Made by a program: the position numbers and the translations under genes
Shown: piece after piece, positions 1 through 64,000 of the stretch
Position numbering within the stretch: position 1 is the stretch's first letter
How the letters are laid out: each line of letters opens with the position of its first letter
Assembly: GCA_016235345.1 (NCBI GenBank)
Contig: JACRLG010000007.1
Location: 124,001 to 188,000, forward strand
Direction: 5' to 3'
Origin: Deltaproteobacteria bacterium
GTDB taxonomy: Bacteria; Desulfobacterota; Desulfobacteria; Desulfobacterales; Desulfatibacillaceae
DNA: 64,000 nucleotides
Notes under the pieces: model-generated
What the model saw: the letters and a program-made list of their open reading frames with translations, nothing else
The model's database searches: none
What the model was told of the DNA's origin: nothing

Positions 1-51
1 GTCGTTTGTCCAAAGGATCAAAAGGTGGTCGTCGGTTTCGCTTTCGGCCAT
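1..51 (-). CDS. N-terminus of a protein running off the left edge
   Basis: An ATG at 51 on the minus strand is preceded by GGAG at a 5-base spacing and reads MAESETDDHLLILWTND up to the window edge. Only 17 residues are visible. The pattern of a short acidic leader followed by a hydrophobic beta strand (LLILWTN) is reminiscent of DsrE-like sulfur-relay proteins of sulfate reducers. That is inference from a very short stretch, and no function should be taken from it. Confidence 0.5.
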   Translation of the reverse strand, partial: MAESETDDHLLILWTND

Positions 52-62
52 TTAATCTCCAT

Positions 63-93
63 TTTTTGCCACACCGCCTGGGCGATCACAAGC
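63..93. repeat. 31-bp direct repeat, copy 1
   Basis: Positions 63-93 and 248-278 are the same 31-bp sequence with one mismatch (A71 versus G256). Copy 1 runs on into AAGCGATGAGC, which matches the conserved end of the dispersed palindromic element described at 310-435. The 52-309 spacer therefore appears to be built from fragments and partial duplications of that element. I see no gene in 52-430. Confidence 0.75.
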
Positions 94-190
94 GATGAGC
101 TTTGGAAATGTTAAATTCTAAGGCTGCTTAGGGGGCGCGCACGGGGCCTATGCAAGGAACCCATGTCCCGTCTTATTTCCTGCTCCCGGC

Positions 191-230
191 CCCTGAGGGT
201 GTGAAAGCGATGAGCTGCAAGGCGCGTGAG
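191..230. repeat. Truncated copy of the dispersed palindromic element
   Basis: Nearly identical to the first 40 bases of the full copy that begins at 310 (CTGAGGGT-TGAAAGCGATGAGC, then TGCAAGGCGCG). It stops abruptly and lacks the second arm. It lies between the two copies of the 31-bp direct repeat. Confidence 0.7.
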
Positions 231-247
231 CTTCAACCTCAATCCAC

Positions 248-278
248 TTTTTGCCGCACCGCCTGGGCGATCACAAGC
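248..278. repeat. 31-bp direct repeat, copy 2
   Basis: Second copy of the repeat at 63-93, with one mismatch. It is followed by different sequence (AGCCGACGG), so the shared block ends at the conserved ATCACAAGC. Confidence 0.75.
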
Positions 279-309
279 AGCCGACGGTAAATCTCAAAAC
301 CGGGCAACC

Positions 310-435
310 CCTGAGGGTCTGAAAGCGATGAGCTGCAAGGCGCGCGAGCGAGCTGCGAGGGAGCGTACGCTTTTGTACGTGACCGAGCAGCGAGGCGACG
401 CGCAACGCCGCAGGTCGCGCTTTCAGACCCTCAGG
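310..435. repeat. Dispersed palindromic element, copy 1 (3' end of glgP)
   Basis: A perfect 18-bp terminal inverted repeat (CCTGAGGGTCTGAAAGCG at 310-327, its complement at 418-435) encloses the conserved boxes CGATGAGCTGCAAGG and GTACGCTTTTGTACGTGAC. The right arm overlaps the stop codon (431-433) of the glucan phosphorylase, so the element forms the immediate 3' end of that gene. It belongs to a family of at least seven copies in this window (29417, 39578, 40935, 43757, 45569 and 48906). Confidence 0.85.
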
Positions 436-2980
436 CCCAGGTGATGAGGTTTGGGGTGAATCTGAGTCTTTCATCCCCCGAAGGCATCACCCGCGCCGTG
501 TATCCGTAACGCCCGGCGCTTTTGCACGAGACGGTGGTGGCGTATTCGTAGAGGCCCTCCGAGATGATGCAGCACACGGACATTGTCTGGGAGAAGCTCT
601 TTATTATGTCATCGGTGGATTTCATCTCGCCCACGTAGAGGTGGACCTCCACCTCGTCCGGTTTGAGATCGCCCAGGAAAACCTCGGTGGTGACGGTGAA
701 GGTGTCGCCCACCCGCATGAAGCCGGTGCGTTCCCTTTTGGGGGTTGCGATCCTTATGTCCTTCCACCGCTCCTCCAGGCGCATGTGCTGGGCCAGGAGT
801 TTCCGGGCGTCCTCCGCGCCGTCGGCCATGAGGCGCATGTGCTGGGAGACTGCTGGAGCATAGAACAGTTTCTCGTAATTTTCCACCATGTGGTGGGCGG
901 AGAACCTTGCCAGGGCCACTTTCATGGACTCCTTCATCATCTTCACCCAACGGGTGGGGGTGTCGTGTTCCCGGCGTTCGTAAAAGCAGGGGATCACCTC
1001 GTTTTCCAGGGTGTTGTACAGGGCATGGCTTTCGGTTCTGTCCTGGTAGGCCCCGTCTTCCAGCTCCTCCCCCTGGCCTATGGCCCAGCCCAGTTCCGGG
1101 GAATAGGCCTCGTCCCACCAGCCGTCCAGGACGCTCAGGTTGAGGCCGCCGTTAAGGGCGGCCTTCATGCCGCTGGTTCCGCAGGCCTCCAGGGGCCTCC
1201 TTGGGGTGTTGAGCCATACGTCCGCGCCCTGGACCAGGTATCGGGCCACGTTGATGTCGTAATCCTCTATGAAGACGATTCTGCGGCGCACCGCAGGGCG
1301 GCGTGCGAACCTCACTATCTGCTGGATGAGGCCCTTGCCGTCGTGGTCTTTAGGGTGGGCCTTTCCTGCGAAGATGAGCTGAACCGGGCGGTCGCGGTTG
1401 GTGATCAGCGCCTCCAGGCGCTCCGGGTCGCTTAACAGGAGGGTGGCCCGCTTGTAGGTGGCGAAACGCCGGGCGAAAACGATGGTCAGAACGTCCTGGT
1501 CCAGAACGTTGGTGGCGTCGTCCATCATGGCCTTGGGGGCGTTGCGGCGGGCGTACTGCCTGGTCATGAAGTCCCGGCAGGCGCGGATGAGGCGGCTGCG
1601 GCTCATTTCGTGGGCCCGCCAAAGCTCGCCGTCGTAGATGGCGTTCACCCTGTCCACGATGTTTTCGTCCGAGGGGCGGAGCGGCCAGTCCGGGCCAAGG
1701 TAGAGATCGAACAGAAGCGCGTTTTCCTGGCTCAGCCACGAGCTGGGATGGATCCCGTTGGTCACGTGGCCGATGGGTATTTCGGCCTCCGGGACCCCCG
1801 GCCAGGCGTGGCTCCACATGCGCCGGGCCACTCGCCCGTGGAGCTTTGAGACGCCGTTGCGGTGGGCGCTCATGCGAAGGGCCAGGATGAACATGGAGAC
1901 GGGGCCGTCGGGACCGGAGCCCGCAGCCTGACCCCAGGAGAGTATTTCATCCGCCGAGGTTCTGAGGCTTTCCTCCATGGTGGCGAAAACCGGGCGGGCC
2001 ATGTGGGCGTGGAATTCGTCGTGCCCTGCCTGGACCGGCGTATGGGTGGTGAAAACCGTGGTTCTGGGCACCACTTCGAGAGCCGTGGGAAGGTCGATGC
2101 CGCAGTAGCGGATGCACTGGGCGATGCGCTCCAGGCTTGCGAATGCCGAGTGGCCCTCGTTCATGTGGCACACCGCCGGTTGGATGCCCAGGGCCTCCAG
2201 GGCCCTCATGCCGCCCACGCCCAGCACCATCTCCTGGGCCATGCGGGTGTGGCCCTCGGCGGCGTAGAGCCTTCCCGTGATCGCCCTGATTTCGGGAGGA
2301 TTCACCGGTATGTTGGTGTCTAAGAGCAGGAGGGGTATCCGGCCCACATCCACCCTCCACACCGCTGCCAGGGCTTCGCCGTGGGGAACGGGAACCCTGA
2401 TGAGAAGTTCCTGGCCGTCGCCGGCCTTAAGGCGCGTCATGGGAAGGTGGTAGAGGTTGACGTCCGGGTATTCCTCCTGCTGCCAGCCTTCGTGGTTCAG
2501 GTACTGGTGAAAGTAGCCCTGGCGGAAAAGAAGGCCCACGCCCACCAGCGGCAGGCCGATGTCGGAGGCGGCTTTTAAGTGGTCACCGGCCAGAACCCCG
2601 AGCCCGCCCGCGAAAATGGGCAGGCTTTCGTGGATGCCGAATTCCATGGAAAAATATGCCACCGGATGCTGCCAGGTGATGAGGCTTCCGTTTCTGGAGC
2701 AGGGGGCCTTCACCTGGGCCTCGAAGCGGGCCTTGACCCTCTCCAGGTGATTCAAGAAGGTTTCGTCGCTTGCCACGGCCTCCAGGTTTTCCTGGTTCAA
2801 GAGAGTTGAAAAGGCCAAAGGGTTTTCCCCGGATTTGGCCCACATGGCGGGATTGACCCTGCGGTAGATTTCCTTGGCGTCGTGCTGCCAGCTCCACCAC
2901 AGGTTGGCGGAAAGCTCCTCTATGAAGGCCATTTTGCGGGGGATGGACGGAAAAACCTGGAAAGCCTGGAAGTTTTTCAT
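431..2980 (-). CDS. glgP: Alpha-glucan phosphorylase, GT35, short DUF3417 type
   Basis: Cytoplasmic phosphorolysis of glycogen or maltodextrin to glucose-1-phosphate. At 849 residues it has the domain order of the TIGR02094-type phosphorylases: an N-terminal DUF3417 segment (about residues 10-120, containing SANLWWSW), then the GT-B catalytic body. The PLP-binding lysine is visible in GTSGMKAALNGG near residue 600, and the HMNEGHSAF motif of the family is present. A C-terminal beta-rich tail of about 120 residues follows. The gene is divergent from the MBL hydrolase at 3199, and its stop codon lies inside a dispersed palindromic element. No other glycogen gene is adjacent. Family assignment is secure; the exact substrate (glycogen or maltodextrin) is not decided by the sequence. 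Confidence 0.95.
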   Translation of the reverse strand: MKNFQAFQVFPSIPRKMAFIEELSANLWWSWQHDAKEIYRRVNPAMWAKSGENPLAFSTLLNQENLEAVASDETFLNHLERVKARFEAQVKAPCSRNGSLITWQHPVAYFSMEFGIHESLPIFAGGLGVLAGDHLKAASDIGLPLVGVGLLFRQGYFHQYLNHEGWQQEEYPDVNLYHLPMTRLKAGDGQELLIRVPVPHGEALAAVWRVDVGRIPLLLLDTNIPVNPPEIRAITGRLYAAEGHTRMAQEMVLGVGGMRALEALGIQPAVCHMNEGHSAFASLERIAQCIRYCGIDLPTALEVVPRTTVFTTHTPVQAGHDEFHAHMARPVFATMEESLRTSADEILSWGQAAGSGPDGPVSMFILALRMSAHRNGVSKLHGRVARRMWSHAWPGVPEAEIPIGHVTNGIHPSSWLSQENALLFDLYLGPDWPLRPSDENIVDRVNAIYDGELWRAHEMSRSRLIRACRDFMTRQYARRNAPKAMMDDATNVLDQDVLTIVFARRFATYKRATLLLSDPERLEALITNRDRPVQLIFAGKAHPKDHDGKGLIQQIVRFARRPAVRRRIVFIEDYDINVARYLVQGADVWLNTPRRPLEACGTSGMKAALNGGLNLSVLDGWWDEAYSPELGWAIGQGEELEDGAYQDRTESHALYNTLENEVIPCFYERREHDTPTRWVKMMKESMKVALARFSAHHMVENYEKLFYAPAVSQHMRLMADGAEDARKLLAQHMRLEERWKDIRIATPKRERTGFMRVGDTFTVTTEVFLGDLKPDEVEVHLYVGEMKSTDDIIKSFSQTMSVCCIISEGLYEYATTVSCKSAGRYGYTARVMPSGDERLRFTPNLITWA

Positions 2981-3149
2981 ATTCTTATTCCGTGAGGAAG
3001 GGAGGGTGATTGGCGGATATCTTCTTTAAGTCTGCGCCGCATCCCAAATATGCCGGAAAACATCAGCATGAAGCAAGGGGGAAAGTGAAGGGCTTCATAT
3101 TGAGGCCAAAAAGCCCGCCGGAAGCAGGTTGCAGGTTCTCCCCGGTGTC

Positions 3150-3177
3150 TTGACAGTACAGCGGCCCCTTTGATAAA
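3150..3177 (+). promoter_or_regulatory. Sigma70-like promoter of the MBL hydrolase
   Basis: TTGACA at 3150-3155, a 16-base spacer and GATAAA at 3172-3177, just upstream of the GGAGG ribosome site of the gene starting at 3199. The -35 box is perfect and the -10 box is fair. Confidence 0.45.
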
Positions 3178-3198
3178 AAGGGCAATCGGAGGCCTTTC

Positions 3199-4020
3199 AT
3201 GAAAATCTGTTATTACGGCGTCAGGGGTTCGATTCCCACACCGGGCAGGGAAACCATCCGTTACGGAGGGAACACGCCCTGCGTGGCGGTTCGGTGCGAC
3301 GGGGAGCTTTTCATCCTGGACGCCGGAACCGGCCTTAGGGTGCTTGGTGAGGAACTCATGGAAGGGCCTTTCGGAAGGGGCGGGGGCAGGGCGACCCTTC
3401 TGGTCACCCACACCCACTGGGACCACATCCAGGGCTTTCCCTTTTTCAGGCCGGCCTACGTTCCCGGCAACTCCTTCCAGATAGCGGGGATGCACCAGAT
3501 CAACAAGGGCCTGGAAACCGCCATGCATCACCAGCAGCAGTACCAGAACTTTCCGGTGCTTTTGAACCAGATGCCGGCCAGAATCGTTTTCAACGCCCTT
3601 TCCGAGGACGCCGGGCTTAGCCTGGGCGACACCACCATCTCCACCACCGAGCTTAACCACCCCGGCGGGGCCTGCGCCTACCGGGTTGAATACAAGGGCC
3701 ACGCGGTTGTCTACGCCACCGACACCGAGCACTACGCCTCCATCGACCTAAGGCTTTTAAACCTCTGCCTGGGGGCGGACCTCCTGATTTACGACACCAC
3801 ATATTCCCCTGCCGAGTACGCCGAGCACCGGGGCTGGGGCCACTCCACCTACGCGGAGGGAGTCAGGCTCGCAAGGGCCGCCGGGGTGAAGGCCCTTCAC
3901 ATGTTTCATCACCACCCGTCCCACACCGATGAAATGATGGAGGCCATGCTGGTTGAGGCCAGGGAGCTTTTCCCGAACATACACCTTGCACGTGAGGGAT
4001 GGGAGCTTGATTTGGGATAG
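3199..4020 (+). CDS. MBL-fold metal-dependent hydrolase (PhnP/RNase Z-like)
   Basis: A 273-residue cytoplasmic metallo-beta-lactamase-fold protein. The start has GGAGG 7 bases upstream. The early glycines RGSIPTPG and YGGNTPC and the metal motif HTHWDH (about residue 72) are typical of the Lactamase_B_2 / RNase Z / PhnP branch. A later Asp (ATDTEH) and the HHHPSHTDEMM stretch complete the dinuclear site. These families cleave phosphodiesters, but the substrate is not evident from sequence or neighbours. The flexible arm that RNase Z uses to bind tRNA is not apparent, so a PhnP-like or uncharacterised phosphodiesterase is more likely than tRNA processing. It precedes the beta-barrel gene by 49 bases and may share its transcript. 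Confidence 0.85.
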   Translation: MKICYYGVRGSIPTPGRETIRYGGNTPCVAVRCDGELFILDAGTGLRVLGEELMEGPFGRGGGRATLLVTHTHWDHIQGFPFFRPAYVPGNSFQIAGMHQINKGLETAMHHQQQYQNFPVLLNQMPARIVFNALSEDAGLSLGDTTISTTELNHPGGACAYRVEYKGHAVVYATDTEHYASIDLRLLNLCLGADLLIYDTTYSPAEYAEHRGWGHSTYAEGVRLARAAGVKALHMFHHHPSHTDEMMEAMLVEARELFPNIHLAREGWELDLG

Positions 4021-4069
4021 ACGATTCAGATCGGGCTTATGTGACGGCCCCATAATAAAGGAACCCGGA

Positions 4070-5173
4070 ATGACCCAGGCGAAGTTTTCCTCTCTCAAAA
4101 AGCACGGATTGACGGCTGCGGCCTGCTTTCTGTGCATGTGCATTTTTACGCAAAAGAATCTTTGGGCCTGAGCTTGCGACACCCCTGCCTCTCCGGTCGG
4201 AGAGTCGGCGTCTTCGGTGGAAGCGACCCGCTCGGAACGGGACCGCGACTTATGGCGGGAAATGCGCGGCATCCAGGAGGATGCGGGCCAGCCCGGCGAG
4301 CGCAACAGGGTTTTTACCGGCTCCCTTAGGGTCGGCCTGCAATACGACTCCAACGTCGGGCTGTTCCCGGACAACGAGGCTTTTATCGAGCCCCAAGACC
4401 TCAAAAGCACAGGGGAGGACGAGGCGGGCGTCATTCAGGCCCATGCCGGGTTCCAGCCCGAAACAAAGGGGGCGCTTGGGTTTCGAGGCGACTATTACCT
4501 TTATACCGACTTTCACAAGGATTTGAACGACTACAACATCTTAGACCAGATGGTCACCCTGGAGCCGCTTTTCCGGGTGGGCAAAACCCGGATTTCGGTT
4601 CCAGTAAGCTACAGTTACGTGATGGAGGACTACGCCAGGGAGTTGTCCGGGTTTTACGCCAAGCCCGCCGTCACCGTGGGGCTGGGCAAAAGTCACATGG
4701 CCCGGTTTTACGGAACGTATTCGGATGTCTCCTACGCCAGGGACGATTCAGATATTCTCCAGGAAGACCAGAGCGCCACGTCGTACGGCGGCGGCGCGGC
4801 TTATATCTTTTCCTTCCGGTCTAACGCGGCCTTTCTGAAACTGGACGGCGGTTTTCGGGCCAACGAGGCCAAAGGGGACAACTGGGATTACGATTCCCGG
4901 ATGCTGGCGCTCTCGCTGCGGGTTCCCGTGGTTGAAAACCTCGTTTTTTATGGTTCAACGAGCCTGGATTTGAGGGATTTTTCAAACGTGCATTCCACGT
5001 ACGATAAAAAGCGCGACGACACCCGCGTAACGGCCTATGCCGACCTGAACTACGAGCTGAAAAAGCGTTACGACCTCTTTGCCAGTTACACGCTTATTCA
5101 TTCCGATTCGAATCTTCCTGCCTACGACTATGACCGCCACGTTGTGACCGTGGGGGTCGGGGTGCATTTTTAG
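4070..5173 (+). CDS. Outer-membrane beta-barrel protein interrupted by an in-frame UGA
   Basis: The ATG at 4070 has an AAGGA site 7 bases upstream and encodes a clear Sec signal peptide (KKHGLTAAACFLCMCIF, ending NLWA). The codon at 4169-4171 is TGA. The same frame then stays open for 334 codons to TAG at 5173. The downstream part is an all-beta protein: alternating strands, many aromatic residues (YDSNVGLF, YYLYTDFHKD, YDLFASYTLIHSD) and a terminal aromatic (VGVGVHF), as in outer-membrane barrels. The internal GTG at 4217 would give a barrel with no export signal and a poor ribosome site, so the 4070 start is the sensible gene. A CTCTCC-GGTC-GGAGAG hairpin lies 23 bases after the UGA. Either the gene is a recent nonsense mutant, the base is an assembly error, or the UGA is recoded. 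Barrel function is unknown. Confidence 0.7.
4189..4204 (+). promoter_or_regulatory. SECIS-like hairpin downstream of an in-frame UGA
   Basis: A 6-bp stem CTCTCC/GGAGAG closes a GGTC apical loop (4195-4198). The loop begins 23 bases after the UGA at 4169-4171. The E. coli fdhF SECIS also presents GGUC in its apical loop, about 18 bases after its UGA. The bulged U below the loop is not obvious here. The structure is seen; the role is speculative. Confidence 0.35.
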
Positions 5174-5270
5174 CGGAAAAGGGCCGCGAGGCTTGGGGGA
5201 TTTTCCCGGCGATTGCCTCATCGCCCTTTCGAGATGTTGCGAATTACCCAGGATGAAAGAAAGGTTCCGC

Positions 5271-5450
5271 ATGGGATCGGACGAAGGCGTCTTAAAGGCA
5301 GCCAAGGAAATAACCATAAAGTTCATCGAGGTGGGGAGGCTTTCGCCGACCGCCTTCGGCGACACCTTCAAATCAATCTACACCGCCATAAAAGAGGCCG
5401 TGGAGGGCGAGCCCGAAGCCCCGCCGGAGGGGCAGGCCGAGGAAAAGTGA
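5271..5450 (+). CDS. Small conserved-looking acidic protein, unknown
   Basis: A 59-residue protein from the ATG at 5271, chosen because AGAAAGG lies 6 bases upstream. Upstream in-frame ATGs (5253, 5193) have poor sites. It has one amphipathic helical stretch (AAKEITIKFIEVGRL), then SPTAFGDTFKSIYTAIKEAV and an acidic proline-rich tail. The layout resembles short helical DNA- or protein-binding modules of proteobacteria, but I do not recognise the family. A strong intrinsic terminator follows directly, so it is probably the last gene of the 3199-5450 transcript or a separate short unit. Confidence 0.6.
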   Translation: MGSDEGVLKAAKEITIKFIEVGRLSPTAFGDTFKSIYTAIKEAVEGEPEAPPEGQAEEK

Positions 5451-5494
5451 GCGCCGCCTGAAACCCCGAAAGTACCGCTCAGCGCCCCATCCCG

Positions 5495-5532
5495 GACAAT
5501 GCGCGGGCATCTCGCCCGCGCATTGTCTTTTT
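5495..5532 (+). terminator. Strong intrinsic terminator
   Basis: A perfect 14-bp stem GACAATGCGCGGGC (5495-5508) with its complement at 5514-5527 and a 5-base loop, followed by TTTTT. It ends the plus-strand unit that finishes at 5450 and faces the convergent gene at 5554. Confidence 0.9.
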
Positions 5533-5553
5533 CATATCATCGCCTTGAATTCA

Positions 5554-5994
5554 TCAATCCCGTTCCCAGACCTCCGGCGGAACCGGCCCCACGCTCTGGT
5601 ATTCGATGCTCTGCGGGATGATCTTAATCACGCAGTAGTTGGGATCATCCGGCCCTGAAAAAAACCTCATCAGGTGCTCATCCCAAAACGCGTGCCTGCT
5701 GGCCTTGTCGCAAAGAATCTCCGCCTTTCCCTCCACCTGTATGTAGGCTGCGGCTGTTTCCATGTCGGTCACGCCGGTGGTGAGGTGAACCTTCGGGTTG
5801 TTTTTGATGTGGGCCACCTTTCGGGAATCGGCATTGGACGGCATCCTGAAATCGAGGTTTTCGTCCGCCACGGGTGCCATGTAACGCGCCCAGGGCCGGT
5901 TGTCTTCGGTTACCGTGGCCAGAACCGCCACTGTGGGGTGGTCGCACATGGCGAGAATCTTCTTTTTGAGCGCTTCCTTTTGAGCCTTGTCCAT
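5554..5994 (-). CDS. Pyridoxamine 5'-phosphate oxidase-family protein
   Basis: A 146-residue split-barrel flavin-binding protein of the general stress protein 26 / PPOX type. Recognisable are the opening helix, HPTVAVLATVTEDNRPWARYM, the central NADSRKVAHIKNNPKVHL stretch and the conserved YIQVEGKAEIL strand. Such proteins bind FMN, F420 or haem and act in redox or unknown chemistry; the cofactor cannot be decided here. The gene follows the acyl-CoA dehydrogenase on the same strand after about 50 bases, so the two may be co-transcribed. Confidence 0.88.
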   Translation of the reverse strand: MDKAQKEALKKKILAMCDHPTVAVLATVTEDNRPWARYMAPVADENLDFRMPSNADSRKVAHIKNNPKVHLTTGVTDMETAAAYIQVEGKAEILCDKASRHAFWDEHLMRFFSGPDDPNYCVIKIIPQSIEYQSVGPVPPEVWERD

Positions 5995-6044
5995 CTTGTC
6001 CGCCTTTTATTTCGTGATTTCCAAAGCCTGCCCGCTGCCCGCTG

Positions 6045-7190
6045 TCAGCTGCTTCTCATCTTTCCCGCGTAAAGAAGGGGCTGGGCCACTATCACCTTCT
6101 GGAGGTCCAGGTTTCCCATCACGACGGGAACCGCCGCCGCAAGGGCGTAGATGCGGGCTATGTCGTAGTCCTGGCTTAGGGAGTAGGCCCCGTGGATTTC
6201 CATGGAAAGGTCGGCCACGCAGCGAATGGTTTCGGCGATTACTAGCTTCAAGGCCGCAGCGTCGGTGAAGATGTCGCCGCCCTTGTCGGCCCTGGCGCAG
6301 ATGTAAAGAAAGTACGCGTTGGCGGCGGACAGCTTACTGGCCATGCGGGCCAGCTTGTCCTGGATCATGGCGAATTTCTGTCCGATGGGCTTTCCCCGGT
6401 GCGTGCGGGTGTTGGCGTAGGTGATGGCCAGATCGACGCCCCGGAAGCAGGCTCCAAGAAAGGTGGCGCAGAAGCCGATTTTCCCAAGGGACTCGGCCTT
6501 CAGAAGGATTTCGAAGCCCTGGTCCACCGTTCCAAGAAGGTGTTCGTCGGGCGCGAAATAGTTTTCCAGGAACAGATCGCCGTTATCGATGGCCATGTGC
6601 ACGAAGGTCTCGCGGCCTCCAATCTTGTAGCCGGGCCGTTCGGTCTCGATATAAAACGCCGCCACTTTTTCGTCTTCGGTCTTGGCGAAAAGTATCATGT
6701 GATGGCAGGTGCCGGAGTGGGTGATGAAGCGCTTGGTGCCGTTCAAAATCCAGCCGCCCTCGGTCTTTTTGGCAACGGTGACAAGCTGCCTGGGGTCGCT
6801 TCCGGTGTCCGGCTCGGTGAAGGCGAGCCCGCCAATGGTTTCGAGGGACAGGAGGCCGGGCAGCACCTCCTTTTTAAGCTCCTCGTTTCCGTAGTGAAGG
6901 ATGGGCCAGGCCAGGATGTAGTTTTCCAGTATCACGTTGGGGGGAATGGGGCAGGCGTAGCCCAGTTCCCTTATGGCCAGCATGAGGGACGAGAAGGTGG
7001 CGTCCACACCGCCGTATTCCCTGGGAAAGGGCAGGGCCAGGATGTCCAGGGCCTTGAAACGCTCCAAGAGCTGGCCCTTCATTTCGCCCTCGGCCTCTAT
7101 CTCGCGGGCCTTGGGCAGGATTTCCTTTCGCGCGAAGGCCGAGACGGTCTTCGCCACCTCGTTTTCCTCAAAGGTAAGATCGAATTGCAT
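6045..7190 (-). CDS. Acyl-CoA dehydrogenase
   Basis: A 381-residue flavoprotein of the acyl-CoA dehydrogenase family, oxidising an acyl-CoA to the trans-2-enoyl-CoA with electrons passed to ETF. The three-part fold is visible: a helical N-domain (residues 1-115), a beta middle domain with GLAFTEPDTGSDPRQL and the RFITHSG FAD/substrate loop (about 115-225), and a C-terminal helical bundle with the AMIQDKLARMAS helix. The near-terminal MEIHGAYSLSQDYDIARIYALA replaces the usual IHGGxGYxxEYPVERxYRDA, so it is a divergent branch and its acyl substrate is not predictable. Its only lipid-type neighbour in the window is the enoyl-CoA hydratase at 29564. Confidence 0.92.
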   Translation of the reverse strand: MQFDLTFEENEVAKTVSAFARKEILPKAREIEAEGEMKGQLLERFKALDILALPFPREYGGVDATFSSLMLAIRELGYACPIPPNVILENYILAWPILHYGNEELKKEVLPGLLSLETIGGLAFTEPDTGSDPRQLVTVAKKTEGGWILNGTKRFITHSGTCHHMILFAKTEDEKVAAFYIETERPGYKIGGRETFVHMAIDNGDLFLENYFAPDEHLLGTVDQGFEILLKAESLGKIGFCATFLGACFRGVDLAITYANTRTHRGKPIGQKFAMIQDKLARMASKLSAANAYFLYICARADKGGDIFTDAAALKLVIAETIRCVADLSMEIHGAYSLSQDYDIARIYALAAAVPVVMGNLDLQKVIVAQPLLYAGKMRSS

Positions 7191-7273
7191 GATTGTTTCC
7201 CGTGTGCTGTTGATCGAAAAAGGGCATGAGAACTTTCAGCGGGTTTCAGTCAGTCCGTTGGAAAGGCAGGCGT

Positions 7274-8230
7274 TCATTCGGTGAATTTGGTTCCTATAAC
7301 GCTCCCCGCCCGGCGCAGCTCGCTGCGGTAGGCGTCGCCGTTTTTTGAAAGCAGGTCGGAAAGGTAGCGGACGTTCTTTTCGGCGTATTCGGCGTAAAGG
7401 TCGCGGTCAAGGGCGAAGCGCTCACGAAAATGGCTGCGCATGGCGGTGCAGAGGCCATCCAAGTGGCACTCCATCCTGTTCCTTATGAATTCGTAAAACC
7501 CCTTGGTTTTTTCCAGAAGGTCGAGCTCGGAGGAAAATTCATCCACCTCGCCCTCCACCAGTTCCCTGTAGAGAAGTACGAGTTTTTCCAGATAGTTGCG
7601 GCTGGCCATCTGGCCCAGAAGATCGGCTGTGCCTAAAATTTTTCCGGCCACCCTTGTTTCGGCGTCCTGGAATGCGATGGATGATGGGCAGGAGGAAAGC
7701 TCGGTGCACAGGATCATGGCCGCGCATTTTTCGGCGTCCGCCTCTGAAAAGCCAGCATTCAAAAGGTATGTCCGGGCGAAGTCTGCGCTTCTTTCAACGT
7801 GGATGCGGGTGTGTTTCGCGCCGGTGCCTTCGGTGTCGTGGGTTTCCTGGATGTAGCCGGTGTCGTGCATCAAAGCGGCTATGAGGCATAGAAGAACGTA
7901 ACGGGAGTCCAGGGGGATGAGGTGGTGTTCTATGCTGACCCCGTGCAGAAGGCGGGCGGTTGCGAGAACCACGTCCAGGGTGTGGGCCAGATCGTGGTAA
8001 GGAGTGTTGCAGGAGCGGAACCCGGGGAAATCGCCCGAAAAAAGAGCAATCACGTCCTTATAAACCTTGTGGAACGCGGGCCAGTCAAAATCCGGGGCGG
8101 CCAGGTGAGCCACCCGGCGCAGCTCCGCAAGCAGTTTTTCGGGGTCTTCCACGTGCAGAATCCGGGTCACTTTACCCCGGTCGTTCCCGGTTTTCGAAAA
8201 GTCGCCTTTTACCGTGTCCTGCCTGGCCAT
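7274..8230 (-). CDS. HD-domain metal-dependent phosphohydrolase
   Basis: A 318-residue protein from the ATG at 8230, which has AAGGGTGG 6 bases upstream; an in-frame TTG at 8263 gives a longer but less likely form. The HD signature is clear: YHDLAHTLDV, then LMHDTGY, then HxxRS-type histidines. The arrangement is closer to eukaryotic-type cyclic-nucleotide phosphodiesterases than to HD-GYP proteins, because there is no GYP motif. A role in nucleotide or second-messenger hydrolysis is plausible, but the substrate is unknown. No membrane segment or sensor domain is present. Confidence 0.82.
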   Translation of the reverse strand: MARQDTVKGDFSKTGNDRGKVTRILHVEDPEKLLAELRRVAHLAAPDFDWPAFHKVYKDVIALFSGDFPGFRSCNTPYHDLAHTLDVVLATARLLHGVSIEHHLIPLDSRYVLLCLIAALMHDTGYIQETHDTEGTGAKHTRIHVERSADFARTYLLNAGFSEADAEKCAAMILCTELSSCPSSIAFQDAETRVAGKILGTADLLGQMASRNYLEKLVLLYRELVEGEVDEFSSELDLLEKTKGFYEFIRNRMECHLDGLCTAMRSHFRERFALDRDLYAEYAEKNVRYLSDLLSKNGDAYRSELRRAGSVIGTKFTE

Positions 8231-8453
8231 TGGCGGCCACCCTTGGGAAAGAGCCAGCGACAACCTTGCGCCTCAAAAGCCTTCTGCAGTGCGGCCCGGT
8301 CATGGGGTATCCGGGATACGCCGCATATGCATGGTTATGTGGTGGAGATATTCGGCAAGCATAACCGAAAACCCAAGTGTCAGGCAAGGACTTTGTGATA
8401 CGGGCTCCTCCTTCGGCAAAGGCTGGCGGGGCAGGCGCTTTTCATGGGAGCCG

Positions 8454-9398
8454 TCATCCCAAAAGGTATTTTGCCGCCACGAGGAGTATGAAAAAGGCCA
8501 GTATCCATTTTATGACGTTGGCGGGCAGGTACTTTTGCAGGCGCGCCCCGCAGTAGATTCCTCCCAGCCCGCCAATGCCGAACAGGAGCCCCAGGAGCAA
8601 GTCGGGCCGCACCGGAACGTAGGAGGGCGTGAACCATGGAAGCGCGAACTGGTAGAAGATCACCCCGAAAACCGAGGTTATGAAAGTGCCCGAAAGGGCC
8701 GCGCCAGCCACGGTGTAAACGGGAAGTTTGAACACCGCCACGAAAAACGGGGCGATTATGGCCCCTCCGCCTATGCCGTAAATTCCGCCGATTATGCCCA
8801 CGAAGAATGACAGGGCGAAGATGCCCCAGGTGGAGAAGGTGAAGACCTCGCCGTAAAACTCGTAGGAAATGCTCGTTAAGGTGAAGGAAAGGGTTTTTAT
8901 GCCTTCGAGCTTCTGGTCCTTGTCCGCCGAACGCCGTATTTCCGCGAATCGCTCGTTGAATTTGCGCTCGGCCTCTTTCGATTTTTCCCTGCCCTTTTTG
9001 GCGCGGGGAAGCATGTCCCAGGCCATGCGAAGGCCGATGTACAGGAGCACCAGCCCTACGAAAACCTTGAAGGTGGCGAAATCCTTGAAAGGCCCCACCC
9101 GCAGAAAGGCCCCTATCACCACGCCCGGCAGTGTTCCTATAACCACCACCCAGGTGAGGGGCCAGGCCATGCGGCCTTCCTTTATGTAGCGGTAGATTCC
9201 CGAAGGAATGGCCACCACGTTGTAGACAAGGTTGGTGGGGCTCACCGCCGGGGTGTCGAAGTGAAGCACGCTGGCCTGAAAAGGAAGAAGCAGGAAGGCC
9301 CCCGAAACGCCGCCCGTGGACGTGAAAAAGGAAATGACGAAGCTCACCACAGGCGGTACCCAGATAGGGACATCGACGCCGGAAACGGGAAAGTGCAT
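8454..9398 (-). CDS. TauE/SafE-family sulfite/organosulfonate exporter-like permease
   Basis: A 314-residue integral membrane protein. The ATG at 9398 is fixed by AAAGGAGG 5 bases upstream; longer readings have no support. It shows about eight membrane helices in two halves, each with a glycine-rich signature (FFTSTGGVSGAFLLLP near the N-terminus and GIIGGIYGIGGGAIIAPF in the second half), as in the TauE/SafE/TSUP family. A charged cytoplasmic insertion of about 45 residues (RAKKGREKSKEAERKF and following) separates the halves. Family members move sulfite, sulfoacetate, taurine or other organic anions. In a sulfur-metabolising host a sulfur oxyanion is a reasonable but unproven guess. It is a single-gene unit. 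Confidence 0.88.
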   Translation of the reverse strand: MHFPVSGVDVPIWVPPVVSFVISFFTSTGGVSGAFLLLPFQASVLHFDTPAVSPTNLVYNVVAIPSGIYRYIKEGRMAWPLTWVVVIGTLPGVVIGAFLRVGPFKDFATFKVFVGLVLLYIGLRMAWDMLPRAKKGREKSKEAERKFNERFAEIRRSADKDQKLEGIKTLSFTLTSISYEFYGEVFTFSTWGIFALSFFVGIIGGIYGIGGGAIIAPFFVAVFKLPVYTVAGAALSGTFITSVFGVIFYQFALPWFTPSYVPVRPDLLLGLLFGIGGLGGIYCGARLQKYLPANVIKWILAFFILLVAAKYLLG

Positions 9399-9541
9399 GA
9401 AGCCTCCTTTATCATACGCAATCCGGTCAGGCCGCCTGGCATCGGAAATTCCGCAATAGATGTGCCTGACATCGGCATTTCCTATAATAAAGGTGGGGAA
9501 CAAGGGCAATATGCTTTTAAAAGCCGGAAAAGAAAGCCCCT

Positions 9542-11662
9542 TCACGGGCCGGAGATTTTTTCCCTCAGCCTGAAGACCGCGCCAAGTATCCGGAAAAAAA
9601 GCCGACCCAGGGCCAGAAGGCGCGGGTTGTGGGCGACCTCTGCGGCCACGGTCCAGGCCGGGGACTCCTGAATCTGCCGGAACTGAGTGAGGGCCGCCGC
9701 CATCCGATGAGACTCGAAAAGGCTCATTCCCGGAAGGGCCGCGCCAGAAAGGCCGGAAAAGGGCGGGGGATCGTCTTGCAGAGACGCCACCTTTTTGGGG
9801 ATCACGCCAACGGGTCTGCCAGAGCACAGGATGGAGCGGACGCAGCCGGAAAAGGTGAGGGGCGCTCCGGCAAGCTCCTTCCAGGCTGAAAATCGGATCA
9901 TTCCGCCCCGGTATGGGTCAAAATTGTCCCCGATCGAGTAAACGAGCCCCTCCCCCAGGGGGCGCAGAACCCGGCCAGCCTCAGGCCCGCCATCGAGAAG
10001 AAAATGGCCGGTCACGGCGTCGAATCCGGGGTTTTTCTCCAGAAAGCCGGAAAGGGCCGTAAGAAAACCCGGTTGAAAGGCTGCGTCATGGCTGGCGAAG
10101 GCCGCGAAATCGGGTTCATGGGCAGCCAGGGCCGAACGGATTTCCGCAGAGTTGTCCTTTTTCAGATGAAGAACGAGGGGGGGAGGGCCGTCCCCGAATC
10201 CGGCTTTATCTTCGGTTGCCGGGCCTTCCCCGCCCGATACCACCAGGGCCAGATTGGGTCGAAAGCGCCCATCGGGCGAATTTTTCCCGGCCGCGCCCGT
10301 AATGGGCTTTTTTGGCCCAATATGGCCCACGCGCTCAAGGTGGGCCATATTGACCCTTTCCTGGACCTTCCGGCTCTCGTTGAAGACGCCTTCCGCGATC
10401 TGCGCCGTCCTTTCCGGCGAGCGGCTTACGGCCCTTTCAGTGGCCCGGGCAAGGCTTTCCGGGTCGGGCCGGAAAAGGATGTCCGAATGAAATTTTTCGG
10501 GAACCAGCTCCGGGATTCCGCCGGTGTTGGAGGCAAGAAGGCCACAGCCGCAGAACTGGGCCTCCATTACGCAGTTGGGGTGGTTGTCGGCCCTGTACGG
10601 GCAGATCACGAGGCATTCCGGGCCGAGCCGGGAAAGAAGCGCCACGGCGGCCTTCCGGGAAAGGTCCTGCCGGGTAATCTTCACCCTTCGCCCGATTTCC
10701 GCAAGCGCCCGGTTTTCGAAGGACATGTGGGGGTCGGCCTTGCCCAGAATGATGATTTCGCCGATTTTTTCAAGAATTTCCGGGGGCAGAAGAAGGAGGG
10801 CTATGGCGAAGATGTCGAAGCCCTTCATGCGGTCGGTGCGACCGTAAAAAACCAGGGTGGAAAAGGGCCTTGTCGAAAAATCCGGCGGGTTTCCGGGCAG
10901 GGTGAAGGGATAGCGCAGTATCCGGCTTTTTTCTGGCGCGATTCTGCAGCCTTTTTTCGCGTACAGATCCTGCAGGAAACGGGTGGGGAAGATCACCCGG
11001 TCGGCCCGCTCCAGGGCGGTTTTTTCAAGGGCCATGCGGCGAAGGTGGTCGCAATCGCCCTTAGGAATCCCGGAGGCGTTTTCCACGTAAACCTGGGTTC
11101 CGTGAGCGGTGATTTCGATTTCAAGGGCCTCCGGCAGGATTCCGGCCTCTTTCGCCTGGATTATGCGCGCGCCCACGCCGTCGCAGTCCTGGACCTCCAC
11201 CGTTTCGAGGCCCGGATAAAGGGCCGTGGCCGCCAAAACCAGATAGAGGGCCAGCTCCTCCTGGGGCAGGGCGGTGAAGACGGGCTCCGGCAGAAACACG
11301 GCGGGCGTTATCCAGCGGTGTTTTTGAAGGAATTTGCCCGATGGAAAAAGCCCCGGGTTCCTGTTGTCCCGGCCAAGGTAGGCCACGGCGGGGGCTTCGC
11401 TTCCCAAAAGCCCGCAAAGCTCCGCGCAGTACGTTCCTATTCCTCCCGAATAGCCGAAATCCGCGTGTTCCCGCGTGACAAGAAGCCGCCTTGTCCCGGC
11501 CCCCGGAAGGCCGTGGGAGGAAAGCCAGGCCTCGTAGGAGGACTCGGACGGAAAGGACTCCCGCACGCGGGGAAGCGCCGTGTCGGCCAGGACCGTGGAA
11601 TGAAGGGCCTCCATCCATTTTAAGGGCGGCTTCCCGGCTGGGTCAGCGGAATACGCATCCAT
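9542..11662 (-). CDS. Two-domain glycosyltransferase: GT4 plus degenerate GT-A-like domain
   Basis: A 706-residue cytoplasmic protein ending the six-gene glycan operon. Residues about 60-480 form a GT4-type GT-B fold: the glycine-rich FGYSGGIGTYCAEL loop, FYGRTDRMKGFDIF, and a PNCVMEAQFCGCGLLASNTGG segment where the usual E-x7-E is partly degenerate. After a linker (about 480-510), residues 510-706 look like a shortened GT2 GT-A domain (LVVSGGEG; PDFAAFASHDAAFQPGFL; FSGCVRSILC) with no clear DxD, so probably non-catalytic or substrate-positioning. The ORF begins 20 bases inside the preceding gene; the ribosome site is weak and an internal ATG at about 11614 is an alternative. Acceptor and sugar are unknown. 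Confidence 0.82.
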   Translation of the reverse strand: MDAYSADPAGKPPLKWMEALHSTVLADTALPRVRESFPSESSYEAWLSSHGLPGAGTRRLLVTREHADFGYSGGIGTYCAELCGLLGSEAPAVAYLGRDNRNPGLFPSGKFLQKHRWITPAVFLPEPVFTALPQEELALYLVLAATALYPGLETVEVQDCDGVGARIIQAKEAGILPEALEIEITAHGTQVYVENASGIPKGDCDHLRRMALEKTALERADRVIFPTRFLQDLYAKKGCRIAPEKSRILRYPFTLPGNPPDFSTRPFSTLVFYGRTDRMKGFDIFAIALLLLPPEILEKIGEIIILGKADPHMSFENRALAEIGRRVKITRQDLSRKAAVALLSRLGPECLVICPYRADNHPNCVMEAQFCGCGLLASNTGGIPELVPEKFHSDILFRPDPESLARATERAVSRSPERTAQIAEGVFNESRKVQERVNMAHLERVGHIGPKKPITGAAGKNSPDGRFRPNLALVVSGGEGPATEDKAGFGDGPPPLVLHLKKDNSAEIRSALAAHEPDFAAFASHDAAFQPGFLTALSGFLEKNPGFDAVTGHFLLDGGPEAGRVLRPLGEGLVYSIGDNFDPYRGGMIRFSAWKELAGAPLTFSGCVRSILCSGRPVGVIPKKVASLQDDPPPFSGLSGAALPGMSLFESHRMAAALTQFRQIQESPAWTVAAEVAHNPRLLALGRLFFRILGAVFRLREKISGP

Positions 11663-12569
11663 ATAGATACCCGGCGTAAAGAGATGTTTTGAGCAAAAAA
11701 TAAAGTGCGTTGCGGCCTTTTTTGGGCGATTTCCCGGGGCGTCCCCTTTCCGCGCCCTCCTTTGGCTTAAAGCGGGCTGAAAGCCACGGGTTCCCCTTTA
11801 CGGCAAGCCCGTGGCGGTTCATGAACCGGGCCATTCCCAGCCCCTGATAAAAGGCCCGGCGAAGCATGGAGGCGGGGTTCCAGAAGGAACGGGAAAAAGG
11901 GTGGACCACCGCCACGTCCGGGTCGTAAACCGCAGAAAAACCGGCCCTTGCGGCCCGGAAGGCAAGCTCGCTCTCCTCGGCCCCGTAGGGCGTTTTTCCG
12001 ATGTGCCCCAGTTTTTCGTCAAAAGGCCCGATCTTGTCGAAAACCGCCTGCCTTACGGCGAAATTGGCCCCCACCGGCGATGAAAAGGGCGGATCATAGG
12101 CCCTGATTCCGGCGTTTAAGCCGTGGACAGGTGTGAAGGCCGCCACCGCCGGGGTAAACCAGGAAGGCGCCATGCCCTCGGTCCATTCGGCGCTTATCCT
12201 GCCACCCAAAATATCGGCTTCCGATTCCGAAAAGGCCCGGATCAGGTTTTTCAGCCAGTTTTTGGCGGGGATCACATCATCATCAAGAAAGGCAAGAATG
12301 TCGCCCCGTGCCGCGTTCAGGGCCGCGTTCAAGGCCTTCGACTTGCCGGGGGTTTCGATCCTGATGACTTTCACCGGAAACGCGCAGCCTTTTCCCGCTT
12401 CCTCGGCCTTTTGCGCGGTCCCATCCGATGATGCCGAATCCGCCACGATGACTTCGATGGCGGCCCCTTCCGAAAGGCCCTTAGCCTGTCGGGAAAGGTT
12501 TTCCAGGAGAGCTCCCACTGGCCCTTCCGCGTTTTGAGCGCAGATTATGACCGAGACCCCTGACTTCAC
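11643..12569 (-). CDS. Family 2 glycosyltransferase
   Basis: A 308-residue GT-A enzyme starting at the GTG at 12569, which overlaps the preceding stop as GTGA. A longer open frame upstream is only the shadow of the GT4 gene. Visible motifs are SGVSVIICAQN, VIVADSASSDGT, the metal-binding FLDDDVIPAKNWL and a YGAEESELAFRAARAGF base motif. It adds a sugar from a nucleotide donor to an unknown surface-glycan acceptor. It is translationally coupled to the GT4 upstream and overlaps the two-domain GT downstream. Confidence 0.9.
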   Translation of the reverse strand: MKSGVSVIICAQNAEGPVGALLENLSRQAKGLSEGAAIEVIVADSASSDGTAQKAEEAGKGCAFPVKVIRIETPGKSKALNAALNAARGDILAFLDDDVIPAKNWLKNLIRAFSESEADILGGRISAEWTEGMAPSWFTPAVAAFTPVHGLNAGIRAYDPPFSSPVGANFAVRQAVFDKIGPFDEKLGHIGKTPYGAEESELAFRAARAGFSAVYDPDVAVVHPFSRSFWNPASMLRRAFYQGLGMARFMNRHGLAVKGNPWLSARFKPKEGAERGRPGKSPKKGRNALYFLLKTSLYAGYLYGCVFR

Positions 12570-13723
12570 GGGCAGAGCCTCCGGTAAAGGCCGACGTGGG
12601 CCGTCACCATTGAGGCCGAATCGAAGTGTTTTAACGGGCTTTTCAGGCTCCGGCCCAAAAGGGCCTTCACGATGCCGACGGCCAGGGCCTGGGGGGAGTC
12701 CGGGGGAACCAGCATGAAGGCCCCCGATATGACTTCCGGAATCGAGCCCGCGCATGTCGCCACAACGGGCACGCGGGCCGCGCAGGATTCGGCGCAGGTG
12801 AAGCCGAAGCCCTCGGTGAGGGAGGGCACGCACACCACGTCGCTTGCGGCCAGCAAGGATGGAAGAAGGCCCCTGTCCACGGGCGGGATGATGAAGGCGA
12901 GCCCCGGCGGCAGGGCGTCGGCCAGGGCCTTCACCCGTTTGAAGCCCGCCGGAGGGTCCGGCGAGAGAACCAGCAGTAGCCGGAAATCCGGCAGAGCTTC
13001 CCTCACCAGGGCCGCCGCCTTCACCAGCACGTGGACCCCCTTGGCGTGCCCGGGGCGTCCGAAATAAAGGGCCACCGGCGCGTCGTGCGGGATTTCAAGG
13101 GCCTCCCGAATCCTTCGGCGCGGGATTTTCGGAGGGGCCGAAAAAAGGGACCTGTCAACGCCCGGATAAACCAGCCTAAGGCGCGAAAGGCCGACCCCGC
13201 TTCGGGCGAGGGCCTTGAAGGTGGCGCGGGAGTTGGCCGGGTATGCGTCAAAGGGCAGAGCCAGCACCAGGGCTTCCAGAAAGCGGTAAAGGGACGAAAG
13301 GGCTGGGGAAAAGCCAAGGTCTTTCCAGGAGCGGCCCAGAACCTCGTGAACCAGGATAAGGGCGGGCTTTCTCCGCATCCGGGCCGCGAGCCAGGCTGGC
13401 AGGGCCGCGTTGTAGGTCATGGTGTGGATGACGTCCGCTTCGCGCGCGAGCTTAAGGCACAGTGGCAGGGCGAAAAAGGTGAACCAGTGGCGGTCGCCTT
13501 TTTTGGGGACCCGCACCCGGTGGATTTTGACGCCGTCCCTTTCCTCGTAAACGGGTGTTCCGGCAAGCCTCGCGGTCACTACCTCGCAGGAGTGCCCGGC
13601 TGCAACAAGGCCTGCGGCAAGGTCCCGGAACAGGGTCTCCCCGCCGCCCACGTGGGGGGGGTAGTATTCCAGGATGAAAAGTATCCGCAAGGGGCGGGCG
13701 TATGTGGGGTTTCTTCCTTCCAT
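12566..13723 (-). CDS. Family 4 glycosyltransferase
   Basis: GT-B retaining glycosyltransferase: YYPPHVGGGETLFRDLAAGL near the start, CEVVTARLAG, the second Rossmann core ALYFGRPGHAKGVHVLV, and the E-x7-E motif in SLTEGFGFTCAESCAARVPVV. The ATG at 13723 gives 385 residues. An in-frame TTG at 13771 would add 16 residues and overlap the preceding gene by 20 bases; neither start has a convincing ribosome site. It lies in the murein/glycan operon between two other glycosyltransferases. Confidence 0.88.
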   Translation of the reverse strand: MEGRNPTYARPLRILFILEYYPPHVGGGETLFRDLAAGLVAAGHSCEVVTARLAGTPVYEERDGVKIHRVRVPKKGDRHWFTFFALPLCLKLAREADVIHTMTYNAALPAWLAARMRRKPALILVHEVLGRSWKDLGFSPALSSLYRFLEALVLALPFDAYPANSRATFKALARSGVGLSRLRLVYPGVDRSLFSAPPKIPRRRIREALEIPHDAPVALYFGRPGHAKGVHVLVKAAALVREALPDFRLLLVLSPDPPAGFKRVKALADALPPGLAFIIPPVDRGLLPSLLAASDVVCVPSLTEGFGFTCAESCAARVPVVATCAGSIPEVISGAFMLVPPDSPQALAVGIVKALLGRSLKSPLKHFDSASMVTAHVGLYRRLCP

Positions 13724-13751
13724 TTCGCGGGAAAGATTCCGATTTCCTTCC

Positions 13752-14825
13752 TTATGCCGGTTTTTTTTCAAGGCACGATTTAACCGCCTTCATCACCTTC
13801 AGGGCGAAATCGTCCCACCTGAGGCTTTCGGCCCTTTTCCGGCCCGCCGCTGCAAGGCGTTCGGAAAGGGCGGAATCGCACAGGATCGCGTTGATGGCCC
13901 GCGCCATGTCCAGAGGGTCTCTCGGATCGAAATACATGGCCGCCCCTCCCGTTGTCTCCACAAGGGCCGGTATCCTGGACACTGCCAGCGGCGTCCCTGC
14001 CTGCATGGCCTCCGCCGCAGCCAGCCCGAAGCCCTCGTAAAAGGAGGGAGCCACCGCAAGAGCAGCCCAGGAATAGAGGGCGTGGAGGCATTTCTCGGAA
14101 ACCGTCTTGCGGAAAACCACTCCGGAATTTCCGGGCTTTTCGGCCACCCCCACCATCACCAGGGGGATTTTTACGCCGAAATCCCTTCTTAAAACGGCGT
14201 AGGCGGCAAGGAGGCCATCAGCGTTCTTGTGTGCGGCGGCTGAAGAAATGCACAGGATGAACCCGCCGGGCGGATTCCGTTCGTCTGAAAAAAACGGCAA
14301 GTGCTCCCCGGATTCCGGTGCGACCATCATCCTTTCGGGGGCGACTCCCAGATGCCTCACGGCCTCGGCCCGTGAAAACCGGGACGGGACAACGATTCTT
14401 TCCGCCCGCCTCGCCGAAAGGAGGAAGAGAGCCTTCAAGGCCGTCCGGTGAAGCGCCCCGTAACACGCCGATTCCGCCCAGGGAACGCAGTCGTGAAGAA
14501 TCAGGACCTCTTGGCAGGGGGCGAAAAGGGCCGCCATGTTTCCGGGCGAGATAAGGACCTCTATTTTTTCGCGTTTAACCAGGACTGGCAGGACCGCCTG
14601 CTCGAAAAAGACCCTGGAAACCCGGTTTTCGGGGTTTAGGGGCAAAAAATGCTCGGAAAAATTGCCCGGCAGTTCGAAGGTCCCGGCGTTTCCGCGCCCG
14701 GAAAAAAGCACGAAATCGTGCCCTTTCGCGATCCTTCCCAGCGAGCTGACCAGGCATCTTATGGCGCGTTCTATGCCGCCGCCCTTAAAGGCCGGAAAAA
14801 AGGATGCGTTTAGCCCGATTTTCAT
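13752..14825 (-). CDS. Family 4 glycosyltransferase
   Basis: A 357-residue GT-B enzyme. The N-terminal loop FFPAFKGGGIERAIRCLVSSL and the donor-site motif SFYEGFGLAAAEAMQAGTPLA (E-x7-E) place it in GT4. The middle of the protein carries LILHDCVPW and VVPSRFSRAEA, which occur in mannosyl- and rhamnosyltransferase-like members. It starts 20 bases after the serine hydrolase gene ends. It probably acts on a polyprenyl-linked or lipid-linked surface glycan; donor and acceptor cannot be read from sequence. Confidence 0.9.
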   Translation of the reverse strand: MKIGLNASFFPAFKGGGIERAIRCLVSSLGRIAKGHDFVLFSGRGNAGTFELPGNFSEHFLPLNPENRVSRVFFEQAVLPVLVKREKIEVLISPGNMAALFAPCQEVLILHDCVPWAESACYGALHRTALKALFLLSARRAERIVVPSRFSRAEAVRHLGVAPERMMVAPESGEHLPFFSDERNPPGGFILCISSAAAHKNADGLLAAYAVLRRDFGVKIPLVMVGVAEKPGNSGVVFRKTVSEKCLHALYSWAALAVAPSFYEGFGLAAAEAMQAGTPLAVSRIPALVETTGGAAMYFDPRDPLDMARAINAILCDSALSERLAAAGRKRAESLRWDDFALKVMKAVKSCLEKKPA

Positions 14826-14845
14826 AAATTTCCGAAACCGGCGGA

Positions 14846-15970
14846 TCAGGCCGAAAGGCCCAGTTCCTCCATTATGGAGTCGTGGACCAGGGGCCTGAAC
14901 GCCCTTATTTTTTCATTGGACCGGTCCGGGTGAACCCTATTCGAGAGAAGGACGGCGATGACGTTTTTTTCGATGTCGGCCCAGAAGCTGGTTCCGGTGA
15001 AGCCAAGGTGCCCCACGGTTAGGTCCGAAAAGAATCGCCCGGAACTGGACCCTGGCCGGGTGGGGGTGTCAAAGCCCAGAGTAAAGCCGCCCGGCCCCTC
15101 CTTGCGGGTAAAGAACTCCTCCACGGTGCGCCTTTTGAAAACGGTTTCGCTTTTTCCGTAACAGGCCGATAACATTTCCGCGCACAGCCGCCAGACCTCG
15201 GAAGCGGTGCCGAAAAGGCCGGAATGGGCCGCGACTCCGCCCGTCACCCAGGCGTTGTCGTCGTGGACCTCCCCCACCAGGAGCCGCCCCCGCCAGGGGC
15301 AGGCCTCGGTGGCGGCGAAGGAGCGGCCTTCCAGAATCTGTTCCCGCTTGCGCTTGAACGACGGGATCAGGCCGCTTTCAAGGGGGATGTAAAAAAGGTC
15401 GCTGATTCCCAGGGGCTCGCAGACGGCTTCATTCATGAGGCGGTCCAGGGACAGGCCAGCCGCGCGTTCCAGGACCTCCAGAAGGGCCATGTAGCCCAGA
15501 TCGCTGTAAACCGTGCGGGTTCCGGGCTCGTATTCCAGTGGTTCCTCAACCAGGAGTTTAAGAAGTTTCCTTCTCCTGTGGGCCGCCGGGAGGAACTGGA
15601 GCTTTAAGTACCACTTCCTGTGAGCCGCGAAGCCCGACGCGTGGCCCAAGAGCTGGGCAACGGTGACGCCCGCCTTGTCCGGCCCGAAAACGCCCGGAAG
15701 AAGGTCGGAAAGGGTGGCGGAAAGGTCGAGGCGTCCGTCCTCTACCAGGGTCATTGCGCAGGCCGCCGTGGCCAGGGGCTTGGTGAGGGAGGCCAGGTCA
15801 TAGAAGGTTCCCGTTTCGGCGGCCCCTTTCTCGTAGGGCCGGGCCAGGCCGAAGGCCTTTTGGTACAGGATTTCCCCGCTGGTCCCCACCAGGAGGACCG
15901 CAGACGGGAACACTCCCTTACTTACTGCGTCCTCCATCATGGCCCGTGTTTTCTCCATGCTGATTTTCAA
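14846..15970 (-). CDS. Class-C beta-lactamase-like serine hydrolase
   Basis: A 374-residue penicillin-binding-protein-like hydrolase of the S12 family. The catalytic SxxK is in DLASLTKPLATA (about residue 58), the YxN position is YSDLGY, and the third motif is HLGFTGTS. There is no signal peptide, so it is either cytoplasmic or exported by an unseen route. The start is the TTG at 15970, which overlaps the LD-carboxypeptidase stop as TTGA and has a GGGGGG stretch 5 bases upstream; the ATG at 15958 is the alternative. The much longer open frame to 16690 is the antisense shadow of the carboxypeptidase. Coupling to an LD-carboxypeptidase suggests a role in muropeptide recycling. Confidence 0.88.
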   Translation of the reverse strand: MKISMEKTRAMMEDAVSKGVFPSAVLLVGTSGEILYQKAFGLARPYEKGAAETGTFYDLASLTKPLATAACAMTLVEDGRLDLSATLSDLLPGVFGPDKAGVTVAQLLGHASGFAAHRKWYLKLQFLPAAHRRRKLLKLLVEEPLEYEPGTRTVYSDLGYMALLEVLERAAGLSLDRLMNEAVCEPLGISDLFYIPLESGLIPSFKRKREQILEGRSFAATEACPWRGRLLVGEVHDDNAWVTGGVAAHSGLFGTASEVWRLCAEMLSACYGKSETVFKRRTVEEFFTRKEGPGGFTLGFDTPTRPGSSSGRFFSDLTVGHLGFTGTSFWADIEKNVIAVLLSNRVHPDRSNEKIRAFRPLVHDSIMEELGLSA

Positions 15971-16905
15971 GATGGCCCCCCGGTCTTCTGCCTGACGGTG
16001 GCTGGTGAGCCGTATTCGAGGACTCCCTTTTCTGTGTCGAGGACGGCTGAAATCCCCATGGGAAAGGCCCGGTTTCTCGGTCCGTGGCCGGAGTCGAAGC
16101 CCGCCAGCACGGGGATTCCGTCGCCCTCGAAGGCATCCCTTATCACCGCCATCACCCCGTTTTCCGCGCCGCAGCCGTCGAAGGTGCCCACAGCCACGCC
16201 GGAAAGGCCGTCCAGGGCTCCGGCAAGGCGCATGTGGGTCAGCATCCGGTCCACCCTGTAGGGGGCCTCCCGGCAGTCCTCGATAAAGAGGATGCACCCG
16301 GAAAGCCTGGGGGCGAAGGGGGTTCCGATGAGATGGGTGAGGATGGTGAGGTTGCCGCCGATGACTGCTCCCTCTGCTCGTCCCGGATGGAGAACCAGGG
16401 GCCTGGAGGGCGTTATGGAAAGGGGCGCTTCGGGGCTTAGGGCGCTTCTTATGGCCGAGATTTCGGCTTCCGGGTCGGCGCAGCAGGAAAGGGCGGTGAG
16501 GACCGGGCCATGGAAGGCGGCCACCCCGCAGTTTTGGGCAAGATGCACCAGAATAGCGGTCAGGTCCGAAAAGCCCATGAAAATCTTGGGGGTCGCCCGG
16601 ATCAAATCCGGGTCCAGAAGGGTTAGTATGCGCATGGCCCCGTAGCCGCCGCGTACGCAGAACACGGCCTTGATGGAAGGGTCCTGCCAAAGGTTGAGGA
16701 AAAGCCCGGCCCGCTCGGCGTCGGTTCCGGCAAGGTAGCCGTTTCGCCTGAAAAGTCCCTCCGGGATTTCCACCCGATATCCGAGCCTTTGCAGCACGGC
16801 CAGGCCGCGTTCGTAAAGGCCGGGATCGAAGCAGGACGCGGGGGCGGCGATGCCTATGGCATCTCCGGGAAGAAGGGCTTCGGGTCGGATGATGGGTCGG
16901 TTCAT
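15967..16905 (-). CDS. ldcA: LD-carboxypeptidase (murein tetrapeptide carboxypeptidase), S66
   Basis: A 312-residue cytoplasmic peptidase of the LdcA family that removes the terminal D-Ala from recycled muropeptides. The nucleophile serine is in GFSDLTA (about residue 115), with the preceding RGGYGAMRIL loop of the family. The glutamate lies in LFIEDCREAPYRVDRML and the histidine in FDSGHGPRNRAFPMG, completing the Ser-Glu-His triad. It is the first gene of the operon that continues into the serine hydrolase and four glycosyltransferases. The intergenic region upstream (16906-17157) is AT-rich and probably holds divergent promoters. Confidence 0.93.
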   Translation of the reverse strand: MNRPIIRPEALLPGDAIGIAAPASCFDPGLYERGLAVLQRLGYRVEIPEGLFRRNGYLAGTDAERAGLFLNLWQDPSIKAVFCVRGGYGAMRILTLLDPDLIRATPKIFMGFSDLTAILVHLAQNCGVAAFHGPVLTALSCCADPEAEISAIRSALSPEAPLSITPSRPLVLHPGRAEGAVIGGNLTILTHLIGTPFAPRLSGCILFIEDCREAPYRVDRMLTHMRLAGALDGLSGVAVGTFDGCGAENGVMAVIRDAFEGDGIPVLAGFDSGHGPRNRAFPMGISAVLDTEKGVLEYGSPATVRQKTGGPS

Positions 16906-17056
16906 GGTCTTTGGCGATTCGCTGTCATGTGGAGCGTTTGGGTCAGGCCTGCCGTAATTTACGCTAATTCTTCAGCATAACATGAAAAGCCCGATTTTTC
17001 CATTACAGATGGACGGTTCTTTTCTCTCCGGCTGATTTATGTCCATTAAGGCGAAT

Positions 17057-17085
17057 TTGTCTATGGGCCGTCCGGGTTTTATAGG
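17057..17085 (+). promoter_or_regulatory. Putative promoter of the MauE-like/rhodanese unit
   Basis: TTGTCT at 17057-17062, a 17-base spacer and TATAGG at 17080-17085 in an AT-rich gap between divergent genes. The match is moderate. Confidence 0.35.
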
Positions 17086-17157
17086 AATTATCAATTTGAT
17101 TTATAGCTAATAGCCTTATATGCCTTGCCCGAAAATTACTTGGGAGTTAAACCGAAG

Positions 17158-17661
17158 ATGAAAAACGGTGTGGCGTATGACGGCGCGGCAAGCACGGCTG
17201 AGGAGAACGGAAGCCCTGAGCGGCCCGGTGCGCTTTCGCTTTTTTTCTACCGGGCCTTAAGAATTGCCATAGGCGGGGTCTTTCTCTACGCAGGAAGCGG
17301 AAAAATCCTCGAACTCAAGGCCTTTTCGGTTTCCATCTGCTCCTACGGCCTTTTGCCGGACAGCCTGTGCATTTACGCCGCCGTCTTTTTCTGTCTGGTG
17401 GAAATAGCCGCTGGCGCGGGCCTCATGGCCGACCGCCGGGGCTCCTTGTCCGTCATAACCGGGCTTCTTGCCGTTTTCTCCATCGTCTTGTGGTTCGGAG
17501 TTTTGAACGACCTGAATGTTGACTGCGGGTGCTTTTCCGCAAGCGAACAGGCCGAACACCATGACCTTCGCATGGCCCTTTACCGGGACCTGATGATGAT
17601 GGCCGGGGCCTTTTCCCTTTACGTATGGCGCAGTTTTTACAAGTTGCGCCGCATGATGTGA
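17158..17661 (+). CDS. MauE/DoxX-like integral membrane protein
   Basis: A 167-residue protein from the ATG at 17158; a TTG at 17125 is possible. Four hydrophobic helices follow a charged N-terminal tail, with YRALRIAIGGVFLYAGSGKI in the first helix as in MauE/DoxX proteins. The loop between helices three and four contains VDCGCF, a cysteine pair typical of MauE-like proteins that supply reductant or disulfide to a periplasmic partner. The next gene, 27 bases downstream, is an exported rhodanese, which fits a periplasmic thiol or sulfur-handling pair. The physiological substrate is unknown. Confidence 0.78.
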   Translation: MKNGVAYDGAASTAEENGSPERPGALSLFFYRALRIAIGGVFLYAGSGKILELKAFSVSICSYGLLPDSLCIYAAVFFCLVEIAAGAGLMADRRGSLSVITGLLAVFSIVLWFGVLNDLNVDCGCFSASEQAEHHDLRMALYRDLMMMAGAFSLYVWRSFYKLRRMM

Positions 17662-17688
17662 AAAATCAAACACTTGTAGGGAGGTAAA

Positions 17689-18183
17689 ATGCTGAAAAAA
17701 TCTCTTGCGCTTGGACTGTTGGGTCTTCTGGTGCTTACCCTCTGCGCCTGGGGCATGGGTGCCAAGGAATCCGAGGTCGAGGCCACGGCGATCAAGCTCA
17801 CGGGCGAAACCATCAGGGGCGGTTACAGGCTGGTTTCAACCACCGAGCTTTCCAAGTGGGTGGAAGCAAAAAAGCCCATGCTCATCGTTGACACCATGCC
17901 ATACGAGGACAGCTTCAAAAAGGAGCACATCCCGGGCGCGATCTGCTTTGAGCTTCCCATTCCGGAAATGAAGGACATGGATCAGGCCCTGAAGGAAAAA
18001 TTCGAGAAGGCCCTGGGAGCCGATAAAAACCGCACCCTGGTCTTCTACTGCGGGTTCACCAAGTGCGGGCGCAGCCACAACGGTGCCATGTGGGCCAAAA
18101 AGCTGGGCTATACCGACGTGGTGCGGTGTCCGGGGGGCATAAAGGCGTGGAAGGAACAGGGGTTCAAGGCTGGAAAAGTGTAA
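17689..18183 (+). CDS. Exported rhodanese-domain protein
   Basis: A 164-residue protein with a signal peptide (KKSLALGLLGLLVLTLCAWG) and a single rhodanese domain (about residues 45-160). GGGAGG-type spacing is good: GGGAGG lies 4 bases before the ATG. The domain shows LIVDTMPYEDSFKKEHIPGA and the active-site loop YCGFTKCGRSHNGA, which carries two cysteines instead of the single Cys of classical rhodaneses. The cysteine just after the predicted hydrophobic core (LCAWG) could be a lipidation site, but the lipobox is poor. A periplasmic sulfur-transfer or thiol-redox role with the MauE-like neighbour is inferred. Confidence 0.88.
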   Translation: MLKKSLALGLLGLLVLTLCAWGMGAKESEVEATAIKLTGETIRGGYRLVSTTELSKWVEAKKPMLIVDTMPYEDSFKKEHIPGAICFELPIPEMKDMDQALKEKFEKALGADKNRTLVFYCGFTKCGRSHNGAMWAKKLGYTDVVRCPGGIKAWKEQGFKAGKV

Positions 18184-18225
18184 GGCCGGGCCGGGTCTTG
18201 CATATTTTTATGATGTGTTATGACT

Positions 18226-18267
18226 GCGGGCGATTTGGCCGTTAGTGGCCCTTCGCCCGCCTTTTTT
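18226..18267 (+). terminator. Intrinsic terminator after the rhodanese gene
   Basis: An 8-bp stem GCGGGCGA (18226-18233) / TCGCCCGC (18253-18260) encloses an inner GGCC-GGCC pair and is followed by C and TTTTTT. It separates the MauE/rhodanese unit from the Fe-S protein gene. Confidence 0.85.
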
Positions 18268-18308
18268 CATGATCCGGGCGAAAAATCACTTCCATGTAAC
18301 CACCGGAT

Positions 18309-19343
18309 ATGAAACCAGAAAACCGGAATGCCTTAATGTCCGACAGCATCTTTGAAATAAGGTGCAACCGGTGCGGCAAATGCGTCACGGCCTGCGGGTT
18401 CCTTGCGGAAAACGGCCCGCCCGGAAGCATAGTCGCTGGGCCTGACGCCGCTGATATGGCCTTTTCCTGCATGGTGTGCGGGCTTTGCACCGAGCTTTGC
18501 CCGGAGGGGCTGGACCCTGCCTCGGTGTTTCTGGCTCTGCGGGCCGGGGTTTCCGAAAGGCCGCAGCATCTTTCAGGGCTTGCCCGCCACGAGGCCGTGG
18601 GGGCATCGTTTCCCTTTGTTCTTTACGCCCTCCCAAAAAACTGCGACACGGTGTTTTTCCCAGGCTGCTCCCTGGCCGGAACAAGGCCCGAAACCACCGA
18701 AGCATGTTTTCTGGCCCTTAAAAAACACCTGCCCGATATCGGAGTGGTGCTGGACTGCTGCATCCGCCCCTCCCACGACATGGGGCGGACGGCAGTTTTC
18801 GGAAGGCGGTTCACCGCCCTTTCCCTAAGGTTCGCCCAAAGGGGGATAAGGCGCGTTCTGACCGCCTGCCCCGGCTGCCAGGCCACCCTTGCAATGAACC
18901 CCGACCTTGACGTTTCCACGGTATATGAGTTCTTCGCCGGACACGGAGGGCCTTCGCCGGAAAAACTGACCGGGGAAATCTGCGTTCACGACCCCTGCGC
19001 GACCCGGAACAGCGAGGGCCTGCATGAAGCGGTAAGGCATCTTCTCTGCGGCATGGGAGCCGGGTTGTCGGAAATGGAAAATTTCCGGCAGACGTCCCTC
19101 TGCTGCGGAAAGGGCGTCGGGGCGGACAACCCGGATCAGGCCGGAACAATCGGGCTCCAGGCCGGGGGACGGCGGATATTCACATACTGTTCCTGCTGCG
19201 CAGAGGTCCTTGGCGCGGATCACGTGCTGGACCACCTTCTCAGGCCCAAGGGCGGCGGGCCTTTTCGCGTTTACCGCCATCCGCGAGCCTATGCCCGAAG
19301 GCTTTTGCTCAAGCGCCGCCTTTCCCGCATGATCGGGCGCTGA
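18309..19343 (+). CDS. HdrD/GlpC-like Fe-S protein with two CCG domains
   Basis: A 344-residue soluble Fe-S oxidoreductase. Two 4Fe-4S motifs come first (CNRCGKCVTACGF and CMVCGLCTELCPEG, about residues 19-65), then two cysteine-rich CCG-type domains (FFPGCSLAG with LDCCIRPSHD and CPGCQA; HDPCATRN with SLCCGKG and YCSCCAEV). This layout is shared by GlpC, the LutA-type subunits and heterodisulfide reductase HdrD. It probably passes electrons to a disulfide or quinone. No partner flavoprotein is adjacent, so the substrate is open. An internal ATG at 18336 is an alternative start, 9 residues later. Confidence 0.88.
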   Translation: MKPENRNALMSDSIFEIRCNRCGKCVTACGFLAENGPPGSIVAGPDAADMAFSCMVCGLCTELCPEGLDPASVFLALRAGVSERPQHLSGLARHEAVGASFPFVLYALPKNCDTVFFPGCSLAGTRPETTEACFLALKKHLPDIGVVLDCCIRPSHDMGRTAVFGRRFTALSLRFAQRGIRRVLTACPGCQATLAMNPDLDVSTVYEFFAGHGGPSPEKLTGEICVHDPCATRNSEGLHEAVRHLLCGMGAGLSEMENFRQTSLCCGKGVGADNPDQAGTIGLQAGGRRIFTYCSCCAEVLGADHVLDHLLRPKGGGPFRVYRHPRAYARRLLLKRRLSRMIGR

Positions 19344-19569
19344 TGGGGTCTTCAGGTTTCCCCCCCTGCAAGCCTTTCCCTGCCGTATGCGCTCGCCCCG
19401 CCTTCCAAAATGCTTTACTAATGGTGTATGCCGGGGTATAGTCAGGCCCATAGAAATCGATATCCCACAGGCGGCGACCCTTGGGGGGGAGGCGGCGGGC
19501 GACCGGCCGGCCCCGCCCTTTACAGCGAGCCATATCCAATCCGGGCCAAATTTTCCGGGGGTTTGATCC

Positions 19570-19923
19570 ATGAAAAAAACCTACGATATCCTGCGCGTGG
19601 TTCTGCCCATCCTGGCCATTATTCTGGGCGGCATAAAGCTGGCGGGAATTCCCATAGAACAGGACACCTTTCTGACCATAGGCGCTCCGCTATGGGCCAT
19701 GAGGGTTTTCGGGCTGGTCCAGGCCGCGTGCGGGGTGGCCATATTTTTTCCGGCCATCCAGGCTGCGGGCCTCTGGAGTTCCACTGCCCTTCTGGCTCTG
19801 GCGGCTATTTTAATGGCCGCAAACGGCATGCCCCGCGCCGCCGTCCCCCTGGCCGGAATCGCCACGCTTCTGGTTTTCGCCCGCGCACGCATGGCTGTCA
19901 TTCGTAAGGACAAGGCCCCGTAA
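19570..19923 (+). CDS. Small four-helix membrane protein coupled to oleA-like gene
   Basis: A 117-residue hydrophobic protein with about four membrane helices, DoxX-like in length and spacing. The stop TAA overlaps the start of the next gene as TAATG, so translation is coupled and the product should be needed with the OleA-like thiolase. I do not recognise a named family. A role as a membrane tether or accessory for hydrocarbon or lipid product handling is only inferred from the coupling. Confidence 0.72.
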   Translation: MKKTYDILRVVLPILAIILGGIKLAGIPIEQDTFLTIGAPLWAMRVFGLVQAACGVAIFFPAIQAAGLWSSTALLALAAILMAANGMPRAAVPLAGIATLLVFARARMAVIRKDKAP

Positions 19924-20948
19924 TGCCCTTTCGCACCGCAATTCTCTCCGTCGCCGCAGTGCTTCCCGAAAACGTGGTTGAAAGCGCCGCCATAGAAGAA
20001 CTGCTCTCGCCCGTCCTGGCCCGTCTCACCTACCCTAAGGGGATCATGGTGGGCCTTACCGGCATAAGGGAGAGGCGACTCTGGGACCCCGGCGTGACGC
20101 CCTCCGCAGCCGCCATCCTGGCTGGCCGGAAGGCGCTGGAAAAAAGCGGCCTTTCGCCGGACCGCCTGGGCTGCCTCGTCAGCACCTCGGTTTCCAAGGA
20201 CTATCTGGAGCCTTCGGTGGCGAGCCTGGTCCACCACGGTCTTGGGCTTTCGCCCCATTGCGTCAATTTCGACGTTGGAAACGCATGCCTGGGTTTTCTG
20301 GACGGCATCAACACGGTATCCATGATGATAGAGACCGGGCGCATAAGAAGCGGCATGGTGGTGGCTGGGGAAAGCTCCCGCGAGCCCCTGGAGAACACCG
20401 TGAGGATGCTTCTTGAACCAGGAGTCACGGCCCAGGTCTTTCAGGACAATTTCGCCACCCTCACCCTGGGTTCCGGGGCTGCGGCCATGATTCTCACCAG
20501 GGAGGACCTGGCTTTTGGGCGGCCCGTGATAGAAGGATCGGTGAGCCTTGCGGCCACCGAGCACTGCCGCCTGTGCCTGGGGCACCGCGACCGCATGACC
20601 GCCGACGCGCCGATGGTGATGAAGCACGGGGTGAAGCTCGCCCACGACACCTGGAAAAAGGCCGAAAGCGCCATCGACGGGTGGGGTGACGGGAGCATCG
20701 ACCTCTACGTGCCCCACCAGGTGAGCGCCAGAAACATGCTGGTCTTAACCCGCACCCTTGGGCTTACGGCGGACAAGGCGGCGCTCAATTTTCAGTATCT
20801 CGGAAACATCGGCCCGGCGGCCATACCCATAACCCTGGCCCTGTCCGAAGACGACGGACGATTTGCCCCCGGAATGAGGGCGGCGCTTCTGGGAATAGGC
20901 TCCGGCCTCAACTGCTCCATGATGAGCCTCTACTGGCCGGTGTCATGA
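19923..20948 (+). CDS. oleA: OleA-like thiolase-superfamily condensing enzyme
   Basis: A 341-residue thiolase-fold protein. It matches OleA (head-to-head condensation of two fatty acyl-CoAs to a beta-keto acid) better than FabH. Shared features include RRLWD near residue 57, STSVSKDYLEPSVASLV, FDVGNACLGF with the nucleophile cysteine, and the closing GIGSGLNCSM. The His (VPHQVSARN) and Asn (YLGNIGPAAIP) of the triad are present. In the canonical pathway OleB, OleC and OleD convert the beta-keto acid to a long-chain olefin; none is adjacent here. The downstream gene is convergent. The assignment to the OleA branch comes from memory of the family motifs and should be confirmed by phylogeny. Confidence 0.85.
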   Translation: MPFRTAILSVAAVLPENVVESAAIEELLSPVLARLTYPKGIMVGLTGIRERRLWDPGVTPSAAAILAGRKALEKSGLSPDRLGCLVSTSVSKDYLEPSVASLVHHGLGLSPHCVNFDVGNACLGFLDGINTVSMMIETGRIRSGMVVAGESSREPLENTVRMLLEPGVTAQVFQDNFATLTLGSGAAAMILTREDLAFGRPVIEGSVSLAATEHCRLCLGHRDRMTADAPMVMKHGVKLAHDTWKKAESAIDGWGDGSIDLYVPHQVSARNMLVLTRTLGLTADKAALNFQYLGNIGPAAIPITLALSEDDGRFAPGMRAALLGIGSGLNCSMMSLYWPVS

Positions 20949-20998
20949 AGGCGTAGGCCGCCTGCGCGCAGGGAAGATGCCTGGGGAAAAAGCGGATT

Positions 20999-22171
20999 TC
21001 AGGCGAAGGTTAAGACGTGTTCGTTTGCCGGGCCGGACAAGGGCAGATGTATGAAAAATGTGGTTCCGTCTTTTTTCGAGGTGGTGAAGTCGACCCGGCC
21101 CGAAAGGTAGCGCTCGGTTATGATTTTCATGCTGTAGGTGCCAAGGCCGCGCCCCGGCCCCTTGGTGGAAAAGGACCGCTTGAAAAGCTGAAGGCTCACG
21201 TCCTTTGGCATGTAGGCGCTGTTGTGGACCCAAAGTCTCACGTGGGCATCTTCCCGTTCGCAGCCCAGGGTTACGGTCTCCTTGGGCCTGGACGCCTCCA
21301 GGGCGTTTTTCAGCATGTTTCCCACCACCCGCTTGGCAAGAACCCGGTCCGTTATCCAGTGGGATTCCTTTGTGGAGTCGGCTATGCTGATGAGCCTTCC
21401 GTAGGCCGACCTGTGGGATGAGTACAGGTTGACGGTTTCGGAAAGAAGCTCGCGGCAAGAGACCTTTACCGGATGAACCACGAGTTCGCCGGTTTCCGCA
21501 AGGGTCAGTTCCCTGTGCCGCAGAATCTCCTCTATGAGCTGGTCCGAACTTACCCTTAAAAGTTCACGAAGCTCGTCGCTTTCCACGCTTCCGTCCGGAA
21601 ACATCACAGAGAGGTTTTTTATGTTTCCCGCGATGTTCAATACATCGTGGAAAAAGGCCCTCTCAAGCGCGATGCGCCGCTTTTCATGGCTTATGTCCAA
21701 GGCTATGAACATGGTGAGCATCAAACTGCCCACCATAATGGGGCTGGTCCAGACCCTGAGGTCCAGGGCGTCCCAGTCGTTGCGGGCCACCCGGCATTCC
21801 TCGACAGCGTCAGCGCCCTTCTGGGCGGCGATTATCGCGTTGATGGCCCCGCACTTGCTGCAAAATTCGCTTGTGCCGCATCCTCCGCTGCAAACCTTTG
21901 CGTGAACGCAGTTGAAGGCGTCCCCCGGCTTCATGCCGATCACCTGACCCACCGTTTCAAAGCCCATGAGACTCAAAAAAGCGCGGTTGGCGAAGACTAT
22001 CCGGCGCTTTTTGTCCAGGAGCAGAAGAATGTTGGGGCCCTGGTCGAACTGGGCGAGAAGCAGGGGTATCCTTGCTATCTCCTAGTATGCGGCAAAGGCT
22101 TCGGTACGGGGGATTTTTTGCGCGGGGGCGAATTTTGCGTCGCCGGAATAAGCCATCGGGGTCCCGTCCAT
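20999..22171 (-). CDS. PAS-domain histidine kinase interrupted by an in-frame UAG
   Basis: The ATG at 22171 lies 14 bases after the preceding gene. The frame reads 29 codons to TAG at 22082-22084, then continues open to 20999. Directly after the TAG the protein reads EIARIPLLLAQFDQGPNI, then LLLLDKKRRIVFANRAFL, an intact PAS core. A cysteine-rich PAS insert (CVHAKVCSGGCGTSEFCSKC), the phospho-acceptor helix with FFHDVLNIAGNI, and a HATPase (GNMLKNALEAS; GRGLGTYSMKII) follow. Starts after the TAG would need CTG or would cut into the PAS. The kinase is soluble, so it senses a cytoplasmic signal, and the cysteines suggest a metal or redox input. Alternatives for the TAG are nonsense mutation, sequence error or suppression. 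No response regulator is adjacent. Confidence 0.75.
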
Positions 22172-22185
22172 TGGATTAATCCGTA

Positions 22186-22659
22186 TCAGGACCAGGAATC
22201 CAGCCAGTATTCGAGAATTTTTTCCAGGGCTTCCTTGTCGAAGTTCACGTGCTCTTTCTTATAGGTGTTCTTCACAAGCTCCCAGCGGCTGGGCGCGCCC
22301 TCCTCCTCCACAAGGAAAAGCATCATCCGGTTGGTGTCGTGGCCCTTAAGATAAAGGTCTATCCGCCCGGAGTAACCCAAAACGTTTCTGGCCACCGGCT
22401 CCAGCACCACGGAGGGATAGACCGAAAGGTCCATCTCCATCACCTCGATGTCGTACTTGCCGATGTAATCCTCGATCAGGGTCTTGCTGCGAATGCCGAT
22501 GCGGATGAAGCCCGACGCCAGAAGGTCCTCGAACCAGCTCGCCACCTCTTCATAGAGTTTTTTGACTTCCAGTATCCACTCGTCCCGGCGCTTGGTCCAG
22601 TCCACCTGCATGGTCTGCTTTTCGAGCCTGATTTTTTCCAGCTTGTCTTTCAGGGACAT
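22186..22659 (-). CDS. Conserved-looking 157-residue protein, unknown
   Basis: A cytoplasmic protein with a coiled-coil N-terminus (KDKLEKIRLEKQTMQVDWTK) and a mixed alpha/beta C-terminal part containing the strand-rich LYLKGHDTNRMMLFLVEEEG. No membrane segment, signal peptide or known catalytic motif is visible. It ends 14 bases before the histidine kinase start and is probably co-transcribed with it. I do not recognise the family. Confidence 0.78.
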   Translation of the reverse strand: MSLKDKLEKIRLEKQTMQVDWTKRRDEWILEVKKLYEEVASWFEDLLASGFIRIGIRSKTLIEDYIGKYDIEVMEMDLSVYPSVVLEPVARNVLGYSGRIDLYLKGHDTNRMMLFLVEEEGAPSRWELVKNTYKKEHVNFDKEALEKILEYWLDSWS

Positions 22660-23040
22660 GTTGTTGGGCCTTTCGGTTATCGTTTTTCGCAGCTTTCCAC
22701 AGTATAGCGGATGAACCGCGCCCTTGGCAAGATGAACTCGTCAAAACAGGCGGCTTTTCGTGTATTTTTTACAGTCGGGCCGGATTTCGGAGGCCGGTGA
22801 ATTGTCAGGGAGCCCAGGCGACGAATTTTTCGACCCGGGCGGGTCACCCTGCCTCCCGAATCGGGCGGAAATCATGGCAAACGCTGAAATCAGCCTTGCT
22901 GGCGGCCTTGAATCCGTCCTTTGCGCGCGCGGCTTTCCGAAAAAGCCGGGTTAAAGATGCTTATAAATTAGGGCTCAATTTAAAAATATGCAATAATTAC
23001 CTTTAATATTGAATTGTTAAAAAAGTGTTAAAAAAAATGC
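22660..23040. other. Gene-free region, increasingly AT-rich
   Basis: No supportable gene lies between the unknown protein (start 22659) and the microprotein promoter. The first 300 bases have ordinary GC content. From about 22955 the sequence becomes strongly AT-rich, rising into the promoter at 23041, as expected of an UP-element or regulatory upstream region. Confidence 0.6.
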
Positions 23041-23069
23041 TTGACAAGCGGAAAAGACGTAATTATATA
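23041..23069 (+). promoter_or_regulatory. Strong sigma70-like promoter of the microprotein array
   Basis: TTGACA at 23041-23046, a 17-base spacer and TATATA at 23064-23069, preceded by a long A/T-rich run. It is one of the best promoter matches in the window and faces the three tandem small genes. Confidence 0.75.
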
Positions 23070-23073
23070 TGTT

Positions 23074-23110
23074 CGTACAACTGTACGCGCAATTGTAAAA
23101 ACGAATTGCG
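23074..23110 (+). promoter_or_regulatory. FabR-like operator and adjacent inverted repeat
   Basis: CGTACA-AC-TGTACG at 23074-23087 is a perfect 6-bp inverted repeat with a 2-base centre, lying at the expected transcription start. It closely resembles the GTACA/TGTAC palindrome bound by FabR (YijC) in enterobacteria, recalled from the literature. A second inverted repeat, CGCAATT (23088-23094) / AATTGCG (23104-23110), is immediately adjacent. A FabR-like regulator is encoded 0.9 kb downstream. Confidence 0.6.
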
Positions 23111-23180
23111 GTACAAACATAAAAACTGATGCGCAAAAGAGTGTCCCGGAACCTGACGAAAACCGACAAAGGAGGAAGCC

Positions 23181-23324
23181 ATGAAAAGAACGAGCCAGAA
23201 AATAGGAATGGACAAGGTCGCCGGTCTGGACGTCATCACCCCGGATTTCCCCCTGTACGCCCTGGCCTACAGCCGCTTCGGCATGGCCCGGTTTTCCGGA
23301 AAAAAGAGCGGGGAAAAGAAGTAG
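23181..23324 (+). CDS. Tandem microprotein 1 (47 residues)
   Basis: The ATG at 23181 follows a near-perfect AAAGGAGG. The 47-residue product has a basic N-terminus (MKRTSQKIGM), a conserved core DVITPDFPLYALAYSRFG and a strongly basic tail (KKSGEKK). No signal peptide or full membrane helix is present; the core could form a short amphipathic or membrane-surface helix. About nine bases in 144 differ from copy 2, and the ribosome site is identical, so the two are a recent tandem duplication. The promoter upstream carries a FabR-like operator. Function unknown; no named family recognised. Confidence 0.8.
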   Translation: MKRTSQKIGMDKVAGLDVITPDFPLYALAYSRFGMARFSGKKSGEKK

Positions 23325-23405
23325 GGTCATCCGTTCGGGTTTTTTGGCCTGTCGGCCACAAGCGTCAATAATCGGCAAAAGCCGCATTTCTTAAAGGAGG
23401 AAGCC

Positions 23406-23549
23406 ATGAAAAGAACGAGCCAGAAGTTGGGAATGGAAAAGGTCGCCGGTCTGGATGTCATCACCCCGGATTTCCCCCTGTACGCCCTGGCCTACAGCCG
23501 CTTCGGCATGGCCCGGTTTTCCGCCAGAAAGAGCGGGGAAAAGAAGTAA
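23406..23549 (+). CDS. Tandem microprotein 2 (47 residues)
   Basis: Paralogue of the first microprotein with the same AAAGGAGGAAGCC leader, the same length and the same core DVITPDFPLYALAYSRFG. Amino-acid changes are confined to residues 8-11 and 41-42; other base changes are silent, which argues for selection on the protein. It lies 81 bases after copy 1 with no promoter of its own visible. Confidence 0.8.
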   Translation: MKRTSQKLGMEKVAGLDVITPDFPLYALAYSRFGMARFSARKSGEKK

Positions 23550-23627
23550 CGGCAAGCTGCCCGATTTTCGGGAATTTGCCTGATGAGCCTTTTGAACGGA
23601 AAAGCGCTCGATGTGAAGGAGGAAGCC

Positions 23628-23798
23628 ATGAACATAACCGGACTTCGCACCATAACTGGAAAGTCGACGGGGCAGGACGTGATAACGCCCGGTTTTCCCC
23701 TTTACGCCCTGGCTTACAGCCGCTTCGGATACGCCCTGCTTTTGCTTGGCAGGCCAATCAGGCGGCAGTGCACGGAAAATCTTGTGAAAGCTCCTTGA
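23628..23798 (+). CDS. Tandem microprotein 3 (56 residues), diverged
   Basis: Third copy. The AAGGAGGAAGCC site fixes the ATG at 23628 (an earlier in-frame start at 23583 lacks one). The product shares QDVITPGFPLYALAYSRFGYA with copies 1 and 2, but its N-terminus is different (MNITGLRTITGKS) and it has a hydrophobic LLLLG followed by a basic, cysteine-containing tail. The conserved block over different flanks shows which part is functional. Downstream at 23828-23852 is a hairpin (AAGG..CAAAAA/TTTTTG..CCTT). Confidence 0.75.
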   Translation: MNITGLRTITGKSTGQDVITPGFPLYALAYSRFGYALLLLGRPIRRQCTENLVKAP

Positions 23799-23827
23799 TC
23801 GGGCCTTGAGACGGGATTTTTCGCTTC

Positions 23828-23852
23828 AAGGTACAAAAAGCGTTTTTGCCTT
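23828..23852 (+). terminator. Hairpin after the microprotein array
   Basis: CAAAAA (23834-23839) and TTTTTG (23843-23848) pair around a GCG loop, with AAGG and CCTT extending the stem across a 2-base bulge. T-rich sequence follows. It could be a weak terminator between the array and the regulator gene, or an operator for the regulator. Confidence 0.4.
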
Positions 23853-23992
23853 TATACCTTCAACGGAATCTGGTATGAGACATGGACGGTAAGATTTCCA
23901 TAAGAGCGGCGAGCGGAGAGAGCGGGCCTTTTTTGGCCAAAAATTTTCCCCTTCGCCATGAAACCGACGCAACTCATGCGGCAGGGGAATCC

Positions 23993-24649
23993 ATGTCGTT
24001 TCGTGAAGTCCAGAAGGAACAAAAAGAAAAGACCAGCCAGGCTCTTATCGAGGCCGCGCTGGACCTCGCCGAGGAGCAGGGCTACGCCAGCCTGAGCCTC
24101 CGCTCGGTGGCCCGGAAGGCCGGCATCGCCCCCACCTCCTTTTACCGGCATTTCCGGGAAATGGACGAGCTTGGGCTTGCCATTGCGGAACAGGGGGCTC
24201 AGAAGCTCCTGGACTGGATGGACCGTTTCCGCCAGTCCCGCCGCGCAGCCCCGGTAAAACCCCCTAAGGACCCCTCAGGGCGTCCGGTACTGATTTCGTC
24301 TCTCGTGAAGCCCTTCGTGGAGACATTTTTAGACTGCCTGGATCAGAATTCCCTCCTGCTCCGGCTTTTTTTCCAGGAACGCACCGGAAGCGTACGCGCC
24401 ATGCGGGCCTCCATATCAAAGGTCACCGATTCCCTGACCAACTCCCTAACCGACGAGCTTGTCCGCTTCGGCAGGGACTCCGGGGCCTGTTCGGGCCAGC
24501 AGTGCCGCCTTGCCGCAGAAACCCTCATGACCCTTGCCGTATCGTGCGGAATGGACGTCCTCACGGGAAAGAAGCGGGCCGAGGCCATGGAACGGGCCGT
24601 CAACATGTCGGAGCTGGTGCTTTTGGGCGTTTGGGAAAAGGGAGGGTAG
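23993..24649 (+). CDS. TetR-family regulator, FabR-like
   Basis: A 218-residue regulator from the ATG at 23993 (AGGGGA 5 bases upstream). The N-terminal QKEQKEKTSQALIEAALDLA and helix-turn-helix SLRSVARKAGIAPTSFYRHF with MDELGLAIAEQG closely follow FabR, the repressor of unsaturated fatty-acid genes. The C-terminal ligand domain (RLFFQERTGSVRAMRASI) is also FabR-like, and the length matches. A FabR-type palindrome is present in the microprotein promoter, so local control of that array is likely. The longer frame to 23882 is not needed. It is followed after 3 bases by a gene of unknown function. Confidence 0.88.
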   Translation: MSFREVQKEQKEKTSQALIEAALDLAEEQGYASLSLRSVARKAGIAPTSFYRHFREMDELGLAIAEQGAQKLLDWMDRFRQSRRAAPVKPPKDPSGRPVLISSLVKPFVETFLDCLDQNSLLLRLFFQERTGSVRAMRASISKVTDSLTNSLTDELVRFGRDSGACSGQQCRLAAETLMTLAVSCGMDVLTGKKRAEAMERAVNMSELVLLGVWEKGG

Positions 24650-24652
24650 GGC

Positions 24653-25726
24653 GTGGCTTCCAAGAAAACAAAGACCGAAAAGGCCGTGGCTGAGGTTAAA
24701 AAAGTCCCGGATCTGCTGGAAGCCCTTCTTGAGGAGGAAATTAAATACTTCCTGAAACTCGTTAAGGGGCCGGGTTTCAAAAAACTGGTAAAGGGCGAGG
24801 TTTACTCCATCTTTGAGGCCATGAGCAAGGTGACCCTTTCGGACGTGCTTTCGGCGGACCAGATCATGGGGATAATCCGCCGCATCGTCATCGGCTTCAC
24901 CCCGGCGGGCGGTGTGCCCGAAATAGCGGGCGAAATGGCCCGCAAGGTTATTTCGTCCGAAATCAACGAATCCACCACCCTGGACGACATCTTCCCCCAG
25001 GCCATCTATGACCAGTTCGCCGAAAAGGCGGCCACCATGGACAACGTGCGCCGAAGGGTCATTCACAGGGCGGTTCACAACACCGCCTATTCCCGCATGG
25101 TCTGCGACGCCATCATCACGGTGGTCCAGGAATACGCCGTTTCGGACATCCCCATCGCAAGGAAGATTCCGGGTTTCAACCTGCTCATGGGCATAGGCAG
25201 GGGAACGGCCAAAATGGCTCTTCCGGGCCTTTGGAGCGCAATCGAGGACACCTTCCGCGATTTCATCGAAAAGCGCGTCGATTTCATTCTGGCCAGGAGC
25301 GAGAGTTTCCTCCTGAACTTCCTCAGCGAAGAGCGCATGATGGAGATTTCCGACGAGGCGTGGAGGGAAGCCTGCGGAAAGACCCTGGCCGAGCATTTCA
25401 GCGCCCTGTACCCGGCTGACCTGGACGAGCTCATTGTTGTGGGTTACGAGTTCTGGCTCAATTTCCGGGAAACCCCGTATTTCGAGACCCTTGTGGATGA
25501 GCTGGTGGCTTATTTCTTCGAAAAATACGGCGACCGGGAGGTTGACCTCCTGGTGGAGGACATAGGGGTCACCCGCGAGATGGTGGTTCAGGAAGTGGTG
25601 GAATTTGCCGCCCTCATCGTGAAAAAGGTGGTTTCCACCGGCCTTCTGGAAGAGCGCCTTCGCTTCCACCTCACGCCCTTCTTCCACGGCGAAAGGGCCG
25701 CGAAGGTATTGGCGGATCACAAATAG
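24653..25726 (+). CDS. Conserved-looking 357-residue protein coupled to the FabR-like regulator
   Basis: Starts with GTG 3 bases after the regulator stop, so it is in the same transcript. It is a largely helical protein with a lysine-rich N-terminus, several amphipathic segments that could lie on a membrane (IIRRIVIGFTPAGGVPEIAG; IPGFNLLMGIGRGTAKMA) and an acidic C-terminal half. No catalytic motif or clear transmembrane helix is evident. It is not a family I recognise. Its place behind a fatty-acid-type regulator suggests membrane-lipid homeostasis, which is inference only. Confidence 0.8.
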   Translation: MASKKTKTEKAVAEVKKVPDLLEALLEEEIKYFLKLVKGPGFKKLVKGEVYSIFEAMSKVTLSDVLSADQIMGIIRRIVIGFTPAGGVPEIAGEMARKVISSEINESTTLDDIFPQAIYDQFAEKAATMDNVRRRVIHRAVHNTAYSRMVCDAIITVVQEYAVSDIPIARKIPGFNLLMGIGRGTAKMALPGLWSAIEDTFRDFIEKRVDFILARSESFLLNFLSEERMMEISDEAWREACGKTLAEHFSALYPADLDELIVVGYEFWLNFRETPYFETLVDELVAYFFEKYGDREVDLLVEDIGVTREMVVQEVVEFAALIVKKVVSTGLLEERLRFHLTPFFHGERAAKVLADHK

Positions 25727-25864
25727 TGCACCGGTATTCCAATTAAATCAGTTTGATGCCTGTTTCTTAATCTGGCTGACGGAGATGCCGACATCCTGGA
25801 AAAGACTGCGACCAATGGGGACAAAGTTTCTCCTGAAGAGTATTCCATAAAGAAAACGCCGGTT

Positions 25865-26290
25865 TTGCTGGTGTTGTTCTTGGATTTGATTACATTGGGA
25901 ATTTACGCGCCGGTTTGGTATCTGCTCCGAGCCGGGGCTTTAAATTTACAGGATACAAAGAAACAACTTAAAATTGGCCTGTTATGGCTATTCCTATCGC
26001 TTCAGTTTTTTGGAGTAATTTTAGATCTTGAACGGAACGTAATCCTAAATTCGTTTATACTGTTGACAACTCCTTTATTATCAGCCGAAAACGCCACAAT
26101 AGCTTTTGTTTGTATTTTTTTTAGCACATTAATATTGAGCTTAGTTATACAAGTTGTAGTCGCGATGAGAGTAAGAGGCATGCTTATGGAAATGGAGGAG
26201 TGTCGTCTTGGACGTCCAGTATATTATTCGATAATGGCGGTATTCTTTTTTCATATTTGCTATCTTCAATATAAGATAAACAGATTGTAG
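25865..26290 (+). CDS. DUF4234-like membrane protein, uncertain start, AT-rich
   Basis: A 141-residue protein from a TTG at 25865 with three to four helices. VLFLDLITLGIYAPVWYL matches the first helix of DUF4234-type proteins. The frame is open upstream to 25757 and encodes a plausible hydrophilic leader (DGDADILEKTATNGDKVSPE), but no ATG, GTG or TTG is available there, so the true start may use CTG or the gene may have lost its 5' end. Codons and base composition are much more AT-rich than the rest of the window, which suggests recent acquisition. Function unknown. Confidence 0.55.
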   Translation: MLVLFLDLITLGIYAPVWYLLRAGALNLQDTKKQLKIGLLWLFLSLQFFGVILDLERNVILNSFILLTTPLLSAENATIAFVCIFFSTLILSLVIQVVVAMRVRGMLMEMEECRLGRPVYYSIMAVFFFHICYLQYKINRL

Positions 26291-26314
26291 GCAACATTGT
26301 TTCCTATTTTAAGT

Positions 26315-26496
26315 GCAAGTAACTGCCCGAAGGTGGAGTCGGTGGAACAACCTCCGGTAGGTTGGTTCCGGCCCGAAGGCCCGGGTTCACCCAACAATTA
26401 CGGCGCAGCACGATGTCGGGTGATCCTGCCCTTCGTGCAGAACCACCCAACCGGGGGTTTCTCCTTCTTCTCTACTGCCTTGCAACAGTTACTTGC
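26315..26496. mobile_element. Small inverted-repeat element (MITE-like)
   Basis: GCAAGTAACTG at 26315-26325 is repeated inverted at 26486-26496, and the similarity continues outward for about 28 more bases with differences that are nearly all transitions. The interior contains a second inverted pair around 26360-26440 (GGTTGG..TTC with GAA..CCACCCAACC) and no coding frame of interest. It separates the DUF4234-like gene from an antitoxin gene, whose expected toxin frame ends inside the right repeat. No target duplication is evident. Confidence 0.45.
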
Positions 26497-26523
26497 GTTT
26501 GAAATAGAGAACGATATAATTTG

Positions 26524-26817
26524 TCACGCCCCTTCTGATGTTTCATGCTCCGGCTTCTTCCTTTTTCCGAAGACCTCGCCGTATGAGCTCCACTCGATGT
26601 TTCCTGCGCGCAGTTTGGCCCTGACTTCTTCCAATGCCTGCCTGAAAGCAGGGTCGGCCAGAATTCCGTTCGACTCATTTTCTGCCGAGCGTCGTTTTAG
26701 TCCGAGCAGATATTGAGTGAACAGGTCGGCAACGGTCAGGCGGTTTTCTGCGGCAAAAGCCTTTGCAAATTCGGCGAGGTCTTTATCGAGGCTTATATTT
26801 ACTCTGGTTTTTTGCAT
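26524..26817 (-). CDS. DUF6364-type antitoxin with apparently truncated partner
   Basis: A 97-residue protein from the ATG at 26817 (GGGGG 7 bases upstream). The opening KTRVNISLDKDLAEFAKAFA is a ribbon-helix-helix-like antitoxin N-terminus of the DUF6364 kind, and the C-terminal part is charged and probably toxin-binding. A GTG overlaps its stop as GTGA, as in toxin-antitoxin pairs, but the second frame ends after 12 codons inside the inverted repeat at 26486-26496. The toxin (usually a PIN nuclease in this class) therefore seems lost. Confidence 0.7.
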   Translation of the reverse strand: MQKTRVNISLDKDLAEFAKAFAAENRLTVADLFTQYLLGLKRRSAENESNGILADPAFRQALEEVRAKLRAGNIEWSSYGEVFGKRKKPEHETSEGA

Positions 26818-26916
26818 GACGAACCCCCATAATTGTTGTTCCCAATATACGCATAACAGGAACATTCGTCAATGCCAAACAGTGTCCGGTAGAAGGCGAC
26901 AGGTTTTCCGTTCACC

Positions 26917-27180
26917 TTATTCGTAGTGGGTCCACATCCTTAGCACCTTGACGGTCTTTTCATCGGCAATCACTTGATAAACCAGTCGATGCTGCAGGTT
27001 TATCCTCCGGGAAAAAGCTCCGGCCAGGTCTCCCGACAGCTTTTCAAAGGGGGGCGGGTTCTGAAAGGGGTTTTCGGCGAGAATTTCCAAGAGCCTTTCG
27101 GCGTTTGGCTTAAGCCCGGCAGCCGACAGGTTTTTCGCGTCCTTTTGGGCCTGCCTGGTGAAAACGACTCGCCATTTCAC
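26917..27180 (-). CDS. YoeB/Txe-family mRNA interferase toxin
   Basis: An 87-residue protein starting at the GTG at 27180, which overlaps the antitoxin stop as GTGA. It shows the RelE-fold pattern of YoeB: KWRVVFTRQAQKDAKNL at the start, NPPPFEKLSGDLAGAFSRRIN with the RNA-contacting basic residues, HRLVYQV and a C-terminal VLRMWTHYE. Such toxins cleave mRNA at the ribosome and are neutralised by the YefM-type partner encoded just upstream. Confidence 0.9.
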   Translation of the reverse strand: MKWRVVFTRQAQKDAKNLSAAGLKPNAERLLEILAENPFQNPPPFEKLSGDLAGAFSRRINLQHRLVYQVIADEKTVKVLRMWTHYE

Positions 27181-27419
27181 CAGCCGGGATCCTCTGAGCA
27201 TTCGCCGACGGGGGTGGCCAGGCCTTCCCTGATGGATTCCCTCATGCCGGGAATCGACAACAGATACAGGTTTTCCTGCACGGCCCGCCAGTCCTCTTCG
27301 GAAACCAGCACGGCATTGGCTCTTTTGCCGGTGATCACTATGGGTTCATGGCCCTGGGCGGCCTCGTCCATCAGGCGGTAGAGGTTTGCCCGGGCCTTGC
27401 TGGCCGTAATCGTCTGCAT
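27177..27419 (-). CDS. YefM/Phd-family antitoxin
   Basis: An 80-residue antitoxin from the ATG at 27419 (AAGGAG about 9 bases upstream). MQTITASKARANLYRLMDEA, then GHEPIVITGKRANAVLVSEEDW is the Phd/YefM DNA-binding domain, and the C-terminal 30 residues are the toxin-wrapping tail. It is coupled to the YoeB-like toxin by a 4-base overlap. It should autoregulate the operon with the toxin as co-repressor, as in known YefM/YoeB pairs. Confidence 0.9.
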   Translation of the reverse strand: MQTITASKARANLYRLMDEAAQGHEPIVITGKRANAVLVSEEDWRAVQENLYLLSIPGMRESIREGLATPVGECSEDPGW

Positions 27420-27536
27420 GGACTTTTTCTCCTTTCCCAACGACATCTTCCACAGTACGCGATATCGTACGTTTTGTCAATCCTATGTGCGCATTCCAAC
27501 GGATACCTGGTCAGAAAGCCGACTTTCGGCGTGGCC

Positions 27537-28175
27537 TCAGGCCAGAAACGGATTCCCCTTTCTTTCCCTGCCTATGGTTGATGAAGGGGTTTCGCCGTAG
27601 TGATGGCCGGGCCAGACCACGGTGGAATCGTCAAGGATTAGAAGCCTCTTTTTTATGGACGCGGCAAGGGTTTTTTCGCTTCCGCCCGGAAGGTCGGTCC
27701 GTCCCACCCCGCCCACGAAAAGGGTGTCGCCGGTGAAAAGGTGGCGGCCCGAAAGAAGGCAGATGCTTCCGCCCGTGTGGCCGGGGGTGTGGATGACCTC
27801 AAGGAAATGTTCTCCTAGAGGAATCCTGTCGCCGTCCTCCAGAAGAAGGTCGGCAGGAGGCGAGCCGGTTCCGCCCAGAACTCTTGAAACGGCTTTGTTC
27901 CAGACTCTCGTAAGCCTTTTGGCCTCCAGCCTGTGGATCAGGAGCTTCGCGCCGGTGGCGGCTATTATGGCGGCGTTTCCCGCAGTGTGGTCGGTGTGGG
28001 CGTGGGTGTTTATGATGCCCATGAGGTCAAGGTCGGCCTCGCCCAGCCAGGCCAGTATGTTTCCGGTCTCGAATGCCGGGTCGATCAAGACGCATTCCCG
28101 CGTTTCCGGGTCCCACACCGCGTAGGCGAAAACCGCGAGCTTTCCCACCAGGAACTGCTTCACGTTAAGGCTCAT
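27537..28175 (-). CDS. Glyoxalase II-like MBL-fold hydrolase
   Basis: A 212-residue protein from the ATG at 28175 (GGAG 8 bases upstream). The metal ligands are in NTHAHTDHTAGNAA (THxHxDH type), HTPGHTGGSICLL, LFTGDTLFVGGVGRTDL and the C-terminal VWPGHHYG, the arrangement of hydroxyacylglutathione hydrolases and the ETHE1-like/YcbL group. It lacks the long C-terminal glutathione-binding domain, so a YcbL-type thioesterase or persulfide-related activity is as likely as classical glyoxalase II. It is probably a single-gene unit. Confidence 0.88.
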   Translation of the reverse strand: MSLNVKQFLVGKLAVFAYAVWDPETRECVLIDPAFETGNILAWLGEADLDLMGIINTHAHTDHTAGNAAIIAATGAKLLIHRLEAKRLTRVWNKAVSRVLGGTGSPPADLLLEDGDRIPLGEHFLEVIHTPGHTGGSICLLSGRHLFTGDTLFVGGVGRTDLPGGSEKTLAASIKKRLLILDDSTVVWPGHHYGETPSSTIGRERKGNPFLA

Positions 28176-28195
28176 TGCATTTTCTCCGCGCAAAA

Positions 28196-28237
28196 ACGGG
28201 CGGCCCCGGCATTTCCTGGCCCGCCGGGGCCGCCCGT
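28196..28237 (-). terminator. Very strong intrinsic terminator
   Basis: A perfect 15-bp GC-rich stem (ACGGGCGGCCCCGGC at 28196-28210, complement at 28223-28237). Read on the minus strand it is followed by TTTTTG. It ends the transcript of the gene at 28265-29275. Confidence 0.88.
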
Positions 28238-28264
28238 CAGAAAACGAAAGGGCGCGATCCTTCT

Positions 28265-29275
28265 TCAGACCGCAATGGGTATCCCGTGGTTTTTGTCATC
28301 CGTCAGTATTTCAAAGGCGGCGCGGTTTTGGGTGGTAAGCTCCACCGGCTCGGTCCTGCCCTTTTTCGTGATCCACAGCCTGCACGAGGCGATCTTGGAG
28401 TTCAAGCAGTTTTTGACGCCGCCCGGCGGGTTGTAATAGTTGAGACCCACGAAATCCTTTGGTTCGGCCTTGATGATCCCCGTGATTTCAACGTCCTTGG
28501 TTTTTGACGAGAAATTCCAGGTGAAGTAGTCGAAGGAGCCGTTGGCCTTGAGGCCCTGCCAGATGGAGTTTAGGGCGTAGGTCTTGCCCTCGTGCCGGAG
28601 CACCATGACGGTGATCTTGGGCGTCCAGACCGGCCCGAACTTGAGCCTCGCCGTGCCGATTTCAAGAAAGCTCTGGGGCGCGTTGTCGAAGCCCGCCACC
28701 TGGCCCCAGGCGTAAAGATCGGTGTGCTTGCTGCCCCAGTTGTGGTTCTGGCTTCCTATCCAGTCTTTCACCGCTATTTCCTTGCCGTTTACCGCAAGAA
28801 TGCCGGAAAAGGAGGCGAAGGGCCTGCCCACAAGGGCCTTCGCCTTTGGAAAGCCGCCCTTGTAGAGGTTTAGGGGCAGAAGGAAAAGGGGCGGCTCGCT
28901 TCCGGTATAGCCAAGGTTCCACTCGATTATGTTTGCGCCTGCGGTGGCGCGGCCCCGGAGCTTTTCTGCGTTCAGCTTGGCCCCCGGCATGGTCACAAGG
29001 AACTCGTCCTTTGAAAAGGAGCACTGGCTGAGCTGATGCTCGTCCTTCACCGCCACGTGCTGGCCGGTCTCGCCGTTGAAATACATGCCCCATATCTCGC
29101 CCAGGGCTTTGTCAGGTGCGCCGTCCGGGGTGAAGATGGTGTAGCGGATCCAGAAGGCCAGGGGCCTTTTGGGGTGGTTGGCCCTTAGGAAATAAGACTC
29201 GTAATGGCCTTTGACCTGCCCCGGAGTGTAGCGCGCCAGGTTGGCCCCGGCAATGGCGGACTCTAATTCATCCAT
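28265..29275 (-). CDS. AttH/CrtC-superfamily lipocalin-like protein
   Basis: A 336-residue soluble protein, mostly beta. The stretch SQNHNWGSKHTDLYAWGQV resembles the HNWG/W-rich core of AttH- and CrtC-like proteins (carotenoid hydratase and tocopherol-cyclase relatives), which are two-lipocalin folds binding hydrophobic ligands. YESYFLRANHPKRPLAFWIRY near the N-terminus supports this. No signal peptide is present. The ligand or reaction is unknown; a lipid or isoprenoid substrate is inferred from the fold. It has its own strong terminator, so it is a monocistronic unit. Confidence 0.7.
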   Translation of the reverse strand: MDELESAIAGANLARYTPGQVKGHYESYFLRANHPKRPLAFWIRYTIFTPDGAPDKALGEIWGMYFNGETGQHVAVKDEHQLSQCSFSKDEFLVTMPGAKLNAEKLRGRATAGANIIEWNLGYTGSEPPLFLLPLNLYKGGFPKAKALVGRPFASFSGILAVNGKEIAVKDWIGSQNHNWGSKHTDLYAWGQVAGFDNAPQSFLEIGTARLKFGPVWTPKITVMVLRHEGKTYALNSIWQGLKANGSFDYFTWNFSSKTKDVEITGIIKAEPKDFVGLNYYNPPGGVKNCLNSKIASCRLWITKKGRTEPVELTTQNRAAFEILTDDKNHGIPIAV

Positions 29276-29416
29276 TTGGCTTGTCTCCCCGATGTCCCGG
29301 CGGTTCTTGGACGAGCTTCGACTTTAAAGCCCCCAAAGGGGCCTTCCGATTTAATAAATGTGGACCCACATTATAACGTAACTTAAGCCGATGCAAGGGG
29401 TTTGCCACACCTTAAC

Positions 29417-29536
29417 AGCCTGTCTAAAAACGCGAATTGCTGTGTCGTGCTTCAAAGCCAATTCCGCCACGTACATTAAGTACGCTTGCTCATTGGCTTT
29501 TCGCACTCCTTGCACTTCATCGTTTTTAACCAGGCT
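29417..29536. repeat. Dispersed palindromic element, copy 2
   Basis: Arms AGCCTGTCTAAAAACG (29417-29432) and CGTTTTTAACCAGGCT (29521-29536) enclose CGCGAATTGCTGTGTC on one side and CTTGCACTTCATCG on the other, with an AAAGCCAAT/ATTGGCTTT inner stem and the GTACATTAAGTACG core. It lies 27 bases past the stop of the enoyl-CoA hydratase gene, in the opposite orientation to copy 1. Confidence 0.82.
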
Positions 29537-29563
29537 TCGTATCCAGCCTTTTTCAACGGGCTA

Positions 29564-30292
29564 TTAAGATTTCAGCATCCCCGCCTTTTTCAGAAATTCC
29601 ATGAAACCGGCCTTTTCCAGGGCCATGGCCTCGCCGAAGGGGAGGGCCGCCCCCTTGCGGATGAGGTTCCTGACCACCCCGTTCATTTCAGCGTTGGTTG
29701 CGGCGATGTCCCGGCAGATTTCGAGAACACGGGGCAGAAGCGCCTCGCGGGGAACCACCTCGTTCACAAGGCCCGCCCGAAGGGCCGTTTGGGAGTCGAT
29801 GAATTTGCACGTTAGCGACATCTGGCGGGCCATGCGAACCCCCACGGCCTGCCTCAGAAGCTGGGTCATGCCCCATCCCGGATGGATGCCTACCTTGGCG
29901 TGGCTGTCGCAAAAGGAGGCGTTTTCGGAGGCGATCAGAAAATCGCAGTTTAAGGCCAGCTCGAAGCCGCCCGTTATGGCGTGACCGTTCACGGCCCCCA
30001 CAAGGGGCTTGGTGAGCCCGGCCACTAGGTCTAAAAGGTCCGTGCCGTCGCCCAGGGGGTCCATGAGGTTATCCGTGGAAAGCCGTGCAAGGTCCAAGCC
30101 CGAACAGAAGGAGTCGCCCGCGCCGGTGAGCACTATGGCCCGTACTGCGGGGTCGGCGTCGGCCTTTTTTAGAAGGGTGTAGAGGTTTTGAAGAAGGTCC
30201 TGGCTTATGGCGTTTCTGCGCTCCGGGCGGTTTAATGTGAGAACCGCCGTGGATTCGACAATCTCATAAAGCACGGTTGCGGGATTTTCCAT
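29564..30292 (-). CDS. Enoyl-CoA hydratase/isomerase family protein
   Basis: A 242-residue crotonase-fold protein from the ATG at 30292 (AAGGAAG 5 bases upstream). The oxyanion-hole segment NGHAITGGFEL keeps the first catalytic glutamate. The second catalytic Glu of classical hydratases is replaced by His in CDSHAKVGIHPGWGMTQLLRQ, a pattern also met in other annotated enoyl-CoA hydratases with the DTHAxVG signature. Activity may be hydration, isomerisation or another CoA reaction. It starts 18 bases after mnmA ends and may be co-transcribed with it. Confidence 0.87.
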   Translation of the reverse strand: MENPATVLYEIVESTAVLTLNRPERRNAISQDLLQNLYTLLKKADADPAVRAIVLTGAGDSFCSGLDLARLSTDNLMDPLGDGTDLLDLVAGLTKPLVGAVNGHAITGGFELALNCDFLIASENASFCDSHAKVGIHPGWGMTQLLRQAVGVRMARQMSLTCKFIDSQTALRAGLVNEVVPREALLPRVLEICRDIAATNAEMNGVVRNLIRKGAALPFGEAMALEKAGFMEFLKKAGMLKS

Positions 30293-30309
30293 GATGCTTC
30301 CTTTCGGAT

Positions 30310-31386
30310 TCAATCGATGATTCCTCCGCCCAGAACGACGTCTCCGCTGTAAAAAACGGCTGTCTGGCCGGGGCTTAAGGCTTTTACGGGATGATCGAAA
30401 TCAAGGCGCGCATTAGTTTCGCCCGTGGGGGTCAGAAGCGCTCCGCAGGGGCGGCTGCGGTAGCGGACCCTGGCCAAAACCCTTATGGGCGACAAAGGCG
30501 CGGGCTCTATCCAGTTGATGAGCGAAACAGTTGCGGAAAGGGCCGGAACCTCTTCCTCGTAACCCACCACGAGGCGGTTTTCGCCCGGTTCCAGGCGCAG
30601 CACGTAAAGGGGGCGGTCGGCGGCCACCCCCATGCCCCGGCGCTGGCCCACGGTATAGGAAAAAAGCCCGGAATGGGTTCCCAGAACCCTGCCTTTGGCG
30701 TCCGTTATGGGGCCGGGGCCGCCCGCCATGCCCCAGTCGGCCAGGATTTTCCGGTAATCGCCGCCTGGGGCGAAGCACACGTCCTGGCTTTCGGACCTGA
30801 CGATTCCCGAAAGGCTGCGCGCACGGGCCATTTCGCGCACCTTATCCTTGGTGAGCCGGGCGAGGGGGAACAGGATATGTCCAAGGGCCTGTTTTTTCAC
30901 CATGGCCAGAAAGTAGGACTGGTCCTTTGAGGCGTCCGCGCCCTTAACGAGGCTTGGGCGGCCTTGGGCATCCACGACGATTCCCGCGTAGTGGCCGGTG
31001 GCGAGGTGCGTCGCCCCCAGTTCCGTGACCTTTTCCAGGAGTGCGCCGAACTTGATATCCCGGTTGCAGGCAACGCAGGGGTTGGGAGTGCGGCCCCTTG
31101 CGTATTCCAGAACGAAAGGGCGCACAACGCTTTCGGTGAAGGCCTCCTTGAGGTCAAGGGCGTAAAGCTCGATCCCAAGGGTTTCTGCGGCCCTGCCAAG
31201 GGGGCCGTTGATGACGGAAGATGCTGTCTCGATTTCAGCGTCTTCGCCGATGTCGACGTCAGGCGGTTTTCCGCCCCTGGTGATGAAGTGGACCCCGAAA
31301 ACCTCGTGGCCCTCGTCTTTAAGAATGGAGGCCGAAACCAGCGAGTCCACCCCTCCCGAAAGGGCGATGGCGACCCTGTGGCTCAT
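30310..31386 (-). CDS. mnmA: tRNA-specific 2-thiouridylase MnmA
   Basis: A 358-residue enzyme that installs the 2-thio group on U34 of glutamate, glutamine and lysine tRNAs. The start at 31386 overlaps the NIL-ferredoxin stop as ATGA. The PP-loop ALSGGVDSLVSA activates the base with ATP. The catalytic cysteines are in PNPCVACNRDIKF and SESQDVCFAPGG, and the central tRNA-binding and C-terminal beta-barrel regions are complete. Coupling to a ferredoxin with a NIL domain suggests a sulfur- or electron-supply partner in thiolation in this lineage. Confidence 0.95.
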   Translation of the reverse strand: MSHRVAIALSGGVDSLVSASILKDEGHEVFGVHFITRGGKPPDVDIGEDAEIETASSVINGPLGRAAETLGIELYALDLKEAFTESVVRPFVLEYARGRTPNPCVACNRDIKFGALLEKVTELGATHLATGHYAGIVVDAQGRPSLVKGADASKDQSYFLAMVKKQALGHILFPLARLTKDKVREMARARSLSGIVRSESQDVCFAPGGDYRKILADWGMAGGPGPITDAKGRVLGTHSGLFSYTVGQRRGMGVAADRPLYVLRLEPGENRLVVGYEEEVPALSATVSLINWIEPAPLSPIRVLARVRYRSRPCGALLTPTGETNARLDFDHPVKALSPGQTAVFYSGDVVLGGGIID

Positions 31387-31817
31387 TCGGAGTCGGAGTC
31401 GCCGTTTTCGGCGGGTCGAAGCTCCATGGCGTGGTAGGGGCACACGGAGACGCACATCTTGCAGACCGAGCATTTTTCCTGGTCAAAGATAACGCTCATC
31501 AAGGGCCGCTCGATGGACAGGGCCCCTGTGGGGCACACCGCCGTACAGGTGCCGCAGTGGACGCAGCGGTCGTCGTTTCTTCCTATCTGTTCGCCCGTGC
31601 TGGAAACCAGTATGCCCCGGTCCTTGAGGTAAAGAACCCCCTGGTCGAAGTTCTGGCGGCTTCCGGTTAGCTGGAGCACCATCTGGCCCTCCTTGCGGGG
31701 GGAGATGGAGGCGTTCAGAATCGTGAAGGTGAGATCGAAATTCTTGGCGAGGTTGCAGACAACCGGCTCCTGGACCGAATTTCTGGGAAACTTCAAGATG
31801 AGCATCTTGGAATACAT
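31383..31817 (-). CDS. NIL-domain 4Fe-4S ferredoxin
   Basis: A 144-residue protein with an N-terminal NIL domain (about residues 5-80) and a C-terminal 2[4Fe-4S] ferredoxin (CVHCGTCTAVCPTGAL and CSVCKMCVSVCPYHAM). NIL-ferredoxins are common in anaerobes and archaea and have been tied to sulfur metabolism and homocysteine formation. Here the gene is coupled by ATGA to mnmA, so it may deliver electrons or sulfur to tRNA thiolation. An internal ATG at 31805 is an alternative start. Confidence 0.92.
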   Translation of the reverse strand: MYSKMLILKFPRNSVQEPVVCNLAKNFDLTFTILNASISPRKEGQMVLQLTGSRQNFDQGVLYLKDRGILVSSTGEQIGRNDDRCVHCGTCTAVCPTGALSIERPLMSVIFDQEKCSVCKMCVSVCPYHAMELRPAENGDSDSE

Positions 31818-31902
31818 GAGAACGAAACCTCCCGAAAGGGATGTGAGCCCGTTAAGCGGGCATGTCGGCCAGATCGAAACTTAAATGAGACGGCTTTGCC
31901 TG

Positions 31903-32592
31903 TCAAGGTCGCCTGTTCAATAACTTCAGGGCGATATCGAGGTTTTCCCGGGCCGCCTGGTTTTTGGGCTGCAATTGCGTGGCGCGCCTTAATTGTTCCA
32001 CTGCGGCTTTTACCTCCCCCAGCCGCAGAAAGGCGTTTCCCAGGTTGTAGCGGGCCGCGAAAAAACCGGGGTCCAGTTCCAGGGCCCTTGCGTAGTGCGC
32101 AATGGCCCTGTCGTCCCGGCCAAGTTTGGAAAGGATGACTGCCAGCTTGAACTGGACGTCGGCAAAACCGTCCTTCATCGCCAGGGCACTTTCATAACAT
32201 ACGGCGGCGCCTTGAAGGTCCCCTTTTTTTGCAAGATAATCACCCAGGCCGGCCTGGGCCGCGAAAAACCGGGGCTCGATTTTTACGGCCTGGGCGTAGG
32301 TTTGTCCCGCTGCCTCTATCTGTCCGGTATCCATGTACGCCTTGCCCATGTTCACAAGGGCCATGAGGTTTTTGGGATCAAGGGCAACGGCCTTCCTGTA
32401 TTCGCCTATGGCCTCCTCCTTTTTTCCCATCAGGGCCAGGACCACTCCCACGCCGTTCATTGCATCGGAGTCTTTTGGAGCAAGGGCCAGCGTTCTCTTG
32501 TACTCGGCAAGGGCCTGATCCAAAAGGCCCGAACGGGTCAGGGCGTTGGCCAGGTTGTGGGAAGCGTCCACGTAGCCAGGTTCGAGGGCCAC
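31903..32592 (-). CDS. TPR repeat protein, detached C-terminal part of a broken TMTC-like gene
   Basis: A 229-residue array of about six TPR units (for example ALEPGYVDASHNLANAL and ALDPKNLMALVNMGKAYM). The start is a GTG at 32592 in mid-repeat without a ribosome site. The same frame stays open upstream and encodes more TPR (IRARNNLGAALRASCD), overlapping the end of the membrane-protein gene in another frame. In the two intact paralogues at 33945 and 55343 the TPR part follows the membrane part in one protein. This gene is therefore best read as the severed C-terminal half, possibly untranslated. Confidence 0.7.
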   Translation of the reverse strand: MALEPGYVDASHNLANALTRSGLLDQALAEYKRTLALAPKDSDAMNGVGVVLALMGKKEEAIGEYRKAVALDPKNLMALVNMGKAYMDTGQIEAAGQTYAQAVKIEPRFFAAQAGLGDYLAKKGDLQGAAVCYESALAMKDGFADVQFKLAVILSKLGRDDRAIAHYARALELDPGFFAARYNLGNAFLRLGEVKAAVEQLRRATQLQPKNQAARENLDIALKLLNRRP

Positions 32593-32614
32593 TGCTGCGC
32601 GGTACTGGGCGATC

Positions 32615-33937
32615 TCACCCTTCGGGTCGCAGCTGGCGCGCAGGGCTGCTCCCAGATTGTTGCGCGCCCTGATGATGCGCGGCCAGGGCGAGAACCGCCG
32701 AGAGCGCCAGGAAGAGAGCCAGGAAAAGGGCCGACCGGGCTTCCGGCAGAAAGCGTTTCGCCTTCGATGCGAGCCCTTCCGCCGCCTTGTTACAGATGGC
32801 CGCCGCCCCCATTACCGTAAGGACCGAAAGGCCTGCCAGGGCAGGGTACATCCTGTGCTCGAAGGCGAGGTCCTTCAAGGGAAGAATCGACGAGGAAGGT
32901 GCCAGGACCACGAAGAACCAGGCCCCCCAGAACCCGGCGGGATTTTTCCGTTTAAGGCCCAACAGGGTCGCGGCCAGGGCCGGAATCCAGAACAGGGCGG
33001 CGGTTATTGACATCCAGGCCGGGGGAAGGCTCATGCCGTAATAGTCGAAGCAAAATCCACGGGGAATGAAAAAGAGTCTGACGTAATGCCAGACCACCAC
33101 TGCCTGGATAGCCAGGTACTGAAAAGGCGTGAGGTTGGGCGCAAGGGGCGTCGCCGCCGCTGTTTTGCCCGTGGCCACAAGAAGGCCCAAAAAAAACAGG
33201 GCCAGCAGAAAGCCACCGTAGAGCATCCATGAGCTTTTGATGCTCCGGGCGAAAGAGCCGTGAACAAAGGTGCGGTCATAAAGGAGAATGACCAGGGGGG
33301 CGGCGGCTATGGTCTCCTTGGAGGCGGCCCCGGCGCACATGGCGGCTATTGCAAGAAGGTGCCAGCGAAGCGACCGGCCCGTTTCCCATCCCTTTATCGA
33401 AAGATGGAGCGATAGCAGAAGGAACAAGGCCGCAAGGCTTTCGCTTCTCTGGGTGACATAGGTGACGGCTGCGGTCTGCATGGGATGAAGGATGAATATG
33501 GCCGTTGCGGCCAGGGCCAGGAGGGTAAGGCTGTCCCGGCCCGTCTGTTCCGGGATTCCCTCCGGCTCCGTTACCTTTGGGCCGCCGTATGAAAGGGCCA
33601 GGGTGCGTCGGGCCAGAAGGAAGAACAAGAATCCAGCACACAGGTGGATGAGAAGGTTCATCAGCCGGTAGCCGCTTGGGGAAAGCCCGCCTGCGGCGTA
33701 GTTCAAGGCCAGGGTGAAATTGACCAGGGGGCGTCCGGCGTTCCCTATGCCGGGCTCGGCCCACAGGGCCTTCCAGGGCGGCGAGAGGCTCGTTATGGAG
33801 GGGTTGTCCTCAACGTTGTGCCGGTCATCGAAAACAAAGGGGCCGTCAAAGGCGCGTGCGTAGGCCAGCAGCGCCAGAACGGCCAGTATCAGAAAGCCTG
33901 TCTTTATGAGATTTTGGCCGGTTACCCACTTTTTCAT
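32615..33937 (-). CDS. TMTC-like GT-C membrane protein, truncated N-terminal part
   Basis: A 440-residue polytopic membrane protein from the ATG at 33937 (AAAGGTGAAATAGGC upstream). It has the FDGPFVFDDRHNVEDNPSI motif, the acidic pair expected at the first luminal/periplasmic loop of GT-C glycosyltransferases, and YVTQRSESLAALFLLLSLH as in TMTC-like proteins. It ends abruptly in LALAAHHQGAQQ, followed by 11 unrelated residues, where the paralogues have a W-rich linker into TPRs. The missing linker and frame change point to a deletion of about 25-30 codons plus a frameshift near 32,670. It may still fold, but has lost its TPR domain. Confidence 0.78.
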   Translation of the reverse strand: MKKWVTGQNLIKTGFLILAVLALLAYARAFDGPFVFDDRHNVEDNPSITSLSPPWKALWAEPGIGNAGRPLVNFTLALNYAAGGLSPSGYRLMNLLIHLCAGFLFFLLARRTLALSYGGPKVTEPEGIPEQTGRDSLTLLALAATAIFILHPMQTAAVTYVTQRSESLAALFLLLSLHLSIKGWETGRSLRWHLLAIAAMCAGAASKETIAAAPLVILLYDRTFVHGSFARSIKSSWMLYGGFLLALFFLGLLVATGKTAAATPLAPNLTPFQYLAIQAVVVWHYVRLFFIPRGFCFDYYGMSLPPAWMSITAALFWIPALAATLLGLKRKNPAGFWGAWFFVVLAPSSSILPLKDLAFEHRMYPALAGLSVLTVMGAAAICNKAAEGLASKAKRFLPEARSALFLALFLALSAVLALAAHHQGAQQSGSSPARQLRPEG

Positions 33938-33944
33938 GCCTATT

Positions 33945-36218
33945 TCACCTTTTGACATTCCCGGAGCCTGCTTCGGTAAGGGACGAATCCTTTTTGAGCT
34001 TTTTTTGAATCGATTCCATAATCTCCTTCAAGGCCGCGTCCTCCGGATTTTTTTGCAGGGCCGGGGCCAGTTCCTTCAGGGCCTCGTCCGCCCGCCCGGT
34101 TTCGGCCAGCACCACGGCAAGGTGAACCCTGGCCGACAAATGATTCGGGTCTATGGCCAGCGCCCGCCTGTGATGCAAAAGGGCGCTTTCGCTCCGTCCG
34201 GAAAGGCCCAGAGACATCCCCCAGAAATCCTCCGCGTCGGCGGAGCCGGGCAAAAGGCCGGCAGCCCTTTTGAAATGGGGTTCGGCCTTTTCGGGCAGGT
34301 CGGCTTCCAGAAAGGCACGGCCAGTGTTGAACGCCATCTGGGGGTTTTCCGGAAAACGGGCAAGCGCTTCCTGATGAAAGGCCAGCGCCTCCCTTTTTTG
34401 GCCCGCCGCGATGAGCGCCGCGCCGTAAAACACGTTGGCCTTCTCATGGCCGGGGTCCAGGCTCAGGGTCTGGCGGAAGGCTTCCAGGGCCTCTTCCTGC
34501 CTTCCGGCCCGGAACAGGGTATCGGCCAGGTTGAAGCGCATGGAGGCGTTTTCGGGAAGAAGGCCCACTGCGGCTGAAAGAGCGCCGAGCGCCTCGTCGA
34601 AGCGCCCGTTTTCCGCCAGCACCCTTCCTATGCCATTCAAGGCGTGGGGGTTTTTGGGGTCAATGGCAAGGAGCCGCACGTAATGGAACTCGGCCTTTGG
34701 CAGGTTCCCGGTTTCCAGATAGAGCGCGCCCAGGTTGTTGTGGGCGGAGCCAAGGCGCGGATTCAGTTTGAGCGCCCTTAGGTAGGCGGCCTCCGCTTCG
34801 CCGGGGCGCTTTTCCATGGCGAGGGCCGCTCCCAGCCCCACCCAGGCGGACGTGTTTCCGGGCGATTTTTCCGTGGTGTCCTTCCAGAACGAGACGTTCG
34901 ATTCATACACCCTGTTTCTTTGATGGGAGCCGACGGCAAGAAAGGCGGTCCAGGCGGAAAGGGCAAGTATGGTGAGAATCATTGCGGCTGACGAGCCGGG
35001 CTTCCGGAAAATGGCGGAAAAGAGCCTTCGGGTTCCAAGGACAAGGGCCAGGGAAAGGGCCATGAGGGGAAGCAACATGCGGTGTTCGGCGCTGAGGCGG
35101 TTTAGGGGCGCCAGGGATGAAGAAGGCGCGAGGAAAAGGAAAAACCAGGCCGGAACAAGGGCCAAGGGTCGCCTTTTCACCAGGGCGGCCAGGGCGGCCA
35201 GGGCTCCGGCCCCCACCATGACGGCAGCCGGAAGGCTTATGGAAAGCGGGGGCAGAAGGTCGGCACGGTCGGCGCAAAGGCCCGTGGGAACGAGAAAAAG
35301 GCGCAGGTAGCGAAAAATCACCAGGCCCTGGGACACCGCGTACTGAAAGACCGTGAATTCGCTCTTTGCCGAGGCCCTGCCCCAGGCCCCGCTGGCGGCC
35401 ACCAAAAGGGCCAGCGCGGCGAGCCCGGCGGCGAACCCGACCGCGAGCGTCCGGTATTGCCTGAAAAAGGCCGAAAGCCCCTTTTCCTGAAAGAGAACCA
35501 TCCAAAGGGCCAGCACCATGAAGGGCGCGGCAACGGCAGTCTCCTTGGACCCAACGGCCAGCAGGAAGGAGGCGGAGGCCGCGATGTGCCAGGGCCGGGG
35601 CCTTGGCGAGCCGAACCCTTTTACGGACAGAAAGACAGTTGCCAGGCAGAAAAACGCGCAGAGGGTCTCCGGTCGATGAAAGGCCAGGGACACTGCGGAC
35701 GTGGCCAGGGGGTGCGCGCTCCAGGAGATGGCGGCGAAAAAGGCCGGGATTTCCGGCTCCTGCAGCCAGGGTCGGGCTGTTTCTGGCCGCGCCTTTTCAA
35801 GTCCCCCCAAAAGATGCGCAACCAGGGCGAAAAGCAAAAGGGCGCTGGCCGCGTGAAACGACACGTCGAAAAGATGATAGGCAAGGGGCTTAAGGCCCGT
35901 CAGGGCGTGGTTTAGGGCAAGGCTCACGTTTGCGACCGGGCGTCCCGCAGTTCCCGAAGGAGGTTTGGCGAACATCATCCGGCCCGGCGGCCAGGGCTTT
36001 TTTATGGATTCGTTGGTGACGATGTCGGAATAGTCGTCAAAAACGAAGGGGGCCGTATAGACGCCGGAATAAACCAGGAATACCGTGGCCAGAATGGCGG
36101 CGGCCATTATGGAGCGGGTTACGGCTCTATGTCTGACAATGGGTTCCGGCACGTTGACGCCTTTTGATGTAAAATAATCATCTTGAACATTTGCGGGGTA
36201 AGGGGTATTATCCCACAC
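33945..36218 (-). CDS. TMTC-like GT-C glycosyltransferase with C-terminal TPRs (intact paralogue)
   Basis: A 757-residue protein: about ten membrane helices (residues 35-430) with the catalytic-loop motif TAPFVFDDYSDIVTNESI, then a linker (SHQRNRVYESNVSFWKDTTE) and about nine TPR units to residue 740. The domain order is that of eukaryotic TMTC protein O-mannosyltransferases and many bacterial relatives of unknown acceptor. The start is a GTG at 36218. Its stop lies only 8 bases downstream of the ATG of the next, broken paralogue (overlap), so tandem duplication is likely. Probably transfers a polyprenyl-linked sugar to exported protein or glycan; the acceptor is unknown. Confidence 0.85.
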   Translation of the reverse strand: MWDNTPYPANVQDDYFTSKGVNVPEPIVRHRAVTRSIMAAAILATVFLVYSGVYTAPFVFDDYSDIVTNESIKKPWPPGRMMFAKPPSGTAGRPVANVSLALNHALTGLKPLAYHLFDVSFHAASALLLFALVAHLLGGLEKARPETARPWLQEPEIPAFFAAISWSAHPLATSAVSLAFHRPETLCAFFCLATVFLSVKGFGSPRPRPWHIAASASFLLAVGSKETAVAAPFMVLALWMVLFQEKGLSAFFRQYRTLAVGFAAGLAALALLVAASGAWGRASAKSEFTVFQYAVSQGLVIFRYLRLFLVPTGLCADRADLLPPLSISLPAAVMVGAGALAALAALVKRRPLALVPAWFFLFLAPSSSLAPLNRLSAEHRMLLPLMALSLALVLGTRRLFSAIFRKPGSSAAMILTILALSAWTAFLAVGSHQRNRVYESNVSFWKDTTEKSPGNTSAWVGLGAALAMEKRPGEAEAAYLRALKLNPRLGSAHNNLGALYLETGNLPKAEFHYVRLLAIDPKNPHALNGIGRVLAENGRFDEALGALSAAVGLLPENASMRFNLADTLFRAGRQEEALEAFRQTLSLDPGHEKANVFYGAALIAAGQKREALAFHQEALARFPENPQMAFNTGRAFLEADLPEKAEPHFKRAAGLLPGSADAEDFWGMSLGLSGRSESALLHHRRALAIDPNHLSARVHLAVVLAETGRADEALKELAPALQKNPEDAALKEIMESIQKKLKKDSSLTEAGSGNVKR

Positions 36219-36279
36219 TCTTCAGCCTTATCGCCACTGGTTTTCCGGGTATCTGCACCTTAGGCCGGGAAAAAGAGAC

Positions 36280-38709
36280 ATGTTTTCATCCCAGCTTTTC
36301 AGGCGGATATTCCGCCTTCTTCTTCTGCTTGTTTTGGGGTACGCCCTTGTCCTGTACCTGGTATCCGCCCCTTTCATAAGCCAGGCCGCATCGAGGCTTG
36401 AAACCCGTGCGGCCAGGAATGTGCTTAGCAACTTCGCCTCCCTGGTGGAATCCCAGCATTACGCCATAAAGGCCCACGAGGAGGCCCTTCTGGAGGCCCG
36501 GAAGGCCGAGCTTCGCAATCTTGCCCTGATTCAGGAAGGCGTCATCAAGCAATATCACGAAATGGCGCAAAAGGGCATCCTTACCGAAGACGCGGCCCAG
36601 AAAGCCTATCTTTCCTACGTCAGAAACGTCCGGTACGGCAACAACGATTATTTCTGGGTGTCCGATTACAGGTCCCTGATGTTGTCCCATCCCGACCAGG
36701 ACATCCTGGGCCGCGATTTCTCCAGGGTAAAGGACGCCCATGGAAAGCCGGTGGTGCCGCCTCTGGTGGACATCGCCCGGAACACCTCCCAGGGCGGATA
36801 TTACACCTATTTCTGGAGAAGGCTGGGCGAAACCGAGCCCGTGGAAAAGATATCCTTCGCCCTGGAATATCCTCCCTGGCAGTGGGTTCTGGGAACCGGA
36901 GTCTACGTGGACGACGTGAAACGCGAGGTCGAGTCGCGCAGGGCCACGCTCCTGGAAAATCTGGCCGGGCTCGTAAAAAGCATGGCCATAAACAATTCGG
37001 GCTACATAACCGTTTTCGATTCAAGGCGGAGCATGGTGATCGACCCTGAGCCGGAGGTCGGCAACGAGCAGACCCTGGAGCAGGTGAACCCGGTAACCGG
37101 AAACGTTCTGGCCGATGACCTCATGGCGGCGGCCAGGACCCCTGAGCAGCGCCTGGATTACAAGTGGGACCGGCCCTTCGACAAGGGCTCGTACACCCAC
37201 GGGAAAGTGTCCTGGGTAAGGCATTTCGAGCCCCTGGACTGGTACATCGTAAACTCCGCCTACGTGGAGGACATGAGGGCCGGAGCCGTCGCCCTCACCA
37301 ACCGCATCCTGTGGATGACCGCGCTGCTTGTGCTCCTGTCAGTCATCGCCTCCACCCTCTTCATCAGAAGGTTTCTTTCACCCCTTCGCCGCCTGTGGGA
37401 AACCGCGCGCCGGGTGGAGGAAGGCGACCTTTCGGCCCAGGCCATGGTGGAGGGGGAGGACGAGCTGGCCATGCTGGCCTCCACCTTCAACAGCATGGTG
37501 AGGCGTCTCAAGGAAAACATCGAAAAGCTCGATGAAAACGTCCGCTGCCGCACCTTTGAGCTGGACGAGAAAAACGCGGTGCTCAAGGATGAGGTGGAGC
37601 GGCGCGGCACCACCGAAGACGAGCTTAAAAGGGCGAACGAGAAGCTCACCCAGTGGATCACCGAGCTTGAGCAGCGCAACAGGGAAATGGGGGTTTTGAA
37701 CGAGTTTTCGGACATGCTCCTTGCCTGCCATTTTCCCGAAGAGGCTTTTGCCGTGGCCAGCGAGGCGGCGGCCAGCCTTTTTCCCGAAAGCAGTGGGGCC
37801 CTGTTTCTTTTCAACGACGAAAAGACGGTTCTGGCCCCCATGTCGGTCTGGGGAAAGCACGGCTCATCCATGGACATGTTCGGGCGCGAGGAATGCTGGG
37901 CCATCCGACGGGGAAAGATTCAGATGGCGGAAAACGTCATGGAGAGCCTGGGCGGAACCCACGTGTTGCAGCAGCCGGGGTACGGGTCCCTGTGCGCCCC
38001 CCTGGTGGGCCAGGGCGAGGTTTTGGGCATTTTCCACGTACTTTTCCCCACGCCGGACCAGGAACTTGCCCCGGGGCAGAAAATCCGCATGGCCCAGAGC
38101 CGCCTGAGCCTTGCCACGGCGGTGGCCGACCACCTTTCCCTGTCCCTGATCAATTTGAGGCTCAGGGAGCGCCTTCAGGACCTTTCGGTGCGCGATCCGT
38201 TAACCGGGCTTTTCAACCGCAGGTACATGGAGGAGTCTCTGTTGCGGGAATTATCCGACGCAGCCAGGACCGGAAACCCCGTGGGTGTGGTGATGATGGA
38301 TGTGGACCATTTCAAGAACTACAACGATTCCTTCGGCCACGAGGCGGGGGACAGGCTTTTGAAGGCTCTGGGGGACATTCTCGTCCAGGGCGTGCGGGGC
38401 GGCGACGTGGCCTGCCGTTACGGCGGGGAGGAGTTTCTGCTAATACTTCCGGGCGCCACCCTGGACGCCACCCGCGAGCGGGCCGACGCCCTCCGGGTCA
38501 CGGCCTTCGAGCAGCTTGCAAAGGCGAGCCCCGATCCCTCCAAGTCCGTCACCATCTCGGCCGGGGTGGCGGTTTATCCCGAACACGGCGAAGAACCCCA
38601 GGAGCTTATAAACGCCGCAGACAGCGCCATGTACAGGGCCAAGTCCCTTGGGCGCAACCGGGTGGAGGCCGCCGATGAAACATCCGCCAGCGCCCCCGTC
38701 TTTCAATGA
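36280..38709 (+). CDS. Membrane diguanylate cyclase: Cache, HAMP, GAF, GGDEF
   Basis: An 809-residue sensor. One N-terminal membrane helix is followed by a periplasmic double-Cache-like region (NDYFWVSDYRSLMLSHP and NSGYITVFDSRRSMVIDPE mark two Cache modules), a second helix (about residue 345), HAMP (about 360-415), a coiled coil, a GAF-like domain (about 485-635) and GGDEF (about 640-800). The active-site motif is GGEEF (CRYGGEEFLLIL), fully compatible with cyclase activity, and DPLTGLFNRR precedes it. No EAL domain is present. The likely product is c-di-GMP in response to an extracellular small molecule. It is divergent from the TMTC-like gene, with only 61 bases between starts. Confidence 0.93.
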   Translation: MFSSQLFRRIFRLLLLLVLGYALVLYLVSAPFISQAASRLETRAARNVLSNFASLVESQHYAIKAHEEALLEARKAELRNLALIQEGVIKQYHEMAQKGILTEDAAQKAYLSYVRNVRYGNNDYFWVSDYRSLMLSHPDQDILGRDFSRVKDAHGKPVVPPLVDIARNTSQGGYYTYFWRRLGETEPVEKISFALEYPPWQWVLGTGVYVDDVKREVESRRATLLENLAGLVKSMAINNSGYITVFDSRRSMVIDPEPEVGNEQTLEQVNPVTGNVLADDLMAAARTPEQRLDYKWDRPFDKGSYTHGKVSWVRHFEPLDWYIVNSAYVEDMRAGAVALTNRILWMTALLVLLSVIASTLFIRRFLSPLRRLWETARRVEEGDLSAQAMVEGEDELAMLASTFNSMVRRLKENIEKLDENVRCRTFELDEKNAVLKDEVERRGTTEDELKRANEKLTQWITELEQRNREMGVLNEFSDMLLACHFPEEAFAVASEAAASLFPESSGALFLFNDEKTVLAPMSVWGKHGSSMDMFGREECWAIRRGKIQMAENVMESLGGTHVLQQPGYGSLCAPLVGQGEVLGIFHVLFPTPDQELAPGQKIRMAQSRLSLATAVADHLSLSLINLRLRERLQDLSVRDPLTGLFNRRYMEESLLRELSDAARTGNPVGVVMMDVDHFKNYNDSFGHEAGDRLLKALGDILVQGVRGGDVACRYGGEEFLLILPGATLDATRERADALRVTAFEQLAKASPDPSKSVTISAGVAVYPEHGEEPQELINAADSAMYRAKSLGRNRVEAADETSASAPVFQ

Positions 38710-38775
38710 AGCCAGGCCCGTTGAAGGGCCTCCGGGCGGTTGACCCGTTTCCGGCTCACTACCGGCATCATCGAT

Positions 38776-39516
38776 TTATGGGGCTTGGGGGGGCGGGGCG
38801 GTTTTTCTGGGGGATGCGGCGGATTTCCTGAGGGCCCTGTTTTCATCCTCGGTCAGATAGCGCCAGCGGCCTTCGGGAAGCTCCCCCAGCGCCACCGGCC
38901 CGACCCTTAGCCTGTGAAGGCTCGTGACCTCATTTTCCACGCTTTGAACCATCCGCCTTATCTGCCTGTTGCGGCCTTCCTTCAAAATTATGACGAACTC
39001 CTTGTCCGAAACCCTCTCGATGTAGGCGGGCCGGGTCTTTTTCCCGTCCAGCACGACGCCATGGGCCAGCCGTTCCAGGTCGCGGTCGGGCGCTGGCCTT
39101 CGCACCCGCACCCGGTATTCCTTTTCGTGGTCAAAGGACGGGTGGGAAAGGGCCAGGTGAAGCTGGCCGTCGTCGGTGAGAAGAACCAGGCCCGTGGAGT
39201 CCTTGTCCAGGCGGCCTATTGGGTAAACCCTCCGGTCGATTTCAATGAGATCGAGCACTATTTTATCCCCGGGATGGCGGCAGCTCGTGACGTAGCCCTT
39301 GGGCTTGTGAAGTGCTATGGTCACGTGGCTTCTGGGTTCCTCCAGGGGGGTTCCGTCAAAGAGCACGGCATCCGTTTCCGGGTCCACCGAGCTTCCCATA
39401 ATCCTCACCTTTTGGCCGTTTACGGAAACCCGTCCCGCCAGGATGTATTCCTCGGCCCTGCGGCGGGAGCACACGCCGCAGACGGCCAGGAACTTGTGAA
39501 GACGCATGGTGGGCAT
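38776..39516 (-). CDS. RsuA/RluB-family pseudouridine synthase
   Basis: A 246-residue enzyme with an N-terminal S4 RNA-binding domain (RLHKFLAVCGVCSRRRAEEYIL) and the catalytic domain. The active-site Asp is in YPIGRLDKDSTGLVLLTDDG, and KEGRNRQIRRM is the usual C-terminal motif. It isomerises a uridine in 23S or 16S rRNA; the RluB/RluE/RsuA choice cannot be made reliably. The C-terminal 30 residues are a proline/lysine-rich tail. It follows a dispersed palindromic element downstream of argJ. Confidence 0.92.
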   Translation of the reverse strand: MPTMRLHKFLAVCGVCSRRRAEEYILAGRVSVNGQKVRIMGSSVDPETDAVLFDGTPLEEPRSHVTIALHKPKGYVTSCRHPGDKIVLDLIEIDRRVYPIGRLDKDSTGLVLLTDDGQLHLALSHPSFDHEKEYRVRVRRPAPDRDLERLAHGVVLDGKKTRPAYIERVSDKEFVIILKEGRNRQIRRMVQSVENEVTSLHRLRVGPVALGELPEGRWRYLTEDENRALRKSAASPRKTAPPPQAP

Positions 39517-39577
39517 TTTATTCGGGGCCTTTTAGACTATTTGGCGGCTAATCGTAACTCCATTAAACAGCGGGCGT

Positions 39578-39703
39578 AAATCCTGGATAAAAACGATGAA
39601 ATGCCAGGAAGAGTGAAGCGGGCGGGAAGGAATAGTACTTTTCGTACATGACGACCCGCCCGCTTTGCTCTGACGCCGCAGTTCGCGTTTTTATCCAGGA
39701 TTT
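39578..39703. repeat. Dispersed palindromic element, copy 3 (3' end of argJ)
   Basis: A perfect 18-bp terminal inverted repeat, AAATCCTGGATAAAAACG at 39578-39595 and its complement at 39686-39703, with conserved CGATGAAATGCCAGG and GCAGTTCGCG boxes. The inner stem is AAGCGGGCGGG/CCCGCCCGCTT around GTAC-TTTTC-GTAC. The element ends on the first base of the argJ stop codon. Confidence 0.88.
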
Positions 39704-40893
39704 TACGATCTGTAGTCGGCGTTTATGCGTACATAGTCAAAGGTGAGGTCGCAGGTGTAAACCAGGGATTTTCCTGGTCCCATGTTGAGGTTCACCGTGA
39801 TGTCGAATTCGTCCTTTTTCATTACGGCGGTTGCGGCCTTCTCGGCTTCCTCGCCGCACCACAGGCCGTTTTTCACCAGTTGGGCCTCGTCGAAGCTGAC
39901 GTCCATCCGGTCAGGGTCAAGGGGCACACCGGCCCGCCCGGCTGCGGCCACTATCCGGCCCCAGTTGGCGTCAGCCCCGAAAACGGCGGTTTTCACGAGC
40001 TGGGAATGGGCGATGGTGTCGGCCACCTTGCGGGCCGCCTCGTCGGATTCCGCCCCGACAACCTTCACGGCAAAGAGTTTGGTGGCCCCTTCGCCGTCTC
40101 CCGCCATCATTTTGGCAAGGGCCAGGGTCACCTGGTTCACGGCTTCCTGGAACTCGTCGACGCATTCGGAAACATCAATTCCCGAAACGCCGTTGGCGAG
40201 AAGCAGCACAGTGTCGTTGGTGGAGGTGTCGCCATCCACCGTGATGCAGTTGAAGGACTGGTCAATGGCCTTTTTCAGAACGTCCTGGAGCTGCGCCTGG
40301 GAGGCCTTGATGTCAGTCATTACAAAGCACAGCATGGTGGCCATGTCGGGCCTTATCATGCCCGCGCCCTTGGCCACGCCGGTCACGGTGAATTCCCCGC
40401 CTTTAACCTTTACCCTGCGCGCAGCTGTTTTCGGGGCCTTGTCCGTGGTCATGATGGCCCTGGAAAAGGCGTCAAGGCCCATAGGATCAAGATTTTTGAC
40501 AAGACCCGGAAAGGCCTCGCCCACTTTTTCGACGGGCAGGGCCTTTCCGATTACTCCGGTTGACGCCACCATCACCTGTGTTTCGGGGATGTGAAGCGCA
40601 ACGGAAGCAAGGCGCACGGTTTGGAGCGCGGCCCTCATGCCTTCCTCACCCGCAGAACAGTTGGCGCAGCCGGAATTGGCCACTATGGCCCGGCAGACGC
40701 CGCTTTTAAGGTGCAACTGATCCAGCACCACAGGAGCGGCTTTCACGAGGTTTCTGGTGAAAACCCCGGCCACGGCGGCCTCGGTTTCGGAGAAGATCAG
40801 CCCCAGGTCATCCGCCCCTGTCTTCTTGAGGCCCGCCGCCACCGATGCGGCCTTGAAACCGGGACAGGCAAGTTCAATATCTGTATGGCTCAT
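39703..40893 (-). CDS. argJ: Bifunctional glutamate N-acetyltransferase / ornithine acetyltransferase
   Basis: A 396-residue ArgJ that transfers acetyl from N-acetylornithine to glutamate in arginine synthesis; many members also use acetyl-CoA. The autoproteolytic site Ala-Thr is in GAGMIRPDMATMLCF near residue 190, where self-cleavage creates the alpha and beta chains and frees the nucleophile threonine. TVDGDTSTNDTVLLLANG and the C-terminal RINADYRS are family signatures. No other arg gene is adjacent. Flanked by palindromic elements on both sides (39578 and 40935). Confidence 0.96.
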   Translation of the reverse strand: MSHTDIELACPGFKAASVAAGLKKTGADDLGLIFSETEAAVAGVFTRNLVKAAPVVLDQLHLKSGVCRAIVANSGCANCSAGEEGMRAALQTVRLASVALHIPETQVMVASTGVIGKALPVEKVGEAFPGLVKNLDPMGLDAFSRAIMTTDKAPKTAARRVKVKGGEFTVTGVAKGAGMIRPDMATMLCFVMTDIKASQAQLQDVLKKAIDQSFNCITVDGDTSTNDTVLLLANGVSGIDVSECVDEFQEAVNQVTLALAKMMAGDGEGATKLFAVKVVGAESDEAARKVADTIAHSQLVKTAVFGADANWGRIVAAAGRAGVPLDPDRMDVSFDEAQLVKNGLWCGEEAEKAATAVMKKDEFDITVNLNMGPGKSLVYTCDLTFDYVRINADYRS

Positions 40894-40934
40894 GGCCGAT
40901 TAACCTTTCCGATAATTCCTGTTCCGGCCGGAAT

Positions 40935-41085
40935 GACAGACCGGATAAAAACGATGAGCCGCAAGGCGCGCGAGCGAGCGGCGAGGGAGCGTACGCTTTT
41001 GTACGTGACCGAGCCGGGAGGCGATGCGCAACACAGCGGATCGCGTTTTTGGACGGTCTGTCCGATTCGCGTTTTTGGACAGGCT
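40935..41085. repeat. Dispersed palindromic element, copy 4, plus a solo right end
   Basis: Arms GACAGACCGGATAAAAACG (40935-40953) and CGTTTTTGGACGGTCTGTC (41044-41062) enclose an interior almost identical to copy 1 (GCAAGGCGCGCGAGCGAGC, then GTACGCTTTTGTACGTGACC). A second right end, GATTCGCGTTTTTGGACAGG, follows at 41065-41084, up to the secA stop codon (41087-41089). Located between the 3' end of secA and the argJ start. Confidence 0.85.
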
Positions 41086-41086
41086 T

Positions 41087-43618
41087 CTAAGCGCCGCAGC
41101 ATTTCTTGTACTTCTTCCCACTCCCGCAGGGGCAGGGGTCGTTTCGTCCCACCTTGGCGGCGGATCGCTGCTGGGGTTTCCTGCTTTCACCGGAAGAGCC
41201 GTGGGAAAAGGACACCTGCCTTTCCCTTGGCCGCTCGACGGGAAGCTCGGCCTCCTGTGCGGCCTCGGCGGGCATGGCCCGGAAGAGCATGGCCACGGTA
41301 TCCTGCTTTATGCGGGATATGAGGTCCATGAACATCTCGTAGCCTTCCTTCTTGTACTCTATGAGCGGGTTCTGCTGGGCGTAGCCCCGAAGCCCTATTC
41401 CCTCTTTCAGGTGATCCATGGAAAGAAGGTGGTCCTTCCAGAGGTTGTCCACCACCTGAAGCATTATGTATTCCTCAACCCGCCGCATCCAGTCCGAGCC
41501 GAAGGCCTGTTCCTTTTCCGCGTAGAGACTCGTGGTTTCCTCTTCCAATACGGCCAGGAGCCTGTTGGCGTTCATCTCGGCCCTTGCCTTGTCGTCCACG
41601 TTGAGCCTTATGCCGAACTGGGAGAAGACTTCCTCGCCTAAGCTCGCCCAGTTCCATTCCTCCGGCAGGGTGCGGTCATCGGCATAGGTCTGGACAATGA
41701 TTTCGGCCCGTTCGGAGATCATCTCAAGGACCGATTCCCTAAGCTCCCCGCCGGAGAGTATTTCCCGGCGCTGGCGGTAGATCACCTCCCGCTGCTGGTT
41801 CATCACGTCGTCGTATTCGATGAGCTGCTTGCGTATGTCGAAGTTGTGGGCTTCAACCTTGCGCTGAGCGCCCTCTATGGCCCTGCTCACCATTCCGTGC
41901 TCTATGGGCTCGCCCTCCTGAAGCCCAAGGCGGCCCATTATGCCGCCTATGCGCTCGCCCCCGAAGATGCGCAGAAGGTCGTCTTCCAGTGAAAGATAGA
42001 ACCGGCTGCTTCCAGGGTCGCCCTGGCGGCCCGAACGGCCCCGCAACTGGTTGTCTATGCGTCGGCTCTCGTGGCGCTCGGTGCCCAGGATGTGCAGGCC
42101 CCCAAGCCCCACCACGCCCTCGCCCAGGACGATGTCCGTTCCGCGCCCGGCCATGTTGGTGGAGATGGTGACCTGCCCCTTCTGGCCCGCGCCCGCCACG
42201 ATTTCGGCTTCCTTTTCGTGTTGCTTGGCGTTCAGCACCGTGTGGGGAACCCCCTTGCGGGAGAGCATGAGGCTCACCTTCTCGGAGTTGTCTATGGAGA
42301 TGGTGCCCACCAGGACCGGCTGGCCCCGCTTGTGGAGATCGATGATCTCCTCCACCACAGCCGCGTATTTTTCCTTCTGGGTGCGGAAGATCATGTCCGG
42401 GTGGTCGATTCGCACCATGGGCTGGTTGGTGGGGATCACCATGACGTCCAGGTTGTAGATTTTCTTGAATTCGGCGGCCTCGGTGTCGGCGGTTCCGGTC
42501 ATGCCCGCAAGTTTTTCATACATGCGGAAATAGTTCTGGAACGTGATGGAGGCCAGCGTCTGGTTTTCGTTTTCTATTTTCACGTGCTCCTTGGCCTCCA
42601 GCGCCTGGTGGAGCCCCTCGCTGTAGCGCCTGCCCGGCATGGTGCGGCCCGTGAACTCGTCGACTATTATGACTTCGCCGTCCTTTACGATGTAGTCGAC
42701 GTCCCGCCTGAAAAGGGTGTGGGCCTTCAAGGCCTGATTGACGTGATGGAGAATCTCTATGTTGCGGGCGTCGAAAAGGTTTTCCACCGAAAGCATTTTT
42801 TCCGCCTTGGCCACGCCGTCCTCGGTGAGGTTCACCGAGCGGGCCTTTTCGTCCATGACGTAGTCGGCTTCCTTTTTCAGCATGGGAATGATTAAGTCCA
42901 CCTTGTAGTAAAGCTCGGTGGATTTTTCCGCAGGCCCGGAAATTATTAGGGGCGTCCTGGCCTCGTCGATGAGGATGGAGTCCACCTCGTCCACTATGGC
43001 GAAATGGTGGTCGCGCTGCACGAACTCGCCCCTGGTGTACTTCATGTTGTCGCGCAGATAGTCGAAACCGTACTCGTTGTTGGTTCCGTAGGTAATGTCA
43101 CAGTTGTAGGCCGCCCGGCGTTCCTCATCGTCCAGGCCGTGAACGATGGTGCCCACGGTGAGGCCCAGGAAGCGGTATATCTGGCCCATCCACCCGGTGT
43201 CGCGTTTTGCCAGGTAATCGTTCACCGTGACCACGTGAACGCCCCGTCCCGAAAGGGCGTTGAGGTAGGCGGGCAGGGTGGCCACCAGGGTCTTGCCCTC
43301 GCCGGTTTTCATTTCCGCGATCTTGCCCTCGTGCAGCACCACGCCGCCTATGATCTGAACGTCGAAATGGCGCATGTTGAGGACCCGGCGGGAAGCCTCC
43401 CTCACCACCGCGAAGGCGTCCGGCAGGATGTCCTCCAGGGTTTCGCCCTTTGAAAGACGCTCCTTAAGGATCTGTGTCTGGGCGGCGAGCCTTTCGTCGT
43501 CCATGTTTTTGTATTTTTGCTCAAGCTCGTTGACAGCATCGACGACAGGCCCGATGCGCCTGATTTCACGGTCGTTTTTGGTACCGAAGATTTTTTTCAG
43601 AAACTCTTGAATGGACAC
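41087..43618 (-). CDS. secA: Preprotein translocase ATPase SecA
   Basis: An 843-residue motor of the Sec pathway. The start is the GTG at 43618, set by AAGGAG 8 bases upstream; the longer frame to 43720 has no support. Walker A is in [14 protein letters not shown], Walker B in [17 protein letters not shown], and the second helicase lobe carries [12 protein letters not shown] and [13 protein letters not shown]. The preprotein cross-linking domain, helical wing and scaffold are all present, and the C-terminal zinc motif [14 protein letters not shown] (SecB and lipid contact) is intact. It should drive export of the signal-peptide proteins seen nearby. Confidence 0.97.
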
Positions 43619-43756
43619 CGGGAAAACTCCTTGGCAAGATGAGGCATGGCCGGGGTATGAAAAAACATGGAAAGATAGCAGGAAGGATGCGCGGGGCGCA
43701 AGAAAAATCCCCCGGCCCAATAATAAGGCAGCGGGGGATACCTTTCAAGTGCGCCC

Positions 43757-43906
43757 GTATAAAAACGCGAATCGCTGTGTCACACATCAAAGCCAAGTTC
43801 GGTCACGTACGAACATCCTGATTTAGCCCAAGAACTCTGCGATTTCTTGGGCGGGTACGCTCCCTCGCCACTCGCTCGCGAGCCGTGTTCATCGTTTTTA
43901 TCCAGG
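43757..43906. repeat. Dispersed palindromic element, copy 5 (expanded)
   Basis: Arms TATAAAAACG (43758-43767) and CGTTTTTATCC (43893-43903) with the ATCGCTGTGTC and GTTCATCG boxes. The inner region is longer than in other copies because an extra hairpin (CCCAAGAA/TTCTTGGG, 43827-43852) sits between the two halves of the GTACG core. It lies in the 397-base gap 43619-44015, downstream of the M23 peptidase gene and upstream of secA; I see no gene in that gap. Confidence 0.78.
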
Positions 43907-44015
43907 CTCAACACGTGCAGTTTTCAAGGCAATTATGAAATTGACTGCAAAACCTCGCGTTGGGAGGTTCCTGGTCGAATGGCCAGTGTTCACCTCACAA
44001 AAACGGATTACCGGT

Positions 44016-44990
44016 TCAGGCGGCCCTCATGTATTTTTCGGGATTGACGGGGTTGCCGTTAAGGCGGACCTCGTAGTGGAGATGGGGGCCGGTGCTTTGT
44101 CCGGTGCTGCCCACAAGGCCGATTATGTCCCCCTTTTTGACCGTGGAGCCCTCCCTGACCAGGATGGCGGAAAGGTGGCCGTAGAGGGTTTCGGTGCTTT
44201 TCCCGTGATCCATCATGATGGCGTTGCCGTATCCGCTCTTGCGGCCCGCGAAGCTGACCACTCCGGCGGCGGGTGCCGCAACGGGGGTGCCGGTGGGGGC
44301 GCTGATGTCGATGCCCTTGTGGAGTTCCCAACCGCTGGAAAAGGGGGAGACGCGGTAACCGAAGACCGAGGAAATCTCGCCGTTGACGGGCGACATGGAG
44401 GGCACCGTGTTGTTTAGTTCGCGCTGCTGGTCCTCAAGCCTTTTCAGGAGTGCGCCGAACTGGGCCTCCTGCTCAAGGGAAACCGAGGCGAGTTCGCCCG
44501 CCATCTGGTTCACGTCCTTGAATCCGCCGCTTTCGCTAACGTTCAGGGAGAGCCTGGAGGGGAAATCACGGGTTGAGCCGCCGCCCACGCCAAGGCCCTT
44601 TTTGTTGACAACCCTGCGGTCGATGTCGGTTATGATTCGGATTTTCTTCTCGAACTCCTTGAGATCGGCCAGGTTGTCGCGCACCTCGTTCAACTGCCGG
44701 GCGACGAATTCCATCTGCTCCCTCTGGTCGACCAACTCCTTTTGCTGGGAAAGGATGGTGCTTTTCTGGCCTTTTAGAGCCTCCTTCTGGTTTGCCAGAA
44801 GCTCCTGCATGGCGCGGGCCTGTTCCTTGGCGTCCTTAAGCCTTGAATACTCGTGGACAAGGTAGCCTGTGGACACCGCCGCGACCAGAAGAAAAACCGC
44901 GACAGCGGCCAGAATCTTGGGGGAGAGGGATAAACGACGGGGATAAGGCGACTTTCCGTGGAACAGATAGAGCGTGAACTTTGAGTCCAT
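44016..44990 (-). CDS. Membrane-anchored M23 (LytM-type) peptidase
   Basis: A 324-residue envelope protein: a short cytoplasmic head, one membrane helix (ILAAVAVFLLVAAVSTGYLV, about 27-46), a coiled coil (about 50-125) and a C-terminal LytM domain (about 215-320). The zinc site is intact: HKGIDISAPTGTPV (H and D of the first motif) and HLHYEVRLNG (HxH), with YGHLS between. It can therefore cleave peptide cross-links in peptidoglycan, unlike the degenerate activator EnvC/NlpD proteins. The ATG at 44990 has AAAGGAG upstream. Confidence 0.92.
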   Translation of the reverse strand: MDSKFTLYLFHGKSPYPRRLSLSPKILAAVAVFLLVAAVSTGYLVHEYSRLKDAKEQARAMQELLANQKEALKGQKSTILSQQKELVDQREQMEFVARQLNEVRDNLADLKEFEKKIRIITDIDRRVVNKKGLGVGGGSTRDFPSRLSLNVSESGGFKDVNQMAGELASVSLEQEAQFGALLKRLEDQQRELNNTVPSMSPVNGEISSVFGYRVSPFSSGWELHKGIDISAPTGTPVAAPAAGVVSFAGRKSGYGNAIMMDHGKSTETLYGHLSAILVREGSTVKKGDIIGLVGSTGQSTGPHLHYEVRLNGNPVNPEKYMRAA

Positions 44991-45568
44991 TACGCGCTCC
45001 TTTCGTAAACCTTAACCTCAGGCGGCTACGTCCCGAAAACGGTTTCCCCCGGTTGAAAAAAAACATGGATCATTTAAGTGGGGGGAAATTCTGCGCAGCG
45101 GATAACGAGCGAATTGTCTCTTTCCGCCGGCTTTCGGGAAGCGGGAAAAATCTCTCCGGACTTTCATTCCGGAGGTTTTTTCCTTCCGGGCCGCTGCCTT
45201 GCAACAACGCGTAGCCTGGATCGATTCTGAGGTTTTATGCTGTGGCGACGGAACGGAAGATTGATTTAGGGTCGTGGCCATCCCGGCAAAAAAACCCGGC
45301 AGGATGGTCCGAAAGCGCCGCCAGTTAAAATCAAAAAGACCCTATGGGGTGTAACCTCCTTATTTTGTTGTCTAAAAAGCATCAACAGTGTGTCTGGCCC
45401 AAAAGCATGGCTCACGGGTGCTGTTCCGTCAGCCAAATTTACCGGTTTGATACCATCGGCATTTCTGCTTGTCAAGGCGAAAAAAAGGGTGGCCCCGCGC
45501 CTGGCGCGGAACCACCCCAAGGCTCTCCTTTTGTTTCGGCTTTTGCTTTTCCTATTCGTCACCGCGTC
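44991..45568. other. Gene-free region with hairpins
   Basis: A 578-base stretch between the M23 peptidase start and the palindromic element at 45569. No open frame here has a ribosome site or recognisable product. It contains the terminator-like hairpin at 45154-45181 and a second hairpin near 45278-45308 (CCATCC/GGATGG around a T7 run). A short plus-strand RNA ending at about 45181 is possible. Confidence 0.5.
45154..45181 (+). terminator. Intrinsic terminator with no upstream gene
   Basis: CTCCGGA (45154-45160) and TCCGGAG (45168-45174) pair around a 7-base loop, followed by G and TTTTTT. There is no plus-strand gene upstream, so it may end a small RNA or the divergent antisense transcript of the M23 region. 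On the minus strand it is followed by AGATTTTT, so it may work in both directions. Confidence 0.65.
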
Positions 45569-45692
45569 CAGGCGTTCTGAAAGCGATGAAATGCAAGGAA
45601 GCGTGGGCGGGCCGGGGAGGATGCGTACTAAATGTACGTGACGACCCGGCCCGCCCGCGCTGACACAGCAGTTCGCGCTTTCAGGACGCCTG
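45569..45692. repeat. Dispersed palindromic element, copy 6 (3' end of radical SAM gene)
   Basis: Arms CAGGCGTTCTGAAAGCG (45569-45585) and CGCTTTCAGGACGCCTG (45676-45692) pair with one mismatch. The boxes CGATGAAATGCAAGG and CACAGCAGTTCGCG are conserved, and the inner stem is GGGCGGGCCGGG/CCCGGCCCGCCC. The right arm contains the stop codon (45681-45683) and last codons of the radical SAM gene. Confidence 0.88.
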
Positions 45693-47186
45693 AACCATGC
45701 GGCGGGTGATGGTGTGAAGGTGATGGCCTACTATGGAGAACTTCACCGCCTCCCCGAACACCCCGAAATTCTTCATGTTGCGCCCGATGAACTTTAAGTA
45801 CGAGAGCCCGTAGGGGGTGAAGGGCTGGCGGGCCAGGGAGCGCACCAGCATGAGAATTTCCGCCGCCCTTATCTGTCTTGGCGGCAGGGACTTGGTGTCG
45901 ATGTTATCCAGAATCTTGTTGCAGCGCTCGAAGTAGTTGGAGAGGTTCACGTCGTAGATGGTGTTCAAGACCTTGCAGTAGCCGTCGCGGAGTTTTACGG
46001 CATCCTGGCGGGTGACGAAGTTGGCCGCCTCGCAGCTCGTGTTGTTGCCGTCCGAGGCCGAGAGAAGCCTTCCCTCGCTCTTTAGCCTGTTGAAAAGATC
46101 GGTTCCGGGAAGGGCGGTGAGAAGCCCCACCATGGCGCGGGCTATGCCGGTTTCCTGGATGAATTTTATCTGGCGTTCGGCTATGTCTTCGGTGTCCGAG
46201 TCAAAGCCTAAAATGAACCCGGCCATGACCTCTATGCCGTAGGACTGGATTTTTTTTATCGCAGAGGGCATGTCGCATTTTAAGTTCTGGGTCTTGCCGG
46301 TTTCCGCGAGGCCCTCCGCCGATGGAGTTTCTATGCCGATGAAGACCTCGTTGAAGGCCGCGTCCCGCATGGCCGCAAGAAGCGCGTCGTCCTCTGCCAG
46401 GTTTATGCTGGCCTCGGTGAAAAAGCGGAAGGGGTGGCGGTGAATTTTCTGCCATTCGATCATGGCGGGCAGAAGCTCGTCCTTCACCCGGCCCTTGTTG
46501 CCTATGAAATTGTCGTCCACCATGAAAACCGCGCCGCGCCATCCCAGGCTGTAGAGCTTTTCCATTTCGAGCAGCATGGAGTGGGCGGATTTTAAGCGCG
46601 GCCTGTTGCCGTAAACCTTCCAGATGTCGCAGAACTCGCAGTGAAAGGGGCAGCCCCGCGAATACTGTATGGACATGGATGCGTACTTGTTCATTTTCAG
46701 AAGCTCGAACCGGGGTATGCGCACCGTGGCCATATCGGGCTTTGTTTCCGCCCTGTAGTCGGTTTTGGCCTCGCCTTTTTCAAGGTCCCTGAAAAACACA
46801 GGAAGGATTTCCTCGGCCTCGCCCAGAATGAAGTGGTCGACCCCCGTGATCTCTTCACGGCTTCCGCTGGGATAGGGGCCGCCCGCCACCACGGTTTTTC
46901 CGGCGGCTTTGGCGCGGGCCACCACCTTTTTGAAGGAGTCCTTCTGAACTATCATGGCCGAGACGAAAACCATGTCGGCCCAGGAAAGGAGCTTGTCCGA
47001 AAGTTTTTCGATATTTTCGTCCACGAGGCGGACGTCGTAAGTGTCGGGAATGTAGGATGCGATGGTGACAAGGCCCAGGGGCGGCATGGCGCTTTTTTTG
47101 TGGATGAAGGAAAGGGCGTACTTGAAGCTCCAGTAGGTTTCGCGGGGGGCTTCGGGATAGACGAGGAGAATGCGACGGGGTTTCAT
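45681..47186 (-). CDS. B12-binding-type radical SAM protein with DUF4070-like tail
   Basis: A 501-residue enzyme of the BchE-like class. An N-terminal Rossmann B12-binding-type domain (ILLVYPEAPRETYWSFKYAL to about residue 150) precedes a radical SAM domain with the cluster motif GCPFHCEFCD (CxxxCxxC, about residue 190) and GIETPSAEGLAETGK; the C-terminal 140 residues match the DUF4070 extension. The DxHxxG cobalamin motif is absent, so B12 may bind base-off without His. Related proteins methylate or rearrange lipids or tetrapyrroles; the substrate is unknown. Its last codons lie in the palindromic element. Confidence 0.88.
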   Translation of the reverse strand: MKPRRILLVYPEAPRETYWSFKYALSFIHKKSAMPPLGLVTIASYIPDTYDVRLVDENIEKLSDKLLSWADMVFVSAMIVQKDSFKKVVARAKAAGKTVVAGGPYPSGSREEITGVDHFILGEAEEILPVFFRDLEKGEAKTDYRAETKPDMATVRIPRFELLKMNKYASMSIQYSRGCPFHCEFCDIWKVYGNRPRLKSAHSMLLEMEKLYSLGWRGAVFMVDDNFIGNKGRVKDELLPAMIEWQKIHRHPFRFFTEASINLAEDDALLAAMRDAAFNEVFIGIETPSAEGLAETGKTQNLKCDMPSAIKKIQSYGIEVMAGFILGFDSDTEDIAERQIKFIQETGIARAMVGLLTALPGTDLFNRLKSEGRLLSASDGNNTSCEAANFVTRQDAVKLRDGYCKVLNTIYDVNLSNYFERCNKILDNIDTKSLPPRQIRAAEILMLVRSLARQPFTPYGLSYLKFIGRNMKNFGVFGEAVKFSIVGHHLHTITRRMVQAS

Positions 47187-47438
47187 GGGCGTTGTCCTTC
47201 ATTTTGGAGGTATTGCGGAAAAAACACACCAGATTGTTCACCGCCCGGTTTATTATAATTTATACCCAAAAATTTTTTTGTACAGCCTATCTGCCTGTTT
47301 TTACATTTGTTTTACACGCCGGAAATATTGGAACACGGTTAAAAAACTTAAGGGATTGCCTTCAAAGGCCATATTTGGTATCTGATTTCTTTTGACCGCG
47401 AGAGCTTTTATCTGAACAACACACCCCCGGAGGCCCCC

Positions 47439-48902
47439 ATGAATCCTATTATACCGGCGGAAGCCTTTTCATTTGACGATGTGCTTATCCTGCCGGCCTA
47501 TTCCGACGTCGTCCCGAAGGACGTTGAAGTGAAAACCCGCCTTTCCCGCGAAATCGCCTTGAACATCCCCATCGTGTCGGCGGCCATGGACACCGTCACC
47601 GAAAGCCAGACCTGCATAAGCTTGGCAAGGGAAGGGGGCCTGGGCTTCATCCACAGGAACATGAGCATAGCGAACCAGATACTGGAGCTGGACAAGGTCA
47701 AAAAGTCCGAGAGCGGCATGATAGTGGACCCGGTCACCATTGACCCGGACCAGACCGTGGAAGAGGTGCTGGCCCTCATGGAGCGCTACCGCATATCGGG
47801 TGTTCCGGTGACCAGGGGCGAGAAGCTCGTGGGCATAGTGACCAACCGGGACCTTCGTTTCGAGACCAGGATGGACAAGCGGGTCTCGGAGATCATGACC
47901 AAGGACAAGCTGGTCACGGTGCCCGAAGGCACCACACTTGAAAGCGCCAAGGAGCTTCTGCACGAGCACCGCATAGAAAAACTGCTGGTGGTGAACGCGA
48001 AGGGCGGCCTTGTGGGTCTCATCACCATAAAGGACATCGAAAAGATCAAAAAATACCCCAACTCCTGCAAGGACGCCCGTGGACGCCTTCGGGCCGGGGC
48101 TGCGGTGGGCGTGGGGCCGGACATGGAGGAGCGCGCGGCGGCCCTGGTGGCGGCGGACGTGGACATCCTTCTCATCGACACATCCCACGGGCACACCAAA
48201 AACGTGCTGGACGCGGTGCGCACCTTAAAGGCGAATCATCCCGGCATGGAGGTCATCGCCGGAAACGTAGCCACCGGGGATGGCGCGGAAGCCCTCATCA
48301 GGGCGGGGGTGGCGGGAGTCAAGGTGGGCATCGGGCCCGGCTCCATCTGCACCACCCGCATAGTGGCTGGGGCGGGCGTCCCCCAGGTCACCGCCATCAT
48401 GAACTGCCGGGAGGCCTGCGACAGCCACGGGGTGCCCCTTATAGCGGACGGCGGAATCAAGTATTCGGGCGACGTCACCAAGGCCATCGGCGCGGGCGCG
48501 AACTGCGTTATGATAGGCGGCCTCTTTGCCGGAACCGAGGAAAGCCCCGGCGAGATGATCATCTTTCAGGGCCGCTCCTACAAGGTCTATCGCGGCATGG
48601 GCTCCCTGGAGGCCATGAAGCAGGGCAGCCGGGACCGCTACCACCAACAGGACACGGCGGAGGAGGACAAGCTGGTGCCCGAAGGCATAGTGGGCCGGGT
48701 TCCCTATCGGGGAAGCCTTACCGGCAACATCCACCAGCTTGTGGGCGGCCTGAAATCCGGCATGGGCTACGCAGGCTGCCGCACCATAGACGAGCTTCGG
48801 GAAAGGGCGCGCTTCATTAAGATCACGGCGTCGGGCCTGAAGGAGAGCCATGTGCACGATGTCATCATCACCAAAGAAGCTCCGAACTACCGCTTAGAAT
48901 AG
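47439..48902 (+). CDS. guaB: IMP dehydrogenase GuaB
   Basis: A 487-residue enzyme for the rate-limiting step of guanine nucleotide synthesis (IMP to XMP with NAD). The barrel is interrupted by two CBS domains (about residues 95-205) that bind ATP/GTP and regulate. The catalytic Cys is in [15 protein letters not shown] (about residue 305), [11 protein letters not shown] binds phosphate and the mobile flap is at [10 protein letters not shown] to QGSRDRYHQ. The gene is preceded by an AT-rich 250-base region that should hold its promoter and is followed by palindromic element copy 7. Confidence 0.97.
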
Positions 48903-48905
48903 GGA

Positions 48906-49026
48906 AGGTCGTCTACAAGCGCGAATTGCTGTGTCAAACTTCGCCGGGCGCGGTGCGCACGTATACTCGATACGCTTACGCCCGCGCCCGGCTCGTTTTC
49001 CTTGCACTTCATCGCTTGTGATCTGC
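48906..49026. repeat. Dispersed palindromic element, copy 7 (3' end of guaB)
   Basis: Arms ACAAGCG (48915-48921) and CGCTTGT (49013-49019), extended imperfectly to 16 bases, with the boxes CGAATTGCTGTGTC and CTTGCACTTCATCG intact. The inner stem is GCCGGGCGCGG/CCGCGCCCGGC around CACGTATACTCGATACG. It starts 4 bases after the guaB stop codon. Confidence 0.82.
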
Positions 49027-49181
49027 CTTTGCGTGGCGGGATGAAAAAAGTACAAACTTTAAGGAATCACAAAATTTTCAGTAGGTTTGGTGGGTTAAGC
49101 GCGGTCGCGCAGGTTCACCAAACATCTTTTTTAGGACCTCCCTTTTAAATTACCTTGGATTTTACCTGAGGGTTTTACTTC

Positions 49182-52100
49182 ATGAGCAATTTTGTACATC
49201 TCCACGTTCATACCGAATACAGCCTGCTGGACGGGGCCATAAGGCTCGGTCCGCTAATGAAAAGGGTGAAGGCCCTGGGCATGGATTCCGTGGCCATTAC
49301 CGACCACGGCTCCATGTACGGCATCGTGGAGTTTTACGAGAAGGCGAAAAAGGAGGGCATAAAGCCCATAATCGGATGCGAGTTTTACGTGGCAAGGGAG
49401 AGCCGCCGCGACAGGATACCCAACGAGAAAAACTTCCACATGGTCTTGCTGGCAAGGGACCGCGAGGGCTACGAGAACCTGTGCTATCTCGCCTCCATCG
49501 CCTGGCTCGAGGGACATTACTACAAGCCCCGTATAGACAGGGAAGTCCTCGAAAGCCACGCGGGCGGCCTCACCTGCCTCACGGCCTGCCTCCAGGGTGA
49601 GATTCCCCAGCTCATAGGGGCCGGAAGGCTGGATGACGCCGACAGGGCGGCCCTCTGGTACAAGGAGCTTTTCGGGGCCGATCATTTTTTCCTGGAGATT
49701 CAGAACAACGGAATCCCGGAGCAGGAAAAGCTCAACCGGGCGCTCATCGAAATGGGCCGCCGCCTGGATATCGGCCTTGTGGCCACCAACGACTGCCATT
49801 ACCTGGCCGCAGAGGACGCCGAAGCCCACGAGGTGCTGCTCTGCGTGGGCACCAAGACCACCATGAACGATCCCAACCGGTTCAGGTTTTCCACCACCGA
49901 GCTTTATCTCAAAAGCCCGCAGGAAATGGAGAGCTACTTCAAAGACGTTCCCGAAGCCATTTCAAACACGAAGCGCATAGCCGACTCCGTGACCCTGGAA
50001 CTCGATCTCGGAAACCACTACCTGCCGGTTTTCCCGGTTCCCGAGGGCGAGACCCAGGCCGGCCTTTTCGAGAAGAACGCGCGCGCGGGCCTTGAAAAAC
50101 GGCTGGCCCAGGCGCGGGCCTTGAACCGCCCGCTGGATGAAGCCGCATACCGCAAGCGCCTTGATTACGAAATAGGCGTAATAAAGGACATGGAGTTTCC
50201 GGGATACTTTCTCATCGTGGCCGACTTCATAGGCTGGGCCAAGGCAAACGACATACCGGTGGGGCCGGGGCGCGGCTCGGCGGCGGGAAGCCTCGTGGCA
50301 TGGTCCCTTGAGATAACCGACCTAAACCCCATGGCCTACGGGCTTCTGTTCGAGAGGTTCCTGAATCCGGGCCGCAAGAGCCTTCCGGATATCGACGTGG
50401 ATTTCTGCACCGAAAACCGGCACCGGGTCATTGAGTACGTGCGGCAAAAATACGGCGAAGACAGGGTGGCCCAGATAATCACCTTCGGAAGCATGAAGGC
50501 CAAGGCCGCCATACGCGACGTCGGCAGGGCTCTGGGCATCCCGCTATCCGAGGTTGACGTAATAGCCAAGTTGGTGCCCGAAGGCCCCAAAGTGAATCTT
50601 GCCGAGGCCATTGAAAAGGAGCCTCGAATCAAGGCCCTCGCAGGCGCCGACCCAAGGATCGAAAAGCTCCTGAAATACGCCCTCCTGCTGGAAAACATGC
50701 CCCGGCATTCCTCGGTGCACGCGGCGGGCGTGGTGATCTCCGACCACAGGCCCCTTAAGAGCCATCTGCCCCTGGCACGGCCCGGAGACAGCGAAACCGT
50801 CACCCAGTTTGAAATGGGCTACGTGGAAAAAATAGGGCTGGTGAAGTTCGACTTCCTGGCCCTCAGAAACCTCACCGTGATAGCGGCCACCCTGCGCCTC
50901 ATAAGGGAGCAGGGCAAGACCCCGCCGGACCTTTCCATCCTCGATTTCGACGACAAGGACACATACCGCCTGATACAGAAGGGCGACACCACGGGCGTTT
51001 TCCAGCTTGAATCGAGCGGCATGAAAAACATGCTGGTGAGATTGAAGCCCGAAAACTTCAACGACATCATTGCCGCAGTGGCCCTCTACCGGCCCGGCCC
51101 TTTGGGCAGCGGCATGGTGGAAAATTACATCGCGGGCAAGCACGGGGAAATGAAGGTCACCTACCTTTTCCCCGAACTCGAACCCATCCTTAAAGAAACC
51201 TTCGGCATAATCCTCTACCAGGAACAGGTCATGCAGATCGCCGTGGCCCTGGCCAGGTTCAGCCTGGGCGAAGCCGACAACTTGAGAAAGGCCATGGGGA
51301 AGAAAATCCCCGAAATCATGGCCAAGCAGAAGGTGCGCTTCCTGGAGGGAACCGACGAGGCCAGCTTCGATCACAAGATGTCGTCCACCCTTTTCGATCT
51401 CATGGCCCAGTTCGCCGAATACGGGTTCAACAAGAGCCACAGCGCCACCTACGCGGTGGTCACCTACCAGACCGCCTATCTCAAGGCCCACTACCCCGTG
51501 GAGTTCATGGCGGCGCTTTTGACCTCGGAATCGGGCAACACCGACGGCGTGGTGAAGTTCCTGGCCGAGTGCAAGGTCTGCGACGTCACAGTCGCCCCCC
51601 CTGACATCAACCACGGGGCCAAGGATTTTTCGGTGTCCGGCGGACGCATCCTCTTCGGCCTTGCTGCGGTGAAAAACGTGGGCGAGGGCGCGGTGGAGTC
51701 AATACTCGAAAGCCGCAAAAGCGGCCCGTTCAAGGACATTTTCGATTTCTGCGAGCGTGTGGATACCAGGAAGGTCAACAAGAGGGTCCTGGAAGCACTG
51801 GTGAAATGCGGGGCCTTCGATTCCCTGCACGCCAACCGGGCGGCCCTGTTCGACTCCCTGGATGCGGCGGTGGAGCACGGCCAGCGGGTTCAGAAGGAAA
51901 AGAACGACCCCCAGATGAGCCTTTTCGACATGCTTTCGCCCAAGGACGCCCAGGCCTTCAAGCCCTCGCTCTCGAAAATCGGCGAGTGGCCCAAAGACCT
52001 CCTCCTGGCCTACGAAAAAGAGGCCCTGGGGCTTTTCGTCTCAGGCCACCCCCTGGACGCCCATGCGGAAATCCTCGACCAGTTCACCGACGCCGACACC

Positions 52101-52706
52101 CTAAGCCTCAAGGACAGCCAGGACGGAGCCATGGTGCGCATCGGCGGGCTCATCCGCTCGGTCAAGCACCACACCACCAAGAAGGGCGACCCCATGGCCT
52201 TCGTCACCCTGGAGGACTTCAAGGGCGCGGTGGAAATGGTGGTCTTTCCCCAGTCATACGCAGCCGCAGGACCGCTCCTGGTCCCGGAGACCCCCGTAAT
52301 CGTCCAGGCCCTGGTCCAGAAGGAAAAGGAGGATGACGCGGCCAAGCTCATCTTGGACCTTGAGCGCGGAAGCAAAATGGTGGCCATGGAAGACGCCGAA
52401 AACACATGGACCTCGGCTGTCCACATCCACGCCGACCTTTCAGCCACCGACAGAACCGCCCTGGAAAGCCTGAAATCGATTCTCGTCCGTTACCCCGGAG
52501 TCCGCACCTGCCACCTGCACCTCAAAGCCAGGAGGAACGAGCTTGTCATGGAGCTTCCGCCCTCCTTCCGGGTGAACCCGGACCGCCCCCTCAAAAAGGC
52601 GGTGAACGACCTTCTGGGCTTTTCCGCCTTCCGCCTGAGCTGCGAGCCCGCCAAGGCCCTTGAGAGAAAATCCAACGGTTTCCGAAACAAGAAAAAGCTG
52701 CACTGA
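49182..52706 (+). CDS. dnaE: DNA polymerase III alpha subunit
   Basis: The 1174-residue replicative polymerase catalytic subunit. An N-terminal PHP domain ([13 protein letters not shown] to about residue 280), the C-family palm with [13 protein letters not shown] and [11 protein letters not shown] carrying the catalytic aspartates, fingers ([24 protein letters not shown]) and a helix-hairpin-helix region are in order. The C-terminal OB domain ([19 protein letters not shown]) and tau-binding tail follow. Length and motifs match DnaE1 rather than the error-prone DnaE2. uvrC follows after 49 bases and may be co-transcribed. Confidence 0.97.
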   Translation: [1174 protein letters not shown]

Positions 52707-52755
52707 GAGGATAGTCGGCAGTGGGCAGGGAAAGGCTGGTAACTCTTTCCGCAAT

Positions 52756-54588
52756 ATGGAAATGGACGAAATAAAGGAACAGTTGAAGCGCCTCACCCAG
52801 GGGCCCGGCGTCTATCTCATGAAGGACGAAGCCGGAACGGTGATCTACGTGGGAAAGGCCGTGAACCTGAAACGCCGGGTTTCCAGCTATTTTTTGAAAA
52901 CCCGGCGGGACTTCAAAACCGCGACCCTGTCGTCCAAGATCGCAAGTTTCGACACCATCGTCACCGCCTCGGAAAAAGAGGCCATAATCCTCGAACACCT
53001 CCAGGTCAAAAAGCATAACCCCCGGTACAACATCCAGTTGAAGGACGGCAAGCTCTACCCCTCGCTCCGCATCAACGTGAACACCGCGTTTCCGCGGATA
53101 GAGGTGGTTCGCAAGGTGAAAAAGGACGGCGCGCTCTATTTCGGCCCCTACGCCGCAGCCGGGGCCGCGCGGGAAACCCTGTGGCTCCTTAAAAAGACCT
53201 TCCCCCTGCGCCTTTGCAAGGGCGACAACCCGCCAAAACGCAGTAGGCCGTGCATAAATTTCCAGATGGGACGCTGCCTTGGCCCCTGCTGCAACAAGGT
53301 GGACCCGGCCCTTTACAGGGAAATGGTGGACCAGGTGGTGCTCTTTCTGAAGGGCAGAACCGACGATCTGATAGTTCAAGTGAAGCGCCGCATGATGGAG
53401 GCGGCGGAGGCCCAGGATTTCGAGCGGGCCGCCGTGCTCCGGGACCGCATGTTCGCCCTTTCCCAGACCGTGGAAAAGCAGAGCGTGGTGAACCCGGACT
53501 TCGTGGACCGGGACGTGTTCGGTCTGGCCATGCGCCCGGGGCTTCTCATGATCTCCATACTTTTCGTGCGGGGCGGGGTTCTCACCGGAAGCCGGAACGA
53601 GCCGTTCACCGAGATTCTGGGGGACGAGCCCGAAGCCCTGGCCTCCTTCATCAGCCGCTACTACGGCGGCGAGGTCTTCATTCCCAAGGAAATTCTTGTA
53701 CCGGTGGAGATGGAGGGCGCGGATTCGCTTTCCGAGTGGCTTTCGGACGGAAAGGGCGAGAAGGTCGCCATCCATTTTCCCCAGCGGGGTGAAAAGGTCC
53801 GGCTTCTGGCTATAGCCAGGGCCAACGCCGACGAGGCCCTGGCCCGTCACGAATCCGGGGCCGAGGAGGAGGAGCGCCTGCTTGAAAGGCTGCAAAAGCG
53901 CCTCCGCATGGACAGGATTCCGCGCAGGATTGAGTGTTACGACATCTCCCACACAGCAGGCGTTAAAACGGTGGCCTCGATGGTGGTGTTTTCGGGGGTG
54001 AGGCCCGAAAAAGGGTCGTACCGGAGATTCAACATCCGTACTGTTGAAGGCCCGGACGACTACGCTTCCATGAAGGAGGTCATAACCCGGAGGTTTACCG
54101 GAAAGGAAAAGGACCTGGTCCCGGACCTGGTTCTTGTGGACGGAGGCAGGGGCCAGCTTTCCATGGCGACGGCGGCGGTGGGGGAACTTGGCCTTTCGGG
54201 CGGCTTCGCCCTTGCCGGAATCGCCAAGAAGGATGAAAAACGGGGCGAGACATCGGATAAAGTCTATCTTCCGGGCCAGGCCAACCCGGTGATTTTCGGC
54301 AGGGACGCAGACCTTCTGCTAATGCTTGAGCGGGTGCGGGACGAGGCCCACCGCTTCGCCATCACCGGGCACAGAAAAAGCCGGGGGGCGGAAATAAGGC
54401 GCTCGGTGCTGGACGACGTTCCAGGTATCGGCGAAAAGCGCAAAAAGGCCCTTTTGAAGCACTTCGGAAGCGTCAAGCGCATAATCGCGGCAAGCGCCGA
54501 AGACGTGGCCAAGGCCCCCGGCATGACCCGCGCCCTGGCCGAAACAGTCCTTGCCGCACTTCAAAACAACGCTGCAAAAAAGCAGTAA
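52756..54588 (+). CDS. uvrC: UvrABC excinuclease subunit C
   Basis: A 610-residue nuclease that makes both incisions in nucleotide excision repair. The N-terminal GIY-YIG domain (GPGVYLMKDEAGTVIYVGKA) cuts 3' of the lesion, a UVR motif (AEAQDFERAAVLRDRM) contacts UvrB, and the RNase H-like domain (IECYDISHTAGVKTVASMVV; LVLVDGGRGQLSMA) cuts 5'. The C-terminal tandem helix-hairpin-helix (LDDVPGIGEKRKKALLKHFG) binds DNA. A CCNKVDP-type cysteine cluster (MGRCLGPCC) may hold an Fe-S cluster. The ATG at 52756 is preferred; longer frames overlap dnaE. Confidence 0.96.
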   Translation: MEMDEIKEQLKRLTQGPGVYLMKDEAGTVIYVGKAVNLKRRVSSYFLKTRRDFKTATLSSKIASFDTIVTASEKEAIILEHLQVKKHNPRYNIQLKDGKLYPSLRINVNTAFPRIEVVRKVKKDGALYFGPYAAAGAARETLWLLKKTFPLRLCKGDNPPKRSRPCINFQMGRCLGPCCNKVDPALYREMVDQVVLFLKGRTDDLIVQVKRRMMEAAEAQDFERAAVLRDRMFALSQTVEKQSVVNPDFVDRDVFGLAMRPGLLMISILFVRGGVLTGSRNEPFTEILGDEPEALASFISRYYGGEVFIPKEILVPVEMEGADSLSEWLSDGKGEKVAIHFPQRGEKVRLLAIARANADEALARHESGAEEEERLLERLQKRLRMDRIPRRIECYDISHTAGVKTVASMVVFSGVRPEKGSYRRFNIRTVEGPDDYASMKEVITRRFTGKEKDLVPDLVLVDGGRGQLSMATAAVGELGLSGGFALAGIAKKDEKRGETSDKVYLPGQANPVIFGRDADLLLMLERVRDEAHRFAITGHRKSRGAEIRRSVLDDVPGIGEKRKKALLKHFGSVKRIIAASAEDVAKAPGMTRALAETVLAALQNNAAKKQ

Positions 54589-54611
54589 CCGCTTACCCGC
54601 CGAATCGCTTC

Positions 54612-55343
54612 CTATTTCTTCTGAACAGCCCTCGTTTTTTTTCTCATCCTGATGTTCAGCATTTCCACGAAGGTTGAAAAGGCCATTGCGAAATAGAGGT
54701 AGCCCTTGCTGATGTGGAACTCCAGGCCCTCGGCCATGAGAGCCGTGCCGATGAGAAGCAGGAAGGCCAGCGCCAGTATTTTTATGGTGGGGTGGCTTTC
54801 CACGAAATTGGCCAGGGGCCCGGAAAGGAACATCATCACGATAACAGCCGTGATTATGGCCCCGGCCATGACGAAGATTTTATTGGAAAGCCCCACTGCG
54901 GTGATCACGGAATCCAGCGAAAAGACGATATCGAGGATCATGATCTGGGTGACCACCCCTGAAAACGAGACCTTGGGCAAGGTTGAAGAACCCGGTATGT
55001 GATGCGGGTCTCCCTCCACGTTCTTGTGTATCTCCACGGTGCTCTTGGCCAGAAGGAACAGGCCGCCAGCAAGCAGGATGATGTCCCGGCCCGAAATATC
55101 CATGCCCAGGACCGAAAAAAACGGTGCGGTGAGCTTCATGATAAGCGAAAGGGAGAACAGAAGGCCGATCCGGGTTACCATGGCCAGCGCAAGCCCCACG
55201 GTGCGGGCCTTGGCGCGTTTTTCCTCCGGCAGGCGGCTGGCCAGGATGGCGATGAAAATTATGTTGTCTATGCCTAAAACGATTTCGAGAACCGTGAGAG
55301 TTAAAAAGGCAAAAAAGATATCGGGCGAAAAAATGGCTTCCAT
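54612..55343 (-). CDS. TerC-family integral membrane protein
   Basis: A 243-residue protein with seven helices. The two acidic membrane motifs of the family are present (LEIVLGIDNIIFIAILASRL and IMILDIVFSLDSVITAVGL). TerC-type proteins have been linked to tellurite resistance and, more recently, to manganese export and metalation of exported enzymes. The ATG at 55343 overlaps the TMTC-like gene's stop as TGATG, so translation is coupled to it. Confidence 0.92.
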   Translation of the reverse strand: MEAIFSPDIFFAFLTLTVLEIVLGIDNIIFIAILASRLPEEKRAKARTVGLALAMVTRIGLLFSLSLIMKLTAPFFSVLGMDISGRDIILLAGGLFLLAKSTVEIHKNVEGDPHHIPGSSTLPKVSFSGVVTQIMILDIVFSLDSVITAVGLSNKIFVMAGAIITAVIVMMFLSGPLANFVESHPTIKILALAFLLLIGTALMAEGLEFHISKGYLYFAMAFSTFVEMLNIRMRKKTRAVQKK

Positions 55344-57937
55344 CAATTCCTCTCCGTCTGTTTTTTATCAATGAGGTCGCGGGCCGTTGCGATGTCCCGG
55401 TGAATGCCTGTGTCGGTGGGCGACAAAAGGGCGGCCCTCGAAAAGGCGGTCAGGGCCTCTTTGGGCCGACCGAGTTTCATGAGTATGCGCCCCAAGTCGC
55501 GCTGGGCTTCCGGGTTTTCGGGAAAATCCAGCGCTGCTTTGCCGAAAATTTCAAAAGCCCTGTCATAGAGGCCCCGTGCGGCAAGCATGGAGCCCAGGCC
55601 GAGCCTTGCGTCAATGTCGGTTGGGCTTAAGGCCGCCGCTTTTTGAAGTTCTTCGCCTGCCTTTTCGAACTGCTTCATCCGTGAAAGGGCCAGAGCCAGA
55701 TTTTTGTGTACGGCGGTCCTTTCGGGCGCAAGGAAAACCGCGCTGTAAGCGCCGGGAGCCGATCTGGCCTTTAAGGCCAGCGCCTCCTTTTCCATTAGCC
55801 CCAGAGCCTTCCTGTACTCCACTATGGCCTCCAGGTTGCGGCCCTGGGTCGTTAAGGCCACGGCGAGGCTGTTTACGGCGTCGGCGTTTTTCGGATCGAG
55901 CGAAACCGCCTTGCGAAGGCGGCTCACCGCTCCCACGGTATCACCGGAGTGGAGCAGGGCGTTACCCAACTGGGAAAGGGCCTCGGAGTTCCCCGGCTGG
56001 TCCGAAACCGCCTTTTCCAGAACAATGGCGGCTTCCTTCGCCTTGCCCTGCTGAAGGAGCACGATCCCCAGGTTGATCCTGGCCTGGACGAATCCCGGCG
56101 CGACTTTGAGCGCTTCCCGAAACATGGCCACCGCGTCCGAGAAAAGGCCCTTGCCCAGTTGGAGCGTGCCAAGGTTGTTCAGGGCCTTGGCGAAATAGGG
56201 GTTCCAGGCCAGGGCCTTTCTGAAATGAAGCTCGGCCTCCCTCATGCGCCCAAGGTCCATGAGGGCGAGCCCTAAGTCGTTGTGGGCGAACACGTAGTCA
56301 TCCCTTATTGCAAGGGCGCGGCGGAACATGGCGAGCGCGTCCTCGGTGCGGCCCATTTCCCTGTACGCGAGCCCCATGTTGTAGGGGGCGTCCATCAGCG
56401 AGTTGTCGGTGGCCATGGCCTGGGCGAACCTTGAAATGGCCTCCCTGGTTTTTCCCCTTTTCATCAGGGCGATGCCAAGGTTGTTGTGGGCGATTGCGTC
56501 GTTAGGCGCTTTTTTTGCGGCGTCCTGCCAAAGGGCCAAGTCATCGGCCCACACCTGGTTTCGCATGAAGGCGGAAAAACCCAGAAGAAGCGAAAGCACC
56601 GTGAGAATCGCCGTGGCCCGCCGTGGAAATTTCGAAAAGATCCATGAAGCGAAAACAAGGCAGAGGAAAATCATGGGCAGATAGGCACGGTGCTCGAAAA
56701 CCATGTGCAGGGGAAGAACCGAGGACTCTATGGCAAGGTTCCCGAAATACATGAAAACGGCGAAAACCAGCACGGGCCGCTTTCCCCTGGCCTTTACGGC
56801 GTAAACGAAAATTCCGGCCAGGGCAAGGATGGCCGCAATCGTTGACGGATGTGAAAAAAGGCCGGTGGAAACCGTCACGTCGTGGCCAAGGCTAAGAAGA
56901 TCGGGCAGTGGAAGAAGAAAAAGGCCCAGGTACAGGAACACCACCCTGGCCTCGGTGAGAAGGCGCTGATAGCAGGTGACGGGGGCGATGTTCTTGTAAT
57001 CGTGAATTATGGTTGCAAGGGGCCGGCCCTCCACCCAGACGGCCAGGGCCACAGCGGCCAGGAAGGCCGTGAGGATGATTTCCATTCGGCGCGTGCTGGC
57101 CTTTAAAGGGCCTGCCTGCGGCCTTTTGAGGGCCATGTAGATGGCCACTGGAGCCAGAACGGCCCAGGCTGCGAAAAGTCCCGGATGGACCTGTCCTCTC
57201 CCCACAACGGCGGCGGCAGCCGCAGTCATGAGCAGTATCCCCCAGGCGATGGGCATTGACTGGGCCGCCAGCCATTTTTCGTCGGCGCGCCTGAAAAAAA
57301 GGCACTCGTATAAAAGGATGAAAAAGGGCAGGGTGGCCGCGTTTTCCTTGGACAGAAAGGCGGCAAGGCCAGCCGCTGCGCATCCCGCGTAAAGAAACGT
57401 CCGTCCGGTTCCTGGCCCTTTCGTCCTTGCCCCGGCGAAAAGGAAGAGGGACAGGATGAAGAACATGCCGCACATGGCGTTGGCCCGCTGGGAGATATAG
57501 CTCACGGACTGGGTGGCGAGCGGATGGCACAGGAAAAGGAGCGCCGCGAAAAAGGCGGCCTTTCCGGCGTTTTTGCCGTAACCCGCTAAAACGAGGGTTC
57601 TGTTTGCCAGGAAAAGGAAAAAAAAGGCCGCAAGCGCGTGAATCGTCGTGTTCACCGCGTGAAAGCCCGCAGTGTCGTAGCCGTTTGCCAGGTGGTTTAA
57701 CGCGAAACTGAGCGTGGTGAGGGGCCGCCCGGATGTCGCGGCGGCAAGGACTCCGCGTAAGGAAAGGCTCTCAAGGGCGATATTGGGGTTGTCCAGTATG
57801 AAGTAGATGTCGTCGAATACGAAGGGGCCTTTTAACGACGGGAAATAGAGCAGAAAGGCGACGGCCAGGAAAAGCGCGAGAATCCCGGCTGCCGTTTTCC
57901 GGGAAAAGGCGGCCTCGACGGCGGGCTCAGGATTCAT
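55343..57937 (-). CDS. TMTC-like GT-C glycosyltransferase with C-terminal TPRs
   Basis: The largest of three paralogues (864 residues): about ten membrane helices with the catalytic-loop motif KGPFVFDDIYFILDNPNI and YISQRANAMCGMFFILSLF, a linker (MRNQVWADDLALWQDAAKK, near residue 470), then a long TPR array of about eleven units to residue 850. The family transfers sugars from polyprenyl-phosphate donors to secreted acceptors in eukaryotes (O-mannosylation); bacterial acceptors are unknown. It overlaps birA by 11 bases at its start and terC at its end, so it sits in the middle of a translationally coupled trio. Confidence 0.88.
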   Translation of the reverse strand: MNPEPAVEAAFSRKTAAGILALFLAVAFLLYFPSLKGPFVFDDIYFILDNPNIALESLSLRGVLAAATSGRPLTTLSFALNHLANGYDTAGFHAVNTTIHALAAFFFLFLANRTLVLAGYGKNAGKAAFFAALLFLCHPLATQSVSYISQRANAMCGMFFILSLFLFAGARTKGPGTGRTFLYAGCAAAGLAAFLSKENAATLPFFILLYECLFFRRADEKWLAAQSMPIAWGILLMTAAAAAVVGRGQVHPGLFAAWAVLAPVAIYMALKRPQAGPLKASTRRMEIILTAFLAAVALAVWVEGRPLATIIHDYKNIAPVTCYQRLLTEARVVFLYLGLFLLPLPDLLSLGHDVTVSTGLFSHPSTIAAILALAGIFVYAVKARGKRPVLVFAVFMYFGNLAIESSVLPLHMVFEHRAYLPMIFLCLVFASWIFSKFPRRATAILTVLSLLLGFSAFMRNQVWADDLALWQDAAKKAPNDAIAHNNLGIALMKRGKTREAISRFAQAMATDNSLMDAPYNMGLAYREMGRTEDALAMFRRALAIRDDYVFAHNDLGLALMDLGRMREAELHFRKALAWNPYFAKALNNLGTLQLGKGLFSDAVAMFREALKVAPGFVQARINLGIVLLQQGKAKEAAIVLEKAVSDQPGNSEALSQLGNALLHSGDTVGAVSRLRKAVSLDPKNADAVNSLAVALTTQGRNLEAIVEYRKALGLMEKEALALKARSAPGAYSAVFLAPERTAVHKNLALALSRMKQFEKAGEELQKAAALSPTDIDARLGLGSMLAARGLYDRAFEIFGKAALDFPENPEAQRDLGRILMKLGRPKEALTAFSRAALLSPTDTGIHRDIATARDLIDKKQTERN

Positions 57938-58757
57938 GGGCCGGTTCCCGGTGAAAGCAGTCGCCGTGGATCACCCTTTCGACGCTTCCGTCGGAAAGGC
58001 GGAGGATTAGCGCGCCGTCCTCGTCAACGTCAAGGGCGGTTCCGGTCAGGGTAATCGATGTGGTGGAAATGGTCACCTCCCGGCCCGGTGTAAGGGAAAG
58101 GGCCTTCCAGCGGGCCATGACGCCCTTGTCTTCAATGCGGGCGAAGCCTCTTTCAAATTCATCCAGAAAAGCCTTCAGAACTTCCATCGTGTCGATCTCG
58201 CGGCCCAGAAGAAGCCTCAGGGACGTGGATTCGGCAAGGGCTGCTGTGGGGTCGTTGTTCACGTTGACGCCGATTCCTATATTCAGGAAGGATACCTCGT
58301 CTCCCTCTGCGGAAAGCTCCGAGAGCATTCCGGAGATTTTTTTCCCCTCGGCCAAAAGATCGTTGGGCCACTTGACCGAAGCATTCACGCCGAATTTTTC
58401 GCGCAGCACGGTGCAAAGGGCGAAGGAGGCGGTGAAAAGAACAAGGTGGGCCTTCGATACCGGAAGCAGGGGCCGGGTGACCAGGGTGAAGTAAAGGCCG
58501 CCGTCGCGCGATTCCCAGGTCCGGGCGAGCCTGCCCCTGCCCTTGGTCTGACGCCTGGCCACAACAATGCTCATGTGGGGTGCGCCGCTCTTGGCGAGGC
58601 TTCGTGCCTCGTCCATGGTGGAGCCGGTCTCGTCGAAAATTTGCGCCAGCCCCGACCATTTGCCCAGCACGCCTGAGCCGTCAGGGTCCGGGTGGCTCAG
58701 GGAGGGCTTGCCGGGGATCGGGGTTTCCTGCGCTGCTGTTGTCTGCTTTTCGATCAT
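57927..58757 (-). CDS. birA: Biotin-[acetyl-CoA-carboxylase] ligase
   Basis: A 276-residue class I biotin protein ligase: no N-terminal helix-turn-helix, so no repressor function is expected. Biotinyl-AMP formation motifs are present (RRQTKGRGRLARTWES), as are KWPNDLLAEGKKISGML with the biotin-contacting lysine and NIGIGVNVNN. The C-terminal SH3-like domain (EVTISTTSITLTGTALDVDEDGALIL) completes the fold. It biotinylates carboxylase carrier domains encoded elsewhere. Confidence 0.95.
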   Translation of the reverse strand: MIEKQTTAAQETPIPGKPSLSHPDPDGSGVLGKWSGLAQIFDETGSTMDEARSLAKSGAPHMSIVVARRQTKGRGRLARTWESRDGGLYFTLVTRPLLPVSKAHLVLFTASFALCTVLREKFGVNASVKWPNDLLAEGKKISGMLSELSAEGDEVSFLNIGIGVNVNNDPTAALAESTSLRLLLGREIDTMEVLKAFLDEFERGFARIEDKGVMARWKALSLTPGREVTISTTSITLTGTALDVDEDGALILRLSDGSVERVIHGDCFHREPAHES

Positions 58758-58780
58758 CAGTCCCGTTGGCAGTTCGCTTT

Positions 58781-59275
58781 TCAGGGGGTGAGGGCTGAGA
58801 TTTCAAGGCCCCCGCAAAGGCGGCCCTCAAGGGGGGCGATGGCCTTTTCAAAGGCGTCCTTGCCCGTGGGGGCGCTTCTCCTGATTTTGCCGTCGGCGAG
58901 TATTATGCCGAGCTCCCAGGTGCGAGCCTTGGGGTTGGCCAGCTGTTTCACGGATTTTTTTATGGACTCGCAGGGCCAGGATTCCTGGCGGGCCGGAAAA
59001 TGGTAGTGCAGGATGACGTTTTTGCCGTCCGTTTCAAGGGCGTAAAAACGGGCGAAGGTCATGTTCCACCCTCCTAAAACGAAGCTCAACAGGATGGCCC
59101 CTCCCAGGAATTTGCCGGTGCGGGGTCGCGGTCCCCATTCACGGAACTGGGCACGGCGCATGTTGGGATAGCGGCAGATGAGATAGGCCATTGCGGCGAA
59201 AACCGTTCCCAGTCCGGCCACCAGCATGAACAGGTTGAAGCCTTTGGAGAAGAATGAAAAATAAACTGGCGCCAA
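58781..59275 (-). CDS. Small membrane protein, unknown
   Basis: A 164-residue protein with two membrane helices (about 10-35 and 55-75) and a soluble C-terminal half. It starts with TTG at 59275, supported by GAGGTGG 4 bases upstream. The soluble part (FYALETDGKNVILHYHFPAR; ELGIILADGKIRRS) looks like a small PH-like or beta-sandwich fold, but I do not recognise the family. It is 9 bases after the rhomboid gene in the same run. Confidence 0.75.
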   Translation of the reverse strand: MAPVYFSFFSKGFNLFMLVAGLGTVFAAMAYLICRYPNMRRAQFREWGPRPRTGKFLGGAILLSFVLGGWNMTFARFYALETDGKNVILHYHFPARQESWPCESIKKSVKQLANPKARTWELGIILADGKIRRSAPTGKDAFEKAIAPLEGRLCGGLEISALTP

Positions 59276-59284
59276 GGTTCCACC

Positions 59285-60151
59285 TCAACCGCTGTAAGTA
59301 AAGGAGACAAGGACCGCCGTGGCTGCGGTATAAAGGCAGGCGAGCTGCCAGCGCCTTTTTGGGGGTCGGCTGAAGACCCGCCCGTACGATAGGCCGATGA
59401 CGGTTCCAGAGGCGTAGCCGAAAAAATGCGCCGCAAGGTCGGCCTTGGGGCTGTTTCCCAAAAGGGCCAGAAAGAGAATCCCCACCCCAAGGACCATCCA
59501 GGCCGAAGGGTTTTTGGGACTGAAGGGCAGGCCCGGAGGCCCCAGCCGGAAGCCGCCCAGAAGCCCTATGGCCCCGAAAACGGCGGTGGACGCCCCGCCC
59601 GAAAGGTGGTTTCCGCCGTAGACAAGGGCTGTTAAAAAGTTGCCGGAAACGCCGGTCAGAAGAATCAGAAGCCAGCCCGCGCCATAGCCCGCGCCCTGGC
59701 ACACTGCGGTTCCGAAAACCAGGAAACCCGCCATGTTGCCGATAAGGTGCAAAAAATCCCCGTGAAGAAATAGCGCGGTTACGCAACGCCACCATTCGCC
59801 GCCAAGGATGAGGCCCGCGTCCGCTCCGAATCTGAAAAGCTGCGAAAGGTTTTCGTCAAAGGGACCAAGTGCCGCGTAAAAGGCGGCGAGCACCGCCGCC
59901 GCCGCGAAGCCCGAATGGCCGGTGGGCGCTTCCACGGCCTCGATTTGAGGGAGCCTCGGGTTTTCCTTCCTGAAGGCCGCTATTTCCGACTGAGCCCGGT
60001 CAAGATCGGCCTCCTCAACCAGAATTTTCCAGCCTCCCTCGCTTTTTTTAAGCCTGTAGGCGATGCCTGCGGCGGCCAGCACCAGGGCGTAGGTGTTGGC
60101 CCGCTTTTTTTTGAAGGTTCCGGCAAGGGGTGTTTTGCCGGATTCCGTCAT
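59285..60151 (-). CDS. Rhomboid intramembrane serine protease
   Basis: A 288-residue protein with a soluble N-terminal domain (about 75 residues) and six helices. The catalytic serine is in GGASTAVFG, the histidine in DLAAHFFGY and the upstream asparagine/histidine in FLHGDFLHLIGNM, so the Ser-His dyad is complete. The N-terminal alpha/beta part (WKILVEEADLDRAQSEIAAF) resembles the cytoplasmic domain of GlpG-like rhomboids. The start overlaps the alpha/beta hydrolase stop as ATGA. Substrates are unknown. Confidence 0.93.
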   Translation of the reverse strand: MTESGKTPLAGTFKKKRANTYALVLAAAGIAYRLKKSEGGWKILVEEADLDRAQSEIAAFRKENPRLPQIEAVEAPTGHSGFAAAAVLAAFYAALGPFDENLSQLFRFGADAGLILGGEWWRCVTALFLHGDFLHLIGNMAGFLVFGTAVCQGAGYGAGWLLILLTGVSGNFLTALVYGGNHLSGGASTAVFGAIGLLGGFRLGPPGLPFSPKNPSAWMVLGVGILFLALLGNSPKADLAAHFFGYASGTVIGLSYGRVFSRPPKRRWQLACLYTAATAVLVSFTYSG

Positions 60152-60900
60152 TTGAGAAACCGCGCCAGGGCCTTGGCGAACTCTGCGGGCTTTTCCAGGG
60201 CCATCATGTGACCGGCCCCTTCGATTATAACAAGTTCGGCGCGGGCTATACCTTCGGCCAGGAATTTCCCGTACTTGACCGAGGTCAGCACGTCCGCGCC
60301 GCCCGAAACCACCAGGCAGGGGACTGAAATCTTTCCCAGTTCCTTCATAACGTCGAACTTGTCGCAGGCGGTGAAATCGGCGATGGAGACGGAGGGATCG
60401 GTTCTCTCCCCCACCGCCCGCATGGCGGCCTTGGCTTCTTCCGGGGCGTCCGCGCTGAAAATCACCGAGTCCATCATGGCTATCGCGCCCTTGGGGTCTT
60501 TGTTCAAGGCCTCGAAAATCATGGGGTTCACGCGAAGTTTTGCGCCGGTGCCCACCAGGATCAGCCCTGAAAGCCAGGAAGGGGCGGCGATTCCTATTGT
60601 AAGGGCGATGCCCCCCCCAAGGCTGTGCCCGGCCACATAAACATTTTCAAGGCCGAGCACCTTGATGAGGGCCGTCACAACGGCGGCGTACTCCGAAACG
60701 TCGCTCCTCGCGTTTCCGCCGGATCCGCCGTGGCCCGGAAGATCGACGGAATAAATGTTCGCCCCCGTTGTTTCCAGTTTCGCAAGGGGCCAGCAGGTGG
60801 AGTCGCCGCCCGATCCGTGGATCAGCACCAGGTTTTTTGAGGAACCCTTATCCGTATGGTCGTAGTGAATTTTTTCGCCGCTGATTTCGATGTGGGGCAT
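60148..60900 (-). CDS. Alpha/beta hydrolase
   Basis: A 250-residue soluble hydrolase. The nucleophile elbow GHSLGGG (about residue 93), the oxyanion loop LIHGSGGDSTCW and the C-terminal His in IEGAGHMMALEKP are visible; the acid is in SGGADVLTSVKYG. The strands and cap match the carboxylesterase / 3-oxoadipate enol-lactonase-like group; substrate unknown. The OleB-type hydrolase of olefin synthesis is also of this superfamily, but the gene is 39 kb from the oleA-like gene and there is no direct link. It is coupled to the rhomboid gene. Confidence 0.88.
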   Translation of the reverse strand: MPHIEISGEKIHYDHTDKGSSKNLVLIHGSGGDSTCWPLAKLETTGANIYSVDLPGHGGSGGNARSDVSEYAAVVTALIKVLGLENVYVAGHSLGGGIALTIGIAAPSWLSGLILVGTGAKLRVNPMIFEALNKDPKGAIAMMDSVIFSADAPEEAKAAMRAVGERTDPSVSIADFTACDKFDVMKELGKISVPCLVVSGGADVLTSVKYGKFLAEGIARAELVIIEGAGHMMALEKPAEFAKALARFLK

Positions 60901-60924
60901 CTTTTTTCTCCTGTGGCGGACGGA

Positions 60925-61737
60925 TCAGTCTTGGTGGGTGGGAAACAGGATATAGCGCAGCCATGTTTTGATGGAGTTGTTCTTGTGCGCGTCCTTGTCG
61001 GCAAGCTCAAGCATCCACTTGGTTTCCTCGTAATTGGCGAAAATGGCCCCCCGGCCCTTGACCGGTTCATTGGGGTCCAGCTCCCTTACCGCCACGGCGG
61101 GGTTTCCCGCCGCTATGGTGTTGGCCGGGATGTCCCTGGTCACCACGCTGCCCGCGCCAATTATGGAGTTTTCCCCGATGGAGACCCCCTTGCACACTAT
61201 GGCGTGGTCCCCCACCCATACGTTGTCGCCTATCTCCACCGGCGCGGTCTTGCCCACCGGAAGGCAGCGGTCGTGAATTCCGTGCCAGTCCGAATCCGTG
61301 ACGTACGACCCGTGGGCCAGCATCACCCCGTGGCCCATCTTGATCCTGGTGGCCGCGTGAATGCGCACGCCGGGGCAGATGAGGGCGTAATCACCTATTT
61401 CCACGATGCCCTTGCCCGCCCATTTTTCGGCCTTCTCGGCCTCGTCCATGGCGGTTTTGCCGTTGTTTTTCCCGGCGTTCTGTATGATCTCGGAAAGGTC
61501 TGCAAGATCGGCCTGGGCCCAGGATATGATGTTCACCCTGGCGTCCGGGGCGGCTATTATCATCGCGTAATCGCCCACCCGTACGGAGTAGCCGAAAACG
61601 TTGACGTTCCATGGCCTGATGACGGCGGGGCTTTTTCCGAGGTACTGAAACTGGGGCCGGAGCCTCTTATCTGTGTACCAGTCGGCATAACGCAGTTGAA
61701 GCTGTTTTACGAAGTACGGCCTATGGTCCTTACGCAA
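60925..61737 (-). CDS. Left-handed beta-helix acyltransferase
   Basis: A 270-residue protein with hexapeptide repeats (for example KGIVEIGDYALICPGVRIHA and VEIGDNVWVGDHAIVCKGVSIG) forming a left-handed beta helix, and a helical N-terminal extension of about 60 residues. It begins at a TTG supported by GGAGAG upstream. Such enzymes transfer acetyl or other acyl groups to sugars or metabolites, or act as carbonic anhydrase-like gamma-class folds. HGIHDRCLPVG may carry a metal- or substrate-contacting histidine pair. The acceptor is unknown, but neighbours include a methyltransferase and lipid-type genes. Confidence 0.88.
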   Translation of the reverse strand: MRKDHRPYFVKQLQLRYADWYTDKRLRPQFQYLGKSPAVIRPWNVNVFGYSVRVGDYAMIIAAPDARVNIISWAQADLADLSEIIQNAGKNNGKTAMDEAEKAEKWAGKGIVEIGDYALICPGVRIHAATRIKMGHGVMLAHGSYVTDSDWHGIHDRCLPVGKTAPVEIGDNVWVGDHAIVCKGVSIGENSIIGAGSVVTRDIPANTIAAGNPAVAVRELDPNEPVKGRGAIFANYEETKWMLELADKDAHKNNSIKTWLRYILFPTHQD

Positions 61738-61807
61738 GGATCGATCTCTCCTGCTTTATATTGAAGCCCGCCGGATGGCCGGGCTGAAAGAAGCCGCGTG
61801 ACGCCGG

Positions 61808-62884
61808 TCACCCGGCAGCAATTCTTTCCCGCTGGCTGGAAAGCCCCGCGTCCCCCCTGGGGATTTCCCAGAAAGCGTGGGAGAACACGTCGGAACCCGC
61901 AGTCCAGCCGTAGAGGGCGTCCCCGGCCAGGATGACTGCAGCGGTGGTCCAGCTCGTGCGCTCCTCCGGCCAGATCACGGAATCGGGCACGGTGAGCCCG
62001 GTCCAGTAGAATCCGTCCTCGTAGCGGCTGCCCCTTATCCATGAGAATATCAGCTCTGCCTCCTCGTGGCGGCCTGCGGCGGTGAGGGCCAGGACCAGCT
62101 CCGAGCTTTCGGCCATGGTGACCCAGGGACGGTCGGAAACGCAGCGCGATCCCCAGTTGGGCACCACGAAGGCGTCCCAGTGGCCGTCGAAGCGGTCGTG
62201 GGCCTCGGCTCCCGTGACCGCGCCGCAGAGGATGGGGTAATACCAGTCCATGGAGTAGCGGCTCTTGGTTTCATCGAAGAGGTGCGCCCTGTGCCTTATT
62301 GCCTTCCCCAGCTTCCTTAGCGCGAACTCCCACTGGGGACGGGTCTTTTTAAGGCGGGCCGCGATGGCCAGGGCGCAGCGGATGGATAGATATATGGAGG
62401 ACGAACCCGTCAGAAGCGCCACCTTGTCCACCACGCCCTTTTCGTCCATGCTCCAGTAAATCTGGCCGTCCGGGGCCTGGAGGCTCACGGCGAAATCCAC
62501 CGCCCGGCTCACGCAGGGCCACATACGCTCCAGAAAGGATTGGTCGCCCGTTACCAGGAAGTGATGGAAAACCCCCACCGCCACGTAGGCCGTCATGTTG
62601 GCGTCCTTGCGGCGGTCGTCCGGCTGGCCGTCCTTGAAGGAGGCCCAGAAAGCGCCGTCTTCGAGCTGGATGTCGCAGAGCCATCCGTAGGCATGCCGGG
62701 CCTCGCGGTCAAAGCCCGCCACGGAAAGCCCCATGGCGCTTTCCACGTGGTCCCAGGGGTCTGTCTTACCGCCCTCGGACCAGGGGATTTCCCCGCTTGG
62801 GCGCTGGATGCTCAGTATTGCGCGGGCCATTTGCTCCACCTCGATGGTCTCGAAGCGGGGGGTTGGGTCGGGTTTATGTTTCAT
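61808..62884 (-). CDS. Alpha/alpha-toroid prenyltransferase-like protein
   Basis: A 358-residue soluble protein built of helix pairs with repeated W/G-rich loops (SIQRPSGEIPWSEGGKTDPW, then DIQLEDGAFWASFKDGQPDD), the pattern of squalene-cyclase and protein-prenyltransferase-beta-like toroids. It lacks the DxDD or zinc motifs of cyclases and farnesyltransferases, so it may be a carbohydrate-active or uncharacterised toroid. It overlaps the SAM methyltransferase gene by 11 bases, so the two products probably act in one pathway, perhaps on a glycolipid. Confidence 0.75.
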   Translation of the reverse strand: MKHKPDPTPRFETIEVEQMARAILSIQRPSGEIPWSEGGKTDPWDHVESAMGLSVAGFDREARHAYGWLCDIQLEDGAFWASFKDGQPDDRRKDANMTAYVAVGVFHHFLVTGDQSFLERMWPCVSRAVDFAVSLQAPDGQIYWSMDEKGVVDKVALLTGSSSIYLSIRCALAIAARLKKTRPQWEFALRKLGKAIRHRAHLFDETKSRYSMDWYYPILCGAVTGAEAHDRFDGHWDAFVVPNWGSRCVSDRPWVTMAESSELVLALTAAGRHEEAELIFSWIRGSRYEDGFYWTGLTVPDSVIWPEERTSWTTAAVILAGDALYGWTAGSDVFSHAFWEIPRGDAGLSSQRERIAAG

Positions 62885-63671
62885 GTCCGTTTTTTTTCCT
62901 TAGGTACAGGACCATGCTTTTTGCCGCAACAGGGGCAAGGAGTTTTTCCGTGAATACGAGAAAAGGCGGCTGCCTTATGGTGTACCAGTCCAAAAACTTT
63001 CGGTATTGTTGTGTTAAGCGCGAAAAAGCTGCGTCTCGCCCGGAAAGGCAGCAGAGCCACCAGTAGGGCGTGTGCAGGCCGTGGGCGAGCGTGAGCCTTT
63101 CAAGCCGGAAACCCGCGTCCCCGCAGAGCCTTAAAAGATCGCGCTTGCGGTATATCCTTATGTGTCCCTCGGAAAGGGCCTCGTAGCCGCCGGGAAAAAG
63201 TTTGAAGCAGACCCTTTCGGGAAAACTTCTCGGAACCGACAGGGCCAGTATCCCTCCGGGCGCGAGAACCCGGAAAAATTCCGAAAGGGCCTTTTTATCG
63301 TCCGGCACGTGCTCCAGAACCTCGGAGCAGATGACTGCGTCGAAGCTGTTATCACGAAAGGGCAGGGCGCAGGCGTCGGCCCTCACCAGATGGGCGCTCC
63401 CCTTGCCGTGTATGCCCTGGTTGATCATTGAAAAGAGCATGTACCGGGCGCAGCGCAGGCGGTACTCGTCCATGTCCGTGGCCACCAGAAACACCCGGTC
63501 GTAATGGAAGGCCTCCCAGCTGTGCCGTCCGAAACCGCAGCCCACGTCCAGAACCCGCGAGCCCGGTTTCAGGTTCAATCGTTTGATGTCTATGGTCAGC
63601 AAGTTCAAATCCGCGTGAAAATTCAACCCGTCAAGAACCCCTAACAGTCCGGGCCCGCCAATGGCGGCCAT
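62874..63671 (-). CDS. Class I SAM-dependent methyltransferase
   Basis: A 265-residue methyltransferase. Motif I is SRVLDVGCGFGRHSWEA, the acidic motif II is VATDMDEYRLRCARYM, and CALPFRDNSFDAVICSEVLEHVPD with FRVLAPGGILALSVPRSF follow in order. The C-terminal 80 residues form an extra helical cap. Related proteins methylate lipids, quinones or sugars. The start at 63671 has a weak ribosome site. It is the first gene of the long minus-strand run and is coupled to the toroid protein. Confidence 0.92.
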   Translation of the reverse strand: MAAIGGPGLLGVLDGLNFHADLNLLTIDIKRLNLKPGSRVLDVGCGFGRHSWEAFHYDRVFLVATDMDEYRLRCARYMLFSMINQGIHGKGSAHLVRADACALPFRDNSFDAVICSEVLEHVPDDKKALSEFFRVLAPGGILALSVPRSFPERVCFKLFPGGYEALSEGHIRIYRKRDLLRLCGDAGFRLERLTLAHGLHTPYWWLCCLSGRDAAFSRLTQQYRKFLDWYTIRQPPFLVFTEKLLAPVAAKSMVLYLRKKNGHET

Positions 63672-63783
63672 ATCAGGGCTGAAAGAGCGCCTGAACCGCG
63701 ACTCATATCATGACGCAATGCATTAGTAAAGCCGGTGACGGGCAAATTCAACCGGCATTGATTCACAGGCGTTCATAATTGTG

Positions 63784-63812
63784 TTGACAGATGCCGATGG
63801 TTCTGTCTTAAT
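63784..63812 (+). promoter_or_regulatory. Promoter of the DEAD-box helicase leader
   Basis: TTGACA at 63784-63789, a 17-base spacer and CTTAAT at 63807-63812. Transcription from here would produce a leader of about 95 bases that contains the terminator at 63856. Confidence 0.6.
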
Positions 63813-63855
63813 AGCCCCGGTGGAATCGTTCTTGGAAGAAAACGAGTTAATCGTA

Positions 63856-63885
63856 GGCTCCGGAATTTTTTCGGAGCCTTTTTTT
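63856..63885 (+). terminator. Terminator within the helicase leader (putative attenuator)
   Basis: GGCTCCG (63856-63862) and CGGAGCC (63872-63878) form a stem extendable to 10 bp, followed by TTTTTTT. It sits between a good promoter and the helicase start codon, with no gene in between, so it should act as a conditional terminator rather than as the end of a gene. Confidence 0.8.
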
Positions 63886-63912
63886 ATTGCACAACGAGGA
63901 ATAAAGCACTTC

Positions 63913-64000
63913 ATGGATTTTAAGGATTTCAATCTCAACCCCGCCATTGCCGCCGGTATCGCGGCAGCCGGTTACAAAACCCCAACACCGATACAGTCGG
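63913..64000 (+). CDS. N-terminus of a DEAD-box RNA helicase, cut by the right edge
   Basis: The ATG at 63913 reads 29 residues to the edge, including GYKTPTPIQS, the Q-motif that precedes motif I in DEAD-box helicases. The start has GAGGAA about 12 bases upstream. The leader carries a promoter and an attenuator-like terminator, which fits the conditional (for example cold or growth-rate) expression common for these helicases. Only the first residues are visible, so the subfamily cannot be named. Confidence 0.8.
   Translation, partial: MDFKDFNLNPAIAAGIAAAGYKTPTPIQS

Follow-up and report, generated by a model that had tools for sequence, protein, structure and literature searches.

Does a UGA codon that separates the signal peptide of a predicted outer-membrane protein from its β-barrel terminate translation, or does it encode selenocysteine (Sec)? 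This question is raised by the locus at positions 4070-5173 (+ strand) of the window, the 64,000-nucleotide stretch of DNA analysed in this study. The initial annotation had proposed Sec insertion aided by a SECIS hairpin, and had retained a nonsense mutation or base error as the simplest explanation. Comparison with homologous genes now indicates that the UGA at 4169-4171 is very probably recoded to Sec: the proposal is supported by the conservation of the codon, its exchange for Cys, paired changes in the hairpin stem and the presence of the Sec machinery.

The gene (4070-5173) starts 7 bases downstream of a Shine-Dalgarno-like AAGGA, read directly at 4058-4062, and encodes 367 residues including Sec34; its readthrough frame aligns end to end with 15 homologues. 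A Sec-type signal peptide of 33 codons, ending in FTQKNLWA (4070-4168), is recognized from the sequence and is found in the same architecture in all 17 UGA-type genes. It is followed by the TGA (4169-4171), by 333 sense codons, one fewer than the 334 counted earlier, and by a TAG stop at 5171-5173; the ribosome site, the signal peptide and the single TGA were confirmed. The TGC codon of Cys36 (4175-4177), the second residue of a UxC motif, is invariant in 16/16 rows of alignment A2 and 8/8 rows of alignment A6. Next come the hairpin (4189-4204), a linker (residues 46-81, 4205-4312) and the barrel (residues 82-366, 4313-5167). Read with the standard code, the locus yields a bare signal peptide and a barrel ORF that starts at GTG 4217 and has no signal peptide. 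Upstream, the window holds a DUF3417/carbohydrate phosphorylase gene (431-2980, - strand, 849 aa) and, just before the selenoprotein gene, a gene for an RNase Z-like protein of metallo-beta-lactamase fold (3199-4020, + strand), which ends 49 bases before ATG 4070.

Cleavage of the signal peptide, read by eye from the A-x-A-like ends of the homologous signal peptides, would occur just before Sec or one to two residues before it, so that the UGA is predicted to specify a residue at or next to the mature N-terminus. Bacterial lipoproteins are marked at this place by a lipobox, L-[AS]-[GA]-C. By eye, most UGA-type proteins have no Leu at position -3 from Sec and the LWA-U of the window protein is borderline; a lipoprotein reading was provisionally set aside by this inspection. 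Eleven in-frame TGAs lie between open frames in the window, and only the one at 4169 combines a UxC/CxU-type motif with a model-like hairpin, as judged by eye. Another, at 40561 (+ strand), lies between open frames of 303 and 253 codons and has a model-like hairpin of -9.0 kcal/mol; it shows no obvious Cys-type motif and may be a shadow frame.

All short homologues whose N-terminus is readable (17/17, in 16 genomes) have TGA at the same codon. These genes, counted as distinct, belong to search families f1, f60 and f70, and the UGA-type homologues share about 26-34% identity with the window protein. Of the 17 genes, 15 have UGC as their motif; the window gene has UAC, and one copy of locus L048 has UPC. 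In L048, genome G288 supplies two genes in tandem (286-1212 and 1300-2199, - strand), one UPC and one UGC, both with the TGA and a GGU hairpin. The internal stop is not random, since it is always TGA (17/17), yet the genes' own final stops are mostly TAA (13), with TAG in 3 and TGA in 1.

This set was assembled from several searches. The first gave one other match in the window's own family, L002 of genome G007 (34% identity), with the TGA in the same place. The alignment of these two proteins, searched against 389 genomes of the order, had matches at 1e-8 in 52 genomes, some short and others longer, the latter with N-terminal repeats and without a TGA in the matched part; TGA followed the signal peptide in 13/13 short loci whose N-terminus was read. 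Family f60, searched in 36 genomes, gave 15 matches, 14 of them with one TGA inside, the fifteenth being a contig-edge fragment that lacks the N-terminus. In a phylum-wide sample of 395 genomes, 45 had matches, and only the genes of G112 and G000 contained the TGA. Scanning contigs for close relatives with the window protein as query found none. With alignment A3 as query, the same scan yielded 13 loci, 12 of them with the TGA, in metagenome-assembled genomes named Desulfobacteraceae, Desulfococcaceae, Desulfococcus, Desulfobacterales, Deltaproteobacteria and, in one case, Smithella; these loci repeat several of the 17 genes. Viral contigs gave 49 pattern matches, with no relative among them.

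Two homologues carry a sense codon where the others have UGA, and in both it encodes Cys. The Smithella gene (L119/L130) reads DE-CASC-SV in place of the UGA motif, and L131, a gene from a relative, reads DD-CSAC-SAASRSDS. In alignment A6 (MAFFT) the first Cys of CASC/CSAC is placed in the column of Sec and the second in that of Cys36, and both columns hold Cys or Sec in 8/8 rows. According to the initial annotation, Cys in orthologues would support Sec and any other residue a mutation; UGA or Cys, and no other residue, was found at this position among the homologues. Among 99 genomes around the Smithella genome, matches at 1e-25 occurred only in the Smithella and L131 genomes.

A tree of 33 rows unites the UGA and Cys genes in a single clade (100/100). 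The 15 longer homologues, whose barrel domain is homologous to that of the window family and whose N-terminal repeats look TPR-like by eye, form a separate clade (100/100); they have no in-frame TGA within the matches and mostly an open frame of about 400-700 aa. The tree includes Smithella as sole Cys form, L131 having been found later. Because the Smithella gene nests among the genes with UGA (unstarred local supports of 85/89 and 89/85), replacement of Sec by Cys is the likely direction.

The hairpin CTCTCC-GGTC-GGAGAG (4189-4204, loop at 4195-4198) has a stem that begins at the 18th base after the UGA and a gap of 23 bases between UGA and loop. The initial annotation was correct as to its 6-bp stem, its GGTC loop and a spacing within the bacterial SECIS range. 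In excerpts of a 2026 review (PMC13188914), the bSECIS model is given as a loop of 3-9 nt with a G in its first two positions, a stem of 4-16 bp, a spacing of 16-37 nt and an energy of -7.5 kcal/mol or better, and the window hairpin agrees with it (4 nt, 6 bp, 23 nt and -8.2 kcal/mol). Considered alone it is weak evidence, because the 52-nt stretch folds no better than its shuffles (z +0.66; 151/200 at least as good) and a model-conforming hairpin of -7.5 kcal/mol or better follows 98/1658 TGA triplets of the window (5.9%); one with a GGT loop follows 7/1658. Taken together with a TGA kept in 17/17 genes and with covariation of the stem, it goes far beyond chance.

Over the codons for Ser-Pro/Gln-Val-Gly-Lys the relatives have CTTCCCC-GGT-GGGGAAG or a changed version of it, with a GGU loop in 15/17 genes and GGC in 2 (L002 and L053). 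Covariation was measured on 15 distinct sequences, leaving out L057, identical to L054, and the window, whose hairpin is shifted by one base in its pairing relative to the other genes. In this set 94.3% of cells are paired, two-sided changes occur in 4/7 pairs, and covariation scores 0.346 versus 0.219 for shuffles, with 0/500 as high, a count that is not a probability because the sequences are related. Paired cells and cells with two-sided changes also exceed all 500 shuffles, and two of the five measures are weaker, namely pairs with two-sided changes, reached by 14/500 shuffles, and further pair types, reached by 161/500. When the partner strand is slid by 1 to 3 bases, every pair measure drops. 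Synonymous codons are nearly frozen in the stem (CCG 10/10, GGG 14/14, TCC 13/15).

In shape and spacing, a hairpin that suits the bSECIS model is present in all 17 genes. The isolated hairpin is weaker than the energy limit in 5/17 (L060, L048_1450, L049, L053 and L056; -5.1 to -7.3 kcal/mol). The homologous hairpin of L002 is 44 nt away from the UGA, beyond the 16-37 nt range, and only non-homologous GC-rich hairpins fit the model. An upstream hairpin of the f60 genes, CTCCG-TCA-CGGAG, was considered as SECIS and dropped, the adjoining GGU-loop hairpin being the one common to the window. At the place of the hairpin, the Cys-type genes keep a remnant of the stem without GGU, TCCCTCATTGGA in Smithella and TTCCCTGCTGGGAA in L131. 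Since this stretch changes once Sec is lost, the SPVGK part of the linker may be conserved for the RNA rather than for the protein.

The initial annotation had also pointed to selA, selB, selC and selD, and all four are present in the window's own genome: selB (360.6 bits), selA (587.5 bits), selD (342.8 bits) and a tRNA-Sec with anticodon TCA (UCA). The selD gene (L123, G000:C7:113791-114720), about 14 kb upstream on the same contig, has one in-frame TGA of its own, and SelD is therefore probably a selenoprotein itself. Among 17 further genomes searched, which include Smithella and the L118 genome, identical to G288 in its matches, selB exceeded the curated cut-off in 14. No selB above the cut-off was found in three UGA genomes (G282, G304 and G317), all draft assemblies, which counts against the Sec reading. 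The Rfam model SECIS_1 (RF00031) had no match in the window's genome; it had none in 14 control genomes either, and is thus uninformative.

Three other explanations of the UGA have to be weighed against these data. Mutation or sequencing error is the usual cause of a lone TGA in a draft genome, and the hairpin alone would be unremarkable in an ordinary barrel gene. Error in one genome is ruled out here because the same TGA is found in 16 genomes; moreover, the frames on both flanks are intact, the stem covaries and the codon is replaced by Cys, so that the explanation first thought simplest is not borne out and must be considered exceedingly improbable. The UGA could also be a true stop after a short signal-peptide ORF that controls the barrel ORF through termination followed by re-initiation, for which the GTG at 4217, 16 codons downstream, would be available. 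However, the second ORF would then lack the signal peptide that a barrel needs, the stop is never TAA or TAG, both Cys homologues join the two parts in one frame, and Cys36, directly after the UGA, is invariant. We find this regulatory reading equally hard to credit.

Readthrough of UGA by near-cognate decoding does occur, and the codon might be translated as tryptophan, or be passed by leaky readthrough, instead of specifying Sec. Against this stand the full Sec machinery, a bSECIS-type hairpin that covaries and the residue present in the two sense-codon homologues, which is Cys and never Trp; decoding of this kind appears very improbable. Sec insertion is thus the reading retained here. SelB and tRNA-Sec would decode the UGA at 4169-4171 with the aid of the hairpin 18-33 bases downstream, and a single protein would be made that comprises the signal peptide, Sec-Ala-Cys, a flexible linker and a 14-stranded outer-membrane barrel.

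The nature of the barrel is indicated by Pfam, with DUF2860, BBP2_2 and OMP_b-brl above their cut-offs, and by AlphaFold2 models of the window protein (14 strands, pLDDT 69, pTM 0.69) and of an f60 member (12 strands, pLDDT 77, pTM 0.76). The difference in strand number is explained by a stretch of about 31 residues that is absent from f60 in alignment A2 and supplies two strands. The Sec tail has a pLDDT below 50 in both models; in that of the window protein this covers residues 23-55, so that the linker starts at low confidence before a predicted helix at residues 54-71. Among solved structures, CymA comes closest to the window model (Z 24.1 and rmsd 3.2 over 281 residues), followed by OmpG (Z 20.1 and rmsd 3.7 over 257 residues); for the f60 model many barrels are bunched at Z 16-19. 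A barrel with an even number of strands has its N-terminus in the periplasm, and we infer from the models that the Sec tail would lie on that side of the membrane.

The signal peptide would pass the chain through the Sec translocon and be cut just before Sec, leaving a Sec-x-Cys pair at the mature start, on the periplasmic side of the channel. This pair would most likely form a redox couple (selenolate/selenenylsulfide) at the periplasmic mouth, which might pass electrons to compounds of sulfur or selenium or act on them. A redox pair is likewise suggested by the CxxC motif of the Cys forms, and a redox role of some kind, of which gating would be one form, is on balance the favoured function of the tail. 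In one such form the tail would be a chalcogen-sensing gate, its selenenylsulfide or selenolate state deciding whether the barrel is plugged, by analogy with the tail of CymA; we regard this specific mechanism as unlikely. In the CymA-like comparison, the window model has 14 strands and its best Z to CymA, and the tail, which would be the plug, has a pLDDT below 50.

Gene neighbours give a hint of sulfur redox in f70, G282 and Smithella. Directly downstream of the UGA-type gene lie a rhodanese gene in f70 and an AhpC-type (peroxiredoxin type) gene in G282. In Smithella (L119, 4125-5840) a CoA-disulfide-reductase/rhodanese fusion ends about 20 bases before the likely ATG of the Cys-type barrel, which suggests that the two genes form one operon. 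In L127 (7686-9678), the rhodanese that adjoins the f70 UGA-type barrel resembles TsoB, a selenoprotein, and a rhodanese-related (seleno)protein, both weakly, and is followed by a cation-efflux/MauE fusion and a convergent TauE exporter. The neighbours differ between lineages and disagree with one another, and those related to sulfur redox are absent in f60, where the genes sit between Fe-alcohol dehydrogenase/SCP2/AFOR genes and thiolase/SDR genes and look monocistronic because the neighbours on either side are oppositely oriented.

Sec could also be real while the tail serves as a metal or selenium ligand, for instance in the handling of Hg, Cd or selenite, rather than as a catalytic pair or a gate. 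Binding of soft metals by UxC and CxxC pairs is known from other families. Excerpts of the review table (PMC13188914) include metal-handling selenoproteins, and the Geobacter porin ExtI is tied to selenite and tellurite reduction in the passages of PMC5877670. The only support among neighbours is the cation-efflux gene two genes downstream in one f70 locus, and the scanned genes of an f60 locus include no metal-resistance neighbours. A ligand role seems to us rather unlikely, and the redox pair is preferred.

The selenoprotein family to which the window gene belongs is apparently undescribed, within a literature coverage that is incomplete and leaves an earlier description possible. An NCBIfam scan of six proteins matched no selenoprotein model, in a release that may not cover every family of the review table; matches below the cut-offs, all weak, involved models that are not for selenoproteins, for example EpsL, TIGR03016 and TonB-siderophor. 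The same six proteins had no match to NF041027 or PF11854 (MtrB_PioB) in the NCBIfam and Pfam scans. Among the 119 selenoprotein families of Table 1 of the 2026 review (PMC13188914, available in part), other Sec barrels are listed and no UxC-tailed barrel was found; nor was one found in the available part of the new deep-Sep families (PMC12013277) or in passages of PMC9312934, PMC2398784, PMC5877670 and PMC8318568.

The earlier view that Sec at the signal-cleavage site of a barrel would be unprecedented holds only in part, since Sec barrels of other families, of the MtrB/PioB and TonB receptor types, are listed, and the position here is at, or one to two residues after, the likely cleavage site. 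The MtrB/PioB selenoprotein of GSU2204 type (NF041027) is, like the window protein, a Sec-containing outer-membrane barrel according to excerpts of reviews of 2022 and 2026. However, the window family matches no MtrB_PioB/NF041027 model and has UxC at its own likely mature N-terminus. The TonB-dependent receptor selenoprotein of FCYXU type (NF049945) likewise belongs to the Sec-bearing outer-membrane barrels, and differs by a CxxU motif and a receptor fold whose model the window family does not match; deep-Sep predicted such a receptor in Desulfosarcina (PMC12013277, Table 3, seen in excerpt). The UGC motif itself is shared with the DUF1573 protein and the UGC TlpA-like reductase in the available excerpts, whereas their domains (DUF1573 and thioredoxin-like) are distinct from the barrel of the window family.

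CymA of Klebsiella oxytoca (PDB 4V3G and 4D51), the nearest solved fold of the window model at 11% identity, is to our knowledge not a selenoprotein. The f60 model, with 12 strands, prefers other barrels, and a common fold shows no function. According to the parts available of PMC8049027, the mobile N-terminal tail of CymA, on the periplasmic side, enters and blocks the pore. Similarly, MtrB needs its N-terminal Cys, the C42A change abolishing ferric iron reduction (PMC12175506, in excerpt). The C42A defect and the movement of the CymA tail, as given in these excerpts, provide a precedent for a barrel whose tail does work.

Our work thus points to a selenoprotein family, apparently undescribed, whose Sec is carried by an exported channel protein at its mature N-terminus or next to it. 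Standard gene calling loses the UGA-type genes because its output is a 33-codon signal peptide and a barrel without signal. The family also offers an evolutionary case, in which Sec was probably replaced by CxxC while the SECIS loop decayed and part of the stem stayed. If the gate were true, the permeability of the outer membrane would answer to the redox state of sulfide, polysulfide or selenium, and the protein would be a redox-gated porin using selenocysteine. The role of selenium in the outer membrane of such bacteria also becomes testable with one gene.

Follow-up and report, generated by a model that had tools for sequence, protein, structure and literature searches.

Tandem microproteins in a FabR/DesT-like operon of Desulfatibacillaceae and their possible partnership with a membrane protein

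The FabR and DesT regulons are known for fatty-acid enzymes. Gamma-proteobacterial FabR represses fabA, fabB and yqfA, while DesT of Pseudomonas senses acyl-CoA and represses a desaturase operon. MgtS, AcrZ and KdpF, small regulatory membrane-associated proteins of E. coli, are hydrophobic membrane-spanning peptides. The locus described here, which lies in a 64-kb stretch of DNA (the window, to which the positions in Table 1 refer unless a contig or locus is given), recalls each of these systems in part. With FabR it shares a regulator of TetR fold with a near-identical HTH, the operator core, an acyl-lipid context and a coupled gene downstream, which is yijD in E. coli and p357 in the window. 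It differs in that its targets are microproteins, p357 and the membrane protein mem295, that no exact operator occurs elsewhere in the genome, that the regulator scores below the FabR cutoff, and that p357 is a different kind of protein from YijD, an inner-membrane protein of the DUF1422 type. DesT (PDB 3lsj, 3lsp, 3lsr) is the best solved relative of the regulator, but the window operon has no desaturase and a different gene content. Like MgtS, AcrZ and KdpF, the microproteins are shorter than 60 aa, regulated and genetically linked to an inner-membrane protein, here as predicted from genes; unlike them, they are basic, have no evident membrane helix and show no sequence relation.

Table 1. 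Features of the microprotein locus and of related loci.
Feature	Position	Strand	Basis or remark
Promoter	23041..23069	+	TTGACA 23041-23046, 17-nt spacer, TATATA 23064-23069
Predicted FabR-type operator CGTACAACTGTACG	23074..23087	.	over expected start site; CGTACA-AC-TGTACG
Microprotein copy 1, 47 aa	23181-23324	+	RBS 23168-23180; ORF and sequence comparison
Microprotein copy 2, 47 aa	23406-23549	+	RBS 23393-23405; ORF and sequence comparison
Microprotein copy 3, 56 aa	23628-23798	+	RBS 23615-23627; conservation limited to core
FabR/DesT-like TetR-family repressor, 218 aa	23993..24649	+	domain, profile and identity evidence
p357, 357 aa, all-helical in low-confidence model	24653..25726	+	GTG start; coupled to repressor gene
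3-oxoacyl-ACP synthase III	19923-20948	+	NF006720, 405 bits, above cutoff
Two overlapping ORFs, presumably resembling a YoeB/RelE-type toxin and a Phd/YefM-type antitoxin	26917-27446	-	
Pfam-less acyltransferase-like protein	L042:7181-8137; L043:218-1225; L046:7180-8121; L015:8270-9166		
TTGACACNNYGCGTCA promoters at solo genes	L023, L080, L021, L022, L078, L081, L082, L083		

The regulator carries a TetR_N domain (Pfam, E=1.3e-12) and is 36.6% identical to E. coli FabR over 186 aa. Against the NCBIfam FabR equivalog NF008402 it scores 128.2 bits (E=3.3e-37), below the curated cutoff of 151 bits, and among solved structures it finds DesT at a profile E=3.3e-23. By these sequence matches it belongs to the FabR/DesT-type TetR regulators, a broad group; no fabA/fabB-type gene for unsaturated fatty acids, the targets of FabR itself, has an exact site, such sites lying only at the microprotein and mem295 promoters, though degenerate sites may occur. 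The first-pass annotation was right in calling a FabR-like repressor with a coupled gene for a 357-residue protein behind it. p357 has no Pfam family and no PDB sequence match, and Foldseek matches to its low-confidence AlphaFold model are meaningless. A FabR-like gene adjoins p357 in nine related loci; a distant homologue (27% identity) in a Burkholderiales MAG (L048:8206-9588) has no such neighbour. Since no terminator-like site was found on the + strand between the array and the repressor, one transcript is plausible.

The published FabR operator core is ACAnnTGT (PMC4804515). The palindrome over the expected start site, present as the first-pass annotation had it, fits this core and matches that of the E. 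coli fabB site, the fabB promoter carrying GCGTACAAGTGTACGC; related promoters carry GCGTACA(AG/CT)TGTACGC, and the window has CGTACAACTGTACG. It is the sole match in the window even when two mismatches are allowed, a stringency at which 0.5 matches are expected, and a matrix made from operators of related loci, this site included, gives it 22.4, the runner-up in the window reaching 9.3. The -10 hexamer matches at 4/6 positions, on account of which the promoter scanner gave no call; related promoters have TTGACA at a comparable distance from the operator. Across genera the distance between the start of TTGACA and the operator centre is ~28, 38-40 or 50 nt, successive values differing by roughly one helical turn. 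The 4.0 Mb genome holds two exact GTACANNTGTAC sites, at the microprotein and mem295 promoters. About four are expected by chance for this 10-base pattern, so that two represent no enrichment and the evidence lies in their position within these promoters, not in their count; nearly all one-mismatch sites of the genome fall inside open frames. An exact or one-off operator precedes the FabR-like operon in all six family genomes that have a FabR-like gene. Exact palindromes in G002:C113, G003:C190, G005:C25 and G007:C419 were left out of the regulon for want of an adjoining microprotein or mem295 gene.

Each of the three microprotein ORFs has AAGGAGGAAGCC directly 5' of its ATG, within near-identical ribosome sites, and all three encode the core DVITP(D/G)FPLYALAYSRFG; the array of 47, 47 and 56 aa is as first described. 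Copies 1 and 2, which had been said to differ mainly at silent sites, do not: of the six codons that differ, four are replacements and two are silent (omega ~0.35). The accompanying claim of selection on the core was borne out, with 8-9 synonymous changes and one non-synonymous change separating copies 1/2 from copy 3 over its 18 codons (omega ~0.02, purifying). Homologue pairs in related genomes give omega values of 0.06-0.32. We read the low omega of the core and of these pairs as selection on translated proteins, and the ORFs thus appear to encode proteins under purifying selection, strong on the core (copy 3 versus copies 1/2). The window copies are basic, with a pI of about 10. The family, of 46-60 aa, roughly follows the pattern M-x-(K/R)-L-G-I ... 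Y-P-L-L-A-(F/S)-x-Y-(S/Y)-R-(F/S)-G-x-I-R-L-A-G, and in two genomes (G005, G008) the module forms the end of a protein of ~120-130 aa. None of 20 members has a profile match in Pfam, NCBIfam or PHROGs, and no Rfam family is seen close to the array. Both genomes of genus g3 (L038, L017) carry an extra small ORF between the operator and the first copy of the microprotein pair, which starts ATGAAAACAGCAGCC and ATGAAAAAGGCAGCC, respectively, and reads through ...GDLLAYTGNCRSFKYENKLF.

A profile search found microprotein homologues in eight of the nine genomes of Desulfatibacillaceae, the window's own family, which excludes the case, raised in the first-pass annotation, of a core lacking homologues in other genomes. 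The other Desulfobacterales of a 389-genome sample gave noise only, the matches outside the family (E 0.02-0.05) mostly containing stop codons or being short matches in unrelated frames; in a 395-genome sample of the phylum matches were confined to the family. The family is assigned from named relatives, among them Desulfatibacillum alkenivorans DSM 16219, Desulfatibacillum sp. MAG7 and Desulfatibacillaceae Yes70-12. The ninth genome (G004) lacks regulator, p357, mem295, microproteins and operator alike. Neither the microprotein family nor p357, mem295 and their regulon were found in the libraries or the literature searched; literature coverage was limited, and the absence of a paper on these microproteins is no proof. 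The regulator class and operator are already known, and the effector (microprotein) family appears new.

The lipid context comes from neighbours in relatives, the regulator alone pointing to lipids within the window itself. In Desulfatibacillum the operator is followed by a microprotein-containing gene and then by genes for an alpha/beta hydrolase, an acyltransferase-like protein (an identity read from motifs and probable), the FabR-like regulator, p357 and mem295. In G007 the order is operator, microprotein, alpha/beta hydrolase, FabR-like gene and p357, and in Desulfococcaceae-type loci the microprotein's place is occupied by acyltransferase-type genes, one of them a DAGAT (E=2e-14). A Pfam-less conserved protein with acyltransferase-like HG and EG motifs occurs in FabR-like operons (Table 1). 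The 3-oxoacyl-ACP synthase III gene of the window lies ~2 kb upstream of the microprotein promoter and has no operator.

The second gene behind an exact operator in the window's genome encodes mem295, in which a single membrane helix at the N-terminus is combined with ~200 aa of repeated beta strands. It occurs in the same eight of nine family genomes as the microproteins, both being missing in G004. In G003 and G006 a microprotein gene stands directly 5' of mem295, and in G007 the N-terminus of mem295, behind the operator, carries the module (MNRLGLRV...PFAYYRSGLIRLGL) as a fusion, the only one seen. By shared operator, gene pairs and this fusion, the sequences tie the microproteins to mem295, and the arginine-rich N-terminus, under the positive-inside rule, suggests that the module is cytoplasmic. 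Mem295 has no Pfam or PDB sequence match, and its model (pLDDT 57), one helix with long beta strands, gives no meaningful Foldseek match; compared with intermembrane lipid-bridge proteins of the AsmA/TamB kind, it shows neither a sequence match nor, with so weak a model, a meaningful match of fold. In two loci of the window's genus (L024, G000:C5:59174; L115, G001:C63) an ORF of 36-37 aa with a good ribosome site lies between the operator and mem295; it lacks the microprotein core, and its position is kept, its sequence hardly.

A solo paralogue of the microproteins is convergent with HtpX in G000, G001, G003 and G006 and lies beside FeoAB in G005 and G008. In all eight genomes that have one it is preceded by TTGACACNNYGCGTCA, which overlaps the -35 (G000:C16:25737-25752 in the window's own genome). 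Eight of the 11 exact TTGACACNNYGCGTCA sites in nine genomes are solo microprotein promoters, and a reversed control sequence had no exact site in these genomes. The remaining three precede a TetR gene, a gene of the MCRA/oleate-hydratase family (E=9e-137) and an acetyl-CoA hydrolase/transferase gene. For the TetR gene (L158, in G007), whose product is the candidate repressor for TTGACACNNYGCGTCA, the nearest model is the TetR-type FadR (NF053878), at 72.5 of 200 bits far below the cutoff; a candidate close orthologue on the C16 contig of the window's genome was rejected (27.6% identity over 58 aa). Read from the sequences, both microprotein clades appear tied to fatty-acid genes by independent operators.

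Our preferred reading, to which we give an even chance, is that the operon of this locus carries the regulator of a small fatty-acid regulon and that its microproteins are cytoplasmic partners of mem295. The FabR/DesT-type repressor would bind CGTACANNTGTACG-type sites at two promoters, that of its own operon (three microproteins, repressor and p357), probably with autoregulation, and that of the mem295 operon. For its signal we infer an acyl-thioester ligand: a shift in acyl chains would lift repression upon imbalance, several copies of the basic cytoplasmic microprotein would be made, and these would act in trans on the membrane-lipid machinery, most probably by serving mem295 as a cytoplasmic partner that can detach, a partnership suggested by the fusion of the same module to mem295 in one relative. 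As far as genes, operators, conservation, protein-level selection, operon linkage and the fusion can tell, the regulation appears well supported; DNA binding, topology, interaction with mem295 and an effect on lipids are the parts we infer from them, and that mem295 is the right partner has about half the probability on its side. More tentatively, the microproteins may serve a beta-repeat inner-membrane protein, one that moves or senses lipids, as separable subunits on the cytoplasmic side, a new fatty-acid-responsive class that a single bacterial family maintains under two fatty-acid-linked TetR-type circuits and whose tandem amplification provides dosage; this we regard as possible, at clearly less than an even chance. 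Several observations count against the preferred reading. The solo paralogues are near HtpX or FeoAB and not mem295; the mem295 operon of the window's genus no longer has the core microprotein, an unrelated short ORF standing in its stead; mem295 homologues in other families have no microprotein, which is therefore not needed everywhere; the regulator lies below the FabR equivalog cutoff, and for p357 and mem295 no relatives are known and the models are weak. The lipid link proposed in the first-pass annotation is upheld by regulator class, operator, conservation, protein-level selection, lipid operon partners and the second regulon; a stress role, a strong promoter and high expression are candidate features. 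Its picture did not include mem295, the solo copies of the microprotein or the second operator.

The microproteins could instead tune acyl-chain flux through lipid enzymes, be it acyltransferase, hydrolase or acyl carrier protein, or at the membrane surface. The Desulfatibacillum gene directly 5' of hydrolase and acyltransferase-like genes, and the operator that solo copies share with oleate-hydratase-family and CoA-transferase genes, would agree with such a role, yet neither the window operon nor the Yes70-12 microproteins have adjoining lipid enzymes and the sole fusion is to mem295, and we consider it unlikely. Improbable to a further degree is that they tune the circuit itself, acting as anti-repressor or co-repressor by binding either the TetR-family repressor or what it binds as ligand. 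In the FabR operon they are closely linked to a TetR-type regulator, and in G007 a TetR gene shares the second operator, both of which would suit this; but one and the same core persists under two different operators and within a membrane-protein fusion, and FabR-like operons without microproteins exist.

We see an equally slim chance that translation of the small ORFs, as leader or arrest peptides acting in cis, controls downstream genes. They are short and first in their operons, with a conserved C-terminal core and perfect ribosome sites. In the window's genus their place in the mem295 operon is taken by a short, non-conserved ORF, and GxIRLAG at the C-terminus bears a loose resemblance to GIRAGP, the arrest motif of SecM. 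A cis leader peptide is nevertheless disfavoured by the standalone copies and by the fusion, the solo copies convergent with HtpX having no downstream gene on their own strand and one copy being fused in frame to mem295; tandem copies and selection over much of the protein likewise disagree with it, and cis action on a co-transcribed downstream gene is not indicated, as judged by gene order only. That short, basic proteins in tandem copies form a precursor cluster for a bacteriocin or modified peptide is very improbable, for the neighbourhood has no maturation or export genes, the proteins have no leader peptide, and the core is kept across genera, in nearly every genome of the family.

A repressor of the FabR/DesT kind thus appears to control microproteins absent from the searched libraries, together with p357 and mem295. 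Operator, ligand class and candidate partner offer entry points, and a named isolate, Desulfatibacillum alkenivorans DSM 16219, has the system. These findings suggest that control of membrane lipids in anaerobic sulfate reducers may include a new layer of small proteins.
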